Assembly (NCBI RefSeq): GCF_041261445.1
Contig: NZ_JBGCCU010000039.1
Location: forward strand, 1-64,000
Direction: 5' to 3'
Source: Catenulispora sp. EB89
GTDB taxonomy: Bacteria > Actinomycetota > Actinomycetes > Streptomycetales > Catenulisporaceae
DNA length: 64,000 nucleotides
Position 1 is the first letter of the stretch. Each line of letters starts with the position of its first letter. Below the pieces are notes generated by a model. That model saw nothing but the letters and a program-made list of their open reading frames with translations, had not been told where the DNA came from and ran no database searches. The translations under genes were made by a program, and so were the position numbers. This document shows, in pieces, positions 1 through 64,000 of the stretch.

Positions 1-200
1 GCTGCACCGGCCTGGGTAGCCGCGCCAGCCTGGGCAGCTGCACCGGCCTGGGTAGCCGCGCCAGCCTGGGCAGCTGCACCGGCCTGGGTAGCCGCACCAA
101 CCTGGCCAGCTGCACCAGCCTGGCCAGCCGCGCCAACCTGGGTAGCCGCGCCAACCTGGGTAGCCGCGCCGGCCTGGGCAGCCGCACCAGCCTGGCCAGC
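1..200 (-). repeat. 18-bp coding minisatellite (hexapeptide repeat) inside the S66 gene
   Basis: About eleven 18-bp units occur in tandem. On the minus strand they encode hexapeptides such as QAGAAA, QAGAAT, QVGAAT and QAGAAG. A 9-nt Arg/Gly/Val-rich variant (about 201-236) links them to the peptidase domain. The array continues beyond the left edge, so its full length is unknown. It stays in frame with the S66 frame throughout. Confidence 0.9.
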
Positions 201-809
201 CCTACCAACCCGGCCAACCCGACCGGCCCGGCCGGGGCGCCAGCACTCCCACGTCGGGCTCGTGGGCAGCGCACCGATCGCCTCGGTCCCGGTCAGCAGC
301 CTGAAGTAGAGCTGCTCGAGTTCCGCCTGGCGCGCCGCATCCGCCGACCGCCAGTGTCCGCCGAAGCCCGGGACGGCCATGTCGGCGTGGAATCCGACCA
401 GACCCGTGCGCGCGTACAGCGCCAAGTGCAGCAGCGAGACGTCGCTGTAGCCGAGGATCGGTTTGGGGTCGGCCCTGATCGCGTCGAGGTCGATCAGGTC
501 GAGGTAGCCGAACACCGTCTGGCCGCCGTCGCTGGCGACGATCGCGCGTACCTCGGGATCCCGCAGCAGGCCGTTGAGTTCTTCGGCGATCTCCGCCGGC
601 GAGGCCGCGCTCCACCAGTGGTTCCGTCCCACTTCGTTGAGCGGAGCTCGGCGCACGCGGAATCCCATCCGCTCGAACACCGCTACCGTCTGCTCGACGT
701 TGGGCTCGTACTCGGCCGGTAGCGGACCGGACAACGCTGCGATGACGACCAGGTCTCCGGGTCTCAGGGCACGTGGTCGAAGCAGGCGGGGCAGTGCGGA
801 GACGGTCAT
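1..809 (-). CDS. Peptidase family S66 (LD-carboxypeptidase/MccF-like), C-terminal part outside window
   Basis: The reading frame runs from an ATG at 809 to the left edge without a stop, so only about 269 codons are present and the C-terminal domain is missing. The N-terminal part is a typical S66 domain: an opening region LRPGDLVVIAALSGP, a conserved SDGGQTVFGYLDLID segment, and the nucleophile motif GYSDVSLLHLALYARTGL (Ser of GYSD). S66 enzymes cut the L,D bond of murein tetrapeptides or inactivate microcin-C-type peptide nucleotides; which applies here cannot be told. After TSPTWECWRPG, where family members start the C-terminal domain carrying the Glu and His of the triad, the protein switches to a long Gly/Ala/Gln repeat. 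No Shine-Dalgarno is visible before the ATG, so it may be leaderless. Confidence 0.82.
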   Translation of the reverse strand, partial: MTVSALPRLLRPRALRPGDLVVIAALSGPLPAEYEPNVEQTVAVFERMGFRVRRAPLNEVGRNHWWSAASPAEIAEELNGLLRDPEVRAIVASDGGQTVFGYLDLIDLDAIRADPKPILGYSDVSLLHLALYARTGLVGFHADMAVPGFGGHWRSADAARQAELEQLYFRLLTGTEAIGALPTSPTWECWRPGRAGRVGRVGRAGQAGAAAQAGAATQVGAATQVGAAGQAGAAGQVGAATQAGAAAQAGAATQAGAAAQAGAATQAGA

Positions 810-926
810 CGCGCCAGTGTTGCCGGTGTGATCTGTGGGGTCACCTGACTTTCGCCGGTGTTGATGCCCGGGCTGACACGGGACTTGACACCAGAGTTAA
901 GACTGGAGCTAAGAACAAGCCGAAAA

Positions 927-966
927 GCCGAGGCCACCGCGAGAAAATCCCCGCGGCGGCCTCGGC
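927..966 (-). terminator. Intrinsic terminator of the first beta-propeller/ricin gene
   Basis: Arms 927-941 and 952-966 pair over 15 positions with one mismatch around a 10-nt loop. On the minus strand the hairpin begins about 17 nt after the stop codon and is followed by TTTT. It separates this gene from the S66 gene downstream on the same strand. Confidence 0.8.
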
Positions 967-982
967 TCTGAGCCGCTGTCGA

Positions 983-3484
983 CTAGCTCAGCGTCCACTG
1001 CTGGAGCGCGGAGCCGGTGTCCGTCTCCTGCGTCACCGGCGCGCTGGCGGCGGTCGACGCCGTCGTCAGCAGCAGTCCGGTGTGGTTGTTCTTCAACGTC
1101 CACGAGCCTGACGGCAGCTGCGTCGCCGTCCAGCGCTGATTCACCGCCCCGGAGCACGACCACTGGATCACCGCGGTCCCCGGCGCCGTGTTCCCGCCGT
1201 TGTCGTCCGCGCACAGGCCCGAGTCGCCGTTCGTCAGCGTGTAGCTGCCGTCGGTCTGGCGTGCGAACGTCCACTGGCTCGTGGTGCCCGAAGCGGCGCC
1301 GGTCACCAGCTGGTCGCCGCCGTTCTTCGAACCGTTCGGCGTTTCCAGTGCCTGCCCCGAATTCGTCAGCGTGTGCACGCCTGACAGGTCCACCGGCTTC
1401 GGGCTCACCGCGTAGGTGAACGTGGTGCTCGCCGAGGCGTGGCCGGAGGAGGCGGTCACGGTAACCGGGGACGTCCCCGGTTCCGTCGGCGTGCCGCTGA
1501 CCAGGCCGCTGCGGGCGTCGATCGTCAGGCCCGCGGGCAGGCCGGTCGCCGAGTAGCGCAGCTGCCGGCCCTTGGAGTCGCTGCCGTTGACCTGCACGCT
1601 CGTCGCGGTCCCGACCACGCCGCTCTGGTTCCCCGGCGTCGCCACGTGCACGACCTCAGGCCCCTGCCCCGGGTGCGCCGGCGTGAACGTCAGCGTCTGC
1701 TCCGAGGGCTGACGCCCGCCGCCGACCGCGCTGCCGGAGGTGTCCGTCCACGTCCGCACCGGCGTGGTCTCCGCCGAGCGCGACGCGTCCCACGCCATCC
1801 CCAGCGCCAGCCCGCTGTCCCGGTTCACCAGCCGGAACGAGCCCGGCGAGCCGGCGTTCGGCACCGCGAACCACTCCTGGCCCACGCTCGGGCCGGACGC
1901 GCCGATCGCCGTCGCCGACGGATCCGTGCCCCAGGCGCGCGCCGCGGTCTTGGCGGAGTCCACCCCGAGCGCGTCCCCGGTCGCGGCGTTCACCACGGTG
2001 TACGACCCGTCGCCGGTCGGCGCGATCGACCACGCCGCCTGGGCCCAGCCGTAGTACGCGTCCAGCGACGTCACCTGCGAGCTGCCTGCGGTCTGCGCCA
2101 ACACCCGGCCGTTGCCGCTGTTGATGACCACGTTCTGGCCCTGCGGCACCACCGGACGCGCCGGGGCCGAGCTGCCGATCGTGACGTCCGCGTACTCCCC
2201 GTCCGAGGTCGCGCAGGCGATCGAGCAGTACGAGCGGAACGTCTTGCCGACGATCGTCGGGCTCCACTGGTTCGCGCTGTCCGCGAACCACCGGTACCAG
2301 GACCCGGACACGTAGCTGCCCGAGTCGCCGATCAGGCGCCACTTCTGGGTGGCGAGGTTGTCGGTGGCGTAGAACTGTTGCGGCTCTTTGCCGGTCTGGC
2401 CGACCGTCTCCGGCTCGCCGATGTAGAGGCCCAGGTAGGCGTCGTAGGTGATGTTCATGATGAACAGCGGCGACTTGGTCGGCAGCTTCCCGGCGGCCAT
2501 CTGCTGGTCGGCGGTGCCGGTGTTGGCCGGGTTGTAGTCGTGCGCCGGGTCGGTGTAGCCGGTCGGGTTCGCGGCGTCCGCCGGCTCCATGTTGCTCTCC
2601 AGCCCGCCGATGCCGGGCTGCGACCAGCTGCCGTTGTACCACTTCTGCCAGGTCCCGGCCGCCATCTTGCCGCTGATCGGGGCGCGCGCGACGTGCGCCA
2701 GGCCGCCGTTCTGCTTGCCGCCGGTGCCCGGCTTGTTGACGATGCGAGAGCCGTAGAACACGTAGAAGTAGCCGGACGCCGGGTCCACGAACAGGCGCTG
2801 GTCGCCGTCGCCGTAGTCGTACGTCTGGTTCGGGAAGGCCTTGGTGTCGTTGCGGGCGGTGCTGTACGGCGAGGTGATCGCGTGCCCGAGGATCGACCAG
2901 GTCTTGCCGTGGTCGTGCGAGACCGCGTAGTCGATGGCGTCGTAGTGCAGGCCGTCGCCGAAGGGCTGCGGGGTGAACTCGTTGTGCACCAGGCCGTACC
3001 AGTCGCCGGTGTCCGGGTCGACCCACGTCCCGGACAGGTCGCAGTAGTTGCGCTGCGAGTAGTAGCCGGTGCCGTTGTTCATGTAGGTCGACTCAAGCCC
3101 GGTCGGGCTGTTGTTGCAGCGCCAGGTGGTGTCCTTGTTCGAGTCCTGGGCGTTGGCCGGGTTCACCGCGTTGCTCAGGCCGGTGTCCAGCGTCGCGTCG
3201 TCGAAGCTCGTGCCGCTGTAGAACTCCCACGAGCGCGGGTCGGTCTTGGCGTACAGCGAGTACGACTCCTGGAAGTGGAACGAGCCGTCGGCGTCGAGGT
3301 AGGCCGACGCCGGGGTGTCGTCCGGGTACGCGAAGCTGTTCACGGCACCGATCGAGATCTGGTACGTGGGCTTGGCGCCGGACGCCGCCGACGCCGCCGA
3401 CGCTTGGCCCGAAGGCAGCAACGCCATGGCGGCGACCGCTGCCACAGCGGTCGTCACGGCGAGGGATTTGCGCGGGTGTCGCAC
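983..3484 (-). CDS. Secreted BNR-type beta-propeller protein with ricin-type lectin domains (paralogue 1)
   Basis: An 833-aa exported protein. The start is the GTG at 3484, preceded by GGAG; its paralogue has the identical GGAGTACCTGTG start region. Residues 1-30 form a signal peptide (RHPRK, Ala-rich core, ASA). Residues about 40-480 look like a BNR/sialidase-type propeller with an Asp-box (S189-H-D191-H-G193-K-T195-W196) and conserved segments HNEFTPQPFGDGLHYDAIDY and DGDQRLFVDPASGYFYV. A ricin-like region follows, then a putative Ig module (YSATGLPAGLTID...SGLVSGTP), then a C-terminal ricin B lectin domain ending in QQW. It probably binds or cleaves extracellular polysaccharide; substrate unknown and catalytic residues not assignable. 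The gene ends at a strong hairpin and is probably monocistronic. Confidence 0.85.
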   Translation of the reverse strand: MRHPRKSLAVTTAVAAVAAMALLPSGQASAASAASGAKPTYQISIGAVNSFAYPDDTPASAYLDADGSFHFQESYSLYAKTDPRSWEFYSGTSFDDATLDTGLSNAVNPANAQDSNKDTTWRCNNSPTGLESTYMNNGTGYYSQRNYCDLSGTWVDPDTGDWYGLVHNEFTPQPFGDGLHYDAIDYAVSHDHGKTWSILGHAITSPYSTARNDTKAFPNQTYDYGDGDQRLFVDPASGYFYVFYGSRIVNKPGTGGKQNGGLAHVARAPISGKMAAGTWQKWYNGSWSQPGIGGLESNMEPADAANPTGYTDPAHDYNPANTGTADQQMAAGKLPTKSPLFIMNITYDAYLGLYIGEPETVGQTGKEPQQFYATDNLATQKWRLIGDSGSYVSGSWYRWFADSANQWSPTIVGKTFRSYCSIACATSDGEYADVTIGSSAPARPVVPQGQNVVINSGNGRVLAQTAGSSQVTSLDAYYGWAQAAWSIAPTGDGSYTVVNAATGDALGVDSAKTAARAWGTDPSATAIGASGPSVGQEWFAVPNAGSPGSFRLVNRDSGLALGMAWDASRSAETTPVRTWTDTSGSAVGGGRQPSEQTLTFTPAHPGQGPEVVHVATPGNQSGVVGTATSVQVNGSDSKGRQLRYSATGLPAGLTIDARSGLVSGTPTEPGTSPVTVTASSGHASASTTFTYAVSPKPVDLSGVHTLTNSGQALETPNGSKNGGDQLVTGAASGTTSQWTFARQTDGSYTLTNGDSGLCADDNGGNTAPGTAVIQWSCSGAVNQRWTATQLPSGSWTLKNNHTGLLLTTASTAASAPVTQETDTGSALQQWTLS

Positions 3485-3610
3485 AGGTACTCCGTTCAGT
3501 CCCCTACCAACCCCCGGTACGGGTCCTGCGGACCCTTGATCCGGGGGCGCGGCGTGGGCCCATGAGTTCATCCGATTGTCCAGATGGTTATCTCGCAAGA
3601 TCGAGCAGAC

Positions 3611-3653
3611 AGTCGAGCATTCTCAAGCAGAATCCAAGTCGGCGCGGAGAAAA
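3611..3653 (-). promoter_or_regulatory. Shared 43-bp upstream element, copy 1
   Basis: This block matches 6251-6293 at 37 of 43 positions and lies 127 nt upstream of the GTG start of paralogue 1. Read on the minus strand it begins TTTTCTCCGCGC and contains TTGGATTCTGCT and GCTCGACT. Conservation in two non-coding positions suggests a common promoter or operator. Confidence 0.65.
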
Positions 3654-3656
3654 GTG

Positions 3657-3690
3657 CAGGCGCCCGGACCGTTGTCGATCCGGGCGCCTG
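3657..3690 (-). terminator. Intrinsic terminator of beta-propeller/ricin paralogue 2
   Basis: A perfect 12-bp stem (3657-3668 with 3679-3690) around a 10-nt loop lies 24 nt beyond the stop of paralogue 2. On the minus strand it is followed by CACTTTTCT. Confidence 0.85.
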
Positions 3691-3714
3691 ACGCGTTTCG
3701 TAACTACTTCACCG

Positions 3715-6192
3715 TTAGTTGACGGTCCACTGCTGAAGCGCCGACCCGCTGTTCGTCTGCTGCGTGACCAGCGCCCCGTTCGACGTCGAAGCCGTCGTCA
3801 CCAGCAGCCCGCTGTTCACGTTCGTCAACGTGTACGCACCGCTGCTCAGACGCGTCGCCGTCCAGTGCTGGTTGGCGTTCCCGGTGCAGGTCCACTGGAT
3901 CACCGACGTCCCCGGCGTCGTGAACCCGCCGTTGTCGTCCATGCACAGCTGCGACTGCTGGTTCTGGATCTGGTACGAGCCGTCCGACTGCTGTGTGAAC
4001 ACCCACTTCTGGTTCGATCCGCCGTTCGGCGACCAGGTGATCAGCTGCGTGCCGGCGGTCGTGGAGTGGTTCGGGTCGTCCAGCGCCTGGCCCGACGCGG
4101 TCAGCGTGTGCGTGCCGGTCAGGTTCGGCGGCGCCGACCCGACGGTCCAGGTGAACGTCGTCGATCCGCTCGCGGTCCCCGACGAGGCGGTCACCGTCAC
4201 GTTCGACGAACCGGCCGTGGTCGCCGTGCCGGAGATCAGTCCGGAGGAGCTGATCGACAGCCCGGCCGGCAGCCCGGTCGCGGAGTACGTCAGGGCGTTG
4301 TTCTTGCTGTCCGAGGCGGTGATCTGCAGCGAGGCCGTGGTGTTCACGGTCGTGGTCTGCGTTCCCGGGTTCGCCACCGTCACCGTCTCGGCGCCCGACG
4401 ACGTCACCGGCGTGAGCGCCAGCGCCTGCTCCGCCGCGGTCCGGCCGCCGCCGACGCTGCTGCCCGAGGTGTCGGTCCAGGCGCGCGTCGGGGTGGTCTC
4501 GGCGAGCCGCGAGGTGTTCGACGACAGTGCCAGCACCAGGCCGCTGTACCTGTTGACCAGCTTGTAGCTGCCGCTCGCGCCGGTCACCGGCACGATCCAC
4601 CACTGCTGCCCGACGCTGCCGGTCCCGCCGGACAGCGTCGTCGCGGTCGGCGCGGTGCCCCAGGCCCGGCTGGAGGTCGTCGACGAGTCGACGCCGAGGG
4701 CCTGGCCGGTCGAGGAGTTGGTGATGCGGTAGGAGCCGTCGCCGTTGGCGGTGAACTGCCACGCCTCCAGCGTCGAGCCGGTCGCGGCGGCGTCGGAGGT
4801 GGTCGCCGTACTGCTCGCGACCTGCGCCAGCACGCGGCCCGCGGAGGTGCCGATCGTGTAGGACTTGGTGGTGTCCACCGGCGGCTGCGCCGGCGCGGTG
4901 GAGCCGATCGTCTCGTTGGTGTACAGCGAGCCGGCGTTGTTCACGCAGGCCACCGAGCAGTACGCGCGGAACGACTTGCCGACGATGGTCGGGTTCCACT
5001 TGTCGCCGCTGTCGGCGAACCACCGGTACCAGGACCCCTGGGTGTAGGAGGACCCCGAGTCGCCGACGTAGTACCACTTCTGTGTCGACAGGTCGTCGGT
5101 GACGTAGTACTGCTGCGGCTGCGTGCCGGACACGACCTCGGGCGTGCCGAGGTACAGGCCCAGGTAGGCGTTGTAGGTGATGTTCATGATGAACAGCGGC
5201 GACTTCGAGGGCAGCTGCCCGGCCGACACCTGCTGGTCCACGGTCCCGGTGTTGGCCGGGTCGTAGTCGTTGGCCGGGGCGGTGTAGCCGGTCGGGTTGC
5301 TGGAGTCGACCGGCTCCATGTTGCTCTCCAGGCCGCCGACACCGGGCTGCGTCCAGGCGCCGTTGTACCACTTCTGCCAGGTCCCGGTCGCCATCTTGCC
5401 GCTGATCGGGGCGCGCGCGACGTGCGCCAGCCCGCCGGTGCTGCCGCCGACGCCGCCCTTGGGGACCACGCGGGAGCCGTAGTAGACGTAGAAGTAGCCG
5501 GACGCGGTGTCCACGTACAGCCGCTGGTCGCCGTCGCCGTAGTAGTACGTCTGGTTCGGGAACGCCGTCGTGTCGTTGCGGGTGGTGCTGTACGGCGAGG
5601 TGATCGCGTGGCCCTCGATCTTCCAGGTCATACCCCGGTCGGTGGACACGGCGTAGTCGATGGCGTCGTAGTGCAGGCCGTCGCCGAAGGGCTGCGGCGT
5701 GAACTCGTTGTGCACCAGACCGACCCAGTTGCCGGTGTCGGGGTCGACCCACATCCCGATCAGGTCGCAGAAGTTCGGCTGGGTGTAGCCCGAGCCGGAC
5801 CCGGCGCTGGTGCTGGACAGGCCGGTCGGGCTGTTGTCGCAGCGCCAGGTGGTGTTGTTGTTCGCGTCCTGGGAGTTGGCCGGGTTGACCGAGTTGCTGA
5901 TCGTCGTGTTCAGGCCGGCGCTGTCGAAGTCGGTGCCGGAGTAGAACTGCCAGACCCGGCTGTCGGTCGACCCGTAGCCCGAGTAGGACTCCTGGAAGTA
6001 GAACGTGCCGTCGCGGTCGACGAACGCCCCGGCCGGGGAGTCGGACTGCGCCGAGAAGGTGCCGTTCGAGCCGATGGTGACGGTGTACGTGGCGTTCGGC
6101 GGCGTCGCCGAGGCGCTGCCCGGCGTCAGCGCGCCGACGCCGGCCAACGCGCCGGCGGCGAGGGACGCCAGGAGGGTTTTGCGGAGTCTCAC
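3715..6192 (-). CDS. Secreted BNR-type beta-propeller protein with ricin-type lectin domains (paralogue 2)
   Basis: An 825-aa paralogue of the next gene downstream with the same domain order: signal peptide 1-29 (MRLRKTLLASLAAGALAGVG...ASA), propeller with an Asp-box (S183-T-D185-R-G187-M-T189-W190), ricin-like region, Ig-like module (TYSATGLPAGLSISSSGLIS) and C-terminal ricin B domain with QxW and a final QQW. The GTG start at 6192 has GGAAGGAG seven bases upstream. Tandem duplication with loss of the intergenic space is the simplest origin. Both copies are intact, which argues for retained or divergent substrate specificity. The ricin modules suggest carbohydrate attachment outside the cell. 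The enzymatic activity, if any, is not evident. Confidence 0.85.
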   Translation of the reverse strand: MRLRKTLLASLAAGALAGVGALTPGSASATPPNATYTVTIGSNGTFSAQSDSPAGAFVDRDGTFYFQESYSGYGSTDSRVWQFYSGTDFDSAGLNTTISNSVNPANSQDANNNTTWRCDNSPTGLSSTSAGSGSGYTQPNFCDLIGMWVDPDTGNWVGLVHNEFTPQPFGDGLHYDAIDYAVSTDRGMTWKIEGHAITSPYSTTRNDTTAFPNQTYYYGDGDQRLYVDTASGYFYVYYGSRVVPKGGVGGSTGGLAHVARAPISGKMATGTWQKWYNGAWTQPGVGGLESNMEPVDSSNPTGYTAPANDYDPANTGTVDQQVSAGQLPSKSPLFIMNITYNAYLGLYLGTPEVVSGTQPQQYYVTDDLSTQKWYYVGDSGSSYTQGSWYRWFADSGDKWNPTIVGKSFRAYCSVACVNNAGSLYTNETIGSTAPAQPPVDTTKSYTIGTSAGRVLAQVASSTATTSDAAATGSTLEAWQFTANGDGSYRITNSSTGQALGVDSSTTSSRAWGTAPTATTLSGGTGSVGQQWWIVPVTGASGSYKLVNRYSGLVLALSSNTSRLAETTPTRAWTDTSGSSVGGGRTAAEQALALTPVTSSGAETVTVANPGTQTTTVNTTASLQITASDSKNNALTYSATGLPAGLSISSSGLISGTATTAGSSNVTVTASSGTASGSTTFTWTVGSAPPNLTGTHTLTASGQALDDPNHSTTAGTQLITWSPNGGSNQKWVFTQQSDGSYQIQNQQSQLCMDDNGGFTTPGTSVIQWTCTGNANQHWTATRLSSGAYTLTNVNSGLLVTTASTSNGALVTQQTNSGSALQQWTVN

Positions 6193-6250
6193 AGGTACTC
6201 CTTCCGAGGGGTGGGGATTGCCCGAGAGTTATCTCTCACCGGCGGGCGCG

Positions 6251-6293
6251 AGTCGAGCTTTTCCGAGCAGAATCCAAGGCCGCGCGGAGAAAA
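6251..6293 (-). promoter_or_regulatory. Shared 43-bp upstream element, copy 2
   Basis: Matches 3611-3653 at 37 of 43 positions. It sits 59 nt upstream of the GTG start of paralogue 2, closer than copy 1 is to its gene. It also lies just upstream of the divergent GNAT gene. Confidence 0.65.
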
Positions 6294-6331
6294 ACACAGC
6301 GGTGCGACGCTCGAAATGTAAGGTGTGAGAC

Positions 6332-6793
6332 GTGACTTTGGATGTGACGATTCGCCAGGCCCGACCCGAGGAAGCCGCCGTGCTGACCGAGCTGGTCATG
6401 CGCTCCAAGGCCCATTGGGGCTACAGCGAGGAGTTCATGGAGAGCTGCCGGGAGGAGCTCAGGGTCCACGCTGACGAGATGGTTCCGGCGCGCATGACGG
6501 TCGCCGAGACCGCCGGCCGCGTCGTGGCCGTCTCGACGCTGGAAGGGGAGCCGCCGGAGGCTGAGCTCGGGAGCCTGTTCGTCGATCCGGACATGATCGG
6601 CAAGGGCGTGGGACGCCGGTTGCTCCAGCACATGCTCGAAACCGCGCGCGGCATCGGGGTCCGCACTGTCGTTCTCGATGCGGACCCCAACGCCGAGCCG
6701 TTCTACGAGGCGAGGGGCTTCATCCGGGTGGGAGTCGTGCCTTCAGGCTCGATTCCCGGGCGGACGCTCAACCGGTACGCCCTCGACCTCTGA
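6332..6793 (+). CDS. GNAT family N-acetyltransferase
   Basis: A 153-aa single GNAT domain. The core acetyl-CoA motif is visible as LGSLFVDPDMIGKGVGRRLLQHMLETA (Q/RxxGxG/A type loop GKGVGRR), followed by the family beta5-alpha4 segment VLDADPNAEPFYEARGF. The start is GTG at 6332 with AAGG upstream. It is transcribed divergently from the beta-propeller gene and convergently with the GH20 gene, so it is probably a single-gene unit. The acetylated substrate (small molecule or protein) cannot be predicted. Confidence 0.85.
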   Translation: MTLDVTIRQARPEEAAVLTELVMRSKAHWGYSEEFMESCREELRVHADEMVPARMTVAETAGRVVAVSTLEGEPPEAELGSLFVDPDMIGKGVGRRLLQHMLETARGIGVRTVVLDADPNAEPFYEARGFIRVGVVPSGSIPGRTLNRYALDL

Positions 6794-6845
6794 TCCGAGT
6801 GATCCAAGTGGTCCGAGTGGTCCGAGTGGTCCGAGTGGTCCGAGT
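6792..6845. repeat. 9-bp tandem repeat, six copies
   Basis: Six tandem copies of a 9-mer (consensus GGTCCGAGT; the first two copies begin GATCC) fill the gap between the convergent GNAT and GH20 genes. The first copy overlaps the GNAT stop codon. No hairpin is formed and no coding role is apparent. Confidence 0.9.
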
Positions 6846-6859
6846 GCTGCGTCGCCCGC

Positions 6860-9211
6860 TCAGATGATCGACCAGTGCTGCAACGCGCTGCCGCTGTCGT
6901 TCTGCTGCGTCACCAGCGCGTTGTTCGCCGTGGAAGCCGTGGTCAGCAGCAGGCCGCTGTTCACCGAGGCGATCGTGTAGCCGCCGCCGGTCAGTGGTTT
7001 GACACTCCAGTGCTGATTCGCGTTCCCGGTGCAGGTCCACTGGATCACGGCCGCGCCGGCCGCCGCGGAGCTGCCGGTCACGTCCAGGCACAGCCCGGAC
7101 GCGCCGTTGGTGAGCTGGTAGGAGCCGTCGGGCTGCTCGGCGAACGTCCACTGCTGGTTGCTGCCGCCGTGCAGGACCCAGGTGATGAGCTGGGTGCCGG
7201 TCGCGGTGGAGGATCCGGGGTCGTCCAGGGCCTGGCCGCCGGTGGTGATGGTGTGGGTGCCGTTCAGTGACGCGCTCGTGTCGTCGAAGACCTCGAACTC
7301 CCACAGCGAGTAGCCCCACTGCGTGCCGCGCGCTGTGCCGTCCATGCGGATGTAGCGGCCGGTGGCGTTCGGGAAGGTGAGGGTCTCCGTGCCGCCGGTG
7401 CCTTTGGTGCGGGTGGCGACGGTGGTCCAGGTCGTACCGTCGTTCGACAGCTGGATCTGGTAGTTCTTGCCGTACGCGGCCTCCCAGGCCAGCACCACGC
7501 GGTTCACGGTCTGCACCGAGCCCAGGTCCACCTGCAGCCACGTCGGGTCGACGTACTGGCTGGACCAGCGGGTGCTCAGGTCGGCGTCGGTGGCGTCGGA
7601 CGCCGGGAAGTTCGGCGTCTCGATGCTGGAGGCGGTGGTCGGCTTGCCCTGCGCCAGGTCGCCGGCGATGGAGGGCTTCGGGTAGAGCGGGTTGCGGCCG
7701 ACGGCGTCCATGATCGGGACGAAGGCGGCATAGGTGGCGACCAGCTTGGGGGAGTTCCACGTCATCTGCGCGAGGTCGCGCATCGGGTACTTGATGCCGT
7801 CGGCGGTCTGGTCCTCGGTCTCGGAGCCCGGGTTGTCACACCAGACGTGGATCAGGGACCCGAGGTTGGCGGCGGCGTTGCTGATGGTGGTCGAGCCGTC
7901 GAACAGGTCCGGGTTCCAGGACTCGTACATGAACGTGGTGTCCGGCTTCGGGCCGCCGTAGACGTAGTACGTCGGGGTGTACGCCTCGTTGGCGATGCTG
8001 TGGCCGGCGTCGACGACCTGCTGCGGGGACAGGCCGGTGTTGCTCCAGTACTCGACGACGACGTCCGGGTTCACGGTGATCGTGCCGTCGCCGGACTTCA
8101 GGCCGTCGTTCCACATCCGCATCGTCTTGCCGCCGGCCCGGACGATGCCGTCGGCCCAGTTCACGAAGCCGTAGAAGGTGTCCTTCGCGGTGGCGTTGGC
8201 GCCGTAGTTCTGCTGGGCGTACGTGAGCAGCTGCGGGTAGGAGCTGTAGTTCGTGACGTACTCGTCGGCGCCCAGGTGCCAGTACGGGCTGTTGGTGAAC
8301 AAGGGTTCGTACTCGGTGATCAGGTCGCTGATCAGCTGCCGGGCGCCGGGGATGGTCAGGTCGATGAAGCTGCTGCTGGCGTTGCCGCTGCTGTCCTTGA
8401 GCCGGTAGTCGTGGCCGATGCCCAGCTCGGCGGACAGGATCGCGTCCATGTGGCCCGGCATGTCGATCTCCGGGACGACGGTCACGTGGTACTGGTTCGC
8501 CAACGCGATGATGTTCGCGATGTCCTGCTTGGAGTAGTGCTGCGCGGAGGTGATCTCCGGGTGCGTGGTGCTCTCCAGCCGGAAGCCGTAGGTGTCGGAC
8601 AGATGCAGGTGCAGGTAGTTCATCTTGAGGTAGGACATCTCGCGGATCTGGTTCTCCACGAACGCCACGTCGAAGAAGCGGCGGCCGGTGTCCAGCATCA
8701 GCCCGCGCTCGGACTTGTCGGGAGAGTCGGTCGCGGTGCCGGCCGCGATCGTCGGGCCCTGGTGCAGGAGCTGCAGCACGGTGCGGGTGCCCCAGAACTC
8801 GCCGGTGGTGGTGCTGCCCTGGATCGAGATGCCGGCGCCGACGGTCATGGTGTAGCCCTCGGAGGGCTGGCTGCCGCCGAGGGTCAGGGCGATGTCGCCC
8901 GGGCCTGCGGTGCCCTGTGCGACGCCGACGGTGCGGCCTTCCAGGGCGGACAGGTCGGCGGCGAAGGTACTGGCGTCGCCTTGGAGCTGCGCGGCGTACG
9001 CGGGGTCGATGACGACGCGGCTCGCCGAGGTCCACGTGTAGGAGGTGGAGCCGGAGCCTGCGGACCAGGCGCGGACCGCCGGGATGGTCTGCGGCGGGCC
9101 GGAGGCGGTGGCGGCGCGCGCGGTGTGCGGCGCGGTGACCAGGGAGACGGGGACGACGGCGGCGATGAGGGCGGCCGCCGGGAGGATACGGAGGGATCGC
9201 ATGGGTCGCAT
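6860..9211 (-). CDS. Secreted GH20 beta-N-acetylhexosaminidase with CBM32-like and ricin domains
   Basis: A 783-aa exported enzyme. Residues 1-34 are a signal peptide (RPMRSLRILPAAALIAAV...ARA). The GH20b-like N-terminal domain is followed by the GH20 barrel with MKMNYLHLHLSDTYGFR-type and EIDMPGHMDA motifs and the catalytic pair D316-E317 in WHLGADEY. C-terminal to it come an F5/8 type C (CBM32-like) domain (ATDADLSTRWSSQY, WLQVDLGS) and a ricin B domain ending QHW. It should release GlcNAc from chitin oligomers or glycoconjugates outside the cell. The ATG at 9211 is preferred because it opens the signal peptide; a second ATG at 9202 is possible. A DasR-like box 53 nt upstream predicts GlcNAc-responsive control. 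Confidence 0.93.
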   Translation of the reverse strand: MRPMRSLRILPAAALIAAVVPVSLVTAPHTARAATASGPPQTIPAVRAWSAGSGSTSYTWTSASRVVIDPAYAAQLQGDASTFAADLSALEGRTVGVAQGTAGPGDIALTLGGSQPSEGYTMTVGAGISIQGSTTTGEFWGTRTVLQLLHQGPTIAAGTATDSPDKSERGLMLDTGRRFFDVAFVENQIREMSYLKMNYLHLHLSDTYGFRLESTTHPEITSAQHYSKQDIANIIALANQYHVTVVPEIDMPGHMDAILSAELGIGHDYRLKDSSGNASSSFIDLTIPGARQLISDLITEYEPLFTNSPYWHLGADEYVTNYSSYPQLLTYAQQNYGANATAKDTFYGFVNWADGIVRAGGKTMRMWNDGLKSGDGTITVNPDVVVEYWSNTGLSPQQVVDAGHSIANEAYTPTYYVYGGPKPDTTFMYESWNPDLFDGSTTISNAAANLGSLIHVWCDNPGSETEDQTADGIKYPMRDLAQMTWNSPKLVATYAAFVPIMDAVGRNPLYPKPSIAGDLAQGKPTTASSIETPNFPASDATDADLSTRWSSQYVDPTWLQVDLGSVQTVNRVVLAWEAAYGKNYQIQLSNDGTTWTTVATRTKGTGGTETLTFPNATGRYIRMDGTARGTQWGYSLWEFEVFDDTSASLNGTHTITTGGQALDDPGSSTATGTQLITWVLHGGSNQQWTFAEQPDGSYQLTNGASGLCLDVTGSSAAAGAAVIQWTCTGNANQHWSVKPLTGGGYTIASVNSGLLLTTASTANNALVTQQNDSGSALQHWSII

Positions 9212-9264
9212 GGACCTGCCAGGTTCACTAGGTGGGAGCGGTGCATGGTTTTGAGCGAAAGGTG

Positions 9265-9280
9265 CGTGGTCTAGACCGCT
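9265..9280 (-). promoter_or_regulatory. DasR-type operator (dre) of the GH20 gene
   Basis: CGTGGTCTAGACCGCT matches the recalled DasR consensus AGTGGTCTAGACCACT at 14 of 16 positions and keeps the palindromic core. DasR is the GntR-type GlcNAc regulator of actinomycetes. The box lies 53 nt before the GH20 start. Confidence 0.8.
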
Positions 9281-9312
9281 GGCGCGCGCTAGTGCGCAGT
9301 ATTGAACAGGGA

Positions 9313-10011
9313 TCAGCGCTTGGCAAGCGTCTCCACGAACTCCGACAAGAAGTCGGCGACCGGTTCGGGCCCGGTGAAGACGGCGAGGTGGTCGGCGTCC
9401 AGGCGGGTCGTGGGCCAGCCGAGGGCTGCGGCGCGGTCGGCCTGCTCGCGGTAGCCCTCGCTGAGTTGGAGGTACGTGCACTGCGTTGCGGACCAGGACT
9501 CGGTGGGCGGAGCCGGCTCCTGGAAGTACGCGAGCGCGATGGGATGGAGCTCGGCCAGGAAGGCTTTTCGTTGCTCCGTATGCGGAATCAGCTCTGTCAT
9601 GAGCTCCGGTGCGAACCACTGGTTCCAGGGCGGGAGCATGCCGTCGTCGGCCATCGCGGTCAGGGCTTCGCGGAAGTCCGGCGGGGAGGCGTCGAAGTCG
9701 CTCAGGCCGGGGCGGGGGAGCTGGGCGTCGACGAAGGCGATGCCGGTCACGCGACCGTCTACGGCGTCGACGATCGCGGGCAGGTAGGCGCCGGCGCCGC
9801 TGTGGCCGACGAGGACGATCTCGTCGAAGTGCGCGTTTCGCGCCACCTCCCTGGCGATTCGGCGCGCGTACGGCCCGGGACCGGTGGCGATGCCGTGCAG
9901 ACTCGGCACAAGTACGTCGTAGCGGTCGCGCAGCAGTCGTGCGACCGGCTGCCAGGTCGCGGGTCCCACCAACGGGCTGTGAACCAGGATCAGGAGTGGC
10001 GCGTGTGACAT
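9313..10011 (-). CDS. Alpha/beta hydrolase
   Basis: A 232-aa single-domain alpha/beta hydrolase. The N-terminal LILVHSPLVGPATWQPVARLL gives the oxyanion region, GHSGAG the nucleophile elbow, FVDAQLP a strand-6 acidic candidate, and LDADHLAVFTGP the C-terminal His region. It has no signal peptide or membrane segment, so it is cytoplasmic. Proteins of this type are esterases, lactonases or epoxide-hydrolase-like enzymes; no specific substrate can be assigned. It is upstream of the GH20 gene on the same strand, but the DasR-like box between them indicates separate control of GH20. Confidence 0.85.
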   Translation of the reverse strand: MSHAPLLILVHSPLVGPATWQPVARLLRDRYDVLVPSLHGIATGPGPYARRIAREVARNAHFDEIVLVGHSGAGAYLPAIVDAVDGRVTGIAFVDAQLPRPGLSDFDASPPDFREALTAMADDGMLPPWNQWFAPELMTELIPHTEQRKAFLAELHPIALAYFQEPAPPTESWSATQCTYLQLSEGYREQADRAAALGWPTTRLDADHLAVFTGPEPVADFLSEFVETLAKR

Positions 10012-10084
10012 GAGGCGATTCTCGCCGAGCCCGCTTCCGCGGACCTTCCGGTGCTTGTCAGAGGCGCCGCGTAATCTCTAAACC

Positions 10085-12199
10085 ATGCGCCCTCTGTCCG
10101 AACTCACCCGCACCGTCGCGCCGATCGAGGTCGTCAGCGACTACCAGCCCGCCGGCGACCAGCCGGCGGCCATCGCCGAGCTGGCCCGGCGGATCGAGGC
10201 CGGGGAGAAGGACGTGGTGCTGCTGGGTGCCACCGGCACCGGCAAGTCGGCCACCACCGCGTGGCTGATCGAGAAGGTCCAGCGCCCGACCCTGGTCATG
10301 GCGCCGAACAAGACGCTGGCCGCGCAGCTGGCGAACGAGTTCCGCGAGCTGCTGCCGAACAACGCGGTCGAGTACTTCGTCTCCTACTACGACTACTACC
10401 AGCCCGAGGCGTACGTCCCGCAGACCGACACCTACATCGAGAAGGACTCCTCGATCAACGAGGAGGTCGAGCGGCTGCGGCACTCCACCACCAACTCGCT
10501 GCTGACCCGGCGCGACGTGGTCGTGGTCTCGACCGTGTCCTGCATCTACGGCCTGGGCACGCCGGAGGAGTACCTGAAGGCCTCGGTGCGGCTGCGGGTC
10601 GGCGAGGAGCACGACCGCGACAAGATGCTGCGCCGCTTCGTGGACATGCAGTACGCGCGCAACGACCTGGCCTTCACCCGCGGCACGTTCCGGGTGCGCG
10701 GCGACACCGTCGAGATCTTCCCGGTCTACGAGGAGCACCCGGTCCGCATCGAGATGTTCGGCGACGAGGTCGAGCGCCTGATGACGCTGCACCCGGTCAC
10801 CGGCGAGATCCTGACCGTCGACGAGGAGCTGCGGGTCTTCCCGGCCACGCACTACGTCGCGGGGTCGGACCGGATGGAGCGCGCGCTGGGCAACATCGAG
10901 ATCGAACTCGCCGACCGGCTGGCCGAGCTGGAGAAGCAGGGCAAGCTGCTGGAGGCGCAGCGGCTGCGCATGCGCACCACTTACGACCTGGAGATGATGC
11001 GCCAGGTCGGCTTCACCTCCGGCATCGAGAACTACTCCCGGCACATCGACGGCCGCGAGTCCGGATCCCCGCCGTCCACCCTGATCGACTTCTTCCCCGA
11101 GGACTTCCTGCTGGTCATCGACGAGTCGCATGTCACCGTCCCGCAGATCGGCGCGATGCACGAGGGTGACGCCTCCCGCAAGCGCACGCTGGTCGAGCAC
11201 GGCTTCCGGCTGCCCTCGGCGATCGACAACCGCCCCCTGCGCTGGGAGGAGTTCGAGGAGCGGGTCGGGCAGACGGTGTACCTGTCGGCGACGCCGGGCC
11301 CGTACGAGTTGGCCAAGCAGGCCGACGAGCTCTCCAAGACCCCGGTCGAGCAGATCATCCGGCCCACCGGCCTGGTCGACCCGCAGGTGGTGCTCAAGCC
11401 GACGCACGGCCAGATCGACGACCTGGTCGCCGAGGTCCAGGCGCGGGCGGCGCGCGACGAGCGCTCGCTCGTCACGACGCTGACGAAGAAGATGTCCGAG
11501 GACCTGACCGACTACCTCCTGGAACGCGGCGTCCGCACCCGCTACCTGCACTCCGAGGTCGACACGCTGCGCCGCGTCGAGCTGCTGCGCGAGCTGCGGA
11601 TGGGCGAGTACGACGTCCTGGTCGGCATCAACCTGCTGCGGGAGGGCCTGGACCTGCCCGAGGTGTCCCTGGTGGCGATCCTCGACGCGGACAAGGAAGG
11701 CTTCCTGCGCAGCGGGCGCTCGCTGATCCAGACCATCGGCCGCGCGGCCCGCAACGTCTCCGGCGAAGTGCACATGTACGCGGACACGATCACCCCGTCG
11801 ATGCGGCTGGCGATCGACGAGACCAACCGCCGCCGGGACAAGCAGATCGCGTACAACGAGGCCCACGGCGTCGACCCGCAGCCGCTGCGCAAGCGCATCG
11901 CGGACATCACCGACCTGCTGGCCCGCGAGGACGCCGACACCGCCGAGCTGCTGGGCGGCTCCGGTCGGCAGCAGTCGCGGGGCAAGGCCCCGGTGCCGGG
12001 CGTCGCGTCGAAGGGGACCATGCGGTCCCTGGACGTGGCCGGGAAGCCGGCGGAGGAGCTGCTGGGGCTGATCGAGGACCTGTCGCAGCAGATGCACGCG
12101 GCGGCGGCGGAGCTGCAGTTCGAGCTGGCGGCTCGGTTCCGGGACGAGATCGGGGAGCTGAAGAAGGAGCTGCGGGCCATGCAGGCGGCTATGGGGTAG
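10085..12199 (+). CDS. uvrB: Excinuclease ABC subunit B
   Basis: A 704-aa UvrB, full length for the family. Visible motifs are the N-terminal [12 protein letters not shown], Walker A GATGTGKS, the DNA-binding beta-hairpin region [21 protein letters not shown], the DE-box LVIDESHVT, helicase motifs SATPGPYE and [10 protein letters not shown], and the C-terminal UVR domain ([27 protein letters not shown]) that contacts UvrC. It acts in nucleotide excision repair, loading at damage with UvrA and recruiting UvrC. All three uvr genes are in this window but not in one operon. No LexA-type box was found in the short upstream gap. Confidence 0.98.
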
Positions 12200-12566
12200 G
12201 GGCCGGCGGTTGGGCTCTGGGAGCTGGACGGCATGTCGGCGCGCTGGGGCGGTCTGCGGCGGGAGGTTGCTGCGGGCCGCCTTTGGCGTGTCGGGCGGGT
12301 GGTTGGGGCTGGGCTGGGCTGCTTCGGTGTGGCGATGCTCGAGGGAGACCGGCAAGGTCGCCAGGCGGTGCGGCGGTGCGGCGGTGCGGCGGTGGCGGTG
12401 CCTGATGCTCGGCTTTGAGCAGCGGCTCGGCGTGGCTGATGGGGTGGTGGTTGCGGTGAGCGACCATGGCGACCGCGGCGACGGCGACCGCGGCGGCCAG
12501 GTGTGTCGGTGATATCCCCGCCTCTCCACCGGGCATTACTCTGGAAGAGAGGAGCGAAACATCGCG
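12200..12566. other. Intergenic region after uvrB, no gene recognised
   Basis: This 367-bp stretch has open frames on both strands, but none has a ribosome binding site combined with a protein-like composition. It contains a short GGCGGTGC-type repeat at about 12367-12395. A GAGAGGAG sequence before 12567 probably serves the next gene. Confidence 0.4.
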
Positions 12567-13061
12567 ATGGCCAAGTTCGATCCGCACCGGATCCGCAGCG
12601 GCGACGAGCCCATGCACGCGCGCAGCCCGCTGCGCATGCGGCTGGCGATGGCTCTGATCGGGCTGGCCAGTGCGATCGGCGGGGTGGTCTTCTTCATCAC
12701 CCAGCACGCCGTCGGCTTCGTCGTCTTCTGTGCCGTCGTCGGGCTCGCCGCGCTGGTCGACGCGGTGGTCGTGGCACGCCACATCCGGCAGGGGCCGCAC
12801 TGGCAGCCGGGGCGCGACATCCCGCCGTACCGTCCCGTCGAGGAGCCCGAGGACTGGCCGGAGGACCGCTCGCCGCTGTCACAGCGGACGCGTGAGCAGG
12901 TCTACCTGATCATGATGGGGACCTGCCTGGTGCTCGTCATCCTCGCGTGGACCGTCGTCCGGCTGTTCTCGCCGGGGCTGGCGATCGCGATGAGCGTCGT
13001 GGCGGCGTTCATCCCGCCGTTCGCGGTGATGGTGGCGAACGCGCGGGGGCGCAATTGGTGA
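12567..13061 (+). CDS. Membrane protein, DUF3099-like C-terminus
   Basis: A 164-aa protein with about four predicted membrane segments in two pairs: residues about 28-70 (LAMALIGLASAIGGVVFFI and FVVFCAVVGLAALVDAVVV) and about 112-158 (YLIMMGTCLVLVILAWTVVRLF and LAIAMSVVAAFIPPFAVMVAN). The polar linker contains PPYRP and acidic residues. The C-terminal half resembles DUF3099 proteins found near uvrB or TerC genes in actinomycetes. Function is unknown. AGGAG lies 12 nt before the ATG. The stop overlaps the next start by 4 bp, so both are translated together. Confidence 0.75.
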   Translation: MAKFDPHRIRSGDEPMHARSPLRMRLAMALIGLASAIGGVVFFITQHAVGFVVFCAVVGLAALVDAVVVARHIRQGPHWQPGRDIPPYRPVEEPEDWPEDRSPLSQRTREQVYLIMMGTCLVLVILAWTVVRLFSPGLAIAMSVVAAFIPPFAVMVANARGRNW

Positions 13062-13936
13062 GCTTGGCGGCGCTGGGGATGGCCGGCGTCCCGGCCCTGG
13101 ACCCGCTCAGCTATCCCGGCCGGACGATCGGCGGGCCCGCGTTGCTCAGCGGTTCGCAGTTGTTTGCGATGACGCCGGTGGCACGGCAGTACCTCGGCAA
13201 CTGGTTCGTTGACGGCGGCGCGACTCTCGACGACACACTCGACCAGGCCGGCAGACCGTCGACCGGCAAACGCCATCCGGTGATCGCGGTCGGCTCCAAC
13301 GCCGCACCCGGCCAGCTGCACCACAAGCTGAGCCGCCTGGGCCTGCCCGCAGTCGTCCCGATGACGACGCTGCGCGTATCAGGGCTCGGCGTCGGCGTCT
13401 CAGCACATGTCGCGCGGAACGGCTATGTGGCCAACTCCCCGTTCGTCGACCCCGCCGGTCCCGGCAGCGAGGCGGAAGTGGTCCTGACCCTCCTGGACGC
13501 CGACCAGCTCCAAGCCGTGGACGCCACCGAGCTGCCCCGCTACCGCAGGGTCCTGCTGTCCGGCGCGGACGCGGACTTCCCGATGACGCTGCCGTCGGGG
13601 GAGCGGCTGGACGCTGCGTACCTGTACGCCAACGCCACAGGCGTGCTCGCCGACGCGGCCGGAAAGCCGCGCCTCCCCGGCGCCCAGACCGCGCTGCTTG
13701 CCGAGCTCCTGCAACGCTCAGCGCGTCTACGCCGGCTGTTCGACTCCCCGCAGGACTGGGTCACCAAGGCGCGCGCCGACTCCGGCCTTCGCGATGCCGT
13801 GAAGCGGATCTTCCACGAGTCCGGCTGGGTCCTCCCGCAGGACGCCTTCATCCGCGACGTCCACGAAGGCAGCGCTCCTCCCGTGTTCACCTACGACGAG
13901 CTCTCGCCTCTGGCAAGCAGCAGCGAGCGCACGTAG
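13058..13936 (+). CDS. Conserved hypothetical protein, translationally coupled
   Basis: A 292-aa protein beginning at GTG 13058, which overlaps the previous stop (GTGA). I do not recognise a family with certainty. Notable parts are VIAVGSNAAPGQLHHKLSR (a GSN loop, faintly like gamma-glutamylcyclotransferase-fold proteins), an internal VSAHVARNGYVANSPFVD and the C-terminal HESGWVLPQDAFIRDVH. It lacks a signal peptide and membrane segments, so it is probably cytoplasmic. Coupling to a small membrane protein suggests a shared but unknown role. Confidence 0.7.
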   Translation: MSLAALGMAGVPALDPLSYPGRTIGGPALLSGSQLFAMTPVARQYLGNWFVDGGATLDDTLDQAGRPSTGKRHPVIAVGSNAAPGQLHHKLSRLGLPAVVPMTTLRVSGLGVGVSAHVARNGYVANSPFVDPAGPGSEAEVVLTLLDADQLQAVDATELPRYRRVLLSGADADFPMTLPSGERLDAAYLYANATGVLADAAGKPRLPGAQTALLAELLQRSARLRRLFDSPQDWVTKARADSGLRDAVKRIFHESGWVLPQDAFIRDVHEGSAPPVFTYDELSPLASSSERT

Positions 13937-13959
13937 GCTGCACTCTGCTGCCCCATTAC

Positions 13960-13973
13960 TGTAACGTGTTCTA
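13960..13973. promoter_or_regulatory. KstR-type palindromic motif upstream of the LLM oxidoreductase
   Basis: TGTAACGTGTTCTA fits the recalled TNNAACNNGTTNNA consensus of KstR-type TetR regulators at every fixed position. It is 31 nt upstream of the ATG at 14005. KstR controls sterol and lipid catabolism in mycolic actinobacteria; here the cognate regulator is not in the window. Confidence 0.55.
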
Positions 13974-14004
13974 GTTCCGTCCCAGCCCCCGGCGAGGAGC
14001 CCCC

Positions 14005-15036
14005 ATGACCGCGGACCTCAAGCTCGGCCTCCAACTCGGCTACTGGGCCTCCACCCCGCCCACGTACGACTGGGTCGGCCTAGCGCGCCAGGCCGAGGAC
14101 CTCGGCTACGACTCCGTCTGGACCGCGGAGTCGTGGGGCTCCGACGTGTTCACCCCCCTGGCGTACCTGGCGGCCAGCACCAGCCGCATCCGCCTGGGCA
14201 CCGGCATCGCGCAGATGGCGGCCCGCACGCCCACCGCCACGGCCATGCACGCCATCACGCTCGACCACCTCTCCGGCGGCCGCGTGATCCTCGGCCTGGG
14301 CCTGAGCGGCCCGCAGGTGGTCGAGGGCTGGTACGGCCGGCCGTACCCGAAGCCGCTGGCGCGCACCCGCGAATACGTCGAGGTGATCCGCAAGGTCCTG
14401 CGCCGCGAGACGGTCGCCAACGACGGCGAGTACTACCCCCTGCCGTATCAGGGCCCGGACTCGATGGGCCTGGGCAAGCCCCTGCGCACCAACCTGCGCC
14501 CGCTGCGCAAGGACCTCCCCCTCTTCCTCGGCGCCGAAGGCCCCAAGAACGTCGCGCTGACCGCCGAGATCGCCGACGGCTGGCTGCCCCTGTACTACGT
14601 CCCGGAACGCCCCGAGGTCTACGCCGACCAGATCGCCGGCGCCAAGGCCGGCTTCGAGATCACCGCCATGGTCCACCTGGCCTTCACCGGCGCCGCCGCC
14701 GACGACATCGAGCAGGCCCTGTGGCCCATCAAGGGCGCCCTGGCCTTCTACATCGGCGGCATGGGCGCCAAGGGCGCGAACTTCCACAAGAACCTGATGG
14801 TCCGCATGGGCTACGAAGCCGAGGCGGACCGCATCCAGGAACTGTTCCTCGACGGCAAGCGCGACGAGGCCGTGATGGCGGTCCCGAGCGCCTTCGCCGA
14901 CGAGATCTCGCTGGTCGGGCCGCCCGAGCGCATCAAGGAGCGGCTGGTGGCGTGGCGGGAGTCTCCGGTGACGACGCTGCTGGTGACGGCTCGGGAGGGG
15001 GAGACGCTGCGGGGGTTGGCGGAGCTGGTTTTTTAG
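14005..15036 (+). CDS. LLM-class F420-dependent oxidoreductase
   Basis: A 343-aa luciferase-like TIM-barrel protein. Family signatures are LGLQLGYWASTPPTYDWVGLARQAEDLGYDSVWTAE at the N-terminus, RIRLGTGIAQMAARTPTATAMHA, LDHLSGGRVILGLGLSGPQVVEGWYG, and FLGAEGPKNVALTAEIADGWLP. This subtype generally uses coenzyme F420; the electron acceptor or donor is unknown. A KstR-like palindrome upstream suggests a role in lipid or acyl-CoA-linked metabolism. The last 104 bp overlap the 3' end of the convergent NACHT gene. Confidence 0.9.
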   Translation: MTADLKLGLQLGYWASTPPTYDWVGLARQAEDLGYDSVWTAESWGSDVFTPLAYLAASTSRIRLGTGIAQMAARTPTATAMHAITLDHLSGGRVILGLGLSGPQVVEGWYGRPYPKPLARTREYVEVIRKVLRRETVANDGEYYPLPYQGPDSMGLGKPLRTNLRPLRKDLPLFLGAEGPKNVALTAEIADGWLPLYYVPERPEVYADQIAGAKAGFEITAMVHLAFTGAAADDIEQALWPIKGALAFYIGGMGAKGANFHKNLMVRMGYEAEADRIQELFLDGKRDEAVMAVPSAFADEISLVGPPERIKERLVAWRESPVTTLLVTAREGETLRGLAELVF

Positions 15037-18000
15037 CCTTAAGGGCGGCGAGGCGGCTGTAGAGCTTGCGGATTCGTCGCGAGTCACCCCACGTCTTGTA
15101 CATCTCGATCGCCAGCGCCTCCAGCCGATCACGGGTGTCGGCCGACACCCTGTTCAGCTCAACCGCGTTGATGAACAGGCCGAGGCAGAGTGCGTTGAAG
15201 GTGAACGCCTCGTTCTGCGGCAGCCGCAACGGGACGTCCGGAAGCGCGTTCGCGAGATCGAGGAGCGCGTCGTCGGCGGGTTTGGAGGTGTACGGCGCCA
15301 CGAGCGCTGCGGTCAACAGCGCGCTCGCTGTCACGAGCCGGCCGTCCGCTGTGTTGTAGAGGGTGTTCGCCAGAGTCGGCAGTGCGTCGGCTATCGGCAT
15401 CATGTTGTGCATCGCCATGTCCAGGCGCCGGTCCGCGAGGAAGTTCGCCCGCAGCGTCAATGCGCCGTGGGAGTGCGAATTCCATCGTCCGCCGTTCTGC
15501 CACTGTGATCCCGCGAAGTGGTACGGCCACTTCATGTCGGGCCTGCCCCCGACGACGCCGGGAAGTCCGAAGCGGATGACGATGTCCTGGTGCTCGTCGA
15601 TCCATGCACGCTCCACGGTCAGGCAGTCGGCGAGGCCGTTCCACCCCTCGCCGCGTACGCAGCTTCGCCACAGGTTCACGAACCGGCGCCATTGGTTGAC
15701 CGCGCCGTAGCCCTGGTCGGGATACATCTCGCGCATGCTGATGCGGCCCCGGGTCATGGCCATGAGGAGGAACAGGTTCGCGTGCCAGCTTCCGGCGCGC
15801 GTCACCACTTCCGTGACGACCGGCTGGTAGCCGGCAAAGGTGTGGTCGGTCCGCTCCATGAGGCTGTTGTGGAACAGTGTCGTGACCACCTCGGCCATGG
15901 CCTGGCGGACCTCCGGGTCGCGCTGGGCCGTCAGCTCGGCCAGGAAGTCGACGATCGGCGCCCGGGCCGCCAGGGCGTCGAATGATAACAACGTGTAGAG
16001 CAGCGTGTCGTTGATCGTGGCGGACATCGCGTAGGCCGAGGCGAGGTGCTGCGCGGCGAGCTCGTCGAGCAGGAGGACGACGAGCCGCGCGATGAGGTAT
16101 TCGCTGAAGGTCGCGTGCAGGAACTCATACGTCTGCATCTCCTCGCCGTCACGCGTCGCGCGCACGTCGTGGATGAAGAAGAACCTGCCGATCATCTGCT
16201 GGCCCGCGGTGAGCGTCGAACGTATGGTGTTCGGGGTGCGCTCGGCCTTCCAGATGTTCAGACTGCCCAGGTCCGCGGTGACGCTTTCCGCGTCGATCCA
16301 CTGGGTGCCCCGGTTGAACATCGCGAAGGCGACGATCGACAGCCGCAGCAGCTCCTGCTCGACCCGGCGGTCCAGGTCGGTCACGTCCGGGTCCTTCATC
16401 AGCTCGCGGCGGGCGAAGTCCTTGAGCAGCTGTTCGTAGACCGTGCTCAGGCTGACGCCGGGATCCAGTGCGCTCAACGCGTTGTCCGAGGCGTCGTACA
16501 GAGCCAGCATCAGCAGCAGGAGCGGCTGCTCGGCGAGCGTGCGGTAGCGGAGTACCGTTGTGAGGGACAACGGCTGCACGCCGCGGTCCATGAGTGAGGG
16601 CTCGTTCGACCGATTCCAGACGTCGACCCACGCGGCGATCTGCTCGTCGTCGAAGGGCTCCAGGCGGATGATCGGAGTGTGGGCCGGAATCGTCGCCCGA
16701 TCGGCGACTGCCGTCCGGCTGGTGACGATCACCGCGACCGAGCGGCCCTGGTCGCGTTCGCGTTCCTGGAAACGCTCGATCCGGAACAGGAAGTCGGTCT
16801 GGGCGACGCCAGTGGCCTGGAGGAGTTCGTCGAAGCCGTCCAGGATCACCACCGGGGTCAGGTTCGGGTCGGCGGCCGCGAACCGGGGCCACTGCACGCG
16901 CTCACCGGTCTGTTCGCGGATCGCGGACTCGATGTAGTCCTGCAGATCGCCTTCGGCGTCGACACGCCGCAGCTCGACCCGGATCGGCAGGAAGTACTCG
17001 GTCGGCAGGCGGGCCGCGAGGATGCGCGAGAGGACGGACTTGCCGGAGCCCGGTTGGCCGAGGATCAGCATCGGCGTGCTCAGGGCGTCCTCGGACATCA
17101 GGTAAGAACTCAGCAGCGAGGGCAGGTCTTGGCGGAGCTTGTGCTCGTGCCAGCTCCGGCCCTTGGGAAGGCCGGCGAACGCGAGTCGGAAGCTGTGGTC
17201 GATGTACCCCTCGCCGAGCGATGGTAGCGTGAGGTGGGAGTCCGGACCGTCGGTGACGATGATCGGCTTGGCAAGAGCCGCGCGGTAGCTGCGGGCGACG
17301 GACTCCTGGTGGTGTGCCGCGGATTCGGCGGCGAGCGGTGCCAGCAGTGCTTCCAGATCGGCCAGACCGGCGCCCAGCTGTTCGCGGGTCGTGGCGTGGG
17401 CTTGGAGGTTGACCCAGACTCCGAACTCGGGGCAGTCCGTCGACAGGCGCCTCAAGCTCTCCTCATAGCGCGCCGCCGCCTCGCGAGGCACTCGATCCGC
17501 CAGGAGCCCGGCGAGACGGTCTTGCTCGGTTTCGTCGAGCGCGTCCCAGAACGCCAATCCCACCAGGTGCTTGTGTAAGTATTCGGAGAGGTTCGCGAAG
17601 ATCCTCACCGAGGTGTTGTCCCACAGCGGTAATGAGAAGAGATTCCGTTCGCTCAGTTCCACATAGAGATCGCGCCAGCCGAGGTTGGCATCGGTGGTGA
17701 GAGCCAGCGATGTCTGCTCGGCGGCTGAGAACCGCGGCGCTTCAGCCCGCTGGAACTCGCCCATCGCCTCGCCGAGGGCATCAAAGTACGCAGTAGTCCG
17801 TATGATCTCGTGCGCCGCGTGAATCCGCTCGGTCCGCGTCAGCCGATCGACCCCGCGCAGCTTCTCCCCGAACTTGTCGAGCACCTTCGCCAGCAGCCGC
17901 AGCGCCTGCTCACGCGCCTCGAAGAGGTCGAAGACCCCGGCGCCGAGCAGCATCGTGGCGCTCGCCTCGTCGAGCAGCTTGACCAGCTGGTTCTCGCCGC

Positions 18001-18079
18001 CGGCCAAGAGCTTGACCGCGTCCATGTACCGCAAAGACCGCCGCATCCGACCATCATGTCGGGCGCGGCGGCCTCTCAT
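14933..18079 (-). CDS. NACHT-domain STAND NTPase
   Basis: A 1048-aa protein. Residues about 15-270 are helical (a NACHT-associated N-terminal helical domain). The NTPase has Walker A G341-QPGSGK-S348, Walker B in VVILDGFDEL (410-419) and a sensor-like VIVTSRTAV. The C-terminal part (about 550-1010) contains YEFLHATFSEYLIARL, typical of post-NACHT winged-helix regions, then a long alpha-helical sensor without obvious repeats. The last 33 residues are Pro/Ala-rich and encoded opposite the 3' end of the LLM gene. Bacterial NACHT proteins include antiphage immune NTPases. Starts at 18046 or 18025 are also possible. It follows the PAC2 gene by 43 bp. Confidence 0.88.
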   Translation of the reverse strand: MRGRRARHDGRMRRSLRYMDAVKLLAGGENQLVKLLDEASATMLLGAGVFDLFEAREQALRLLAKVLDKFGEKLRGVDRLTRTERIHAAHEIIRTTAYFDALGEAMGEFQRAEAPRFSAAEQTSLALTTDANLGWRDLYVELSERNLFSLPLWDNTSVRIFANLSEYLHKHLVGLAFWDALDETEQDRLAGLLADRVPREAAARYEESLRRLSTDCPEFGVWVNLQAHATTREQLGAGLADLEALLAPLAAESAAHHQESVARSYRAALAKPIIVTDGPDSHLTLPSLGEGYIDHSFRLAFAGLPKGRSWHEHKLRQDLPSLLSSYLMSEDALSTPMLILGQPGSGKSVLSRILAARLPTEYFLPIRVELRRVDAEGDLQDYIESAIREQTGERVQWPRFAAADPNLTPVVILDGFDELLQATGVAQTDFLFRIERFQERERDQGRSVAVIVTSRTAVADRATIPAHTPIIRLEPFDDEQIAAWVDVWNRSNEPSLMDRGVQPLSLTTVLRYRTLAEQPLLLLMLALYDASDNALSALDPGVSLSTVYEQLLKDFARRELMKDPDVTDLDRRVEQELLRLSIVAFAMFNRGTQWIDAESVTADLGSLNIWKAERTPNTIRSTLTAGQQMIGRFFFIHDVRATRDGEEMQTYEFLHATFSEYLIARLVVLLLDELAAQHLASAYAMSATINDTLLYTLLSFDALAARAPIVDFLAELTAQRDPEVRQAMAEVVTTLFHNSLMERTDHTFAGYQPVVTEVVTRAGSWHANLFLLMAMTRGRISMREMYPDQGYGAVNQWRRFVNLWRSCVRGEGWNGLADCLTVERAWIDEHQDIVIRFGLPGVVGGRPDMKWPYHFAGSQWQNGGRWNSHSHGALTLRANFLADRRLDMAMHNMMPIADALPTLANTLYNTADGRLVTASALLTAALVAPYTSKPADDALLDLANALPDVPLRLPQNEAFTFNALCLGLFINAVELNRVSADTRDRLEALAIEMYKTWGDSRRIRKLYSRLAALKAKKPAPPTPAASPPPEPSPAASSPETPATPPAAP

Positions 18080-18122
18080 CCACTTGAATCAGGGTTCTGG
18101 CTGCTGCCTGAAGCCCACCGCC

Positions 18123-19061
18123 TCACGGGCTCGGCGGCGGCCCGTCCTGGTCGGCCAGGAACCGCTCGAACTCCGCCGCCAGCTCATCGGCGGTCGGCAT
18201 CTTGCCGTCGTTGTCGCTCAGCAGGTTCTTGCGATCCGTCACGTTGAACGCGTCGTACTGCCGCTCCAGTGCTCGCACCACGTCCTCGACCTCCGAGGAC
18301 TCCTGGACCTGGCGGTCGATGTCCTCCGAGGCGCGGCGGGCCGCGTCGCGGAGTTCGACGTCCGGCAGGACCAGGCCGGTCGCCTCCGAGACCGCGCGCA
18401 GGAGGCGGATCGCAGCCTGCGGATACAGGGACGAGGCCAGGTAGTGCGGGACGTGGACCGCGAAGCCGGCGGCGTCGTGGCCCCACTCGCCGAGGCGGTA
18501 CTCCAGCAGGGATGCCGCGCTGCTGGGGACCTGGAGGCGGTCCAGGACCGGCTGGTCCGTGGTGTCGACCAGGCCGGGGTTGGTGGCGTGCGCGGTGATG
18601 CCCAGGGGGCGGGTATGGGGGATGCCCATGGGGATGCCGTGCATGCCGACGGTGATGCTCACGTCGAAGTGCTCGACCAGGCTGCGGACCGCCAGCGCGA
18701 ACAGCTCCCACTCGCGGTCCGGTTCCAGGCCGTCCAGGAGCAGGAAGCGCTTGCCCGCCCCGTCGGTGAGCAGGTGCAGGTCCAGGGCCGGGTCTTCGTA
18801 GTGGTCGTAGTGGTCCTTGTCGAAGGTCATCGTGGGGCGCCGGCTGCGGTAGTCGATGAGCCGGTCCACGTCGAAGGACGCCACCAGGCGGTGGTCGAAC
18901 TGGTCCAGCAGGTGCTCGGAGGCCAGGCGGCCGGCGCCGCCGGCGTCCATGAAGCCCTCCATCTGGTGCAGCAACACGACGCCGGCCAGGCCCGGAGTGC
19001 CGGGCGCCAGCTCGTAGAGAGCCTTCGGATCCTTGCGCGCGACCACTGTGAAGCACCCCAT
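18123..19061 (-). CDS. PAC2 family protein
   Basis: A 312-aa PAC2 (proteasome assembly chaperone-like, former DUF75) protein. Diagnostic segments are YELAPGTPGLAGVVLLHQMEGFMDAGGAG, LLDQFDHRLVASFDVDRLIDYRSRRPTM and GMHGIPMGIPHTRPLGITAHA. The C-terminal 60 residues form an acidic coiled-coil-like tail (SSEVEDVVRALERQYDAFN). The function of bacterial PAC2 proteins is not established. I chose ATG 19061; an in-frame GTG at 19091 adds ten residues. It is followed on the same strand by the NACHT gene after 43 bp, so the two may be co-transcribed. Confidence 0.85.
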   Translation of the reverse strand: MGCFTVVARKDPKALYELAPGTPGLAGVVLLHQMEGFMDAGGAGRLASEHLLDQFDHRLVASFDVDRLIDYRSRRPTMTFDKDHYDHYEDPALDLHLLTDGAGKRFLLLDGLEPDREWELFALAVRSLVEHFDVSITVGMHGIPMGIPHTRPLGITAHATNPGLVDTTDQPVLDRLQVPSSAASLLEYRLGEWGHDAAGFAVHVPHYLASSLYPQAAIRLLRAVSEATGLVLPDVELRDAARRASEDIDRQVQESSEVEDVVRALERQYDAFNVTDRKNLLSDNDGKMPTADELAAEFERFLADQDGPPPSP

Positions 19062-19247
19062 CCGTCTTGTCGTGGCTGTCCGGCGGTTCACGTCCAGCCT
19101 AACGAAGAGCGGCGAACCGGTGGTGATCTATTCCATCCCAATGCGATTGTGACGCGAAGCGTCTCCATAACGGGTGGTGGTGGGAGACGGGTGGGCGCAC
19201 AAAGTTGCGGCTATTGGTGCGATGCCAGTGGTGCGTCGCTGCCGCTT

Positions 19248-20021
19248 TCAGGACGCCGAGCGCCGGATCCGCCCCGCGTACCGAGCCTCCAAGGCGTCGT
19301 TGTGGCCGTCGCTGCCGGTGGCGTTCGCCGAAAGGTACATCGGCGCCTCGACACCGCGCTCGGCCAGCAGGCGCACCGATTCGGCGATCACCATCTGCGC
19401 CAGCACCGCGTTGCCCACCGAGGAGATCCCGCACACGTTCGCGCCGAACGACGGCAGCGGCAGCACCGCGTCCCCGTACGGCGCGCCGTTGTCCAGCACC
19501 ACGTCCGCGAAGTCCTTGAGCACCTTGCCGGAGGAGTGGCGCGACGTGATGCGCGACGTGTGCTCCAGGGAGGTGATGGCGATCAGCTTGTGACCCAGGG
19601 AGGTGACGTGCTCGGCCATCTCCACGATCACCCCGTTGCCGCCGGAGTTCGACGCGATCACGAACACGTCCTGCGGCTCGACCGGCGCCAGCTCGTAGAT
19701 CCGCTTCGCCAGCCCCTCCCGCCGCTCGACCTTGGGGTCGTCGAGCAGGTCCACCGGCTCCCCGCCGAACAGGATCAGGTCGCGCAGCGCCAGCTTGTTG
19801 CTCGGCACGAACCCGCCCGCACGCCCGGAGACCTCCATCGCCAGCGCCTCGGAGTGCCCGGTCCCGAAGGCCTGCAGCACGCCCTCGGCGGCGATCGAGT
19901 CCGCGATCAGGGCTCCGGCCGCCACCACCGCGTCGGCCTGGGTCTTCTCGATGTGCTCCAGGACCCGGCGCACCTCGGCGAGGTATCCGGTCGGCGACAG
20001 CTCCGGCGGCAGGGACTCCAT
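19248..20021 (-). CDS. SIS-domain sugar-phosphate protein, DasR-linked (NagS-like)
   Basis: A 257-aa sugar isomerase domain protein of the UPF0309 type. The SIS core is visible as LQAFGTGHSEALAMEVSGRAGGF and VFVIASNSGGNGVIVEMAEHVTSLGHKLIAITS. The C-terminus FGANVCGISSVGNAVLAQMVIAESVRLLAERG is characteristic of the family. ATG 20021 has GGGAG seven bases upstream; longer frames lack this and run through the operator. I recall that the Streptomyces homologue NagS dehydrates GlcNAc-6-phosphate; assignment here rests on family likeness and the DasR box, not on active-site proof. It would act in cytoplasmic aminosugar metabolism, downstream of chitin breakdown. Confidence 0.85.
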   Translation of the reverse strand: MESLPPELSPTGYLAEVRRVLEHIEKTQADAVVAAGALIADSIAAEGVLQAFGTGHSEALAMEVSGRAGGFVPSNKLALRDLILFGGEPVDLLDDPKVERREGLAKRIYELAPVEPQDVFVIASNSGGNGVIVEMAEHVTSLGHKLIAITSLEHTSRITSRHSSGKVLKDFADVVLDNGAPYGDAVLPLPSFGANVCGISSVGNAVLAQMVIAESVRLLAERGVEAPMYLSANATGSDGHNDALEARYAGRIRRSAS

Positions 20022-20064
20022 GGGCTTCTCCCTCGATGCGGTGCGGCGTGGTGCAGTTCGGCCA

Positions 20065-20080
20065 TGTGGTCTACACCACA
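20065..20080 (-). promoter_or_regulatory. DasR-type operator (dre) of the SIS gene
   Basis: TGTGGTCTACACCACA matches the recalled AGTGGTCTAGACCACT at 13 of 16 positions and has perfectly complementary TGTGGT/ACCACA arms. It lies 43 nt upstream of the SIS start at 20021. Confidence 0.8.
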
Positions 20081-20325
20081 AAGATCCGGCTCCATCAAAG
20101 CAGATCGGCGCCCGCCGGACGAGGGGTCGGGCCGTCGGTTTGCACGATCGGCCCGCCAGCTGGGAGCATGGAAGCATCGAAGGGGAGTACTCCTCAATCG
20201 GACGGGTCGTCATCACGGAGCCCCCGGCTCCCGGCCCCCCGGCCTGACCTGCGGTTTCGCGGGTTCCAGGTGGAGAAGACTTTCGGCGCTTGTGCACGCC
20301 CTGACAACGCCGGAGGAGTCCCGCC
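20081..20325. other. Divergent intergenic region before terC
   Basis: The gap between the SIS and TerC genes is 304 bp including the operator. The TerC side has GGAGGAG before its start. I looked for a yybP-ykoY (manganese) riboswitch, which often precedes TerC-family genes, and could not recognise its conserved core. Confidence 0.4.
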
Positions 20326-21423
20326 ATGCACGTCACCCTGACCGTCTGGATCGCCACGATCGCCGTCCTGGCCGTGGCCGTCGGCCTGGACCTGTGGCAC
20401 GGCATCCGGTACCCGCACGCCATCAAGACCCGCGAGGCCGCGGTCTGGGTCGCCGGCATCGTCGCGGCCAGCATCCTGTTCGGCGTCGGAGTCTGGTACT
20501 TCACCGGCCACCGCTACGGCAGCGAGTTCTTCGCCGGCTGGATCACCGAGTACAGCCTCAGCGTCGACAACCTGTTCGTCTTCGTCATCATCCTGACCAA
20601 ACTCCGCGTCCCGCGCGCCTACCAGTCCCAGGTGCTGCTGTGGGGCGTGGTGATGGCGCTGGTGCTGCGCGGCATCTTCATCGGCGTCGGCAGCGCCGTG
20701 ATCAACCAGTTCAGCTGGATCTTCTACGTCTTCGGCGCCTTCCTGGTCTACACCGCGGTGAAGCTGGCCACCGGGCACGGCGGCGAGGAGGAGTTCAAGG
20801 AGAACCGGCTGCTGCGCCGGGTCCGCACCGCCGTGCGCACCACCGACGACTACGACGGCGCGCGGCTGGTCAGCCACGTCGACGGCCACCGCCGCTTCAC
20901 CCCGATGCTGATCGTCATGGTCGCCATCGGCTCCACCGACCTGCTCTTCGCCCTGGACTCGATCCCGGCCATCTTCGGTCTGACCAAGGAGCCGTACATC
21001 GTCTTCACCGCCAACGCCTTCGCGCTGCTGGGCCTGCGCCAGCTGTACTTCCTGCTCGGCGCGCTGATGGACCGGCTGGTGCACCTGTCCTACGGCCTGT
21101 CGGTGATCCTGGGCTTCATCGGCGTGAAGATGGTCTTCGAGGCGCTGCACGGCTCCGGGGTCGAGCACGTCGGACCGGTCACCGTGCCGACCATCGGCAT
21201 CGCCACCTCGCTCGGCGTCATCATCGGCGTGCTGGCGATCACCACGGTGACCAGCCTGTGGAGCACGCGGCGCGCGCAGGACGCGGAAGGGGCCGCGGAG
21301 GAGCCCGAGGCAGGCACTGTGGCGGCGTCCATGGAGGGGCCCGCGGCGGAGTCCGAGGAGCTGCCCGAGCAGCAGTCGGAGCAGCAGTCGGAGCAGCGGC
21401 CGGAGCAGCAGCCGCAGGGGTGA
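20326..21423 (+). CDS. TerC/Alx family integral membrane protein
   Basis: A 365-aa protein with about nine membrane segments. Both TerC hallmark motifs are present: ITEYSLSVDNLFVFVII and IGSTDLLFALDSIPAIFGLT, whose acidic residues lie in the membrane and are thought to bind metal. TerC/Alx proteins are implicated in manganese export, secreted-protein metalation or tellurite resistance. The cytoplasmic C-terminal tail is acidic and ends in a Gln/Ser/Glu repeat (SEQQSEQRPEQQPQG). A strong GGAGGAG ribosome site precedes the ATG. Its position after uvrB agrees with my recollection of Streptomyces gene order. Confidence 0.93.
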   Translation: MHVTLTVWIATIAVLAVAVGLDLWHGIRYPHAIKTREAAVWVAGIVAASILFGVGVWYFTGHRYGSEFFAGWITEYSLSVDNLFVFVIILTKLRVPRAYQSQVLLWGVVMALVLRGIFIGVGSAVINQFSWIFYVFGAFLVYTAVKLATGHGGEEEFKENRLLRRVRTAVRTTDDYDGARLVSHVDGHRRFTPMLIVMVAIGSTDLLFALDSIPAIFGLTKEPYIVFTANAFALLGLRQLYFLLGALMDRLVHLSYGLSVILGFIGVKMVFEALHGSGVEHVGPVTVPTIGIATSLGVIIGVLAITTVTSLWSTRRAQDAEGAAEEPEAGTVAASMEGPAAESEELPEQQSEQQSEQRPEQQPQG

Positions 21424-21523
21424 AAACCCCTGCTGGCGTCCCGGTTTTCACAGGTGTCCACTGAATGTGGCATGCTGCCGCGCGCACGTTTCGTCAGGAT
21501 CCTGTCCAGACCCAGGGGGGTCA

Positions 21524-22120
21524 ATGAACGGCTTCGTGAAATTCGTCGTGCGCGGCAACGTCGTCGGGCTCGCCGTCGGCGTGGTCATCGGCGCCGCGTT
21601 CGCGACACTGGTCACCGCGTTCACCGGCGCGTTCCTCACACCGCTGATCGGCTGGGCGACCGGCGGCATCGGCGACTACAGCAAGAAGGTGTTCACGCTC
21701 GGCAAGACGACGTTCCCCTACGGGACGTTCATCAACGCCGGCATCAGCTTCCTGCTCACCGCCGCGACGCTGTACTTCCTCATCGTGCTGCCGGTCAACA
21801 AGATCACCGAGGAGCTGAACCCGCACCACGACCTGTCGCATGCCAAGCGCGCCTGCCCGGAGTGCCTGCAGCAGATACCGGCGCGGGCCCGGCGTTGCAG
21901 CTTCTGCACCTCGGCTGTCTCCCCGATCCTCGACGAGGACTCCCCGGCGCTCACCGATGAGATCCCCGGTGAGATCCCGTTGCACACCGACCTGCCGGAG
22001 ATGAAGCTGCCGGAAGCCGCCCCGGCGTCGTCCTCGGCCGCCGGATCCTCCGGGGGCACCGGGACGAGCGGGACGAGCGACGCCAAGCCGGCCTCCGGCG
22101 CCGTGGCCGCCGGGGCGTAA
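21524..22120 (+). CDS. mscL: Large-conductance mechanosensitive channel with zinc-ribbon tail
   Basis: A 198-aa MscL. The amphipathic N-terminus and TM1 are MNGFVKFVVRGNVVGLAVGVVIGAAFATLVTAFTGAFLTPLIG, followed by TM2 FINAGISFLLTAATLYFLIVLPVNKI. Instead of ending near residue 130, it has a C4 zinc-ribbon-like motif (CPECLQQIPARARRCSFC) and a disordered Ser/Gly/Ala tail; the ribbon is common in actinomycete homologues. It opens under membrane tension to release osmolytes. ATG 21524 was chosen because AGGGGGGTCA precedes it. A long inverted repeat follows the stop. Confidence 0.92.
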   Translation: MNGFVKFVVRGNVVGLAVGVVIGAAFATLVTAFTGAFLTPLIGWATGGIGDYSKKVFTLGKTTFPYGTFINAGISFLLTAATLYFLIVLPVNKITEELNPHHDLSHAKRACPECLQQIPARARRCSFCTSAVSPILDEDSPALTDEIPGEIPLHTDLPEMKLPEAAPASSSAAGSSGGTGTSGTSDAKPASGAVAAGA

Positions 22121-22131
22121 AGAGCCCCTCC

Positions 22132-22164
22132 CTCATGCGGCGACCAATAAGGTCGCCGCATGAG
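22132..22164 (+). promoter_or_regulatory. Perfect hairpin covering the start codon of the AarF/ABC1 kinase gene
   Basis: Arms 22132-22145 and 22151-22164 pair perfectly over 14 bp with the loop AATAA. The 3' arm includes the ATG at 22160-22162. It may terminate mscL transcription, hide the kinase start codon, or both. Confidence 0.75.
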
Positions 22165-24100
22165 CTACTTGCAGGGGCCGCTGTTCGTCCTCACGTGGAT
22201 CCTGACGGTGGTCGTGCTGGCCTCGGTCGTGCGCCGCCTGCTCGGCGTCCGGTTCTCGGCCACCCGGCTGGTCCTGGCCGCCGGGATCTCCTGGGCCATG
22301 TCGGGGCCGATCCTGACCGCGATGCTCGGGCCCAAGCTGCCCGACGGCAGCCTCGCGGACTCCAAGAAGCCGCTGCTGCTGGTCCTGTCGCTGCTGGTGA
22401 TCCTGTTGCCCAGCATGGTGTTCCTGGTGGTCGCCGAGGCGCTGGCGCCCAGCGGCAGCCTGCCGACGCCGCTGGAGTGGATCAGCGGCCTGCGACAGCG
22501 GGTGGCGCGCTCGCGCCGCTACTGGCGCTTCACCATGATCCTGATGCGGCACGGCCTCGGGCCGTACCTGCGGGGCCGACGTCCGCAGGCGAACATCGGC
22601 CGGTCGTTGCGCGGCGCGCTGAACGAGGGCGGGCTGACGTTCATCAAGTTCGGGCAGATCCTGTCCACCCGGCGCGACCTGCTGCCGGCTGAGGTGGTCG
22701 AGGAGCTGTCGCTGTTGCAGCACGAGGCCGCATTCGTGCCCTGGCCGGAGATAGAGGCCGTCCTGGTCGCCGAGTACGGCACGGTCGCGTCGGTCTTCGC
22801 CCGCTTCGACCGGGAGCCGATGGCGGCGGCGTCGGTGGCGCAGGTGCACTCGGCGCGGCTGGTCTCCGGCGAGGAGGTGGTGGTCAAGGTGCGCCGGCCC
22901 GGCGTGACCACCGTCGTGGAGCGGGACCTGGACATCATCCGGCGGCTGGCCCGGACGCTGGAGCGGCGCACGTCGTGGGCCCGGTCGCTGGGCGCGGTGG
23001 CGCTCGCCTCGGGGTTCGCGGCCGCGCTGCGCGAGGAGTTGGACTTCCGCATCGAGGCGCGGAACCTGGCGGCCGTCGCGGTGACGCGGGTCGAGGGCGT
23101 GGCGGTGCCGAAGGCGTTCACGGAGCATTCGTCCAAGCGGGTGCTGGTGATGGAGCGGTTCGAGGGCGTGCCGCTGCGGCGCGCGATGCCGCAGCTGGCC
23201 GAGCGCGGGATCTCGTCGCGGGAGCTGGCCGAGCGGCTGCTGGACTACCTGCTGCGGCAGGTGATGATCGACGGCGTCTTCCACGCCGATCCGCACCCCG
23301 GCAACATCCTGCTGCTGACCGACGGCCGGCTCGGGATGCTCGACTTCGGCTCCGTGGGGCGGCTGGACTCCTCGCTGCGGTCGTCGATGCAGCGGCTGCT
23401 GGCCGCCGTCGACGCCGGGGACCCGCTGTATCTGTGCGATGCGGTGCTGGAGGTCATGACGGCGCCGGAGGAGATCGACGAGGCCGCGCTGGAGCGGGAC
23501 CTGGGGCGGTTCACCGCGCGGCATCTGCGCGGCGACTCAGGGTTCGACGTCGCGATGTTCACCGATCTGTTCCGGATCGTCAGCTCATATGGTTTGGCGG
23601 TCCCGGCCGAGGTCGCGGCGGTGTTCCGGGCGCTGGGGACGTTGGAGGGGACGCTCACCGAGCTGGCGCGCGACTTCGACATCGTCACCGAGGCGCGCAA
23701 GCTGGCCGGCGGGTACGCGGCCGAGCGGCTGACGCCGTCGGCGCTGAAGCGGGAGGCGGTCACCGAGCTGGCGGCGCTGGTGCCGATGCTGCGGCGGTTT
23801 CCGCGCCGGATGGACCGGCTGGTCGGGGCGCTGGAGAGCGGGAAGCTGAGTGTGAACGTGCGGTTGTTCGCCGATCGGCGGGACCGGGATGTGGTGACCG
23901 GGCTGGTGCACCAGGTGCTGATCACGGTGATCGCGGCGACGTCGGGGTTGATGGGGGTGTTGTTGGTCGGGCGGCAGAACGGGCCGATGGTGGGGAAGGC
24001 GGTGAGCCTGTACCAGTTCCTTGGGTACAGCTTCCTGGCAGTGGCGAGCGTGTTGGCTTTGCGGGTGCTGGTGGTGGTTTTCCGGCGTCCGGAGGAGTGA
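22160..24100 (+). CDS. AarF/ABC1/UbiB family atypical protein kinase
   Basis: A 646-aa membrane-associated protein. Three N-terminal hydrophobic segments (to residue about 100) precede the ABC1 kinase-like domain: a KxGQ region FIKFGQILSTRRDLLP, the Ala-rich nucleotide loop AAASVAQVHSA, VVVKVRRPG with the catalytic lysine, LVMERFEGVPL, FHADPHPGNILLL and the metal-binding LDFGSVGRL. Two C-terminal membrane segments anchor the other end. Family members act as ATPases or lipid kinases supporting isoprenoid-quinone biosynthesis. The ATG at 22160 has no Shine-Dalgarno and lies in a hairpin arm, so initiation may be leaderless or regulated; no good alternative start precedes the first membrane segment. 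Confidence 0.88.
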   Translation: MSYLQGPLFVLTWILTVVVLASVVRRLLGVRFSATRLVLAAGISWAMSGPILTAMLGPKLPDGSLADSKKPLLLVLSLLVILLPSMVFLVVAEALAPSGSLPTPLEWISGLRQRVARSRRYWRFTMILMRHGLGPYLRGRRPQANIGRSLRGALNEGGLTFIKFGQILSTRRDLLPAEVVEELSLLQHEAAFVPWPEIEAVLVAEYGTVASVFARFDREPMAAASVAQVHSARLVSGEEVVVKVRRPGVTTVVERDLDIIRRLARTLERRTSWARSLGAVALASGFAAALREELDFRIEARNLAAVAVTRVEGVAVPKAFTEHSSKRVLVMERFEGVPLRRAMPQLAERGISSRELAERLLDYLLRQVMIDGVFHADPHPGNILLLTDGRLGMLDFGSVGRLDSSLRSSMQRLLAAVDAGDPLYLCDAVLEVMTAPEEIDEAALERDLGRFTARHLRGDSGFDVAMFTDLFRIVSSYGLAVPAEVAAVFRALGTLEGTLTELARDFDIVTEARKLAGGYAAERLTPSALKREAVTELAALVPMLRRFPRRMDRLVGALESGKLSVNVRLFADRRDRDVVTGLVHQVLITVIAATSGLMGVLLVGRQNGPMVGKAVSLYQFLGYSFLAVASVLALRVLVVVFRRPEE

Positions 24101-24116
24101 GGGGATTCTCTTCCTT

Positions 24117-24141
24117 ATCGCTGACAGTTGATGTCAGCGAT
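24117..24141. promoter_or_regulatory. 10-bp perfect palindrome before the MFS gene (operator or terminator)
   Basis: ATCGCTGACA and TGTCAGCGAT (24117-24126, 24132-24141) are separated by GTTGA. The element lies between the kinase stop and the MFS start and spans upstream alternative start codons at 24128 and 24131. With no T-run after it, an operator for a dimeric repressor fits at least as well as a terminator. Confidence 0.6.
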
Positions 24142-24160
24142 GCTGCCGACACTGGTCGGT

Positions 24161-25537
24161 ATGGAACTCGCAAGCGCCACGCGGCGGGCCGAGCGGCTGC
24201 TCGTGCCCGCCGCTTTCGTGACCGCCCTGGGGAACAACGTGCAGTTGATCGCCGGGGCGCTGCTGATGATCCGTAGCGACAGGACGATGCTGTCGGTCGG
24301 GCTGCTGTTCGTCGCGGTCGCGGTGCCGCAGGCGGTGCTTTCGCCGTACTTCGGGCGGCTGGCGGACCGGTACGACCGGCGTCGGCTGTGGATCGGGTGC
24401 GACGCGACGTCGGCGGTGCTGGCGTTGGCGCTGCCGGTGTGGCTGACGTTCGGGGGTGCGAAGGGGCCGGGGGTGTACGCGGCGAACTTCGCGCTGGCGG
24501 TGGTGGCGGCGCTGTTCTTTCCGGTGAGCAACGCGATGGTCAAGGAGCGGGTGCGGGCTTCGCAGGTGCGGCGCTTCAACGCGAACTACGAGATGGCGAC
24601 GCAGGCCGGGATGTTGTTGTCGGCGACGGTCGGTGGGTTGTTGGTGCAGCGGTTGGGGGCTTCGCCGTTGTTGGTGTTCAACGCTGGAACGTTCGTGGTG
24701 TCGGCGGGGTTGGTGGCTGCTGTGGGGCGGCGTCCTGTGCTCGGGCTGGAGGTAGAGACAGGCGCTGATTCGGTTGTGGGCGCTCGGATTCCTGTCGGGT
24801 CGGGTGGCTCGGGATCGGTCTCGCACCCTCCGCTCGTTCGGCTGATCGTGCTGTACGCGCAGGGCAGCGTGGTGGTGACGGTGTTCAACGCGCTGCTGCC
24901 GAAGCTGGTCATGGGGGAGTGGGGGCGCGGGGCGGGGTTGTTCGGGCTCGTCGATGCCGTCGGGAGTCTGGGGTTTCTGGCGGCGACGGTGTTCTACAAG
25001 GCTGTGGGGCGGCGGTTCGGGGATCTGCCGATCGCGGTCGGCGGGTTCTTGGCGTGCAACACGGTGTTCGTGCTGGAGCCGCAGTTCGGGCCGGGGTTTT
25101 TGGCGGCGGGGGTGACGATCGGGGCGTTCACGTTCGGGACGGCGCGGATCGCTTCGCGGTCGTTGGTGCTGACGAGCGTGGACGAGGCGCACGTCGGGCG
25201 GGCGTTCGGGCTGGCGAACGGCGGCGGGTTGGCGGCCACGGTGGTGGTGATGCTCGGGGTCGCGGAGCTCACCGATCACACCGACAGCCGGTGGGGGTTC
25301 GCGGCGACGGCTGCGGTGAGCGTGGTGGCGGCGGTCGTGGCGGGGGTGCTGCTGCGGGGGACGGGGGTCGGCGGGGTGCATGGGTCTGATGGGGCTCCTG
25401 CCTCTGAGGGTGTCTGTGAGCCTGATCGGGCTTCTGAGCCTGGCATGGTTGATGATGTTGGTGGTATCAGTGACCCGGAACCCTCCGACGGCTGTCACAT
25501 TCCCGCGAACGCTGACGTCAGAGTGGTGACCGCCTGA
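24161..25537 (+). CDS. MFS transporter
   Basis: A 458-aa major facilitator protein with 11-12 predicted membrane segments. The MFS loop-2 motif appears as YFGRLADRYDRRRLWIG. Segments such as AVVAALFFPVSNAMVKERV and FNANYEMATQAGMLLSATVGGLLVQRLG resemble MFS_3/enterobactin-exporter-like efflux proteins. The C-terminal 60 residues are a charged, disordered tail. ATG 24161 is preferred because the earlier in-frame starts fall inside a palindromic element. The substrate is unknown. Codon usage is unusually rich in GGG/TTG near 24.6-25.3 kb compared with neighbouring genes. Confidence 0.82.
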   Translation: MELASATRRAERLLVPAAFVTALGNNVQLIAGALLMIRSDRTMLSVGLLFVAVAVPQAVLSPYFGRLADRYDRRRLWIGCDATSAVLALALPVWLTFGGAKGPGVYAANFALAVVAALFFPVSNAMVKERVRASQVRRFNANYEMATQAGMLLSATVGGLLVQRLGASPLLVFNAGTFVVSAGLVAAVGRRPVLGLEVETGADSVVGARIPVGSGGSGSVSHPPLVRLIVLYAQGSVVVTVFNALLPKLVMGEWGRGAGLFGLVDAVGSLGFLAATVFYKAVGRRFGDLPIAVGGFLACNTVFVLEPQFGPGFLAAGVTIGAFTFGTARIASRSLVLTSVDEAHVGRAFGLANGGGLAATVVVMLGVAELTDHTDSRWGFAATAAVSVVAAVVAGVLLRGTGVGGVHGSDGAPASEGVCEPDRASEPGMVDDVGGISDPEPSDGCHIPANADVRVVTA

Positions 25538-25560
25538 ACCTGACCGCAGAATGTGGAGCC

Positions 25561-26454
25561 ATGACCGACGCCGATCAGCTCGCTCAGTTCTTCCAGTCGC
25601 AGCGTCCGCACCTGAAGGCGGTGGCGTACCGCATGCTCGGGTCGCTGGCCGAGGCGGACGACGCCGTGCAGGAGGCGTACCTGCGGCTGAACCGTTCGGA
25701 CGTGGCGGAGGTGGAGAACCTGGCCGGGTGGCTCACCACGGTGACCGGCCGGGTGTGCCTGGACGTGCTGCGGGCACGCCGCAACCACGGCGAGGAGGAC
25801 CTGGAGGGGCCGGCCGGCGCCGAGGCGGTCGAGGCGTCGGAGCGTGACGCGCTGGCCGACCCGGAGCTGGCCGCGGAGCTGTCGGACTCGGTCGGGCTGG
25901 CCCTGCTGGTGGTGATGGACACGCTGAGCCCGGCGGAGCGGCTGGCATTCGTACTGCACGACATGTTCGCGGTCCCGTTCGAGGAGATCGCCCCGATCGT
26001 CGGCAAGTCCACGGCCGCGGTACGCCAACTCGCGAGCCGAGCCCGCCGCCGCGTCCAAGGCCAGGCCGAAGAGGAATCGGAAGCCGACCGCGCCCGCCAG
26101 CGCGAAGTGGTGAGCGCCTTCCTGGCGGCCTCCCGCGGCGGCAACTTCGCCGGCCTACTGAAGCTCCTCGACCCGGACGTGGTCCTCCGCACCGACCTGA
26201 CCGCCGCCGGCTTCGGCGCAACCGACGCCCGCGGCGCCCGCGACGTCGCCGAGGTCTTCTCCGGCCGCGCCCAAGCCGCCCAGCTGGCCCTCCTCGACGG
26301 CAGCGCGGGCCTGGTGTGGGCGGTGGCCGGAACGCCGCGCGTGGTCTTCGACTTCACGATCATCGGCGGCCGCATCGCCGGCATCGAGATGCTCGCGGAC
26401 GCCGGCTTGCTGGGGGAGATGGTGGTGGAGGTCGTGGGCGCGGTGGGGGAGTAG
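25561..26454 (+). CDS. ECF sigma factor with SnoaL-like C-terminal domain (SigJ/ECF41-like)
   Basis: A 297-aa sigma-70 family protein. Region 2 is FFQSQRPHLKAVAYRMLGSLAEADDAVQEAYLRL, region 4 is LSPAERLAFVLHDMFAVPFEEIAPIVGKSTAAVRQLASRARRRV. Residues about 175-295 form a SnoaL-like extension (RQREVVSAFLAASRGGNFAGLLKLLDPDVVLRTD) that replaces an anti-sigma factor in these groups and modulates activity directly. Unlike the ECF gene at 48.3 kb it lacks a clear DGGG motif and has no carboxymuconolactone decarboxylase neighbour. A GGAG site precedes the ATG. Downstream lies a repetitive non-coding stretch. Confidence 0.92.
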   Translation: MTDADQLAQFFQSQRPHLKAVAYRMLGSLAEADDAVQEAYLRLNRSDVAEVENLAGWLTTVTGRVCLDVLRARRNHGEEDLEGPAGAEAVEASERDALADPELAAELSDSVGLALLVVMDTLSPAERLAFVLHDMFAVPFEEIAPIVGKSTAAVRQLASRARRRVQGQAEEESEADRARQREVVSAFLAASRGGNFAGLLKLLDPDVVLRTDLTAAGFGATDARGARDVAEVFSGRAQAAQLALLDGSAGLVWAVAGTPRVVFDFTIIGGRIAGIEMLADAGLLGEMVVEVVGAVGE

Positions 26455-26479
26455 ATAACTGGCCCCATGAGACTGGGCG

Positions 26480-27420
26480 CGGAACCGCTTCAGCTGCCGA
26501 TAGGCGACCGCTGCTGTCTAGCGAAGGCAACGACCGGATGGCAGTAGTGCCGGGTTGGCGAGTGCTGCGGAGGTGAAGGAAACGACCGCATGGTGCTAGT
26601 GCCGGATTGGTCGGTACGACGGTCGCAGAGCCCGAGTGCCTAGTCGCGGTGCCGTTGCGGTGCTTGAGCACATAGTGCCGGACCGTTTGGCAGCCGTGCC
26701 GAGCGATTGCGGTGCTCGAGCGCTGGGCGGCAGTGCCGGGCATGCCCGACTGTTCGACACTGGTATTGCGGCGGCTGCCGGGCCCGCCGTGGTGTCTCGC
26801 TGCCGGGCGTTTGCGGCGCCTGACCGCTGGGCGGCAGTGCCCGGCCTACCGCATGCCCGACTGTTTGGCGCAGGTACCGCCCGATCGTTTAGCCGTGATG
26901 GCGGGTCGGTCGCTGTGCCTCGCTGCTTGGCAGAGGTGCCGGGTGATTGCGGTGCCTGACCGCTTGGTGGCAGTGCCCGGCCGACGGTATGCCCGGCTGT
27001 TCGGCACTGGTATTGCGGCGGTGCCGGGCCCGCCGTGGTGTCTCGCTGCCCGGCAGCGGTGCCGCGCGATTGCGGCGCCTGACCGCTGGGCGGCAGTGCC
27101 CGGCCTACCGCATGCCCGACTGTTTGGCGCAGGTACTGCCCGATCGCTCAGCGGTAGTGGCGGGTCGGTCGCTGTGCCGTGCCTGATAGCGCGGCGGCGG
27201 GTGCCGGGCCCGCCGTGGTGTCTCGCTGCCTGGCAGCGGTGCCGAGCGATTGCGGTGCTCGACCGCCGCGCGGCGGTGCCGAGCTGTTTGGCGCAAATGC
27301 TGCGCGATCGTTTAGTGGCGGGGGGTTGGTCGCCGTGCTCGAACCGTTGGTGGCCGCGCCGAGTGGTCTCGGTGCTAGGTGCTGGCGCTGCTGCCGTGCC
27401 GGCGGTGGCCCCAAACCAGC
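26480..27420. repeat. Degenerate repeat region, about 0.95 kb, apparently non-coding
   Basis: The stretch is built from diverged copies of long units. A block starting near 26758 (CACTGGTATTGCGGCGG) recurs at 27005 after 247 bp, and part of it (GTGCCGGGCCCGCCGTGG) recurs at 27201, 180 bp after its 27021 copy. Smaller motifs recur throughout, such as GATTGCGGTGC, GGCGGCAGTGCC and GCCCGACTGTTTGGCGCA. Open frames on both strands cross copies in different frames and read as Arg/Ala/Pro-rich nonsense. No transposase, tRNA or regular spacer pattern was seen. Confidence 0.75.
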
Positions 27421-27431
27421 CCCCTAACTCC

Positions 27432-28451
27432 CTAACTCCCGTCCGCGCCGTCCACCGACACCACCACCGTCCGCGACCATCCGCTGGCGCTGTCTGGCGG
27501 GCACGGCCGCAGCAGCGTCGCGCCCGATACCGCCAGGAGCGCGACCGGTAACACTGTGGCCACTGTTGTTGTGGCGATGACCAGGGCGTGGCCGCGGCGG
27601 GTGAGGGGGTGGTCCAGGCGGAGGAGGCGGCGGATGCGGCGGAGGGTGGGGGAGGAGTCGATTGCCAGGGCTGTCTCTGGGACCGGGTCGTAGTGCGGCG
27701 CCGGGTCGGTGCCTTGGGCTGTGCCGATGACGGCGAGGGCTGCGGCGACGGTGGGTGCTCCGGTGTGGGCGACGGCGGCGTCGTCGGCGATGAGTTCGAC
27801 CAGGCGGCGGGTTTCGCGTTCGGCGTAGGCCAGGAGTCTGATGTGGGGGATGGTGCGGCGGATGGCGGTGGCCAGGGCGATGATCAGGTGGTGGCGGCCT
27901 GACAGGTGGGCGCGTTCGTGCAGGAGGACGGCTTCGACCTGCTTGGCGCTCAGGCGCTCCAGTGCTCCGGTGGTGATCACCACGTCGCCGGGGAGGCAGT
28001 AGCAGGCCGGGGCGGGGTGGTCCAGGATCAGGACGCCGAGTTCGTCGTCGCGGGTGGCGAGTATGCGGAGCATTTCGCTGTGTGTTCGGCGGCGACGGCG
28101 GGCTGTGCCGAAGGTGGCGGCCAGGCAGTAGAGCAGCCGGGCGGAGAGCAGGACCGCTGAGATCCAGCCGAGGTGGCCTAGGACCGTGCCGACGGAGCCG
28201 TGGTCGGTCACCGGGAGTTGGTCGGCGCACGAGTCCAGGGCCGGCGACAGCTCCGACAGCCCCTCGACCAGCGTGAACGCCAGCGCCAGGCCGACCGCGA
28301 CCGCTGCCACCAGGAACGAGCACGTCAGGATCTGCAGCAGCGCCACCGTCAGCCGGGGAGCGCGGTCCGACGGCCAGTGCCGGGCGAGGAGCGGCGGTGC
28401 GAATACCGCCACGGAGAGCGCGTAGACGACCAGGATGAGCGCGGCCGTCAC
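27432..28451 (-). CDS. M56 family (BlaR1/MecR1-like) membrane metallopeptidase
   Basis: A 339-aa protein. Three N-terminal membrane segments (residues about 3-20, 35-65, 90-112) precede the cytoplasmic zinc protease domain with H178-E179-R-A-H182, and a late membrane segment lies at about residue 300 (ALVIATTTVATVLPVALLAV). It lacks the large penicillin-binding sensor domain of BlaR1. In such pairs the M56 protein cleaves the BlaI-type repressor when a signal is sensed. GTG 28451 overlaps the repressor stop by 4 bp, so the two are translationally coupled. No beta-lactamase gene is in the window. Confidence 0.88.
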   Translation of the reverse strand: MTAALILVVYALSVAVFAPPLLARHWPSDRAPRLTVALLQILTCSFLVAAVAVGLALAFTLVEGLSELSPALDSCADQLPVTDHGSVGTVLGHLGWISAVLLSARLLYCLAATFGTARRRRRTHSEMLRILATRDDELGVLILDHPAPACYCLPGDVVITTGALERLSAKQVEAVLLHERAHLSGRHHLIIALATAIRRTIPHIRLLAYAERETRRLVELIADDAAVAHTGAPTVAAALAVIGTAQGTDPAPHYDPVPETALAIDSSPTLRRIRRLLRLDHPLTRRGHALVIATTTVATVLPVALLAVSGATLLRPCPPDSASGWSRTVVVSVDGADGS

Positions 28452-28843
28452 TGCGTCTGCTCTTCCTCCGGGGCCGGGGGGGACGACGCCGGGGGACAGA
28501 TCTCCAGCGCCGCGCGCAGCGCCTTGGCTTCCTCGTCGGACAGCTGCTCCAGGAAGTGGACGAACGCCACCGCCTGGTTGTCGCTCGTCGCCCACGCGTC
28601 CCGCATCAGCCGCGCCGTGTACGACTCGCGCGAGGCGACCGCTTCGTAGACGTACGCCCGCCCCTGTGGCTGGCGGCGCAGCCAGCCCTTGCGGTGCAGC
28701 TTGTCCATGACGGTCATGACCGTGGTGTAGGCGAGGGACCGGTCGGTGTTCAGGTCGTCGAGGATGTCCCTGACCAGCACCGGGCGGTTGCGCCGCCATA
28801 TGCGGTCCATGACCGCCGCTTCGAGGTCCCCGAGTTGTCGCAT
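28448..28843 (-). CDS. BlaI/MecI/CopY family transcriptional repressor
   Basis: A 131-aa winged-helix repressor. MRQLGDLEAAVMDRIWRRNRPVLVRDILDDLNTDRSLAYTTVMTVMDKLHRKGWL contains the DNA-binding helices, and the C-terminal FVHFLEQLSDEEAKALRAAL the dimerisation region. The Pro-rich tail is dispensable-looking. ATG 28843 gives the standard family N-terminus; the frame opens slightly earlier at a GTG. It probably represses its own operon with the coupled M56 protease. The true target genes are unclear because no resistance gene is adjacent. Confidence 0.93.
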   Translation of the reverse strand: MRQLGDLEAAVMDRIWRRNRPVLVRDILDDLNTDRSLAYTTVMTVMDKLHRKGWLRRQPQGRAYVYEAVASRESYTARLMRDAWATSDNQAVAFVHFLEQLSDEEAKALRAALEICPPASSPPAPEEEQTQ

Positions 28844-28904
28844 CGCCACGGCCGTCAGCCTAGACGTTCTTCAGGGGTACAGACCAGCAGAGACGCTGCC
28901 GGAA

Positions 28905-29312
28905 TCAGTGCTTCGGCGGGTGGGCCGGTGGAGGTGCGGGTTCCGGCGGCAGCACCGAAACCACATGCCGGCCATGCGACCGCGGCTTCGAATGGGTCTT
29001 GGCTCCGACACCCGGCACGCCGGCCGGAACCGGCACCGGCACCGGCATCGGAACCCGAGGCGCGAAGCGCACCAACGGCGCCGCCGGAACCGTACCGCCC
29101 GCACCGCCCGCCGCCCCGCTGCTCCCGCCGCTCCCGCTCACCACACTGTCCGCGGTCCGTCCCAGCACCGGCGCCGTCCGCGCCGCGCTCCGTTCCCCGG
29201 AGTTCCCCGCCGCGATGAGGATGACGCCGGTCACGGTCATCCCCACCGACAGCGCGAGGTGCACGCGGCGCGTGGGCCGTGCCCACGCCATGTACGAGCC
29301 GTCGACGGTCAT
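28905..29312 (-). CDS. Small single-pass membrane protein, unknown function
   Basis: A 135-aa protein starting MTVDGSYMAWARPTRRV, with one membrane segment at about residues 20-38 (LALSVGMTVTGVILIAAG). The rest is a Gly/Ser- then Pro/Val-rich exterior (PRVPMPVPVPVPAGVPGV) ending in HPPKH. Composition is typical of actinomycete surface-anchored stalk proteins, but I do not recognise a family. It lies upstream of and on the same strand as blaI. Confidence 0.5.
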   Translation of the reverse strand: MTVDGSYMAWARPTRRVHLALSVGMTVTGVILIAAGNSGERSAARTAPVLGRTADSVVSGSGGSSGAAGGAGGTVPAAPLVRFAPRVPMPVPVPVPAGVPGVGAKTHSKPRSHGRHVVSVLPPEPAPPPAHPPKH

Positions 29313-29683
29313 GCGGCCACCATCGCCGACGCCGGTGCGGATTCCTGCCCTCCGCACCGTGGGGTGCGGCGTGGCGTCATGCATTCGGCGTATTCGTCCG
29401 ATCTTCCGCGCTCTCGGAGTGTTGGGTCGGAGCGTGCTGAGATGTCGGTCTTGACAAGGGTCCGGCACGGGGCGGCCGATGCTCAGTGAGCCGTTTCTTC
29501 CGCCCCTGGTGGGGAGGGTCGACTTGAGGATGCGTTGAGAAAATCCACACGCGCGGTATTGCCTTCCGGCACGCTGGGTGAGCAGAATGGCAGGACCCTG
29601 GTAAACATTGTTAATAAATTGCCGGATTTTTGCTGGTTTTTGGTCGTAACGGGCGCACTTCGGCGCTGTGAGGTGACGGGCGA
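29313..29683. promoter_or_regulatory. AT-rich upstream region of the orphan response regulator
   Basis: This 371-bp gap holds the most AT-rich stretch of the window (about 29600-29640), including the palindrome AACATTGTT at 29604-29612 and TTAATAAATT. It is a plausible promoter/operator region for the regulator at 29684. I saw no small ORF with a ribosome site. Confidence 0.5.
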
Positions 29684-30358
29684 ATGAGGCTAGTGGTGGC
29701 CGGCCGCAGGGACGACCGGGTGCAACCGGCGTTGGACAACGCACTGCGCCTGGACGGGTTCGCGGTCCGGCGGCTGCGCGCCGACGACCTGCCGGGCATG
29801 GCGGCGTTCTCGCCGCACGCGGTGCTGCTGGATCTGGGCCTGCTCGACGAGGAGGCGCTGGCGCTGTGCGAGCGCATCCGCCGCCAGACCGAGGCCGCGC
29901 TGGTGGCGATCACCGCGCGCGCCGACCGCGGGCTGTGGATCGAGGGCCGGCGGATCGGCGTGGACGACTTCGTGGTGAAGCCGTACGGCCTGACGGAGCT
30001 CTCGACGCGAATACGCGCGGCGGTGCGCACCCCGACGGAACGCCCGGACCACCTGGGCGTCGGCCCGGTGGTGGTGGACGCCGACGAGCGCCGGGTGAAC
30101 GTGCACGGCCAGCCGGTGGTGCTCACGCGCAAGGAGTTCGACCTGCTGCACCTGCTGGCGAGCACGCCGGGCGCGGTGCTGTGCAGGGAGCTGATACTGC
30201 GCAAGGTCTGGCACACGACGGAGAAGTCGGCGAACCGCACGCTGGAGGTGCACATCGCGACGCTGCGCGCGAAGCTCGGCGTGCCGGATCTGATCCGGAC
30301 GGTGCGGGGGATCGGCTACGTGGCGGACGCGGAGCTGCCGCGGAGTATTCGCGTGTGA
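29684..30358 (+). CDS. OmpR-family response regulator, orphan and atypical
   Basis: A 224-aa protein. The receiver domain (1-115) keeps the phosphoacceptor-like D50 in AVLLDLGLLD and K99 in FVVKPYG, but where the acidic pocket normally reads DDD after strand 1 it has VVAGRRDDR. The C-terminal winged helix is canonical: VNVHGQPVVLTRKEFDLLHLLASTPGAVLCRELIL, RTLEVHIATLRAKL, IRTVRGIGYVA. No histidine kinase is adjacent. AGGTGA precedes the ATG. It may work without classical phosphorylation. Confidence 0.9.
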   Translation: MRLVVAGRRDDRVQPALDNALRLDGFAVRRLRADDLPGMAAFSPHAVLLDLGLLDEEALALCERIRRQTEAALVAITARADRGLWIEGRRIGVDDFVVKPYGLTELSTRIRAAVRTPTERPDHLGVGPVVVDADERRVNVHGQPVVLTRKEFDLLHLLASTPGAVLCRELILRKVWHTTEKSANRTLEVHIATLRAKLGVPDLIRTVRGIGYVADAELPRSIRV

Positions 30359-30390
30359 GGCGTCCGCCGTGTTCTCAGCCGCCCGTGCTC

Positions 30391-31173
30391 TCAGCCGCCC
30401 GTGAGGCGGGTCGCCATCCGTTGTGCCACGGTGTCGATCCACGTCGTGCCGGCCTGGCCGGCAGGGATGAGGCTGACGACGGCCGAAGCCACTCGATCGC
30501 CGCTCCGGACCAGGATGTTGCGCGAGTCTCCGCCCACGGTGAACACGATCGCCTCGTCGGCGACGGTCGGTGGGGAGTCGAGCAGCTTGATCTCCTGAGG
30601 CCGTCCGCAGCCGGTCTTGAGCGCTGTGCGTGCGTCCGCCATCATCGTCGGCGCGTTGCCCGGGGCGTAGGTGTATACGGCTTCGAGCATCGAGTTCCCG
30701 GACGCGGTGTACGAGTAGTTCGGGGCGGGCTTGATGGGCATCGGCGGCTTGAAGGCACCTGAGAGCCCGCATTGGGAGCTGCCGAGAATCGGCGCGGGCC
30801 GAGTCCCGGCGCCGACCGGAGCGTGCCATCCGGGTCCCAGGTCCGAGGCCTGCAGGTAGTTGGCGATCGAGGTAGTGGGCGCCGATGTGGTGGGTGCCGA
30901 CGTGTGCGTCGGTGCGGGCGTGAACGAAGTCGCCGGCCCGGGGCTGCTGTCGGCACCCCGGCTCGGCGACAGGGCGATGACTCCGGCGACCACCGCACAG
31001 GTGGCCGTCACACCGGACAGGCCCTGGACCAACCGGCGCCGCTTCCGGCGCTTTTGCGCTCCCTGCCGCACTTCGGCGATCGGCGGCCGAGAGATGGTGA
31101 CGAGGTCGGCGCGGGCGTGCAGTCCCGCCTGGAGTGCGTCGGTCTGGTATCCGGTGGTGTCGTCGATGGTCAT
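30391..31173 (-). CDS. Putative membrane partner of the SigE-type sigma factor
   Basis: A 260-aa protein translated from ATG 31173, which overlaps the sigma-factor stop by 4 bp. Residues 1-45 are cytoplasmic and basic (AEVRQGAQKRRKRRRLVQG), one membrane segment covers about 46-66, then a Thr/Pro/Ser stalk leads to an exterior domain (YLQASDLGPGWHAPVGAGTRP...QCGLSGAF) that resembles PknH/LpqA-type sensor-like domains only faintly. Topology and coupling fit a regulator or sensor of the sigma factor, but no zinc anti-sigma motif is present. Confidence 0.75.
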   Translation of the reverse strand: MTIDDTTGYQTDALQAGLHARADLVTISRPPIAEVRQGAQKRRKRRRLVQGLSGVTATCAVVAGVIALSPSRGADSSPGPATSFTPAPTHTSAPTTSAPTTSIANYLQASDLGPGWHAPVGAGTRPAPILGSSQCGLSGAFKPPMPIKPAPNYSYTASGNSMLEAVYTYAPGNAPTMMADARTALKTGCGRPQEIKLLDSPPTVADEAIVFTVGGDSRNILVRSGDRVASAVVSLIPAGQAGTTWIDTVAQRMATRLTGG

Positions 31174-31724
31174 GCCACTCCCTCCCGCGTTCCCGATGTT
31201 TTCGCCGGCGTCGGTGCGAAATCCGTGATCTGGCCGTGCCGCCGGAGTCGGGCCAGGGCCTTGGCCGTCTGGCTCTTGACGTTCCCGACCGAGCAGCCGA
31301 GGACGTCCGCCGCCTGTGCCTCGGTCAGGTCTTCGAAGTACCGCAGGACGATGACGGCCCGCTGGCCGGGCGCGAGGTCGGCCAGCGCCGTCAGCAGCGC
31401 GTCGCGCCGGCCGTGCGCCTCGGCGTGGTCGCCGACCAGCCGGAGCCCCTCCGGGACGACGGCGACCGGGTGCTCGGCCACCCGGCGCTTGCGGAACCGT
31501 CCGCGATGGCAGTTCACGAGCACGCGCTGCAGGTAGGCCTCCGGGTTGTCCGCGCGCCGGACCTTGTTCCACGCGGCGCACGCTCGCTCGAACGTGGCTT
31601 GGGCGAGGTCCTCGGCGTCGTGCCGGTCGCCGGTGAGCAGGAACGCCGAGCGCAGGATGTGCGGCCAGCGTTCGGCCATGAAGCGATCGAAGCCGTCGTC
31701 GGACGGTTTCTGTCTTTGAAGCAT
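31170..31724 (-). CDS. SigE-family ECF sigma factor
   Basis: A 184-aa ECF sigma factor. Region 2 is FDRFMAERWPHILRSAFLLTGDRHDAEDLAQATFERACAAW, region 4 is LAPGQRAVIVLRYFEDLTEAQAADVLGCSVGNVKSQTAKALARLR, the typical signature of the actinobacterial SigE-family (SACE-type, about 170-190 aa). ATG 31724 has AAGGGGGTT before it; the frame opens five codons earlier at GTG. It is the first gene of a two-gene operon with a membrane protein whose start overlaps its stop. Confidence 0.93.
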   Translation of the reverse strand: MLQRQKPSDDGFDRFMAERWPHILRSAFLLTGDRHDAEDLAQATFERACAAWNKVRRADNPEAYLQRVLVNCHRGRFRKRRVAEHPVAVVPEGLRLVGDHAEAHGRRDALLTALADLAPGQRAVIVLRYFEDLTEAQAADVLGCSVGNVKSQTAKALARLRRHGQITDFAPTPAKTSGTREGVA

Positions 31725-31824
31725 GCCAACCCCCTTCACCCCCGCACGATGCGGGTGGCGGGCGGATGGTTGCCGTCCGGGCGATCCGGTGCCGTCACAT
31801 CGGCGCTACCGGCCGCGATGCCGC

Positions 31825-32472
31825 CTAGTTCGCTCCCGCGCCCGACCCTGATTCCGACTCAGCCCTTGGCCCTGATTCCGGCTCGGCCCTTGACCCTGAT
31901 TCCGACTCGGCCCCCGACCCCAGCGCCCGAGCCACCGCCGCAGCTCGATCCCCCTCGGCGCGCAGCTCCGCGCGCCGCACCTGCCACCGCTCCAGCATCC
32001 CCGAGAGCTCCCCGCGCAGGAACTGGAACATCATCACCGACTCGGTCAGCCGCCGCCCGGCCGGCGTCTCCGCGCCGACCACCGCGACCCCCTCGGCCAG
32101 GCTGCCTTCCCACCGCGCCATGATCGTGTCCCGTTCGAACAGCGCGTCCTGCCACACCTCGTCCAGGACGCGGTAGCGGTCGCGGCGGGTTCCGGGCTGA
32201 CGTTCGCGGGTGGCCAGGTTGATCTGTGTCAGGTAGCGGATGGCGCCGGAGACGGCGGCCGGGGAGATGTCGAGCATCTCGGACAGTTCCTGGGAGGTCA
32301 GACGGCCGTCGTCCTGGGTGATCAGCGCGGCGAAGACGCGGGAGGGCATGCGCGGGATGCCGCTGTCGGTCAGGACGCTGGCGAGGCGGTCGATGTAGAC
32401 CAGCAGCGGGTCCGGGGCTCGCCGGGCGTCGTGGTCGGCGTCGGGCCCGGCGGGGCGGTCGTCCTTGCGCAT
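31825..32472 (-). CDS. GbsR/MarR-type transcriptional regulator with repeat tail
   Basis: A 215-aa winged-helix regulator: YIDRLASVLTDSGIPRMPSRVFAALITQDDGRLTSQELSEMLDISPAAVSGAIRYLTQINLATRERQPGTRRDRY is the DNA-binding unit, followed by a helical dimerisation region. The last 35 residues are a Ser/Glu/Gly/Arg-rich tail produced by a 24-bp DNA repeat. It is divergent from the ABC exporter operon across a 76-bp gap with an inverted repeat, so it most likely controls that exporter and itself. Confidence 0.9.
   Translation of the reverse strand: MRKDDRPAGPDADHDARRAPDPLLVYIDRLASVLTDSGIPRMPSRVFAALITQDDGRLTSQELSEMLDISPAAVSGAIRYLTQINLATRERQPGTRRDRYRVLDEVWQDALFERDTIMARWEGSLAEGVAVVGAETPAGRRLTESVMMFQFLRGELSGMLERWQVRRAELRAEGDRAAAVARALGSGAESESGSRAEPESGPRAESESGSGAGAN
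31845..31916 (-). repeat. 24-bp coding repeat, three copies, in the regulator tail
   Basis: Three 24-bp units in tandem (differing at a few positions) encode the C-terminal ESESGSRAEP-like repeats of the GbsR/MarR-type regulator. Confidence 0.85.
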
Positions 32473-32498
32473 CTGTCCACGGTAGCGGTTCCGCTTGC

Positions 32499-32529
32499 AC
32501 TTTCATAACATTCACAAAACTCTGAAAGT
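32499..32529. promoter_or_regulatory. Inverted repeat between the regulator and ABC exporter genes
   Basis: ACTTTCA (32499-32505) and TGAAAGT (32523-32529) are perfectly complementary, 17 bp apart, in an AT-rich 30-bp patch. The position between divergent starts (32472 and 32549) fits an operator for the adjacent GbsR/MarR-type regulator. Confidence 0.6.
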
Positions 32530-32548
32530 TCGGAGTAGGATCGACCCC

Positions 32549-33457
32549 ATGACGACTGCGATCAGCGCGTCCGGCCTGGTGAAGACCTTCGGCCGGACCC
32601 GCGCGCTCGACGGGCTGGACCTCACCGTCGCCGAGGGCGAGGTCCTGGGGTTCCTCGGGCCCAACGGGGCCGGCAAGTCGACGACCATCCGGGTGCTGCT
32701 GGGCCTGATCCGGGCCGACGCCGGCGCCGCGACCCTGCTCGGCGGCGACCCCTGGCGCGACCGGGTGGCCCTGCACAAGCGCCTGGCCTACGTGCCCGGC
32801 GACGTCACGCTGTGGCGGAACCTGTCCGGCGGGGAGGTGATCGACCTGCTCGGCGGCCTGCACGGCGGGGTCGACGCCCGGCGCCGCGCCGATCTGCTGG
32901 AGCGCTTCGAGCTGGACCCGACCAAGAAGGGCGGCCAGTACTCCAAGGGCAACCGCCAGAAGGTGGCGCTGATCGCCGCCCTGGCCTCCGACGTGGAACT
33001 GCTGGTCTTCGACGAGCCGACCTCCGGCCTGGACCCGCTGATGGAGGACGTCTTCCGCCAGTGCGTGGCCGACGAGCGCGAACGCGGCCGCACCATCCTG
33101 CTCTCCAGCCACATCCTGTCCGAGGTCGAGGCGCTGTGCGACCGGGTGAACATCATCCGCGCCGGCAAGACCGTGGAGACCGGCTCGCTGGCCGAGCTGC
33201 GGCACCTGACCCGTACCACCGTCGAGGCCGAACTCGCCGGACCCCCGACCGGCCTGGCCGACCTGCCCGGCGTGCACGACCCCAAGGTCGAGGCCAGGGC
33301 CGGCGCCGAGAAGTTCACCGCCCAGGTCGACACCGACCACCTCGACGGCGTGCTCAAGGCGCTCAGCGCGATCGGTGTGAAGACGCTCGTCAGCCGGCCG
33401 CCGACGCTGGAGGAGCTGTTCCTGCGGCACTACGAGCCCGAAGGGGCGCAGCAGTGA
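32549..33457 (+). CDS. ABC transporter ATP-binding protein
   Basis: A 302-aa ATPase. Walker A is GPNGAGKS, the signature region [22 protein letters not shown] is a slightly atypical LSGGQ (YSKGNRQK), Walker B is [13 protein letters not shown], and the H-loop is [13 protein letters not shown]. Together with the coupled permease it forms a drug- or peptide-type exporter of the DrrA/ABC-2 class. ATG 32549 is preferred over the upstream frame opening, which lies in the operator region. It ends in a 4-bp overlap with the permease. Confidence 0.95.
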
Positions 33458-35169
33458 GCACCGCGACGACCTCGGAGGCCTCGAAGAACGCTCCGAAGAA
33501 GAACTCGAAGAAAAACCCGAACAAGACCTCGAAGTTCGCCACCGAACCCGGCACCCAGAAGAACTCCGACGACGGTCTCCGCACCCTGATCAAACTCGCG
33601 TCCCACCGCGACCGCATCATGCTCCCGGTGTGGATCTACGCGCTCCTGGCGACCGTCGGCAGCACCGCGTACTCGCTCAAGAAGCTCTACCCGGCGCAGT
33701 CCGATCGCGACAAACTCGCCAGCAGCATCGGCACCAACCCCTCGCTGCGCGCCCTCTACGGCCCGCTCTACGACACCCACAGCCTCGGCGCCCTGACCGC
33801 CTGGCGCACGCTCGGCTTCGGCGGCCTGCTGATCGGCATCATGGTGGTCCTGCTGATCACCCGCCACACCCGGGCCGAGGAGGAGTCCGGGCGGCTGGAG
33901 CTGCTGGGATCGGGCGCCGTGGGACGCAACGCGCCGTTGACCGCGGCGCTGTCGATCGCCGTCGGCGCGTGCTTCGGCATCGGGCTGCTCTCGGCCGTGG
34001 TGATGCTGGCGCTGGGCCAGAGCGTGGGCGGCGCGCTGGCGTTCGGCGCGTGCCTGTTCGCCGTCGGCGTGGCGTTCGCCGGGACGCAGGCGGTCGCGGT
34101 GCAGCTGACCGAGACCGGCCGCGCGGCCAACGGGATCGGCGCGCTGATCCTCGGCGTGGCGTACCTGCTGCGGACGGTCGGGGACGCGGCCGGGAACAGC
34201 GGCGGCGCCGGGTGGGTGGCGTGGCTGTCGCCGTTCGGCTGGATCGAGCGCGTGCACCCGTGGGCCGGGAACCGGTGGTGGGTCGTCGGCGTGGCGCTGG
34301 CCGCCGGGGTGGTGGCCGCCGCCGTCGGCTACCGCGTGCAGAACGCCCGAGACCTGGGCAGCGGGCTGTTGCCGCAGCGTCCGGGGCCGGCGAGCGCGGG
34401 GCCGGGGCTGCGCGGCGTGTTCGGCCTGGGACGGCGGCTGCAGCAGCCGACGCTGCTGGGCTGGATGGCCGGGATGTTCGTGTTCGGGATCGTCATGGGC
34501 TCCATCGCCAAGGGCATCGACCAGCTGCTCAACGACAACCAGCAGGTCGAGAAGATCATCGGCCGGTACGGCGGGGCCAAGGGCCTGACCGACTCCTATC
34601 TGGCGACCGCGGTGAGCTTCCTCGGGATGGCCGCCGCCCTCTACGCGGTGCAGGCGGTGCTGCGGCTGCGCGGGGAGGAGACCTCCGGACGTGCCGAGCC
34701 GGTGCTGTCGGGGTCCGTCGGGCGGGTGGCGTGGGCCGGCAGCCATCTGGTGTTCCCGGCGGTCGGCAGCGCGCTGGTGATGGCCGCCGGCGGGCTCGGG
34801 GTGGGGGTCGGCGCCGGGGCGGTGCTGGGCGACTTCTGGGGCTACGTCGGGCAGATGGTGAAGGCCGGGCTGGTCACCACGCCGGCGCTGTGGATCATCG
34901 CGGCGGCCGCGGTGGCGCTGTTCGGGCTGGTGCCGAAGTGGACGTCGGCGGCGTACGGGGTGTTCGGCGCGCTGGTGTTCATCGCGTATCTGGGGCCGTT
35001 GATCGACGCCGGGCAGTGGTTCCTGGACCTGACGCCGTACACGCACATCCCGAAGGTGCCCGGCGGGGTGTTCCACTGGGCGCCGCTGGTGTGGATGACG
35101 GCGGTGGCCGCGGTGCTGACCGTCGCGGGGCTGGTCGGCGTGCGACGCAGGGATGTGTCGTCGGCGTGA
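33454..35169 (+). CDS. ABC exporter permease, duplicated-half type
   Basis: A 571-aa protein with about 12 membrane segments, starting at GTG 33454 in the ATPase stop. The N-terminal 40 residues are Lys/Asn-rich and cytoplasmic ([17 protein letters not shown]). Two similar halves each contain an [14 protein letters not shown] loop after the second or third segment ([19 protein letters not shown] and [19 protein letters not shown]), marking internal duplication. This architecture is common in actinomycete antibiotic exporters. Regulation is probably by the divergent GbsR/MarR-type gene. Confidence 0.9.
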
Positions 35170-35173
35170 GATC

Positions 35174-35182
35174 TGCTACCGT
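35174..35182 (+). promoter_or_regulatory. Extended -10 promoter element for the thrS leader
   Basis: TGCTACCGT fits TGnTAnnnT. Its end lies 7 nt before the A of the leader ATG at 35190, so a transcript starting there could be leaderless. The -35 region is poor. Confidence 0.45.
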
Positions 35183-35189
35183 TGATCAC

Positions 35190-35240
35190 ATGAAGCGCGC
35201 CATGCAGACGACGACGCCGGACACCGTCCCGGCGCGCTGA
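35190..35240 (+). CDS. Threonine-rich leader peptide of the ThrRS gene
   Basis: A 16-codon ORF encoding MKRAMQTTTPDTVPAR. Four of 16 residues are Thr, three of them consecutive ACG codons (35208-35216). It ends 14 nt before a strong terminator hairpin and 103 nt before a threonyl-tRNA synthetase gene. Arrangement and composition match a ribosome-mediated attenuator: low charged tRNA-Thr would stall translation at the Thr run and could prevent the terminator from forming. The competing antiterminator structure was not proven, although GCCGG (35216-35220) can pair with CCGGC (35229-35233). Confidence 0.72.
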   Translation: MKRAMQTTTPDTVPAR

Positions 35241-35254
35241 TTCCTGAACCAGCT

Positions 35255-35288
35255 ACGAAGCCCCGGGGCGAGTGCCCCGGGGCTTCGT
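35255..35288 (+). terminator. Attenuator/terminator hairpin upstream of the ThrRS gene
   Basis: A perfect 15-bp stem (35255-35269 with 35274-35288) with a GAGT loop. It could also end the ABC exporter operon; its place directly after the Thr-rich leader ORF favours regulated termination. Confidence 0.85.
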
Positions 35289-35343
35289 CGTTCTCCCGGG
35301 ACCCTCGCCCCTCCCTGATCCGATGCGAGCGAGGAGAGGTCCC

Positions 35344-36585
35344 ATGAACGAGGTCCAGCACGAGATCCAGCACGACCACCGCAGGCTCGGCCGCGAGCTC
35401 GAACTGTTCGACACCGACCCGCTGATCGGGGCCGGGCTGCCGTACTGGCTCCCGGACGGCGCGGTCGTGCGCCACACCGTCGAGGAGTACATCCGCTCCG
35501 TCGAGCGCCGCGCCGGATATCAGCACGTGTACTCCCCGGTGCTCGGCAAGCGCGAGCTCTACGAGATCTCCGGCCACTGGCAGCACTACAGCGACGACAT
35601 GTTCCCGCCGATGGACCTGGGCGCCGAGCAGGTGGTGCTGCGGCCGAGCCTGTGCCCGACCCACGCGCTGATCTACCGCTCCCGCGCGCACAGCTACCGC
35701 GAACTGCCGTTGCGGATGGCCGAGATCGGCGGCATGTACCGCTCGGAGATGTCCGGGGCGCTCGGCGGGCTGACCCGGGTGCGGGCCATCACTCTGAACG
35801 ACGCACACATCTTCTGCACCCTGGACCAGGTCCCGGCCGAGGCACAGGCCGCGTTGCAGCTGATCCGGGACGCCTACGCGGCGCTGGGGATCGAGGCCGC
35901 GCGGTTCCGGCTGTCGCTGCCGGGGCCGGGCGGGAAGTACGTCGACAAGCCCGAGATGTGGGAGCGGGCCACCCGCATGCTGCGCGAGGTGCTGGACGCC
36001 TCGGGGCTGGAGTACGAGGAGGCCGAGGGCGAGGCGGCGTTCTACGGGCCGAAGATCGACGTGCAGATCGCCGACCCGGCCGGGCGCGAGTCGACCCTGT
36101 CGACCGTGCAGATCGACTTCCACCAGCCCGAGCAGTTCGGGCTGGAGTACATCGGCGCCGACGGGGCCCGGCACCGGCCGGTGATGGTGCACCGGAGCAT
36201 CGTGGGCAGCCTGGAGCGGGTGATGGCGCACCTGATCGAGCAGCACGGCGGGGCGTTCCCGGCGTGGCTGGCCCCGGTGCAGGTGGCGGTGCTGCCGGTC
36301 GGGGAGGACGAGGCGGGCGCGGCGCGGGCGTTCCACGAGCTGTGCCTGGACCTCGGGCTGCGCTCGGAGGTGCGCGACCCGGAGCGCGGCAGCCTCGGGG
36401 CGCGGATCCGGGAGGCGCGGCTGGTGCCGTACCAGGCGGTGATCGGGGGCCGGGAGGCGGCCGCGGGGGCGGTCGCGATCCGGCTGCGGGACGGCCGGAA
36501 GCTGGAGCCGATGTCGGTCGCCGAGGCCGGGAAGCGGATCGGGGAGCGGGTGGCGGCTCGGGGGAGGGGGCTGTGGGACGAGTAG
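35344..36585 (+). CDS. thrS: Truncated threonyl-tRNA synthetase (no TGS or editing domain)
   Basis: A 413-aa class II synthetase consisting of only the catalytic core and anticodon-binding domain; bacterial ThrRS is usually about 640-690 aa with TGS and editing domains first. The zinc ligands are kept: C104 (SLCPTH), H155 (LNDAHIFC) and H283 (PVMVHRSIVGS). Motif 2 is MYRSEMSGALGGLTRVRAIT, motif 3 is around GSLERVMAHLIEQHGG. The anticodon domain starts near residue 315 (WLAPVQVAVLPVGED). ATG 35344 has AGGAGAGG upstream. As a second ThrRS it may serve under starvation or confer resistance to a ThrRS inhibitor; it cannot edit mischarged Ser-tRNA by itself. Confidence 0.93.
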   Translation: MNEVQHEIQHDHRRLGRELELFDTDPLIGAGLPYWLPDGAVVRHTVEEYIRSVERRAGYQHVYSPVLGKRELYEISGHWQHYSDDMFPPMDLGAEQVVLRPSLCPTHALIYRSRAHSYRELPLRMAEIGGMYRSEMSGALGGLTRVRAITLNDAHIFCTLDQVPAEAQAALQLIRDAYAALGIEAARFRLSLPGPGGKYVDKPEMWERATRMLREVLDASGLEYEEAEGEAAFYGPKIDVQIADPAGRESTLSTVQIDFHQPEQFGLEYIGADGARHRPVMVHRSIVGSLERVMAHLIEQHGGAFPAWLAPVQVAVLPVGEDEAGAARAFHELCLDLGLRSEVRDPERGSLGARIREARLVPYQAVIGGREAAAGAVAIRLRDGRKLEPMSVAEAGKRIGERVAARGRGLWDE

Positions 36586-36605
36586 GCGGGGCGGCTTTTC
36601 GCGCG

Positions 36606-37112
36606 CTAAGAAACCTGCGCGGCCGGGGTCGGCGCCTCGTCGGGCTCCTCCAGGGTGCTGCCCCCGGTGTCGTTCTGAGCCTCGACCTGAGCTTCGACCT
36701 GAGCTCCGACCCGGGCCTCGACCCCCGCCGCGATCAGCACCTGGTCCGGCAGCACGATCACCAGCGACGCCGGGTCGGCGTCCGCGGCGGCCAGCGCGGC
36801 CTCCCGCCACAGGTCGGCGGCCGGCAGCACCTGATGCGTGGTCAGGGTCAGGGCGCTGCCGTCCCAGCCGAGGTAGCGCGCGCCGTCCACCCAGGGCAGC
36901 GCCGCCTCCTCGCCGAGGACCACCAGGTACTCGGGGTCGGCCACCAGGCGCAGCGCCGCGCCGTCGGCCACGAGCGCCCGCGCCGCCTCGGCCAGCGCGT
37001 CCGCCGCCGGGCCTATGCCCAGCACCGCGACCGCCGGGAGCGCCGGCTCGCGCCGCTGCCAGGACTCGACCGTGTGCCGGTCCGCCGCCTGCCGCACTTC
37101 GCAGATCGTCAT
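36606..37112 (-). CDS. Hypothetical protein, possibly bpX-type
   Basis: A 168-aa protein starting at ATG 37112 and convergent with the ThrRS gene. The core (AVAVLGIGPAADALAEAARALVADGAALRLVADPEYLVVLGEEAALPWVDGARYLGWDG) resembles what I remember of bpX5-like domains associated with MoxR-vWA systems, but with low certainty and no such partners nearby. The C-terminus carries four 12-bp DNA repeats (36675-36722) encoding VEAQ units. No signal peptide is present. Confidence 0.6.
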   Translation of the reverse strand: MTICEVRQAADRHTVESWQRREPALPAVAVLGIGPAADALAEAARALVADGAALRLVADPEYLVVLGEEAALPWVDGARYLGWDGSALTLTTHQVLPAADLWREAALAAADADPASLVIVLPDQVLIAAGVEARVGAQVEAQVEAQNDTGGSTLEEPDEAPTPAAQVS

Positions 37113-37205
37113 CGTCCCGCCCCCGTCGCTCGGTTGTTCACCGCAAAAGGATACGCAGCGCGGCGGCGCCGCGGCGGTGTCCGACCGGCATGCGAGCATG
37201 GTCAC

Positions 37206-37628
37206 ATGCTGCTGCGCATCGAAGCACGCGACCTGCCCGGGACGCCGGGCGTCGTGGTCGCGGTCCAGGCCAGGGCCAAGCCGTACGCGATGCTGGACCC
37301 GGTGCCGGCCGACGCCGCCGAGGCGTCCTGGGACCTGGCGGTCGAGCTGTTCACGAACAAGCGCGGCGAGCGCACGTTGCGTGGCCGCCACGTGCAGGAC
37401 GGCATCGGCGGACGCTTCGTGTACCTGTCGTGGTACCGGCTCGGTGAGGACGGCGGGTACGCGATGTACTGCCGGTCGAAGCTGATGCTGTTCGGGATCC
37501 CGCAGGACGTGTTCGAGGCCGGCGTCGCCTCCGGCCGGCTGCTGGCCCGGTTCGGGCTGACCGACGCCAAGGGGAACCCGGTCGTGGCCCGGCTGCTGCC
37601 ACCGGCGGTGGAGTGGACCGCGGGCTGA
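37206..37628 (+). CDS. DUF5990-like conserved hypothetical protein
   Basis: A 140-aa cytoplasmic protein. Its MLLRIEARDLPG start, VVVAVQARAKPYAMLDPVPADAAEASWDLAVELF, DGIGGRFVYLSWYR and LLARFGLTDAKGNPVVARLLPPAVEWTAG fit the DUF5990 family as I recall it. Function is unknown. It is transcribed divergently from the preceding gene across a 93-bp gap. Confidence 0.75.
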   Translation: MLLRIEARDLPGTPGVVVAVQARAKPYAMLDPVPADAAEASWDLAVELFTNKRGERTLRGRHVQDGIGGRFVYLSWYRLGEDGGYAMYCRSKLMLFGIPQDVFEAGVASGRLLARFGLTDAKGNPVVARLLPPAVEWTAG

Positions 37629-37695
37629 CCGGCGCCGGTATTAGACTCCTGACACGTTGTTGCCGCGCGGCGGACTGGCGGACTGGGAGTGGGTT

Positions 37696-38631
37696 GTGAC
37701 GGACGAGCCGATCGAGTCGATACCGCCGCCGCGACCTGGGACGGTACCGGGCTCGGGGCACGCCGCCGGGTTGTCGATGAGCGGCAGTCCGTTCGTCACG
37801 CCGATGCGGTCGATCCCGCCGGAGATCCGGGCGATCCCCGCGCGCACGCCCGGCTTCGCGCCGCGTCAGCGATCCGCGGTGGCCGAGCCGGCCGCTCTGC
37901 GACCGGCCGAGGCGCCGACGCCGACGCCGCCGCCGACGCAGTGGATCGCGGCGGAGGTCCCGGAAATCTCCTGGGAACCGGCGTGGGAGGGCCCTGAGAT
38001 ACCCGACGGCGGCCGGCGGCGGAACAACCTCATCATCGGAGCCAGCGCCGCCGCGGCGGTGGCAGTGGCGATCGGCGCGATATCCCTGACCCACGGATCC
38101 TCCCCGCCGACCTCCGCCGCCGCCGACGGGAAGTCCAACGCGGCCTTCGGGCCCGGCGCCGGCGATCCCACCGCGGGTGCGCAGAACGGTGGCCGGCCGT
38201 TGGACGGTGTCACCTCGGCGCCCGGCGGTCAGAGCGCCACCAGCAGCGGCATGCAGGGCAGCGCCTTCGGGAATCAGGATGCGAATCCACCCGCCACGTC
38301 CGCGCCGCCGCCGAAGCCGAGCTCCTCGGCGCCGAAGCCGCCGCCGCCCGCCAAGCCTCCCGCGGTCTGCACCGGCTGGCACACCACGCACGTTCCGGCC
38401 CAGGACGGCAAGGGCTACGCGGCCGGCGCGTCCGTACTGCGTGCGGGCCCTTACGACACCTGCGGCAGCCTCGGAGCGTTCCGCAGCGGTCAGCACATGT
38501 ACATCTGGTGCCACGCCGTGAACGCCTACGGCGCCACGTGGGTCTACGGCCGCATCGACAACGCCAGTCCCCCCGGATGGCAGGCGCTCACCACGTTCAA
38601 GCCCGGCGCCAAGCCCGGCCCGGTCTGCTGA
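37696..38631 (+). CDS. Single-pass membrane protein with exterior SH3-like domain
   Basis: A 311-aa protein from GTG 37696 (GGGAGTGGG upstream). Residues 1-105 are Pro-rich and cytoplasmic; a basic RRRNN stop is followed by a membrane segment at about 112-130 ([20 protein letters not shown]). A Ser/Pro/Gly linker leads to a C-terminal domain with four cysteines ([44 protein letters not shown]) that looks like a bacterial SH3 fold. Such proteins often attach to the cell wall. No enzymatic role is evident. Confidence 0.75.
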
Positions 38632-38944
38632 CGCTCAGAAACCCCGAGGTCCCGCCCCGCGCTGGAGCACCACCCGAGCACCACCCGAGCAGCCTCCAAG
38701 CGGCGGCCGGCCGGCCCGGCGGACGGGCGGCCGACCGCCACGGCCGACGCCGGCGGCCGCGCAAACCTGCGCCCCGCCCGCATCGACGCCGCCGGACAGT
38801 ACCTGCAGGACACCCGGCGGCAGTCCATCCTCTTCGAATATACGCGCGAATGAGGCCTCTTCGGCGGATGTCCCCCCGGCATATTGCGTACCGTTCTGGC
38901 CTCCGTCCCCCATCCGGTGGCAGGAGTTCCCCCCGTGCGGAAAA
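38632..38944. other. Intergenic region before nuoD, nothing recognised
   Basis: A 313-bp stretch with no credible ORF, tRNA or terminator. GC-rich repeats of CACCCGAGC occur near 38669-38692. Confidence 0.4.
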
Positions 38945-40234
38945 ATGCCCCATATGTACGACTGGGACGAAGTCCTGCGCGACGCCGAGCGCCAGCCCGG
39001 GGCCGGCCCCGGCGGCGAGGACCGGATCATCGTCAACATGGGCCCGCAGCACCCCTCGACCCACGGCGTGCTGCGGCTGATCCTGGAGATCGAGGGCGAG
39101 AGCGTGGTCGAGGCCCGCTGCGGCATCGGCTACCTGCACACCGGGATCGAGAAGAACCTGGAGTACCGGAACTGGACCCAGGCGGTGACGTTCCTGACCC
39201 GCGCCGACTACCTGATGCCGCTGTTCAACGAGACCGTGTACTGCCGCGCGGTCGAGGCGCTGCTCGGGGTCGAGGACGAGGTGCCGCCGCGCGCCAACGT
39301 CATCAGGGTCCTGCTGATGGAGCTGAACCGCATCTCCTCGCACCTGGTGGCGCTGGCCACCGGCGGCATGGAGCTCGGCGCGATGACCGTGATGACCAAC
39401 GGTTTCCGGGACCGCGAGCCGATCCTGGACATCCTGGAGGCGGTCACCGGCAACCGGATGAACCACGCCTACGTCCGGCCCGGCGGTCTGGCGCAGGACC
39501 TGCCCGACGGGGTCGTCGACGACATCAGGACGCTGATAGCCGAGTTCCCGAAGCGGCTGCTGGACTACGAGCGCCTGCTGAACGCCAACCCGATCTTCAT
39601 GGGCCGGACCAAGGGCGTCGGGTACCTCGATCTGGCCGGGTGCATGGCCCTGGGCGCCACCGGCCCGGTCCTACGAGCCACCGGCCTGCCGCACGACCTG
39701 CGCAAGTCCGAGCCGTATCTGGGCTATGACACGTACGACTTCGAGGTGCCGACCGAGACCGGTTGCGACGCCTACGGCCGCTACCTGGTCCGCCTGCACG
39801 AGATGGCCGAGTCGCTGCGCATCGTCGAGCAGGCCCTGGACCGCCTGGAACCGGGCCCGGTGATGCTCGCCGACCCGAAGATCGCCTGGCCGGCCCGGCT
39901 GGCGCTCGGCGCCGACGGCCTGGGCAACTCCGAGCAGTGGATCCAGCACATCATGGCGCAGTCGATGGAGGCGCTGATCCACCACTTCAAGCTGGTCACC
40001 GAGGGCTTCGCGGTGCCCGCCGGGCAGGTGTACTCCTGCGTGGAGTCCCCGCGCGGCGAACTCGGCGCGCACGTGGTCAGCGACGGCGGCACCCGGCCGT
40101 TCCGCGTACACCTGCGCGACCCGTCCTTCACACACCTGCAGGCGGTGTCGGCGATGGCCGAGGGCGGGATGCTGGCCGACGTCGTGGCGGTGGTGGCGTC
40201 GGTGGATCCGGTGCTGGGCGGGGCCGACCGCTGA
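38945..40234 (+). CDS. nuoD: NADH-quinone oxidoreductase subunit D (stand-alone)
   Basis: A 429-aa 49-kDa-type subunit. Family signatures are [77 protein letters not shown] and the C-terminal [29 protein letters not shown]. It lines the quinone site of complex I together with NuoB. No other nuo gene is nearby, so it is either a second copy or a displaced subunit. ATG 38945 and ATG 38954 are both possible; neither has a clear ribosome site. Confidence 0.95.
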
Positions 40235-40263
40235 CCGGCTCCCGCGACGACTTCACACAGGTA

Positions 40264-40291
40264 TTGACTGCGCACGTCCCGTGACTAGGTT
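40264..40291 (+). promoter_or_regulatory. Sigma-70-type promoter before a 34-codon ORF
   Basis: TTGACT (40264-40269) and TAGGTT (40286-40291) are separated by 16 bp. Transcription would start about 25 nt before the ORF at 40324. The -10 merges with GGTTCGAACC, a palindrome that might be an operator. Confidence 0.6.
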
Positions 40292-40323
40292 CGAACCAAT
40301 CGGACTCTGCAAAGGGGACGCAC

Positions 40324-40428
40324 ATGAACCAGAAGCACAAGTTGCGGCGACGCCACGGCAAAATCCGCCGCCATCGTACGATCGCCCACATCCGCCACCA
40401 CCACCTGCAGGGCAGGCACCTCGGTTAG
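40324..40428 (+). CDS. 34-aa His/Arg-rich basic microprotein
   Basis: The ORF encodes MNQKHKLRRRHGKIRRHRTI followed by AHIRHHHLQGRHLG: 18 of 34 residues are Arg, Lys or His. AAAGGGG lies 6 nt before the ATG, and a good promoter is 33 nt further upstream, so it looks expressed. I recognise no family; a nucleic-acid-binding or ribosome-associated peptide is conceivable from charge alone. It stands alone between nuoD and the flavin monooxygenase. Confidence 0.6.
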   Translation: MNQKHKLRRRHGKIRRHRTIAHIRHHHLQGRHLG

Positions 40429-40495
40429 CGACGCGCCGGAATCTTCTTTACACAAACCCTTGTCGCGTAAAGCATCGTCGGCCACACTGAGGGAC

Positions 40496-41971
40496 ATGGA
40501 GCATTTCGACGTGGTCGTAGTCGGCGCGGGCCTTTCCGGGATCGGCGCCGGGTACCGGCTGCAGACCGAATGCCCGGAGCGCAGCTACGTGATCCTGGAG
40601 GCGCGCGCCGCGATCGGCGGTACCTGGGACCTGTTCCGGTACCCCGGCGTGCGGTCCGACTCGGACATGTTCACGCTGGGATACCCGTTCCAGCCCTGGC
40701 GCGGCGCCGATTCGCTGGCCGACGGCGCCGTGGTGCTGGACTACGTCCGGGAAACCGCGCGGCGGTACCGGATCGAGGAGAAGATCCGGTTCCGGACCAA
40801 GGTGGTCGGCGCCGACTGGTCGAGCGAGCAGGCGCGCTGGACCGTCGCCGTCGAGCAGACCGGGGACGACGGATCCGTCGAGCGCCGCACGCTGACCTGC
40901 GACTTCCTCTACTCCTGCGCCGGCTACTACAACTACGACAGCGGCTACACCCCCGACTTCCCGGGCGTCGAGGACTACCAGGGCACGGTCGTGCATCCGC
41001 AGCTCTGGCCGGAGGACCTGGACTACGCCGGCAAGCGGGTCGTGGTCATCGGCAGCGGCGCGACGGCCGTCACCCTGGTCCCCGCCCTGGCCGCGGACGC
41101 CGGGCACGTCACCATGCTCCAGCGCTCCCCGACCTGGATCAGCCCGCTGCCGGGCCGGGACAAGGTCGCCGACCAGCTGCGCGCCGTGCTGCCGTCGAAG
41201 GTCGCGCACCGGATCATCCGCGCCAAGAACATCGGGCTCACCGTCGCCGTCAACCAGTTCTGCCGCCGGCGTCCCCAGGCCGCGCGCAAGCTGTTCACCA
41301 AGCTGGTCTCCCGGGTCGTGAAGGACGACGAGATGGTGCGCGAGCACTTCACGCCGAGCTACAACCCGTGGGAGCAGCGCGTGTGCGCGGCGCGCGACGC
41401 GGACTTCTTCCGCGCGATCCGCTCCGGCAAAGCCGACGTGGTGACCGACCACATCGAGGCGTTCGTGCCCGAGGGCATCCGGCTGAAGTCGGGCCGGGTG
41501 CTGGCGGCGGACGTCGTCGTCACCGCCACCGGCCTGCGGCTGCTGGCCTTCGGCGGGATCGCGCCGAGCGTGGACGGCGTCGAGGTGCCGCTGGCCGAGC
41601 AGTTCGTGTGGCGCGGGGCGATGGTCACCGGGATCCCGAACTTCGCGGTCTGCGTCGGCTACACCAACGCCTCCTGGACGCTGCGCGGAGACCTGAGCTC
41701 GCGGCTGGTGTGCAAGATACTGAACCACATGGCGGCGCGCGGGTACTCCTCGGTGGTCCCGGTGCCCGACGGCACGCTGCGCGAGCGGCCGCTGCTGGAT
41801 CTGAGCTCGGGCTACATCCAGCGCTCGATCCAGGAGTTCCCGCGAGCCGGGCACCGCAGCCCGTGGCGGGTGCGGCAGAACTACATCCTGGACGCGGCGA
41901 CCACACTGCGGAACGACCTGGACCGGACGCTGCGGCCGACGCGGCGGGAGAAGGCGGGAGTGGGTTCCTGA
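40496..41971 (+). CDS. FAD-dependent monooxygenase (Baeyer-Villiger/FMO type)
   Basis: A 491-aa flavoprotein. The FAD-binding Rossmann motif is [12 protein letters not shown] at residues about 6-17, then [25 protein letters not shown], a BVMO-like segment, the NADPH-binding GSGATAV in [13 protein letters not shown], and [11 protein letters not shown] near the C-terminus. It should insert oxygen into a ketone or heteroatom substrate using NADPH. ATG 40496 gives the correct N-terminus with GAGGGA upstream. A CTTTAC/GTAAAG inverted repeat (40446-40472) precedes it. Its stop overlaps the SDR start (TGATG), so the pair is coupled. Confidence 0.9.
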
Positions 41972-43134
41972 TGGCCGACGGCGGTGCTTCCGGTTCGGGC
42001 TCTGGTTCTGGTTCTGGTTCTGGTTCGGGTTCCGGTTCTAGCTCTAGCTCTAGTTCGGGCTCTGGTTCCGGTTCTCGTTCTAGCTCTAGTCCTAGTCCTA
42101 GTTCGGGCTCTGGTTCCGGTTCTCGTTCTAGCTCTAGCTCTAGTCCTAGTGCTAGCTCGGGCTCCGGTTCTAGCTCTAGCTCTAGCTCTAGTGCTAGCTC
42201 GGGCTCCGGTTCCGGTTCTCGTTCGAGTGCTAGTTCGGGCGCCGGTTCCGACCAGGCGGCGCTGGGAGCCCTACCCGGCGTCCGCGTGACGCCCAAACTC
42301 ACGCCGTTCCGCTTCAACGGCGCGGTCGCGGTGGTCACCGGCGCGGCCGGCGGGATGGGGGAGCAGCTCGCCTACGGCCTGGCGCTGCGCGGCTCGCACC
42401 TGGTGCTGGTCGACCGGGACGCCGACCGGCTGGACGGCGTCGCCGCCACCCTGGCTCGGCGGCGTCCGGAGACGAGGGTGCGGACCTTCGTCGCGGACCT
42501 GTCTGACGCCGGCTCGGTCGCCAAGCTCGCCGCCGCTGTCCTGGACGCCGAACCGGTCCTCAACCTGCTGATCAACAACGCCGGCGTGGCGCTCGCCGGG
42601 ACGTTCGCCGAGACCACGGCCGAGGAGTTCGACTGGGTGATGGCGGTCAACTTCGCCGCGCCGGTGGCTCTGACCCGGGCATTGCTGCCGCGGCTGCGGG
42701 AGTCGGCCGGCAGCCACATCGTCAACACCTCCAGCCTGTTCGGGCTGATCGCGCCGCCCGGTCAGACCGCCTACTCGGCGAGCAAGTTCGCGCTGCGCGG
42801 CTTCACCGAGGCGCTGCGGCACGAGCTGGCCGGCGAGGTCGGGGTGACCAGCGTGCATCCCGGCGGCATCAAGACCCGCATCGCCCTGGACGCGCGGGTG
42901 GCCTCCGGGGCCGACAAGGAGCAGAGCGAGAAGGCCATGCGCGCCTTCAACAAAGTTCTGACGTACCCGGCCGACCGCGCCGCCGCCCGGATCATCGAGG
43001 GCGTGCGGCACCGGCGCGGCCGCGTGCTGATCGCGTTGTCGGCGCGGGTGCCGGACGTGCTGGCCCGGTTGTTCCCGGCAACGTACTGGGAGTTCTTCGT
43101 GCGGCTGAACCCGCGTGCGGGCCGGCGTCGCTAG
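41971..43134 (+). CDS. Short-chain dehydrogenase/reductase with Ser/Gly-rich N-terminal extension
   Basis: A 387-aa protein. Residues about 7-92 are almost only Ser and Gly with a few Arg, Pro and Ala; the SDR begins at about residue 115 ([20 protein letters not shown], the TGxxxGxG cofactor site). Other SDR signatures are [10 protein letters not shown], the catalytic Ser in VNTSSLFGL and the YSASK motif ([16 protein letters not shown]), and [13 protein letters not shown]. Normal SDRs of this class have 270-290 residues. It is coupled to the monooxygenase, so the two probably act on the same substrate, as in lipid or ketone metabolism; a downstream internal start would remove the repeat but none with a ribosome site is obvious. 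Confidence 0.88.
41989..42246 (+). repeat. Coding hexanucleotide microsatellite
   Basis: About 258 bp made of 6-bp units such as GGTTCT, GGTTCC, AGCTCT and TCTAGT. The array encodes Ser-Gly or Ser-Ser pairs and uses TCT, AGT and GGT codons that are rare elsewhere in the window. It remains in frame. Confidence 0.9.
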
Positions 43135-43180
43135 TGGCGCCGGTCCTGGCGCGGCCGCTGGTCGCGGCGCGGGCGTCCGC

Positions 43181-43273
43181 TCAGCGGTCCGAGCGTGCGT
43201 CGATCAGACAGATGAACGCCAGCGCGACGGCCACGATGGCGGCGATGAGGATGACCAAGCCCATGGGGAACAT
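43181..43273 (-). CDS. 30-aa single-pass membrane microprotein
   Basis: The ORF encodes MFPMGLVILIAAIVAVALAF followed by ICLIDARSDR, one hydrophobic helix with a charged tail. GAGGAG lies seven bases before the ATG at 43273. It is convergent with the SDR gene and divergent from the three-TM protein at 43462. No family is recognised; similar short membrane peptides often bind larger membrane proteins. Confidence 0.55.
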   Translation of the reverse strand: MFPMGLVILIAAIVAVALAFICLIDARSDR

Positions 43274-43461
43274 GTGCGACTCCTCGGATCGGTGCGGTTT
43301 TCATTAGAGCTTCGATCCGGCGCGGCGGATCGTCCAGAGCTGAATACCTGGCGATCCGCGGGAATTGATCGACGCCCGAAAACCTATCAACAGCTGAATA
43401 CGTAGTCGGTGAAGTACCGACCCTGATTCGCTCCGTGTCGCCGCCCCCGTACGGTGTGCTT

Positions 43462-43866
43462 ATGCCGCTTCGGTTGATGTGGTCCTGGACGCGGGCGCGT
43501 GGTGAACTACGGGCCATGCTGCGATCGAGGGGACATATCCACGCCGCCGTGCACGCCGCCGCGCTGTGGTTCTGGGCCCCGGTGGCGGCCTTCGGCTCCT
43601 GGGCGCTGTACCGGGCCCTGGGCTGGGGTACCGGCGGCATGGGCGGGGACGTGCGCGGTGCGGTGCTGGGCTGGGTCGGCGCGAGCCTGGTCGTGCTGGC
43701 CGTGCAGGGGGCCCGGCGGGGGGAGGTGGCCGACCGCGAGTTCGAGGCGGCCGCGCCGCCGCATCCGGTGCGCTACACCGTGCGGTACGCGGCGATCTTC
43801 AGCGGCTACCTCGTCCTGGTCGTGACATTGGTCCTGGTACCACTGGCACTTATCCTCAGCATCTGA
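43462..43866 (+). CDS. Small membrane protein, two to three transmembrane segments
   Basis: A 134-aa protein from ATG 43462. Hydrophobic segments lie at about residues 34-54 (LWFWAPVAAFGSWALYRALG), 64-82 (AVLGWVGASLVVLAVQGA) and 112-133 (FSGYLVLVVTLVLVPLALIL). The N-terminus is basic. It ends 25 nt before the TOPRIM gene on the same strand, and could be part of its operon. No family was recognised. Confidence 0.65.
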   Translation: MPLRLMWSWTRARGELRAMLRSRGHIHAAVHAAALWFWAPVAAFGSWALYRALGWGTGGMGGDVRGAVLGWVGASLVVLAVQGARRGEVADREFEAAAPPHPVRYTVRYAAIFSGYLVLVVTLVLVPLALILSI

Positions 43867-43891
43867 TCGGCCGCTGATCTATCCTCGACGC

Positions 43892-44443
43892 ATGCGCGCG
43901 GCCATCCTCGTCGAGGGAGTGAGCGACCAGGCGGCGCTGTGCGCACTGGCCCGCCGCCGGGGCCGCGACCTGGACGCCGAGGGCGTCGAGGTGGTCGCGA
44001 TGGACGGCGCCACCAACGCCGCCCGCTACCTGCACGATTACGGGCCCGAGGGGCGCGCTGTGTTGCTGGCCGGGCTGTTCGACGAGGCCGAGGAGCGCTT
44101 CTTCCGCCTGGGCCTGGAGCGCGCCGGCCTGGAGCCCGGCCCCAAGACCGAGGACCTGGAGGAGTTCGGCTTCTTCGTCTGCCGCGCGGACCTGGAGGAC
44201 GAGCTCATCCGCGCGGTCGGCGCGGCCGAGGTGCTGCGCCTGGTGGCCGCCGAGGGGGAGGAGCGCTCGTTCCGGACGCTGCAGCGGCAGCCGGCGATGC
44301 GCGACAAGAGCCTGATCCACCAGCTGCGGCGGATGATGGGCGGCCGCAGCGGGGGCAAGGAGCGGTGGGCGCGGTTGTTGGTGGAGCGGGTGCCTTTGGA
44401 AGCGGTGCCTTATCCGCTTGATGCGGTGCTTGCTTGGGTGTGA
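43892..44443 (+). CDS. Stand-alone OLD-type TOPRIM domain protein
   Basis: A 183-aa protein. The TOPRIM glutamate motif is ILVEGVSDQAAL (E8), followed by VEVVAMDGATNA and the acidic second motif AGLFDEAEERFF (D64, E67/E68), as in the C-terminal TOPRIM domain of OLD family nucleases. It has no ABC ATPase domain, unlike OLD or GajA. The C-terminal half is helical and basic (MRDKSLIHQLRRMMGGRSGGKERWARLL). A metal-dependent nuclease or DNA-binding role is plausible. The stop codon falls in a tandem repeat. Confidence 0.8.
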   Translation: MRAAILVEGVSDQAALCALARRRGRDLDAEGVEVVAMDGATNAARYLHDYGPEGRAVLLAGLFDEAEERFFRLGLERAGLEPGPKTEDLEEFGFFVCRADLEDELIRAVGAAEVLRLVAAEGEERSFRTLQRQPAMRDKSLIHQLRRMMGGRSGGKERWARLLVERVPLEAVPYPLDAVLAWV

Positions 44444-44540
44444 GCTTGGCCGGCTGTGAGCCTTGGCTGGCTGTGAGCCTTGGCCGGCTGTGAGCCTGGC
44501 TGGCTGTGAGCTTGCCCGGTGGTGACTTTGCTCGGCTGTG
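44441..44540. repeat. 16-17-bp tandem repeat after the TOPRIM gene
   Basis: About six imperfect units with the consensus TGAGCCTTGGCYGGCTG follow each other, the first containing the TOPRIM stop codon. They precede a bidirectional hairpin. Confidence 0.8.
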
Positions 44541-44548
44541 GCGGAAAG

Positions 44549-44589
44549 CCTGATGCCCCGCAGCGGGGTCAGCGAGGCGGGGCATCAGG
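44549..44589. terminator. Bidirectional terminator hairpin
   Basis: A perfect 13-bp stem (44549-44561 with 44577-44589) and 15-nt loop separates the convergent TOPRIM and chitinase genes. Confidence 0.75.
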
Positions 44590-44668
44590 GTTCTCGAACG
44601 GGCCGGATCAGCCGGACCGGCGGCCGGACCGGCCGGGTCGGGCCCGGATCAGCCGGACTGTCGCGACC

Positions 44669-45928
44669 TCAGCAGGGCCCGTCGTCCGTCCACACGCCGG
44701 CCGCGCCACCGGGGATGTCATTCTCGGTCCACCACTTCGCCGTCCACTGGTGGCCGTTGTAAGACACCACTGCGCCGTTGGTGTACACGGACTGCGAGTT
44801 CCACGCCGCCGCGGTGCACGTTCCGCCGCCGCCCGAGGACGAGGAGGACGACGTGGGCGGGGTGGTGCTCGGCGTGCTGGACGTCGGGGGCGGCGGGGGC
44901 GGGGTCGCCACGCCGGCGAACTGCGCCGTGTACTTCGTGAAGTCCCAGTCGTTCTGCGGGACCGAGGAGCAGCTGCCCGACAGCGTGCCGTTGTTGTCCG
45001 GCGGGTTGCACTGCCGGTCGCGGTTCACCGACCAGTAGGTGTAGCGCGCCAGGCCGTGGCTGGTCGCGTAGTTCAGCACCGTCTGGAAGTCCGACTGGTA
45101 GAAGAACTCCGCGGAGTCGGTGCGGCCGTTCATCATCGACACGCCCTCGTGCTGGTAGGCGGTCGTGGAGTCCCAGCCCATGTGCGTCTGCAGCAGGCCG
45201 TGGAACGCCTCCAGTGCGGAGATCTGGGACGCCGCCCCGCTGAAGCCGCCGTCGAACGGCATGATGGAGAAGTTGTTCGGCGTGAACCCGATCGAGTGCG
45301 ACTGGTCCAGCAGCTGCGTGCCGAACCAGCCGGTGCCGGCGCTGGTGCCCGGCATCGTCACCGAGACGTAGAGGCCCGGGTTGTTCTGCTGCAGGGTCTT
45401 CGCCGCGCCGAGCTCGTTGGCGATGGCCGAGGTGTTCTCGTACTCCGGCTCTTCGAGGTCGAAGTCGATGGCGTGCAGCCCGTAGGTGGTGATGACCTGC
45501 TGGTACGCCGCCGCCGTGGCCGCGACGCTGCCGCAGGTCTGGCCCAGCTTCGTGCCGCCGTAGCCGCCGACCGAGACCGAGACGTCGCCGCCCTTGGCGC
45601 GGATGGTGTTGATGACCGCCGGGATGGTGGTGTCCGAGCCGATCGGGCTGGTGCCGCCCCAGGTCGCGGAGCAGCCGCCGCCGTTGGGCGCCAGGATGAA
45701 CGCCAGCTGGAAGGCCTTCTGGCCGGTCGCGTCCATGACCGCCGAGATGTCCGGCGGCGAGTTGTCCTCGGGCATCAGATAGGGCGCCGAGGCGTACCAG
45801 GTGCTGCTGAGCGGGGCCGTGCCGGGCGCGGCGTGGCCGGTGGCGGCGAGTGCCATGGTGGTGCCGGCGGCGATGGCCAGTGCCGCTGTGGGCAAGGCTA
45901 TTTGCCGCTTCAAGCTCGCGGTTGCCAT
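44669..45928 (-). CDS. Secreted GH18 chitinase with C-terminal CBM5/12
   Basis: A 419-aa exported enzyme. The signal peptide ends near residue 33 (ALAATGHAA). The GH18 barrel has the catalytic DxDxE as D155-F-D157-L-E159 and a chitinase-typical VSVSVGGYGG strand. A Pro/Ser/Thr-rich linker (residues about 335-365) leads to a CBM5/12 chitin-binding domain with YNGHQWTAKWWT. It should degrade chitin extracellularly. GGAGACCCC precedes ATG 45928. A DasR-like box 59 nt upstream predicts control by aminosugar supply, shared with the divergent paralogue. Confidence 0.93.
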   Translation of the reverse strand: MATASLKRQIALPTAALAIAAGTTMALAATGHAAPGTAPLSSTWYASAPYLMPEDNSPPDISAVMDATGQKAFQLAFILAPNGGGCSATWGGTSPIGSDTTIPAVINTIRAKGGDVSVSVGGYGGTKLGQTCGSVAATAAAYQQVITTYGLHAIDFDLEEPEYENTSAIANELGAAKTLQQNNPGLYVSVTMPGTSAGTGWFGTQLLDQSHSIGFTPNNFSIMPFDGGFSGAASQISALEAFHGLLQTHMGWDSTTAYQHEGVSMMNGRTDSAEFFYQSDFQTVLNYATSHGLARYTYWSVNRDRQCNPPDNNGTLSGSCSSVPQNDWDFTKYTAQFAGVATPPPPPPTSSTPSTTPPTSSSSSSGGGGTCTAAAWNSQSVYTNGAVVSYNGHQWTAKWWTENDIPGGAAGVWTDDGPC

Positions 45929-45987
45929 GGGGTCTCCGAACGGGTGGCGGGGGAGGGAAAATGCTGACTCCGGAGTCGCGAATCATG

Positions 45988-46003
45988 ATTGGACTAGACC
46001 AGC
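45988..46003 (-). promoter_or_regulatory. DasR-type operator near the minus-strand chitinase
   Basis: ATTGGACTAGACCAGC matches the recalled dre consensus at 12 of 16 positions. On the minus strand a TTGACG -35-like sequence lies immediately upstream (46013 to 46008), so the box would occupy the -35/-10 spacer, as expected for repression. Confidence 0.65.
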
Positions 46004-46086
46004 TTCCCGTCAAGGGTTACGGGTAAAGGCCCGGCAAATAAGGGTCAAGCGTGGGTGATCGCTCGGCTGACCTGCGAGAAAAGATC

Positions 46087-46102
46087 AGTGGTGTAGACCC
46101 TT
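46087..46102 (+). promoter_or_regulatory. DasR-type operator near the plus-strand chitinase, upstream box
   Basis: AGTGGTGTAGACCCTT matches the recalled dre consensus at 13 of 16 positions. It abuts TTGACA (46101-46106), a -35-like sequence. Confidence 0.65.
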
Positions 46103-46112
46103 GACAGAACTC

Positions 46113-46128
46113 ATTGGTCTAATCCACT
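46113..46128 (+). promoter_or_regulatory. DasR-type operator near the plus-strand chitinase, downstream box
   Basis: ATTGGTCTAATCCACT matches the recalled dre consensus at 13 of 16 positions. It lies 26 bp (centre to centre) from the preceding box and 73 nt before the ATG at 46202, downstream of TTGACA. Confidence 0.68.
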
Positions 46129-46201
46129 TTGTGTGTCAGGGCGATTACATCGCCTCATGCTGTCACCTTCCTGTCCCCACACGGAAAGGTACGACCCTCC
46201 C

Positions 46202-47491
46202 ATGACGACTCCAGCCCCGGGCCGTCGCCGCATGGCGATCCGGACCGGCGCACTGCTGGCCGCGGCGATAGCCGCGACCGGGACGGCGCTCGTGCACAGC
46301 GCCTCGGCCGCGCCGAAGGCGGCTTCCGGCGCCAGTGTTTACTCGGTCGCCCCGTACGTGGACATGTCCAACGGCCAGGAACCGGTTCTGGACACCGCGA
46401 TCACCGGGCACGGCCTGAAGGCCTACACCGCGGCCTTCATCATCGGCGTCGGCTGCAACCAGGAGTGGGGCGACACGCTCCCGGTCGGCAACGACTCCTA
46501 TACGGACCCTGAGATAGCCCGGGCCAAGTCCGAGGGCGCCTCGGTGATCATCTCCTCCGGCGGTGCCGCAGGCGAGGCGTTGGCCTGGACCTGCACCGAC
46601 CAGTCCACGATCCAGGCCGGCTACCAGGCGATCATCAGCGACTACGGCGTGAACCGGCTCGACTTCGACGTCGAGGGCGCCGCGGTCGCCGACCAGGCGG
46701 CGGCCACGCGGAACTTCACCGCGATGAAGGCGCTGGAGGCCGCCAACCCGGGCCTGCAGTTCTCGATGACGATCCCGGTGCTGCCCTCGGGCCTGACCCA
46801 GGACGGCGTCAACCTCTTGCAGAGCGCCAAGAACGTCGGCGTGAAGATCGACGTGGTCAACATCATGACCATGGACTACTACCAGGGCCAGCAGGACATG
46901 GGCGCGGCGGCGATCAAGGCCGCGCAGAGCACCCTGGCGCAGATGCAGTCCGTCGACCCGAGCTACACCTACGCCAACCTCGGCATCACCCCGATGATCG
47001 GCGTGAACGACGACGGCTCGGTGTTCACCACCGCCAACGCCGCCAGCGTCGAGCAGTTCGCCGCCTCCAACGGCGTCGGCCGGCTCGCGTACTGGTCGGT
47101 GGACCGCGACCAGCCGTGCCCCGGCGGCGCGGGCGGCGGCGCTTCGTCGACCTGCTCAGGGGTCGGCGACGCGAAGCTGGCGTTCGCGGACGCGTTCGTG
47201 CCCTACACGGGCAGCGGCGGCGGGACCGGCGGGACGACTGGCGGCACGACCGGTGGTACGACCGGCGGGACCACTGGTGGGACCACCGGCGGCACGACGG
47301 GAGGCACCACCGGCGGGACGACCGGCGGCGGTGGCTGCACGGCGGCGCCGTGGAGCGCGAGCACGTCGTACGTGCCGAACGACGTCGTGTCGTACAACGG
47401 GCACAGCTGGACGGCGACGTACTGGTCGACCGGTGTCACGCCGGGCTCTGCCATCGCCTGGAACATCTGGAAGGACGACGGCGCCTGCTGA
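46202..47491 (+). CDS. Secreted GH18 chitinase with GTT linker and CBM5/12
   Basis: A 429-aa exported enzyme, paralogous in fold to the divergent gene. The signal peptide runs to about residue 39 (MAIRTGALLAAAIAATG...SASA). The catalytic motif is D154-F-D156-V-E158 (RLDFDVEG). The linker at about residues 340-378 is a Gly-Gly-Thr-Thr repeat, followed by a CBM5/12 domain with YNGHSWTATYW. It probably works with the other chitinase and the GH20 enzyme to release GlcNAc. ATG 46202 begins a good signal peptide; the frame opens earlier inside the operator region. A strong terminator follows. Confidence 0.92.
   Translation: MTTPAPGRRRMAIRTGALLAAAIAATGTALVHSASAAPKAASGASVYSVAPYVDMSNGQEPVLDTAITGHGLKAYTAAFIIGVGCNQEWGDTLPVGNDSYTDPEIARAKSEGASVIISSGGAAGEALAWTCTDQSTIQAGYQAIISDYGVNRLDFDVEGAAVADQAAATRNFTAMKALEAANPGLQFSMTIPVLPSGLTQDGVNLLQSAKNVGVKIDVVNIMTMDYYQGQQDMGAAAIKAAQSTLAQMQSVDPSYTYANLGITPMIGVNDDGSVFTTANAASVEQFAASNGVGRLAYWSVDRDQPCPGGAGGGASSTCSGVGDAKLAFADAFVPYTGSGGGTGGTTGGTTGGTTGGTTGGTTGGTTGGTTGGTTGGGGCTAAPWSASTSYVPNDVVSYNGHSWTATYWSTGVTPGSAIAWNIWKDDGAC
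47218..47332 (+). repeat. 12-bp coding repeat of the chitinase linker
   Basis: About nine copies of a 12-bp unit with variable third positions encode GGTT. Third-position variation shows purifying selection on the protein repeat, in contrast to the DNA-uniform microsatellite in the SDR gene. Confidence 0.9.
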
Positions 47492-47542
47492 GACGCTTCG
47501 CGCTGTCTTTCGCACGTCTGTAGCGCCGTTTTTCGACTGCTG

Positions 47543-47575
47543 CCGCCGCCCGGTGTGGGTCACACCGGGCGGCGG
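47543..47575 (+). terminator. Intrinsic terminator after the second chitinase
   Basis: A perfect 15-bp stem (47543-47557 with 47561-47575) with a 3-nt loop, followed by TGGCTTTTGCG. Confidence 0.85.
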
Positions 47576-47709
47576 TGGCTTTTGCGCGTGGCTGTGACCA
47601 GGCGACCTCACATTTCGGGGCCCTGCGGTGTCGTATCTATAAGCCGGTTTCACGAGCCGGACGGACGAGCCGGCTTCACGAGCCGGACGACGGACACCTG
47701 GAGGACGAC

Positions 47710-48303
47710 ATGACCACCGCGACGCGAATACCCGCAGCCGACATCACCGGTCTGTACGGGGCCCTGGTGAAGATCATGACCCGCAAGATGCTCGGGCGGG
47801 TCCCGGACTCGGTCGGGGTGATGTGGCACCAGCCGAAGGCGTTCAAGGCGCTGATGGGGTTCGGACGCAAGGTCGACAAGTGGCGCGCGTTGTCGGAGCC
47901 GCTGGCGACGTACGCGACGATGGCCGCCGTGGCGTGCGTCGGGTGCGGCTTCTGCCTGGACTTCGCGTACTTCATGGCACACAGCCGACATCTGGACGAG
48001 GCGAAGGCGCGCGAGGTGCCGCGCTGGCGCGAGTCCGACGTCTTCAGCGTGCTGGAGTGCCAGGTCATGGAGTACGCCGAGGCGATGAGCCAGACCCCGC
48101 CGACGGTCACCGACGAGCTGTCGGACGTGCTGCTCGCCCAACTGGGGCCGGCGGCGATGGTGGAGCTGGCGGCGCGGGTAGGGGCGGCGAACCTGACGGC
48201 GCGGGCGAACATCGCGCTGGGGATACGGTCGCAGGAGTTCTCGGCGGCCTGCGGCCTGGCGCCGCTGGCCAGGCCGTCGGCGGACATAGCCTCGGCTTCG
48301 TGA
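47710..48303 (+). CDS. Carboxymuconolactone decarboxylase/AhpD-like protein paired with ECF41
   Basis: A 197-aa all-alpha protein of the AhpD-like fold. The redox-type CxxC motif is seen in AAVACVGCGFCLDFAYF, with a following His in AHSRHLDE. It starts at ATG 47710 with GGAGG upstream and ends 10 nt before the ECF41-type sigma gene. In the ECF41 group the sigma gene is usually next to a COE protein (carboxymuconolactone decarboxylase, oxidoreductase or epimerase), so it is probably both the target and functional partner of that sigma factor. Confidence 0.9.
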   Translation: MTTATRIPAADITGLYGALVKIMTRKMLGRVPDSVGVMWHQPKAFKALMGFGRKVDKWRALSEPLATYATMAAVACVGCGFCLDFAYFMAHSRHLDEAKAREVPRWRESDVFSVLECQVMEYAEAMSQTPPTVTDELSDVLLAQLGPAAMVELAARVGAANLTARANIALGIRSQEFSAACGLAPLARPSADIASAS

Positions 48304-48313
48304 GCGAGGCGGT

Positions 48314-49300
48314 ATGAAGACGGCTGCTACCAGAGGCGCCGCGAACCAGGGCGTTGCGCGCGAAGGTGCCCCCAGCGCCGGCGATGGCGCCGGTACCGGG
48401 ACTGGCACCGCGACTGGCACCGTCGGCGACTCCGATCCCTTCCTCTCCCACCGGGGCCTGTTGTTCACCGTCGCCTACGAGATGCTCGGCTCGGCCGCCG
48501 ACGCCGAGGACGTGGTGCAGGAAACGTGGCTGCGGTGGGCCGAGGTGGACGCCGGGCTGCGCGCGACGGTCGCGGACCCGCGTGCCTACCTGGTGCGCAT
48601 CGTGACCCGGCTGGCGCTGAACCGGCTGCGCACGCTGTCCCGCCGACGCGAGGACTACGTCGGGTCCTGGCTTCCCGAGCCGCTGCTGACGAGCCCCGAC
48701 GTGGCCGAGGACGTGGAGCTGGCCGAAAGCGTGTCGGTCGCGATGCTCACGGTGCTGGAGACGCTGAAGCCGGTCGAGCGCGCGGTGTTCGTTCTGCGGG
48801 AGGTGTTCGACACGCCGTACGCCGAGATCGCCCGAGCACTCGGCAAGACCCCGGCCTCGGTACGCCAGACCGCGAAGCGCGCCCGGGAACACGTCGCGGC
48901 GCGCCGGCCGCGCATGCGCGTCGACCGCGCCGAGCAGCGCCGCGTCGTCGAACGCTTCCTCGCCGCCCTCGGCGACGGCGACCTGCGCGCCCTGATGGCG
49001 GTACTGGCTCCGGACGTGGTGGTCGTCGCCGACGGCGGCGGAGTGGTGCCCACGGTGAGCCACCCGGTCACCGGTGCGGAGGCGGCGGCGGCCTACCTGG
49101 TCGCGGCGGTCACGTGGGCGGGGGAGCGCTTCGCGGTCGCGACGATGTGGCTGAACGGGGCGCCGGCCGCGCGGATCGAGGTCGACGTGACGACGGCGCT
49201 GAGCTTCGCGGTCGAGGACGGGCTGATCAGCCGGATCTACGCGGTGCGCAACCCGGCGAAGCTGGCTCGGCTGGAGGCCGAGACGGTGTTGGTGCGGTGA
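48314..49300 (+). CDS. ECF41-type sigma factor with SnoaL-like extension
   Basis: A 328-aa sigma factor. Region 2 is RGLLFTVAYEMLGSAADAEDVVQETWLRW, region 4 is LKPVERAVFVLREVFDTPYAEIARALGKTPASVRQTAKRAREHV. The C-terminal SnoaL-like domain has the two ECF41 marks: ADGGG (normally DGGGK; here DGGGV) and RNPAKL. In this group the extension switches activity without an anti-sigma factor. The N-terminal 45 residues are Gly/Thr/Ala-rich. It is co-transcribed with the carboxymuconolactone decarboxylase gene. Confidence 0.93.
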   Translation: MKTAATRGAANQGVAREGAPSAGDGAGTGTGTATGTVGDSDPFLSHRGLLFTVAYEMLGSAADAEDVVQETWLRWAEVDAGLRATVADPRAYLVRIVTRLALNRLRTLSRRREDYVGSWLPEPLLTSPDVAEDVELAESVSVAMLTVLETLKPVERAVFVLREVFDTPYAEIARALGKTPASVRQTAKRAREHVAARRPRMRVDRAEQRRVVERFLAALGDGDLRALMAVLAPDVVVVADGGGVVPTVSHPVTGAEAAAAYLVAAVTWAGERFAVATMWLNGAPAARIEVDVTTALSFAVEDGLISRIYAVRNPAKLARLEAETVLVR

Positions 49301-49366
49301 GCCGGGAGGCGCTCCGGGGCCGGCCCGGCCCGGCCAACTCACACCGGCGCCCTGAGTCCTCAGCCC

Positions 49367-50110
49367 TCACGCACTCGCGACACCGTCCCGCAACCGCCCC
49401 CGCCGCTCCGACCACACCGCGACCGCCACCAGCCCCACCGCCGCCGCGGCCAAGCCGTGCACCGTCCCGATCGACCAGGTCAGCCCGGCCGCCGCGCCGC
49501 CCCAGGCGCCGACCGTGTAGGCGAGCCACACCAGCGTCAGCAGCGCGATGCCTTTGCGCGCGCGCCGTCCCGGCTCCTCGGCGAAGGCCGAGATCAGCGC
49601 GACGAGGGTGCCGGTCAGCGTCGTGGTCGAGATCCCGCGGATCGCGACCTTCGCCGCGTACACGCTCTGCACCCCCATCGCCGCGGCCGCCACGCCGAGG
49701 CGCAGTTCGCGCGGGGCCGCGGCCAGCACGATCACCGATGCGAGCAGCAGCGCCTCGATCACCAGCAGGACCCACGGCGGCTCCCGGTCGCCGCTGCGGC
49801 GCGAGCGGCGCAGCGGCAGCACCGACACCGCGACGCCCACACAGAAACCGAGCAGCGACGAGAACGGGCCGTACGTGTCCGCCTCCGCCACCACCCCCGC
49901 GTGGTGCACCCCCGGCACCCAGCGCTCGGCCACCTGCACCGCGAGGAACACCGCGTTGCCGGTCTGGTTGGCGACGAACACCGACCCCGAGCGCACGTAC
50001 GAGACCGAGTCCACCCACCCCGCGACCGCCGTCAGCAGCACCACCAACCCCGCAGTCCCGCGCACCTCCCGCAACCCCGCGGTGCCGTGCACCTTCCGCC
50101 CTCGCGCCAC
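49367..50110 (-). CDS. DUF1275 (YoaK-type) membrane protein
   Basis: A 247-aa protein with six to seven membrane segments, opening with VVLLTAVAGWVDSVSYVRSGSVFVANQTGNAVFLA, the DUF1275 signature. AVAAAAMGVQSVYAAKVAIRGISTTTLTGTLVAL is also typical. GTG 50110 is the start. Function is unknown; family members are predicted transporters. It is convergent with the ECF41 gene. Confidence 0.88.
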   Translation of the reverse strand: MARGRKVHGTAGLREVRGTAGLVVLLTAVAGWVDSVSYVRSGSVFVANQTGNAVFLAVQVAERWVPGVHHAGVVAEADTYGPFSSLLGFCVGVAVSVLPLRRSRRSGDREPPWVLLVIEALLLASVIVLAAAPRELRLGVAAAAMGVQSVYAAKVAIRGISTTTLTGTLVALISAFAEEPGRRARKGIALLTLVWLAYTVGAWGGAAAGLTWSIGTVHGLAAAAVGLVAVAVWSERRGRLRDGVASA

Positions 50111-50174
50111 GGCTACCAGGATGGCGCGGCGAAGCGCGCGGACGTCGCAGGCGCGCCAGCCCGACCAGAGCAGG

Positions 50175-50702
50175 TCACGACGTCGGCACCCAGAATCGCA
50201 GCTTGTGATCCTGCTCGTCGGCGAACCGGCCGCCGCAGGCCTCGATCACCCGCCGCGAGCCCACATTGGTGTCGTCACACGTCACCAACGCCTCGGCGAC
50301 ACCCAACCCGGCCGCGACCGGCAGCGCCGCCCGCAGCATCGCCGTCGCGTGCCCCCGCCGCCGCGCACTCGGACGGACGTCGTACCCGATGTGCCCGCCG
50401 ACGCGCTCCAGCTCCGGGATCAGCCGGTGGCGGATCGCCAGCCGCCCGAGCATCTCCTCGCCCTCGGTCCACCACAGCGTGGTCATCGGCACGAACCCGG
50501 GCTTGGCCCCGGCCTCGGTACCCTCGGCGATCACGCGCGCGACGTACACCTCGAACGCCGCCTCGTCGGAGTCGGACAACGCCGCGTCATCGACATCGGT
50601 GATGAACCACGAGGGCTCATACTCGGTGTCGGCGTGGAACTCCTTCACGGCCTCCAGGAACGAGCGCCGGAAACGTATCGAAGGATCTGTCAGCACAGGC
50701 AT
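50175..50702 (-). CDS. GNAT family N-acetyltransferase
   Basis: A 175-aa GNAT. The acetyl-CoA binding segment is GHIGYDVRPSARRRGHATAMLRAALPVAAGLGV, followed by ALVTCDDTNVGSRRVIEACGG. TTLWWTEGEEMLGRLAIRHRL is typical of a subgroup near Bacillus YjdJ-like proteins. It starts at ATG 50702. The substrate is unknown. Confidence 0.85.
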   Translation of the reverse strand: MPVLTDPSIRFRRSFLEAVKEFHADTEYEPSWFITDVDDAALSDSDEAAFEVYVARVIAEGTEAGAKPGFVPMTTLWWTEGEEMLGRLAIRHRLIPELERVGGHIGYDVRPSARRRGHATAMLRAALPVAAGLGVAEALVTCDDTNVGSRRVIEACGGRFADEQDHKLRFWVPTS

Positions 50703-50785
50703 GCGCCCATGATTCCAAAATCCCGCGCCGGCCCGACAGAAATAACCGGCCACACAACCGGCCGAGCAGCGCGATCCGACGCGCC

Positions 50786-51651
50786 TCAACCAGCCGTCGC
50801 GACAGCCCGCCGCGCCAGCTCGATCATGCCGTGCATGACCGCGACCGGGATGGCAGGGTTCTGAGCGGCGGCGCGCGCATGGCGCCCGTCGAGCAGCAGC
50901 CTGACGAGCGCGGCGGGGGAGATGCGGGGGTCGACGGCGGCCGCATTGCGGACCTGGGGATCCGGGTCGTCCGCGAACCGATCGACCAGCTCGGGGGTCG
51001 AGGCCTTGTCGGTCAGCGCGAGCAGCCGCAGGCGCGGATCGGGGTCGTCGACGAACCGGAGCAGACCGTCCTTCGGGAAGTTCGGGTGGTTGCGGGGGCG
51101 GCCCGGGAACGTGAAGCTGCCGGACCACCAGGTCCAGACGCTGAGCAGCGTCTCGGCGGGCGTGTCGTCGCAGGATTCCGCCAAGAACAGGTGCACCACG
51201 CGGTCCTCGTCGCGTGCGAGCCGGTCCAGGACGTCCGGCGGCAGGTGCCGAGCCCGCGCGACACTGCGCCGGACCACCAGCTTGGGGGACGCGGCAAGCT
51301 GGCGCATGGCGTCGGGATCGTCATGGAGCGCGCCGACCCACCACAGGGCCTTGGGTGTGGTGGTTCGCTGATGCCCTGGCCTTCGAGCGGCCACGGCCGC
51401 CTTGTCGCCAGCTCGCTGCGCGCCTCGGCCAGCATGGTCCGGGTCTGGTCGTCGGCGGTGGCGGCGATCAGCCGATCCCACTGCGCGGCGGTCAGGTTCC
51501 CGCTCTCCGCCGCAGTCAACCTGACCCGGCGGTCCGCATGGCCTATGGCCGCATCGACGATACCGCTCGACACGTCCCGCCCGTAGAGAAAGGAGAGCTG
51601 GTGCGGTGAACGTCGCGCCCCTGGCCGCCGCGTCGAGCGCGGACCACTCAC
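50786..51651 (-). pseudogene. Leucine-rich-variant-like repeat protein, frameshifted
   Basis: Two minus-strand frames together encode one alpha-helical repeat protein. The upstream part (51651 to about 51400) reads SFLYGRDVSSGIVDAAIGHADRRVRLTAAESGNLTAAQWDRLIAATADDQTRTMLAEARSEL; the downstream part (about 51400 to 50786) reads ALWWVGALHDDPDAMRQLAASPKLVVRRSVARARHLPPDVLDRLARDED and further LRV-type units (DDPDPQVRNAAAVDPRISPAALVRLLL). The switch occurs near 51360-51400. Both halves have protein-like repeats, so a recent single-base indel or a sequencing error is likely. Confidence 0.6.
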
Positions 51652-51672
51652 CGCTCACCGGGCCCGCCACCC

Positions 51673-52329
51673 CTACCAGCCCCGAGCCCGCCACTCCGCC
51701 AGCTGCGGACGCTCCGCGCCCAGCGTCGTGTCCTTGCCGTGGCCGGGGTAGACCCACGTCTCGTCGGGCAGCCGGTCGAAGATCTTCGTGACCACGCCCT
51801 CGTAGAGCGAGTCGAACGCCTCCTTGTCCCCGAACGTGCCGCCGACGCCGCCGGGGAACAGGCAGTCGCCGGTGAACAGGTGCGGGGTGCCGGTGGGGTC
51901 CCGGTAGAGCAGGGCGATGCTGCCGGGCGTGTGCCCGACCAGGTGGATGGCGGTGAGTTCGATGTCGTCGAAGCGCAGGACGTCGCCGTCGTCCACGGGG
52001 ACGTCGGTCTCGACCGGGATGCCCCCGGCGTCGGCGCGGCCGGCGTGGGTGCGGGCCGCGGTGGCGGCGACGACGGCTTCCAGGGCCTGCCAGTGGTCGC
52101 CGTGCTGGTGGGTGGTGATGACTGCCTGGAGGCCGTCGGGCACCAGGGCCAGGAGGGTCGGGGCCTCGTTGGCGGCATCGATCAGGACCTGGGTGCCGGT
52201 GCTCTTGCTGCGCAGGAGGTAGGCGTTGTTGTCCGTGGGGCCGACCGAGACCTTGGTGATGGTCAGGTCGGGCAGGTCGCGGACGGCGGGCGGTCCGCCC
52301 TGGGTGACGTCGCCGGTGTAGTCGGGCAT
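51673..52329 (-). CDS. MBL-fold metallo-hydrolase (glyoxalase II-like)
   Basis: A 218-aa metallo-beta-lactamase-fold enzyme with all metal ligands: H74-Q-H76-G-D78-H79, H133 (HLVGHTPGS), D155 (FTGDCLF) and H197 (YPGHGKD). Glyoxalase II-like and persulfide-dioxygenase-like relatives hydrolyse thioesters, and a mycothiol or bacillithiol adduct is a possible substrate in this organism. The gene at 52639 is a paralogue. Repeats separate the two. Confidence 0.92.
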   Translation of the reverse strand: MPDYTGDVTQGGPPAVRDLPDLTITKVSVGPTDNNAYLLRSKSTGTQVLIDAANEAPTLLALVPDGLQAVITTHQHGDHWQALEAVVAATAARTHAGRADAGGIPVETDVPVDDGDVLRFDDIELTAIHLVGHTPGSIALLYRDPTGTPHLFTGDCLFPGGVGGTFGDKEAFDSLYEGVVTKIFDRLPDETWVYPGHGKDTTLGAERPQLAEWRARGW

Positions 52330-52411
52330 GGGTTCCTCCGGGGTCTGAGACGGGTCTGGATCGGATCAGGAGGCCGATGCACCTCGGCGCCGAGATACAT
52401 CGATGGCGAGG

Positions 52412-52632
52412 TACATCGATGGCGAGGTACCTCGGCACCGAGGTATATCGAATCGAGGCGGCCATGTTGGTTCTGGTCTGCGTCGGTGCCGAGTACATCG
52501 ATGGCGAGGTACCTCGGCGTCGAGGTATATCGATCGAGGTGGGCGTGTCGGCTTTGGTTCGCGTCGGTGTCTGTCGGCGCTGAGATGCATCGATGGCGAG
52601 GTACCTCGGCGTCGAGGTATATCGAATCGAGG
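52412..52632. repeat. Palindrome-rich tandem repeat between MBL paralogues, three copies
   Basis: A 46-47-bp unit occurs at 52412-52458, 52494-52539 and 52586-52632, at spacings of 82 and 92 bp. Each copy contains palindromes such as CGAGGTACCTCG and ATCGAT and ends in CGAGGTATATCGAATCGAGG or close to it. The spacers also resemble each other (a TTGGTTC...GCGTCGGTG motif), so the true period is about 85 bp. A partial unit lies at 52393-52411. Confidence 0.88.
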
Positions 52633-52638
52633 TACGCG

Positions 52639-53250
52639 CTACGCCCCGATCCCGGCCCGCTCCGCGCCCAGCGTGGAGTCGTTCCCCCGAGCCGGGTACA
52701 CCCACGTCTCGTCCGGCAGCGCGGCCAGCGCCCCGGTCAGCAGCTCGGCCGGCGTCGGGCCGGCCCCCACCCCCGCCCCCGACAACAAGTCCCCCGTGAA
52801 CAAGTGCGGATGCCCCTTCGGATCGTCATACACCAGCGCCACCGCCCCCGGCGCGTCGCCGGCCAGGTGCATCGCCGTCAGCAGGGAGCGCCCGAGCCGG
52901 ATCTCGTCGCCGTCGTGCAGCGCCACCTTTGTCGGGACCTCGATCGCGCCCGCGTCGTGGGCGCCGGCCATCGTCACCGCGCCGGTGGCGGCTACCAACT
53001 CGGCCAGTGCGCGCCAGTGGTCGCGGTGTGGGTGCGTGGTCACCACTGCGGCCAGTTCGCCGTTGACGAGTTGGATCAGGGCCGGGGCGTCGTCGGCGGC
53101 GTCGATGAGGACCTGGTCGCCGGTGAGGCGGTCGCGCAGGAGGTAGCAGTTCGCCGCCTTCGGGCCGACCGCGATCTTGGTGACGATCAGCTGTGCCAGT
53201 TCGTGGACGGCCGGCGGGCCGCCGACGTGGACGATGCCGTGGTACGTCAT
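52639..53250 (-). CDS. Degenerate MBL-fold paralogue, metal ligands lost
   Basis: A 203-aa paralogue of the gene at 51673. It keeps H73-P-H75-R-D77-H78 and D154 (TGDLLS) but has D132 where the paralogue has H133 (HLAGDAPGA versus HLVGHTPGS) and R188 where it has H197 (YPARGND versus YPGHGKD). A segment of about ten residues near the substrate pocket is also missing. It is probably catalytically dead or changed in chemistry. The frame is intact, so the protein may be retained for binding. Confidence 0.85.
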   Translation of the reverse strand: MTYHGIVHVGGPPAVHELAQLIVTKIAVGPKAANCYLLRDRLTGDQVLIDAADDAPALIQLVNGELAAVVTTHPHRDHWRALAELVAATGAVTMAGAHDAGAIEVPTKVALHDGDEIRLGRSLLTAMHLAGDAPGAVALVYDDPKGHPHLFTGDLLSGAGVGAGPTPAELLTGALAALPDETWVYPARGNDSTLGAERAGIGA

Positions 53251-53260
53251 CGGCTCTCCT

Positions 53261-54031
53261 TCAGGCCCAGGCCGGCAGCTTCGGCAGCGGGCCGCGGCCG
53301 CCGGCCGGGATCACCGCGACCAGTCCGTCGCCGGAGGCGCGGCCGAGGAGCCAGGCCAGTAGGGCGCGCTTCGGGCCGCGGACGATCACCACGCCGGGGT
53401 CCTGCGGGTCCGCCTTCACGCCGTAGACCTGGTCCTCCTCCTCGACGTCCAGGCGTAGTGCCGGGAACTCCGGTCGGGTCTGGAAGCGGGCCAGTGCGTC
53501 GGTGAACCAGCGGTCGGTGAACGGGTCCGACCAGTGCGCCGGCGTGAAATCCAGGTCCAGGTCGACGTGGTGGATCAGGACCTCGCCGAGGCGCTTGCCG
53601 GGCAGCTGGTGCGCCGGGTACGGGGTCGCGTCGGCCGTCCGGTACACCGGGGCGTTCCAGTGCCCGGCCGCCTGCGCCGCGGCGTAGGCTTCGACGAAGC
53701 GGCCCGCCGATTCCCGCAGGTCCGCCAGCTGCTCCTGGACCGGCCGGGAAGAGCCGGCCTCGATGTCGGCGTTGCGCTTGTCGTCGGATTCGTACATCGG
53801 CGTGACCTCACCGGTCGCCGCGGTGTTGAGCATGTTGGACAGGCCGTCGGCGTTGCGGGCGATGTGGGCCAGGACGTGCCCGCGGGTCCAGCCCTCGCAC
53901 AGCGAGGGCTCGCGCAGTTCCTCCTCGGCCATGGCGGCGACGGTGGCCAGCAGGTGCGCCGTGGCCTCGGTGATCTGCTCGAGGTCCGCGGCGGCGTCGA
54001 AGGAGGCGGGGATGGTCGGTGATTCGGTCAC
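53261..54031 (-). CDS. MDMPI-like maleylpyruvate isomerase family protein
   Basis: A 256-aa protein of the mycothiol-dependent DinB/MDMPI superfamily. [46 protein letters not shown] is the metal-binding helical bundle (His in HVLAHIARN), followed by [15 protein letters not shown]. The C-terminal domain [24 protein letters not shown] is the MDMPI C-terminal type. GTG 54031 has GGAAGAG eight bases upstream. The N-terminal in-frame extension lacks a ribosome site. Neighbouring MBL genes suggest a thiol-linked detoxification role, which remains inference. Confidence 0.88.
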
Positions 54032-54209
54032 GGCGGTAACTCTTCCGTACCGGACCCCCGTCTGCCACACGGATCTTGAAGTAGGCGGGACGGATCGTGC
54101 GCCCGGCGCCGGGTCGGCGCGCGGACCTGCGCGGCGGGGCGGAATCCGGAACTTGTCGGAGGGCCCGTCTAGCATCGGTGCGAGTCATGTCTTCAGGAAG
54201 GTTGCACTA

Positions 54210-57200
54210 GTGGATCGGCTGATCGTCCGCGGCGCGCGGGAGCACAACCTCAAGGACGTCTCGGTAGACCTCCCCCGGGACGCCCTTATCGTGTTCACCG
54301 GCTTGTCCGGCTCGGGCAAGTCCTCGCTGGCGTTCGACACGATCTTCGCTGAGGGCCAGCGGCGATACGTGGAGTCGCTGTCGGCTTACGCGCGCCAGTT
54401 CCTCGGGCAGATGGACAAGCCCGACGTCGACTTCATCGAGGGGCTGTCCCCGGCGGTGTCGATCGACCAGAAATCGACCTCGAAGAACCCGCGCTCGACC
54501 GTGGGCACCATCACCGAGGTCTACGACTACCTCCGTCTGCTCTACGCCCGGGCCGGCCGCCCGCACTGCCCGGTCTGCGGCCGCCCGATCGCCCGGCAGA
54601 GCCCGCAGCAGATCGTGGACCGGGTGCTGGAGCTTCAGGAGGGTACCCGCTTCCAGGTCCTGGCCCCGGTGGTCCGCGAGCGCAAGGGCGAGTACGCCGA
54701 CCTGTTCGCCGAGCTCCAGACCAAGGGATACAGCCGGGCCCGGGTGGACGGCGTCGTCGTGCAGCTCACCGAGCCGCCGACGCTGAAGAAGCAGGAGAAG
54801 CACACCATCGAGGTGGTGGTCGACCGGCTCTCGGTCAAGGCCAGTGCCAAGCGCCGGCTCACCGACTCGGTCGAGACCGCGCTCCAGCTCGGCGGCGGCA
54901 TGATCACGCTGGAGTTCGTCGACCTCGCCGAGGACGACCCGAACCGCGAGCGCATGTACTCCGAGCACCTGTACTGCGTCTACGACGACCTGTCGTTCGA
55001 GGAGCTGGAGCCGCGCTCGTTCTCCTTCAACTCCCCCTTCGGCGCCTGCCCGACCTGCTCGGGCCTGGGCGTGAAGCTGGAGGTGGACACCGAGCTGGTG
55101 ATCCCGGACCCGGACAAGACCCTGAGCGACGGCGCGATCACCGTCTGGGCCGCCTCCGGCATGGGCGCGAGCTGGTTCGGGCACATGCTGGCCTCCCTGG
55201 GCCAGGAGATCGGCTTCGACATGGACACGCCCTGGGGGCGGATCCCGGCGAAGGCCCAGAAGGTCATCCTCGAGGGCTACAAGAAGAAGCTCACGGTCCG
55301 CTACACCAACCGGCACGGCTCCAAGCGCGCGTGGGAGACCACCTACGAGGGCGTCAAGCCGTGGATCACCCGGCGCTACGCCGAGTCCGACAGCGACAGC
55401 GCCCGCGAGCGCCTGACCGGCTACATGCGCGAGGTCCCCTGCGAGGCCTGCGACGGCACCCGCCTCAAGCCGGTCATCCGCGCCGTCACCCTGGGCGGGG
55501 AGCGCTCCGAGGGCGGCCGCTCGATCGACGAGATCGCCGCGCTGCCGGTCGGCGAGTGCGCGCAGTACCTGCGCGAGCTGGCCCTGACCGACCGCGAGGC
55601 GCAGATCGCCGCCCGGGTGCTCAAGGAGGTCAACGAGCGCCTGCAGTTCCTGGTCGACGTCGGCCTGGACTACCTGTCGCTGGACCGCGCCAGCGCCACC
55701 CTGGCCGGCGGCGAGGCCCAGCGCATCCGGCTGGCCACCCAGATCGGCTCGGGCCTGACCGGCGTGCTGTACGTGCTCGACGAGCCCTCCATCGGCCTGC
55801 ACCAGCGCGACAACCACCGGCTGATCGAGACCCTGATCCGGCTGCGCGACCTGGGCAACACCCTGATCGTGGTGGAGCACGACGAGGACACCATCGCCAT
55901 CGCCGACTGGGTGGTGGACATCGGCCCGGGCGCCGGCGAGCACGGCGGGCAGGTCGTGGTCTCCGGCACCGTGGAGGACCTGCTGGCCTCCGAGGACTCG
56001 CTGACCGGCCAGTACGTCTCCGGGCGGCGCCGGATCGAGATCCCGGCGACGCGCCGGCCGATCGACCCCGAGCGGCAGCTGGTGGTGCGCGGCGCGCGCG
56101 AGAACAACCTGCGCGGCATCGACGTGGCCTTCCCGCTCGGTGTCTTCGTCGCGGTCACCGGCGTCTCCGGCTCCGGCAAGTCCACGCTGGTCAACGACAT
56201 CCTGTACTCGACGCTGGCGCGCGAGCTGAACGGCGCCCGCACCGTCCCGGGCCGGCACACCCGGGTGGACGGCGTGGACCTGCTGGACAAGGTCGTGCAC
56301 GTCGACCAGTCGCCGATCGGCCGCACCCCGCGTTCCAACCCGGCCACCTACACCGGCGTGTTCGACCACATCCGCAAGCTGTTCGCCAACACCACCGAGG
56401 CCAAGGTCCGCGGCTACCAGCCCGGCCGGTTCTCCTTCAACGTCAAGGGCGGCCGCTGCGAGAACTGCCAGGGCGACGGCACCATCAAGATCGAGATGAA
56501 CTTCCTGCCGGACGTGTACGTGCCCTGCGAGGTCTGCCACGGCGCGCGCTACAACCGGGAGACCCTGGAGGTCCACTTCAAGGGCAAGAACATCGGCGAG
56601 GTCCTGGACATGCCGATCGAGGAGGCCGCGGACTTCTTCGAGGCGGTCCCGGCGATCTCCCGGCACATGCAGACGCTGGTCGACGTGGGGCTGGGCTACG
56701 TGCGCCTGGGCCAGTCGGCGACCACGCTGTCCGGCGGCGAGGCGCAGCGCGTGAAGCTGGCCGCCGAGCTGAAGCGCCGGGCCACCGGCCGGACGGTCTA
56801 CGTGCTGGACGAGCCGACCACCGGGCTGCACTTCGAGGACATCAACAAGCTGCTCGGGGTGCTCCAGCGGCTGGTCGACCAGGGCAACTCGGTGATCGTG
56901 ATCGAGCACAACCTGGACGTCATCAAGACCGCCGACTGGCTGGTCGACATGGGTCCCGAGGGCGGGCGCGGCGGCGGGATCGTGGTCGCCGAGGGCACGC
57001 CGGAGGACGTGGCGAAGGTCGCGGCCAGCCACACCGGCCGGTTCCTGGAGCCGATCCTGCACGGCGAGGCGAACGCCGCGACCGCGGCGCTGACGGCGGC
57101 GCAGGCGCGCAAGCCGCAGGTCGCCGAGGCGATCGAGGCGGCGAAGCGGAGCAACGCGCCGAAGGCGGCGGCCAGGACCGCTGCTTCGAAGACCACCGCG

Positions 57201-57317
57201 GCGAAGGCTCCGACGGCGGCCAAGACCGCGGCCGCCAAGACCACGGCGGCCAAGACCACGGCCGCGAAGACGGTCGCGAAGAAGGCGCCCGCCAAGAAGG
57301 CCGCCGCGAAGAAGTAG
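54210..57317 (+). CDS. uvrA: Excinuclease ABC subunit A with histone-H1-like tail
   Basis: A 1035-aa UvrA (families usually 940-1000). Two ATPase modules: Walker A GLSGSGKS near residue 31 and GVSGSGKS near 650; signature [12 protein letters not shown] near the end; zinc fingers CPVCGRP-type (about 113), CPTCSGLG and [11 protein letters not shown]...CEVCHG. It scans DNA for bulky damage and loads UvrB. After about residue 955 a Lys/Ala/Thr-rich tail of some 80 residues ([20 protein letters not shown] type) follows, absent from most UvrA proteins. GTG 54210 has AGGAAGG upstream. No LexA-like box was recognised. Confidence 0.97.
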
Positions 57318-57335
57318 GGGTGTGGGTAGGGGTAC

Positions 57336-57370
57336 GGGCCCGTGCCGATCGTGCTGATCGGCGCGGGCCC
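57336..57370 (+). terminator. Terminator after uvrA
   Basis: A 15-bp stem (57336-57350 with 57356-57370) with one G-U pair and a 5-nt loop, 18 nt after the uvrA stop. Confidence 0.8.
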
Positions 57371-57448
57371 GCCGTATATCCAGTGCATGTTCACCACACG
57401 TCCGGGCCTCAAAGAATTCTCACAGACGGGCATGATGGACTACTCCCC

Positions 57449-57895
57449 ATGTCTGATCATGTTGAGGTCGAGGAGTCGGGGCCGGACCGCCGGTCCGTCA
57501 TGAAGGCCGCCGCCCTGGTCGTGGTGCCGGTGGCCGGGGTCGGAGCGGTCGCGGCGTGCTCCAGCTCGTCGTCCGGCGGCGCGTCCAGCGGGAACGGCAC
57601 GGTGGTCGTGCCGTCCTCCTCGGTGCCGGTCGGCGGCGGCTACATCGACAAGTCGAACCAGGTCGTGGTGACGCAGCCGCAGGCCGGGGTCTTCAAGGCC
57701 TTCACGGCGGTGTGCACGCACCAGGGCTGCACGGTCGGCGGCGTCACGAACAACCGCATCGTCTGCCCCTGCCACGGCTCGGTGTTCAGTGCCCAGGACG
57801 GCTCCGTGCTGAACGGCCCCGCGGCCTCGCCGCTGGCGGCGATGACGGCCAAGGTGAACGGCGCGAACGTGGACGTCACCGGCTCCGCGAACTGA
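57449..57895 (+). CDS. Tat-exported Rieske [2Fe-2S] lipoprotein
   Basis: A 148-aa protein. The N-terminus has a twin-arginine motif (DRRSVMK) and a lipobox ending at C37 (VAAC), so it is likely exported folded and lipidated. The Rieske cluster ligands are C89-T-H91 and C106-P-C108-H109, with C94 and C108 forming the usual disulfide. It is a small electron-transfer protein; its redox partner is not in the window. ATG 57449 precedes the Tat motif. Its position between uvrA and uvrC matches my memory of Streptomyces gene order. Confidence 0.9.
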   Translation: MSDHVEVEESGPDRRSVMKAAALVVVPVAGVGAVAACSSSSSGGASSGNGTVVVPSSSVPVGGGYIDKSNQVVVTQPQAGVFKAFTAVCTHQGCTVGGVTNNRIVCPCHGSVFSAQDGSVLNGPAASPLAAMTAKVNGANVDVTGSAN

Positions 57896-58039
57896 TTCGG
57901 GACTGCCCGCGCCTATCGGAGAAACATCCTGTCATTGGCCCTGATCGGGCGACCCGCGGTTGTCTTCAGCGCCCGCGTCGCCCGACCGATATCCCTAGTG
58001 ATCGTGCTCGCCGACCACTATTCAAGGGAGAACATCGCA

Positions 58040-58576
58040 GTGAGCATCCGCAGGTTCCGCAGGGTCTTCGCCGTCGGGATGACGCTGGTCGGAGCGGCAT
58101 TGCTGGGCGCCGGTCCGGTGTCGGCCAGTGGCACCGGACCGGCCGCCGGCCCCGCCAGCGGCCCCGCCGCCGGCCCCACCAACGCCCCCATGGCCATCAC
58201 CCTGTGCCACGGCTACGGCACCTACCTCGGCCTCGGCCTGCACCGCGTCGCCGCCGGCAAGAACCTCCTCGTCGTCGAGGTCTGCGGCGACCCGGCCAAG
58301 CGCACGATCAGCATGGTGCGCGACAGCTACATCAAGGTCGACGGCCAGCGCGCGGACAGCCTGCGCTTCCACTGGCGCTGGGCCGACAAGACCGGCGCGG
58401 TCAAGGGCGGCGGGGACGACGACAACGGCGCCTTCGCCCTCGGCCCGCAGAGCGAGAACACCTTCGCCTGGCCCTACTCCCAGCCGGTCGCGCCGCTGGC
58501 GCCGAGCGCGCGCTGCGTCGTCGGCGTCCTGAGCGAGGGGACCGCGCAGTTCGTCACCGAGCCCGTCTGCCCCTGA
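58040..58576 (+). CDS. Secreted hypothetical protein
   Basis: A 178-aa protein from GTG 58040 (GGGAG upstream). The signal peptide (RRFRRVFAVGMTLVGAALLGAG...SASG) is followed by a Gly/Pro/Ala repeat spacer (residues 30-50) and a mature domain with four cysteines (TLCHGYGTYLG, VVEVCGDPAK, ARCVVGV, EPVCP). I recognise no family. An extracellular, disulfide-stabilised small protein is likely. Confidence 0.7.
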   Translation: MSIRRFRRVFAVGMTLVGAALLGAGPVSASGTGPAAGPASGPAAGPTNAPMAITLCHGYGTYLGLGLHRVAAGKNLLVVEVCGDPAKRTISMVRDSYIKVDGQRADSLRFHWRWADKTGAVKGGGDDDNGAFALGPQSENTFAWPYSQPVAPLAPSARCVVGVLSEGTAQFVTEPVCP

Positions 58577-58687
58577 CCCCGACGCGGGCCGGGGGGACGT
58601 CGGGAGGATGCCGGGGGACCGGCGCGACAGCCCGGGGTCGACCCCCGGCCACCGGATCGTGTCCCCCCGGCCGCGTAGGCTTTCCCT

Positions 58688-60682
58688 GTGGCAGACCCGG
58701 CAACCTATCGCCCGAAGACCGGCGAGATCCCGACCTCGCCCGGCGTCTACAAGTTCCGCGACCCGCACGGCCGGGTGATCTACGTCGGCAAGGCCAAGAA
58801 CCTGCGCTCGCGGCTGACGAGCTACTTCCAGGACCTGGCCAACCTGCACGTCCGCACCCAGACCATGGTGACCACGGCCGCGAGCGTGGAGTGGACCACC
58901 GTCACCACCGAGGTCGAGGCGCTCCAGCTGGAGTACACCTGGATCAAGCAGTTCGACCCGCGCTTCAACGTCAAGTACCGCGACGACAAGTCCTACCCGA
59001 GCCTGGCCGTCACCGTCGGCGAGGAGTTCCCGCGCGCGCAGGTCATGCGCGGTCCCAAGCGCCCCGGCGTCCGCTACTTCGGGCCCTACTCCCACGCCTG
59101 GGCGATCCGGGAGACGCTGGACTCGCTCCTGCGCGTCTTCCCGATCCGCACCTGCTCCTCCGGCGTCTTCAAGCGCGCCGCGCAGACCGGCCGGCCGTGC
59201 CTGCTCGGCTACATCGGCAAGTGCTCCGCGCCGTGCGTCGGCCGGGTCAGCGCCGAGGAGCACCGGGAGATCGTCGAGGACTTCGTCACCTTCATGGCCG
59301 GCCGCACCGACCGGTACATCAAGGGTCTGGAAGAGGAGATGAAGGAGGCTGCGAAGGACCTGGAGTTCGAGAAGGCGGCTCGCCTTCGCGACGACCTCCA
59401 AGCCCTGCGGCAGACTCTGGAGAAGAACGCCGTCGTCTTCGGCGACGGCACCGACGCCGACGTCATCGCGCTGGCCGAGGACCCGCTGGAGGCCGCGGTC
59501 CAGGTGTTCCACGTGCGTGGCGGCCGCATCCGGGGCCAGCGCGGCTGGGTCGTGGACCGGGTCGAGGACGTCGACACCGCCGGCCTGGTCGAGCACTTCA
59601 TGCAGCAGCTGTACGGCTCCGAGCAGGGCGTGCAGGGGATCGACACGGAGACCGTGCCGCGGGAGATCCTGGTCCCGGAGCTGCCGGGCAGCGTGGAGGC
59701 CATAACGGAGTGGCTGTGCGAGCGCCGCGGCTCCAAGGTCGAGGTGCGCGTCCCCCGGCGCGGCGACAAGGCCGCGCTGATGGAGACCGTCGCGCAGAAC
59801 GCCAAGCAGGCGCTGGCCCTGCACAAGACCCGCCGCGCCTCGGACCTCACCACGCGCTCGGTGGCCCTGCAGGAACTGGCCGACGCCATCGGCATGGACC
59901 AGGCCCCGCTGCGCATCGAGTGCTATGACATCTCTCACCTCCAGGGCACCAACGTGGTCGCCTCGATGGTGGTCTTCGAGGACGGTCTGCCGCGCAAGAG
60001 CGAGTACCGCCGCTTCACGATCAGGGGCTCCGAGGAGACCGGCGGCGCGACCAACGACGACGTGCGCAACATGCACGAGGTCATCACCCGGCGCTTCAAG
60101 GCCTTCCTCAAGGAACAAGAGGAAGAAAAGCTCATCGACGAGACGACCGGTGAGCGCCGGAAGTTCGCCTACCCGCCGCAGCTGGTGGTCGTCGACGGCG
60201 GCCAGCCGCAGGTCGCGGCGGCCGCGCGGGCCCTGGCCGACCTGGAGATCAGCGACGTCACGCTGGTCGGCCTGGCCAAGCGCCTGGAGGAGGTCTGGCT
60301 GCCGGACGAGGACGACCCGGTCCTGCTCCCGCGCAGCAGCGAGGGCCTCTACCTGCTCCAGCGGGTCCGGGACGAGGCGCACCGCTTCGGCATCGCCTTC
60401 CACCGCCAGAAGCGGTCCAAGTCGATGGTCGCCAGCGCGCTGGACGACGTGCCGGGGTTGGGGGAAGTACGGCGTAAAGCGCTGTTGGCCCATTTCGGAA
60501 CTCTTCGCAAACTGCGCGCGGCGGATGTGGCAGAAATCGCCGAAGTACCTGGTATCGGGCCCGCTACGGCGCGCCAGATCCACAGTGCTTTGGCCGAGCT
60601 TCCGGTAAGTCGTGCGGTGAACGCCGCCACAGGTGAGATCCTGGAGGGGGGAGAGAGCAGGATCGGGCCGGACGAGGAGTGA
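58688..60682 (+). CDS. uvrC: Excinuclease ABC subunit C
   Basis: A 664-aa UvrC. The GIY-YIG nuclease domain is [27 protein letters not shown] at residues about 18-45; the Cys-rich segment [15 protein letters not shown], a UVR domain ([18 protein letters not shown]) for UvrB contact, the RNase H-like half with [24 protein letters not shown], and a C-terminal helix-hairpin-helix ([35 protein letters not shown]) follow. It cuts DNA on both sides of a lesion. GTG 58688. Its stop overlaps rapZ (GTGA), starting a three-gene operon. Confidence 0.97.
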
Positions 60683-61671
60683 CGGGCGTGAGGGAGAACA
60701 GACCGAGCGAGCAGGACGCGCACGGGGAGTCGGAGCCGGTGGCCGGCGAGCCTGAGGGCTCCCAGGCTGCTCAGGGCGCCGACGAGCCCGACGCCGCGCA
60801 GGACGGCCCGCACGCGCCGGAGCTGGTGATCGTCACCGGCATGTCCGGGGCCGGCCGCTCCACCGCCGCCAAGGTCTTCGAGGACCTCGGCTGGTACGTC
60901 GTGGACAACCTGGCGCCGACGCTGATCGCGCCGATGGTGGACCTGGTGATGCGCGAGTCGCGCAGCACCGACCGGCTGGCGTTCGTCGTCGACGTGCGCG
61001 GCCGGGCCTTCTTCGACACGCTGCGCAGCACCCTGGACGAGCTGGACTCGGCCGGGCTGAACCACCGCATCGTGTTCCTGGAGTCCGACGACGACGTGCT
61101 GGTGCGCCGCTACGAGGGCGTGCGCCGGCCGCATCCGCTGCAGGGCGAGGGCCGGGTCACCGACGGCATCGAGCGCGAGCGGGAACTGCTGCGCGAGCTG
61201 CGCGGCGAGGCCGACCTGGTGATCGACACCTCGGCGCGCAACGTGCACGAGCTGCGGACCGCCATCGAGTCCGCCTTCGGCGACACCGACGACGTGCCGC
61301 TGCGGGCCACCGTCATGAGTTTCGGATTCAAGTACGGATTGCCCGTCGACGCCGACCTCGTCGCGGATGTACGGTTCTTGCCAAACCCGCACTGGGTGCC
61401 CGAACTCCGTCCGCGCACGGGTCAGGACCCTGAGGTGAGCGGGTACGTGCTGTCCCAGCACGGTGCCAAGGAGTTCCTGGACCGGTACGCGGAGGTACTG
61501 AACATCGTCACCGAGGGATACCGCCGCGAGGGCAAGCGCTACCTGACCCTGGCGATCGGCTGCACCGGCGGCAAGCACCGCAGTGTCGCGATGTCCGAGC
61601 AGATCGCCGCGCGGCTGTCGGCCGAGGGCGTGGACACCGTGGTCGTGCACCGCGACATGGGTCGCGAGTGA
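60679..61671 (+). CDS. rapZ: RapZ/YvcJ-type nucleotide-binding protein
   Basis: A 330-aa RapZ homologue starting in the uvrC stop. After an acidic 48-residue N-terminal extension comes Walker [10 protein letters not shown], then [16 protein letters not shown] and the C-terminal signature [42 protein letters not shown]. In enterobacteria RapZ binds small RNAs and links GlcN6P to GlmS; actinobacterial function is less clear. Aminosugar linkage is notable given the DasR-type genes in this window. Confidence 0.95.
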
Positions 61672-63017
61672 CGGCGGCTGATCGGGCGGCGTCCAGGCGG
61701 GTCATACAGAACGAGGTGGTTCCGACCATCTCCGGGAACCTGTTCCGGCCCGAGCCGGCGGGATCGCCGGCTCATGCGGCCCCGCCGATCCCCGGTGGGC
61801 CGATGGGTCCCGGGGGTCCCATGGCTCCCATGGCTCCGATGACTCCCGCGGCTCCGCCGGCCGGGGCGGCCGGCGACCAGCTCGGCGGCCTGGCCGCGCC
61901 GCAGGGCCCGTTCGCGGCCACCGCTCCCGCGCAGCCGGCCGTGCCGATGATCGGCGCCGCGGTGGCCGCCGCGAACTGGGTCGAGCCGCCGCTGGAGGAC
62001 GCCCCGACCGTCGAGTTCAAGGCCTTCAACAACGCCGCCGACGGCCGTCCGGCGCCGCGCGTCGTCGCCCTCGGCGGCGGCCACGGCCTGTCCGCGACCC
62101 TGGCCGCGCTGCGCACCGTCACCGACGCGCTCACCGCGATCGTCACCGTCGCCGACAACGGCGGCTCCTCCGGCCGGATCCGCCGCGAACTCGGCGGCCT
62201 GCCGCCCGGCGACCTGCGGATGGCGCTGGCCGCGCTGTGCGGCGACGACGAGTGGGGCCGCACCTGGGCTGACGTCCTGCAGCACCGCTTCGGCGGCCCG
62301 GCCGAGGGCGGCCTGCACGGCCACGCCGTCGGCAACCTGCTCATCGCCGCGCTGTGGGAGCGCCTCGGCGACCCGGTCCGCGCCCTGGACTGGGTCGGAC
62401 GGCTGCTCGGCGCGCGCGGCCGGGTGCTGCCGATGTCGACGGTGCCGCTGGAGATCGAGGCCCTGGTGGCCGGCGTGGACCCGGCCAACCCGGGGGCGAC
62501 CGACGTCATCCGCGGCCAGCACGAGCTCGCGGTGACGCCCGGCCGGGTGCTCTCGGTGCGCCTGAGCCCGCCGGAGCCGCCGGCCGCGCCCGAGGCCGCC
62601 GCCGCGATCCGGGCCGCCGACTGGACGGTCCTGGGCCCCGGCTCCTGGTTCACCAGCGTCATCCCGCACCTGCTGGTGCCCGAGCTGTGCGCGGCCCTGG
62701 CCGAGACCAAGGCGCGCAAGCTGCTGGTCTTCAACCTGTCCCCGCAGCCCGGCGAGACCGACGGCTTCTCCGCCGAGCAGCACATCGAGGTCCTCGCCGA
62801 CCACTGCCCGGGCCTGCGCCTGGACCTGGTCCTGGCCGACGAGGTGTCCTGCGGCGCGCCGCGCGTGCACGGTCCGCTGGAGAAGGCGGCCGCCGCGCTC
62901 GGGGCGCAGGTCGTGCTGGCTCCGCTGGCCGCGCCGTACCGGGCCGGGGACAAGAGCCCGCGGCACGACCACGCGCTGCTGGCGCGGGCGTTCCGCGGGG
63001 TGTTCGCAAGGGTCTGA
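61668..63017 (+). CDS. yvcK: YvcK/CofD-like gluconeogenesis factor
   Basis: A 449-aa protein overlapping rapZ by 4 bp. Residues 1-120 are a Pro/Met/Ala/Gly-rich extension (GGPMGPGGPMAPMAPMTPAA) not seen in typical homologues of about 310-340 aa. The CofD-like fold starts at VVALGGGHGLSATLAALRTV, then TVADNGGSSGRIRRELGGLPPGDLRMALAAL and WTVLGPGSWFTSVIPHLLV. YvcK/CuvA bind UDP-sugars and coordinate carbon metabolism with cell wall synthesis. A hairpin follows. Confidence 0.94.
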   Translation: MTAADRAASRRVIQNEVVPTISGNLFRPEPAGSPAHAAPPIPGGPMGPGGPMAPMAPMTPAAPPAGAAGDQLGGLAAPQGPFAATAPAQPAVPMIGAAVAAANWVEPPLEDAPTVEFKAFNNAADGRPAPRVVALGGGHGLSATLAALRTVTDALTAIVTVADNGGSSGRIRRELGGLPPGDLRMALAALCGDDEWGRTWADVLQHRFGGPAEGGLHGHAVGNLLIAALWERLGDPVRALDWVGRLLGARGRVLPMSTVPLEIEALVAGVDPANPGATDVIRGQHELAVTPGRVLSVRLSPPEPPAAPEAAAAIRAADWTVLGPGSWFTSVIPHLLVPELCAALAETKARKLLVFNLSPQPGETDGFSAEQHIEVLADHCPGLRLDLVLADEVSCGAPRVHGPLEKAAAALGAQVVLAPLAAPYRAGDKSPRHDHALLARAFRGVFARV

Positions 63018-63026
63018 TCACGGACT

Positions 63027-63048
63027 CTGATCGGCGCGGGCCGATCAG
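63027..63048 (+). terminator. Terminator after yvcK
   Basis: A 9-bp perfect stem (63027-63035 with 63040-63048) with a GCGG loop, ten nt after the yvcK stop. Further GATC-centred palindromes occur down to 63105. Confidence 0.7.
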
Positions 63049-63189
63049 GGATTCGATCATCGAGATCTGAGCTCAGGGGTATGATCACAAGAATCTGATC
63101 ACCCGTCAGGGTGATTGTCGCGGCCTCGGCGCCGCAGCATACTGACTGGTCGGTAACAAAGGTGTTCCCGATCGCCTAAGGGGTCTTCC

Positions 63190-64000
63190 ATGCTGCGCAC
63201 GCCGAACCGCCGCAAGACCGTCTTCTCCGCCGCCCTCGCCCTCGCCGCCGCGAGCCTCGCCGTGGTCACCGCCCCGGCGCAGGCCACCGCCGCCGGCTTC
63301 CACAAATACGTGGCCCTCGGTGACTCCTACACGGCGGTCGGCGACCTGCTCCAGCCGGCCGGCGGTCCGCTGGGCTGCTTCCGCAGCAGCGTCAACTTCC
63401 CGCACGACCTGGCGGCCCGGCTGCACGTCGACCTCGTCGACGCCTCCTGCGGAGGCGCGGTGACCGCGGACATGACCGGCCCGCAGTCGGTCATCGGCGG
63501 CACCAACCCCGCGCAGTTCGACTCGCTGACCCCGGACACCGACCTGGTGACCGTCGGGATCGGCGGCAACGACATCGGCTTCGGCGACATCGTGACCACC
63601 TGCGGCGAGCTGTCGCTGAACGTCTTCGGCAACCCCTGCCAGCAGCACTTCACCGTCAACGGCACCGACCAGCTCGCGGCCCGGATCGACGCGCTGGCAC
63701 CGACCATCGACGCCGTGATCCAGGGCATCCACCAGCGCGCGCCGCACGCCACCGTCGTCGTGGTCGGCTACCTTCCGGTGCTGCCGGCGACCGGCGGATG
63801 CTGGCCGAGTATGCCGGTGGCGATCGGGGACGTACCGTGGCTGCACGGGATCGAGCAGAAGCTGAACGACATGCTGTCCACCGAAGCCGCCGCGAACGGA
63901 GCGCTCAGTGTCAATCCCAACGGCGTCACCGGCCGTGACGCCTGCCAGTGGCCGTGGACCCGCTGGGTCGAGCCGGTGATCCCGGCGCAGCCCGCCGCGC
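63190..64000 (+). CDS. Secreted SGNH/GDSL hydrolase, partial at right edge
   Basis: At least 270 residues, with the 3' end outside the window. The signal peptide is MLRTPNRRKTVFSAALALAA...AQA. The SGNH blocks are GDSYTAVG (block I, nucleophile Ser), block II Gly in DASCGGAVTADM and block III GIGGNDIGFGDI; the family's final SDxxH-like block lies outside. Conserved cysteines suggest disulfides as in Streptomyces SGNH esterases/lipases. It is monocistronic after the yvcK terminator and occupies the place where whiA is usually found. Confidence 0.9.
   Translation, partial: MLRTPNRRKTVFSAALALAAASLAVVTAPAQATAAGFHKYVALGDSYTAVGDLLQPAGGPLGCFRSSVNFPHDLAARLHVDLVDASCGGAVTADMTGPQSVIGGTNPAQFDSLTPDTDLVTVGIGGNDIGFGDIVTTCGELSLNVFGNPCQQHFTVNGTDQLAARIDALAPTIDAVIQGIHQRAPHATVVVVGYLPVLPATGGCWPSMPVAIGDVPWLHGIEQKLNDMLSTEAAANGALSVNPNGVTGRDACQWPWTRWVEPVIPAQPAA

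Follow-up and report, generated by a model that had tools for sequence, protein, structure and literature searches.

Genes as short as 34 codons are easily missed by annotation. The locus described here raises the question of whether such an open reading frame (the microORF), lying between a nuoD-like gene and a flavin monooxygenase-like gene of Catenulispora sp. EB89, is a genuine gene and, if so, what its His/Arg-rich product might do. The window, i.e. the whole stretch of DNA that was analysed, is 64,000 nt (64 kb) long. The features of the locus are as follows, with counts out of ten referring to the Catenulispora genomes compared.

38945..40234, + strand: NuoD-like gene (complex I 49 kDa family, Pfam PF00346), the upstream neighbour.
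40264..40269, + strand: putative -35 hexamer TTGACT, read from the sequence and identical in 10/10 genomes.
40270-40285, + strand: promoter spacer of 16 nt, of the same length in 10/10 genomes.
40273..40283, + strand: inverted repeat CACG-TCC-CGTG within the promoter spacer, a possible operator, read by eye.
40286..40291, + strand: putative -10 hexamer TAGGTT (TAGGTT in 6/10 genomes, TAAGTT in 4/10).
40311..40317, + strand: ribosome-binding site AAAGGGG, invariant in 10/10 genomes and 6 nt before the ATG.
40324..40428 (stop included), + strand: gene for the 34-aa His/Arg-rich microprotein, ATG to TAG, supported by alignment, selection analysis and an AlphaFold2 helix.
40447..40471, no strand assigned: inverted repeat TTTAC-N15-GTAAA, probable operator of the monooxygenase gene and border of the microprotein unit, in 10/10 genomes.
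40460..40488, + strand: TTG[TC]CG-17-CA[CG]ACT, probably a promoter that serves the monooxygenase gene alone, in 10/10 genomes, this role being putative.
40496..41971, + strand: flavin-binding monooxygenase-like gene (Pfam FMO-like, PF00743), a neighbour outside the microprotein unit.

Basic residues occupy 19 of the 34 positions (56%; 8 His, 8 Arg and 3 Lys), in agreement with the preliminary description, which had put them at more than half. The window contains 183 ORFs with a length of 25-60 aa; no other among them reaches 50% H/R/K, and no other has the promoter pattern TTGAC[ACT]-16..18-TANNNT within 80 bases upstream. The pattern occurs once in the 64 kb, both strands considered, and a Shine-Dalgarno-like 5-mer at -20..-5 is found before 17 of the 183 ORFs. 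The pattern was defined after the site had been seen, and a generic sigma-70 scan called no promoter at the microORF. The silence of the scan is explained by the -10 hexamer, as TAGGTT agrees with TATAAT at 3/6 positions and falls under the scan threshold. Given a post hoc pattern and an empty scan, the case for the microORF was rested on its relatives.

Conservation of the frame in relatives, the lack of which was among the refuting results named in the preliminary description, was found. A DNA search (query 39900-40700) recovered the locus in all nine other genomes of the genus that were sampled, giving a set of ten in which G003 is 81% and G006 77% complete and G001 is 6% contaminated. An intact 34-codon ORF of constant length is present in 10/10, and in each the next gene downstream is the same flavin monooxygenase gene. 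The start codon is GTG in eight genomes and ATG in two, and the stop is TAG or TGA. Counting the start Met, 24 of the 34 alignment columns are invariant, and where K, R, H and Q replace one another the charge is mostly preserved. Of the 33 columns at each codon position, 6, 8 and 24 vary at positions 1, 2 and 3 respectively, and mean NG86 values over 45 pairs are 0.083 for dN and 0.683 for dS (mean dN/dS approximately 0.12). The invariance of 23/33 internal residues was reached in none of 5000 column shuffles (mean 11.5, maximum 18), and stops arose in 4176 of these 5000. The five other frames over the same stretch have 8-17 invariant columns; two other frames, one per strand, are stop-free in 10/10 genomes, with only 10 and 8 invariant columns. 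This codon pattern is that of a protein under purifying selection, and a conserved frame so selected is what is looked for in a protein-coding gene. It is therefore well supported by the alignment that the 34-aa ORF is a genuine gene, a chance origin being excluded mainly because the ORF is conserved in relatives.

Its own genome contains a single strong match to the microprotein (E 2e-15), followed by one at E 0.8, and each of the genomes compared has one strong locus. The nuoD-like gene is set apart from the microORF unit by approximately 1 kb of other sequence in G003 and approximately 2.3 kb in G006, and despite these inserts the promoter, microORF and monooxygenase gene are still found together. 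Judged by eye, the insert of G003 (L035 1440-2470) holds an opposite-strand ORF resembling the phosphotransferase/kinase family, and that of G006 (L034 1206-3500) a long opposite-strand ORF resembling a caspase-type peptidase.

The relatives also bear on the promoter and ribosome site that the preliminary description had assigned to the microORF, since promoter-like and ribosome-site sequences recur in 10/10 genomes of the genus. The distance from the -10 hexamer to the start codon is 32-33 nt in all ten, and the arms of the CACG-NNN-CGTG spacer repeat are, by eye, intact in nine and altered in G006. Taken together with the features listed above, the promoter is most likely of the housekeeping type and the ribosome site strong. 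When a regulon was sought, with up to 3 mismatches allowed, the genome held no copy of the whole promoter pattern besides this one. For the 5' leader motif, 8 additional matches were obtained at 2-3 mismatches, compared with 2 for the reversed control.

Downstream, the -10-like hexamer of the monooxygenase gene ends 6-7 nt before its ATG in 10/10 genomes, which would make the transcript near-leaderless, and the TTTAC-N15-GTAAA repeat overlaps this probable promoter in all ten. An inverted repeat over a probable near-leaderless promoter suggests a repressor-controlled unit. The sequence from the microORF stop to the repeat varies among the ten genomes and is 18-129 nt long. Two transcription units are probable here, one with the microORF and the other with the monooxygenase gene. 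In G008 (L009 about 2023-2145), short tandem repeats with a unit of approximately 18 nt lie between the two genes, and similarly repetitive spacers are seen by eye in G007 and G009.

How far the gene extends beyond the genus was assessed with a 10-member profile. In an order sample of 391 genomes, only the 10 genomes of the genus were matched at E<=1e-3; at E<=1, matches were found in 279 of the 391. The best order match outside the genus (E 0.003) was rejected, falling within a 430-aa open frame. Three non-genus matches in a class sample of 296 (E 0.004-0.007) were judged to be due to chance; the open frames that contain them are longer (481, 59 and 82 aa) and two of the three are, by eye, antisense to ordinary genes. 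This inspection covered the three class matches and 5 weak order matches, with one frame per strand. A phylum sample gave a single match at E<=1e-3 among 296 genomes, the genome itself; there is overlap among the three samples. Scanning of genome contigs yielded six loci, five from Catenulispora and one from a Catenulisporales MAG, three of the six being MAGs and all coming from relatives already compared. Among viral contigs, 0/37 stretches with the pattern were confirmed as the microprotein. For another genus of the same family (G010, G012 and G013), the stretches around nuoD-like and monooxygenase-like matches hold no TTGACT...TA[AG]GTT promoter, and their 13 listed ORFs of 20-60 aa with more than one third basic residues include none that is microprotein-like by eye. 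As far as sampled, the microprotein gene therefore appears to be a genus-level gene of Catenulispora, with the qualification that a short, diverged relative could escape each of these searches.

Searches of known families were consistent with the earlier claim that the microprotein is undescribed. No match was found at E<=10 in Pfam (searched with two members), NCBIfam or PHROG, and the PDB returned one chance-level chain (60S L34, E 6.6). No description of the microprotein was found among the open-access full-text matches listed. As far as searched, it would represent a new small orphan family, ordinary in kind.

With this in mind, the reading we prefer, at a probability of roughly 0.45, is that of a genus-restricted, separately transcribed cationic peptide, a single helix, that binds a polyanion, most likely RNA or DNA. 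The housekeeping-type promoter and strong ribosome site would lead to expression of a 34-residue, approximately 56% basic peptide, which would fold as one long helix to give a densely cationic rod and would bind the polyanion via the conserved Arg/His/Lys positions of RRRHG, RRHRTIA, IR and GRHLG. AlphaFold2 predicts a single helix over residues 3-33 (mean pLDDT 87.4, pTM 0.47) from 7 closely related sequences, the five models spanning pLDDT 74-87; a lone helix predicted for a short charged peptide carries little weight as evidence. No amphipathic pattern was seen, the helical moment at 100 degrees being no higher than in shuffles and the hydrophobic residues forming no face. Binding of nucleic acid is suggested by charge and conservation, and binding of a polyanion fits the dense positive charge and the variable positions, where substitutions are mostly confined to K, R, H and Q. 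Arginine-rich or protamine-like peptides bind nucleic acid and share with the microprotein a high Arg/His content and a predicted single helix; however, no sequence relation to them was found, and for the microprotein such binding is a prediction.

The preliminary description had also offered ribosomes and metals as partners, and both ideas have lost ground. A lineage-specific ribosomal or ribosome-associated protein, threading into rRNA as bS22, bL37 or bTHX do, would account for the size, charge and strong ribosome site, which resemble those of tiny ribosomal proteins, and for retention of the microORF in 10/10 genomes. Its codon adaptation is poor (0.31-0.49 for the 10 ORFs, compared with 0.65-0.87 for 18 ribosomal-protein genes, which were picked by eye from translations and themselves define the index). 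Since the neighbouring genes, both ordinary, reach 0.71 and 0.67, the index is a poor discriminator between ribosomal and ordinary genes, and it is simulations that carry the argument. When the same peptide is simulated with ribosomal usage, all ten ORFs rank no higher than the lowest 0.15%, and 8/10 lie above the lowest 5% when the usage is that of the neighbours, a background of two genes only. Codon usage like that of ribosomal-protein genes, which is typical of the class and not strictly defining, is thus not seen in the microORF, and the small size of a 34-codon gene restricts the weight of this comparison. The genus' own bS22 scores 0.58-0.69 in 9/10 genomes; the tenth (G007) scores 0.402, measured from a start too far upstream, the script-set bS22 starts being uncertain. 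The microprotein is not itself the bS22 of this genome, as bS22 was found above its curated cut-off at a separate locus in 21/21 genomes, and with two members searched it has no match to PF08213 at E<=10, so does not belong to bS22/COX24_C. Actinobacterial bS22 (AURKAIP1/COX24_C) is similar in being extremely basic and 33-39 residues long (its start being uncertain), but is Lys/Arg- rather than His/Arg-rich. The tiny basic ribosomal proteins bL37 and bTHX, which the microprotein likewise resembles in size and charge, were covered by the general Pfam/NCBIfam searches, which gave no hit at E<=10, and by the PDB search with its one chance-level chain. With poor codon adaptation, no convincing match beyond the genus in the samples examined and a separate bS22 gene, a core ribosomal role is weakened and the ribosomal explanation is unlikely. 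Slightly more doubtful is a His-based binder of metal or polyphosphate, or else a peptide that targets membranes or the cell surface, notwithstanding the 8 His of this copy, the HHH at 25-27 and the strong positive charge. HHH is found in just 3/10 genomes, the histidines at positions 5, 22, 25 and 29 are swapped for K, R, Q or L (Tyr also being among the residues that replace His at several positions), and no hydrophobic stretch is evident by eye to accompany the lack of amphipathicity.

Two further explanations dispense with a free-standing peptide. Polybasic nascent chains can slow ribosomes, and the invariable position of the microORF directly before the monooxygenase gene could mean that it encodes a leader peptide and that its translation, or stalling on it, regulates that gene. 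Such a role is weakened by the separate conserved sites, probably promoter and operator, before the monooxygenase gene, though read-through transcription from the microORF may occur, and by the inconstant length of the spacer between stop and repeat. Moreover, no covarying RNA structure was found in the aligned region (double changes at 3/72 predicted pairs, covariation term +0.66), nor any Rfam match at E<=1. The his leader, an amino-acid attenuator leader peptide, is similar in being a short His-containing ORF before an enzyme gene; in contrast, the histidines of the microprotein are not all kept as His, the downstream gene has promoter-like sites of its own and no covarying fold is present. 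We consider a leader peptide quite improbable. A non-coding feature, with the ORF being incidental to an sRNA or to regulatory DNA, could draw on the strong conservation of the bases from the -35 hexamer to the ribosome site, but the third-position variation, low dN/dS and constant ORF length speak strongly against it, as does the lack of RNA covariation, and it is barely credible.

For the nucleic acid-binding peptide that we favour, abundant expression is doubtful given the low codon adaptation. A bolder version, which we regard as a long shot, would have it as an RNA-binding peptide of new origin, essential or nearly so, and a component of the ribosome or nucleoid in Catenulispora only; its gene would have emerged in the gap upstream of the monooxygenase gene, equipped with a housekeeping promoter of its own. 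If true, this would be a datable new gene that gained a fixed role in a core machine. Small basic proteins confined to one genus are to be expected as a class, and the microORF is no surprise by itself. Its codon-level selection, conserved promoter-like and ribosome-site sequences and clear borders speak for its reality with unusual clarity, and make it a good candidate for studying the origin and role of lineage-restricted basic microproteins.

Elsewhere in the genome, a further nuoD-like DNA match is found at C2:72140-72472. Beyond the monooxygenase gene, an ORF at 41971-43134 begins inside its stop codon, and by this overlap the two are probably co-translated. By eye, this ORF has a long Gly/Ser repeat first, followed by short-chain-dehydrogenase-like sequence.
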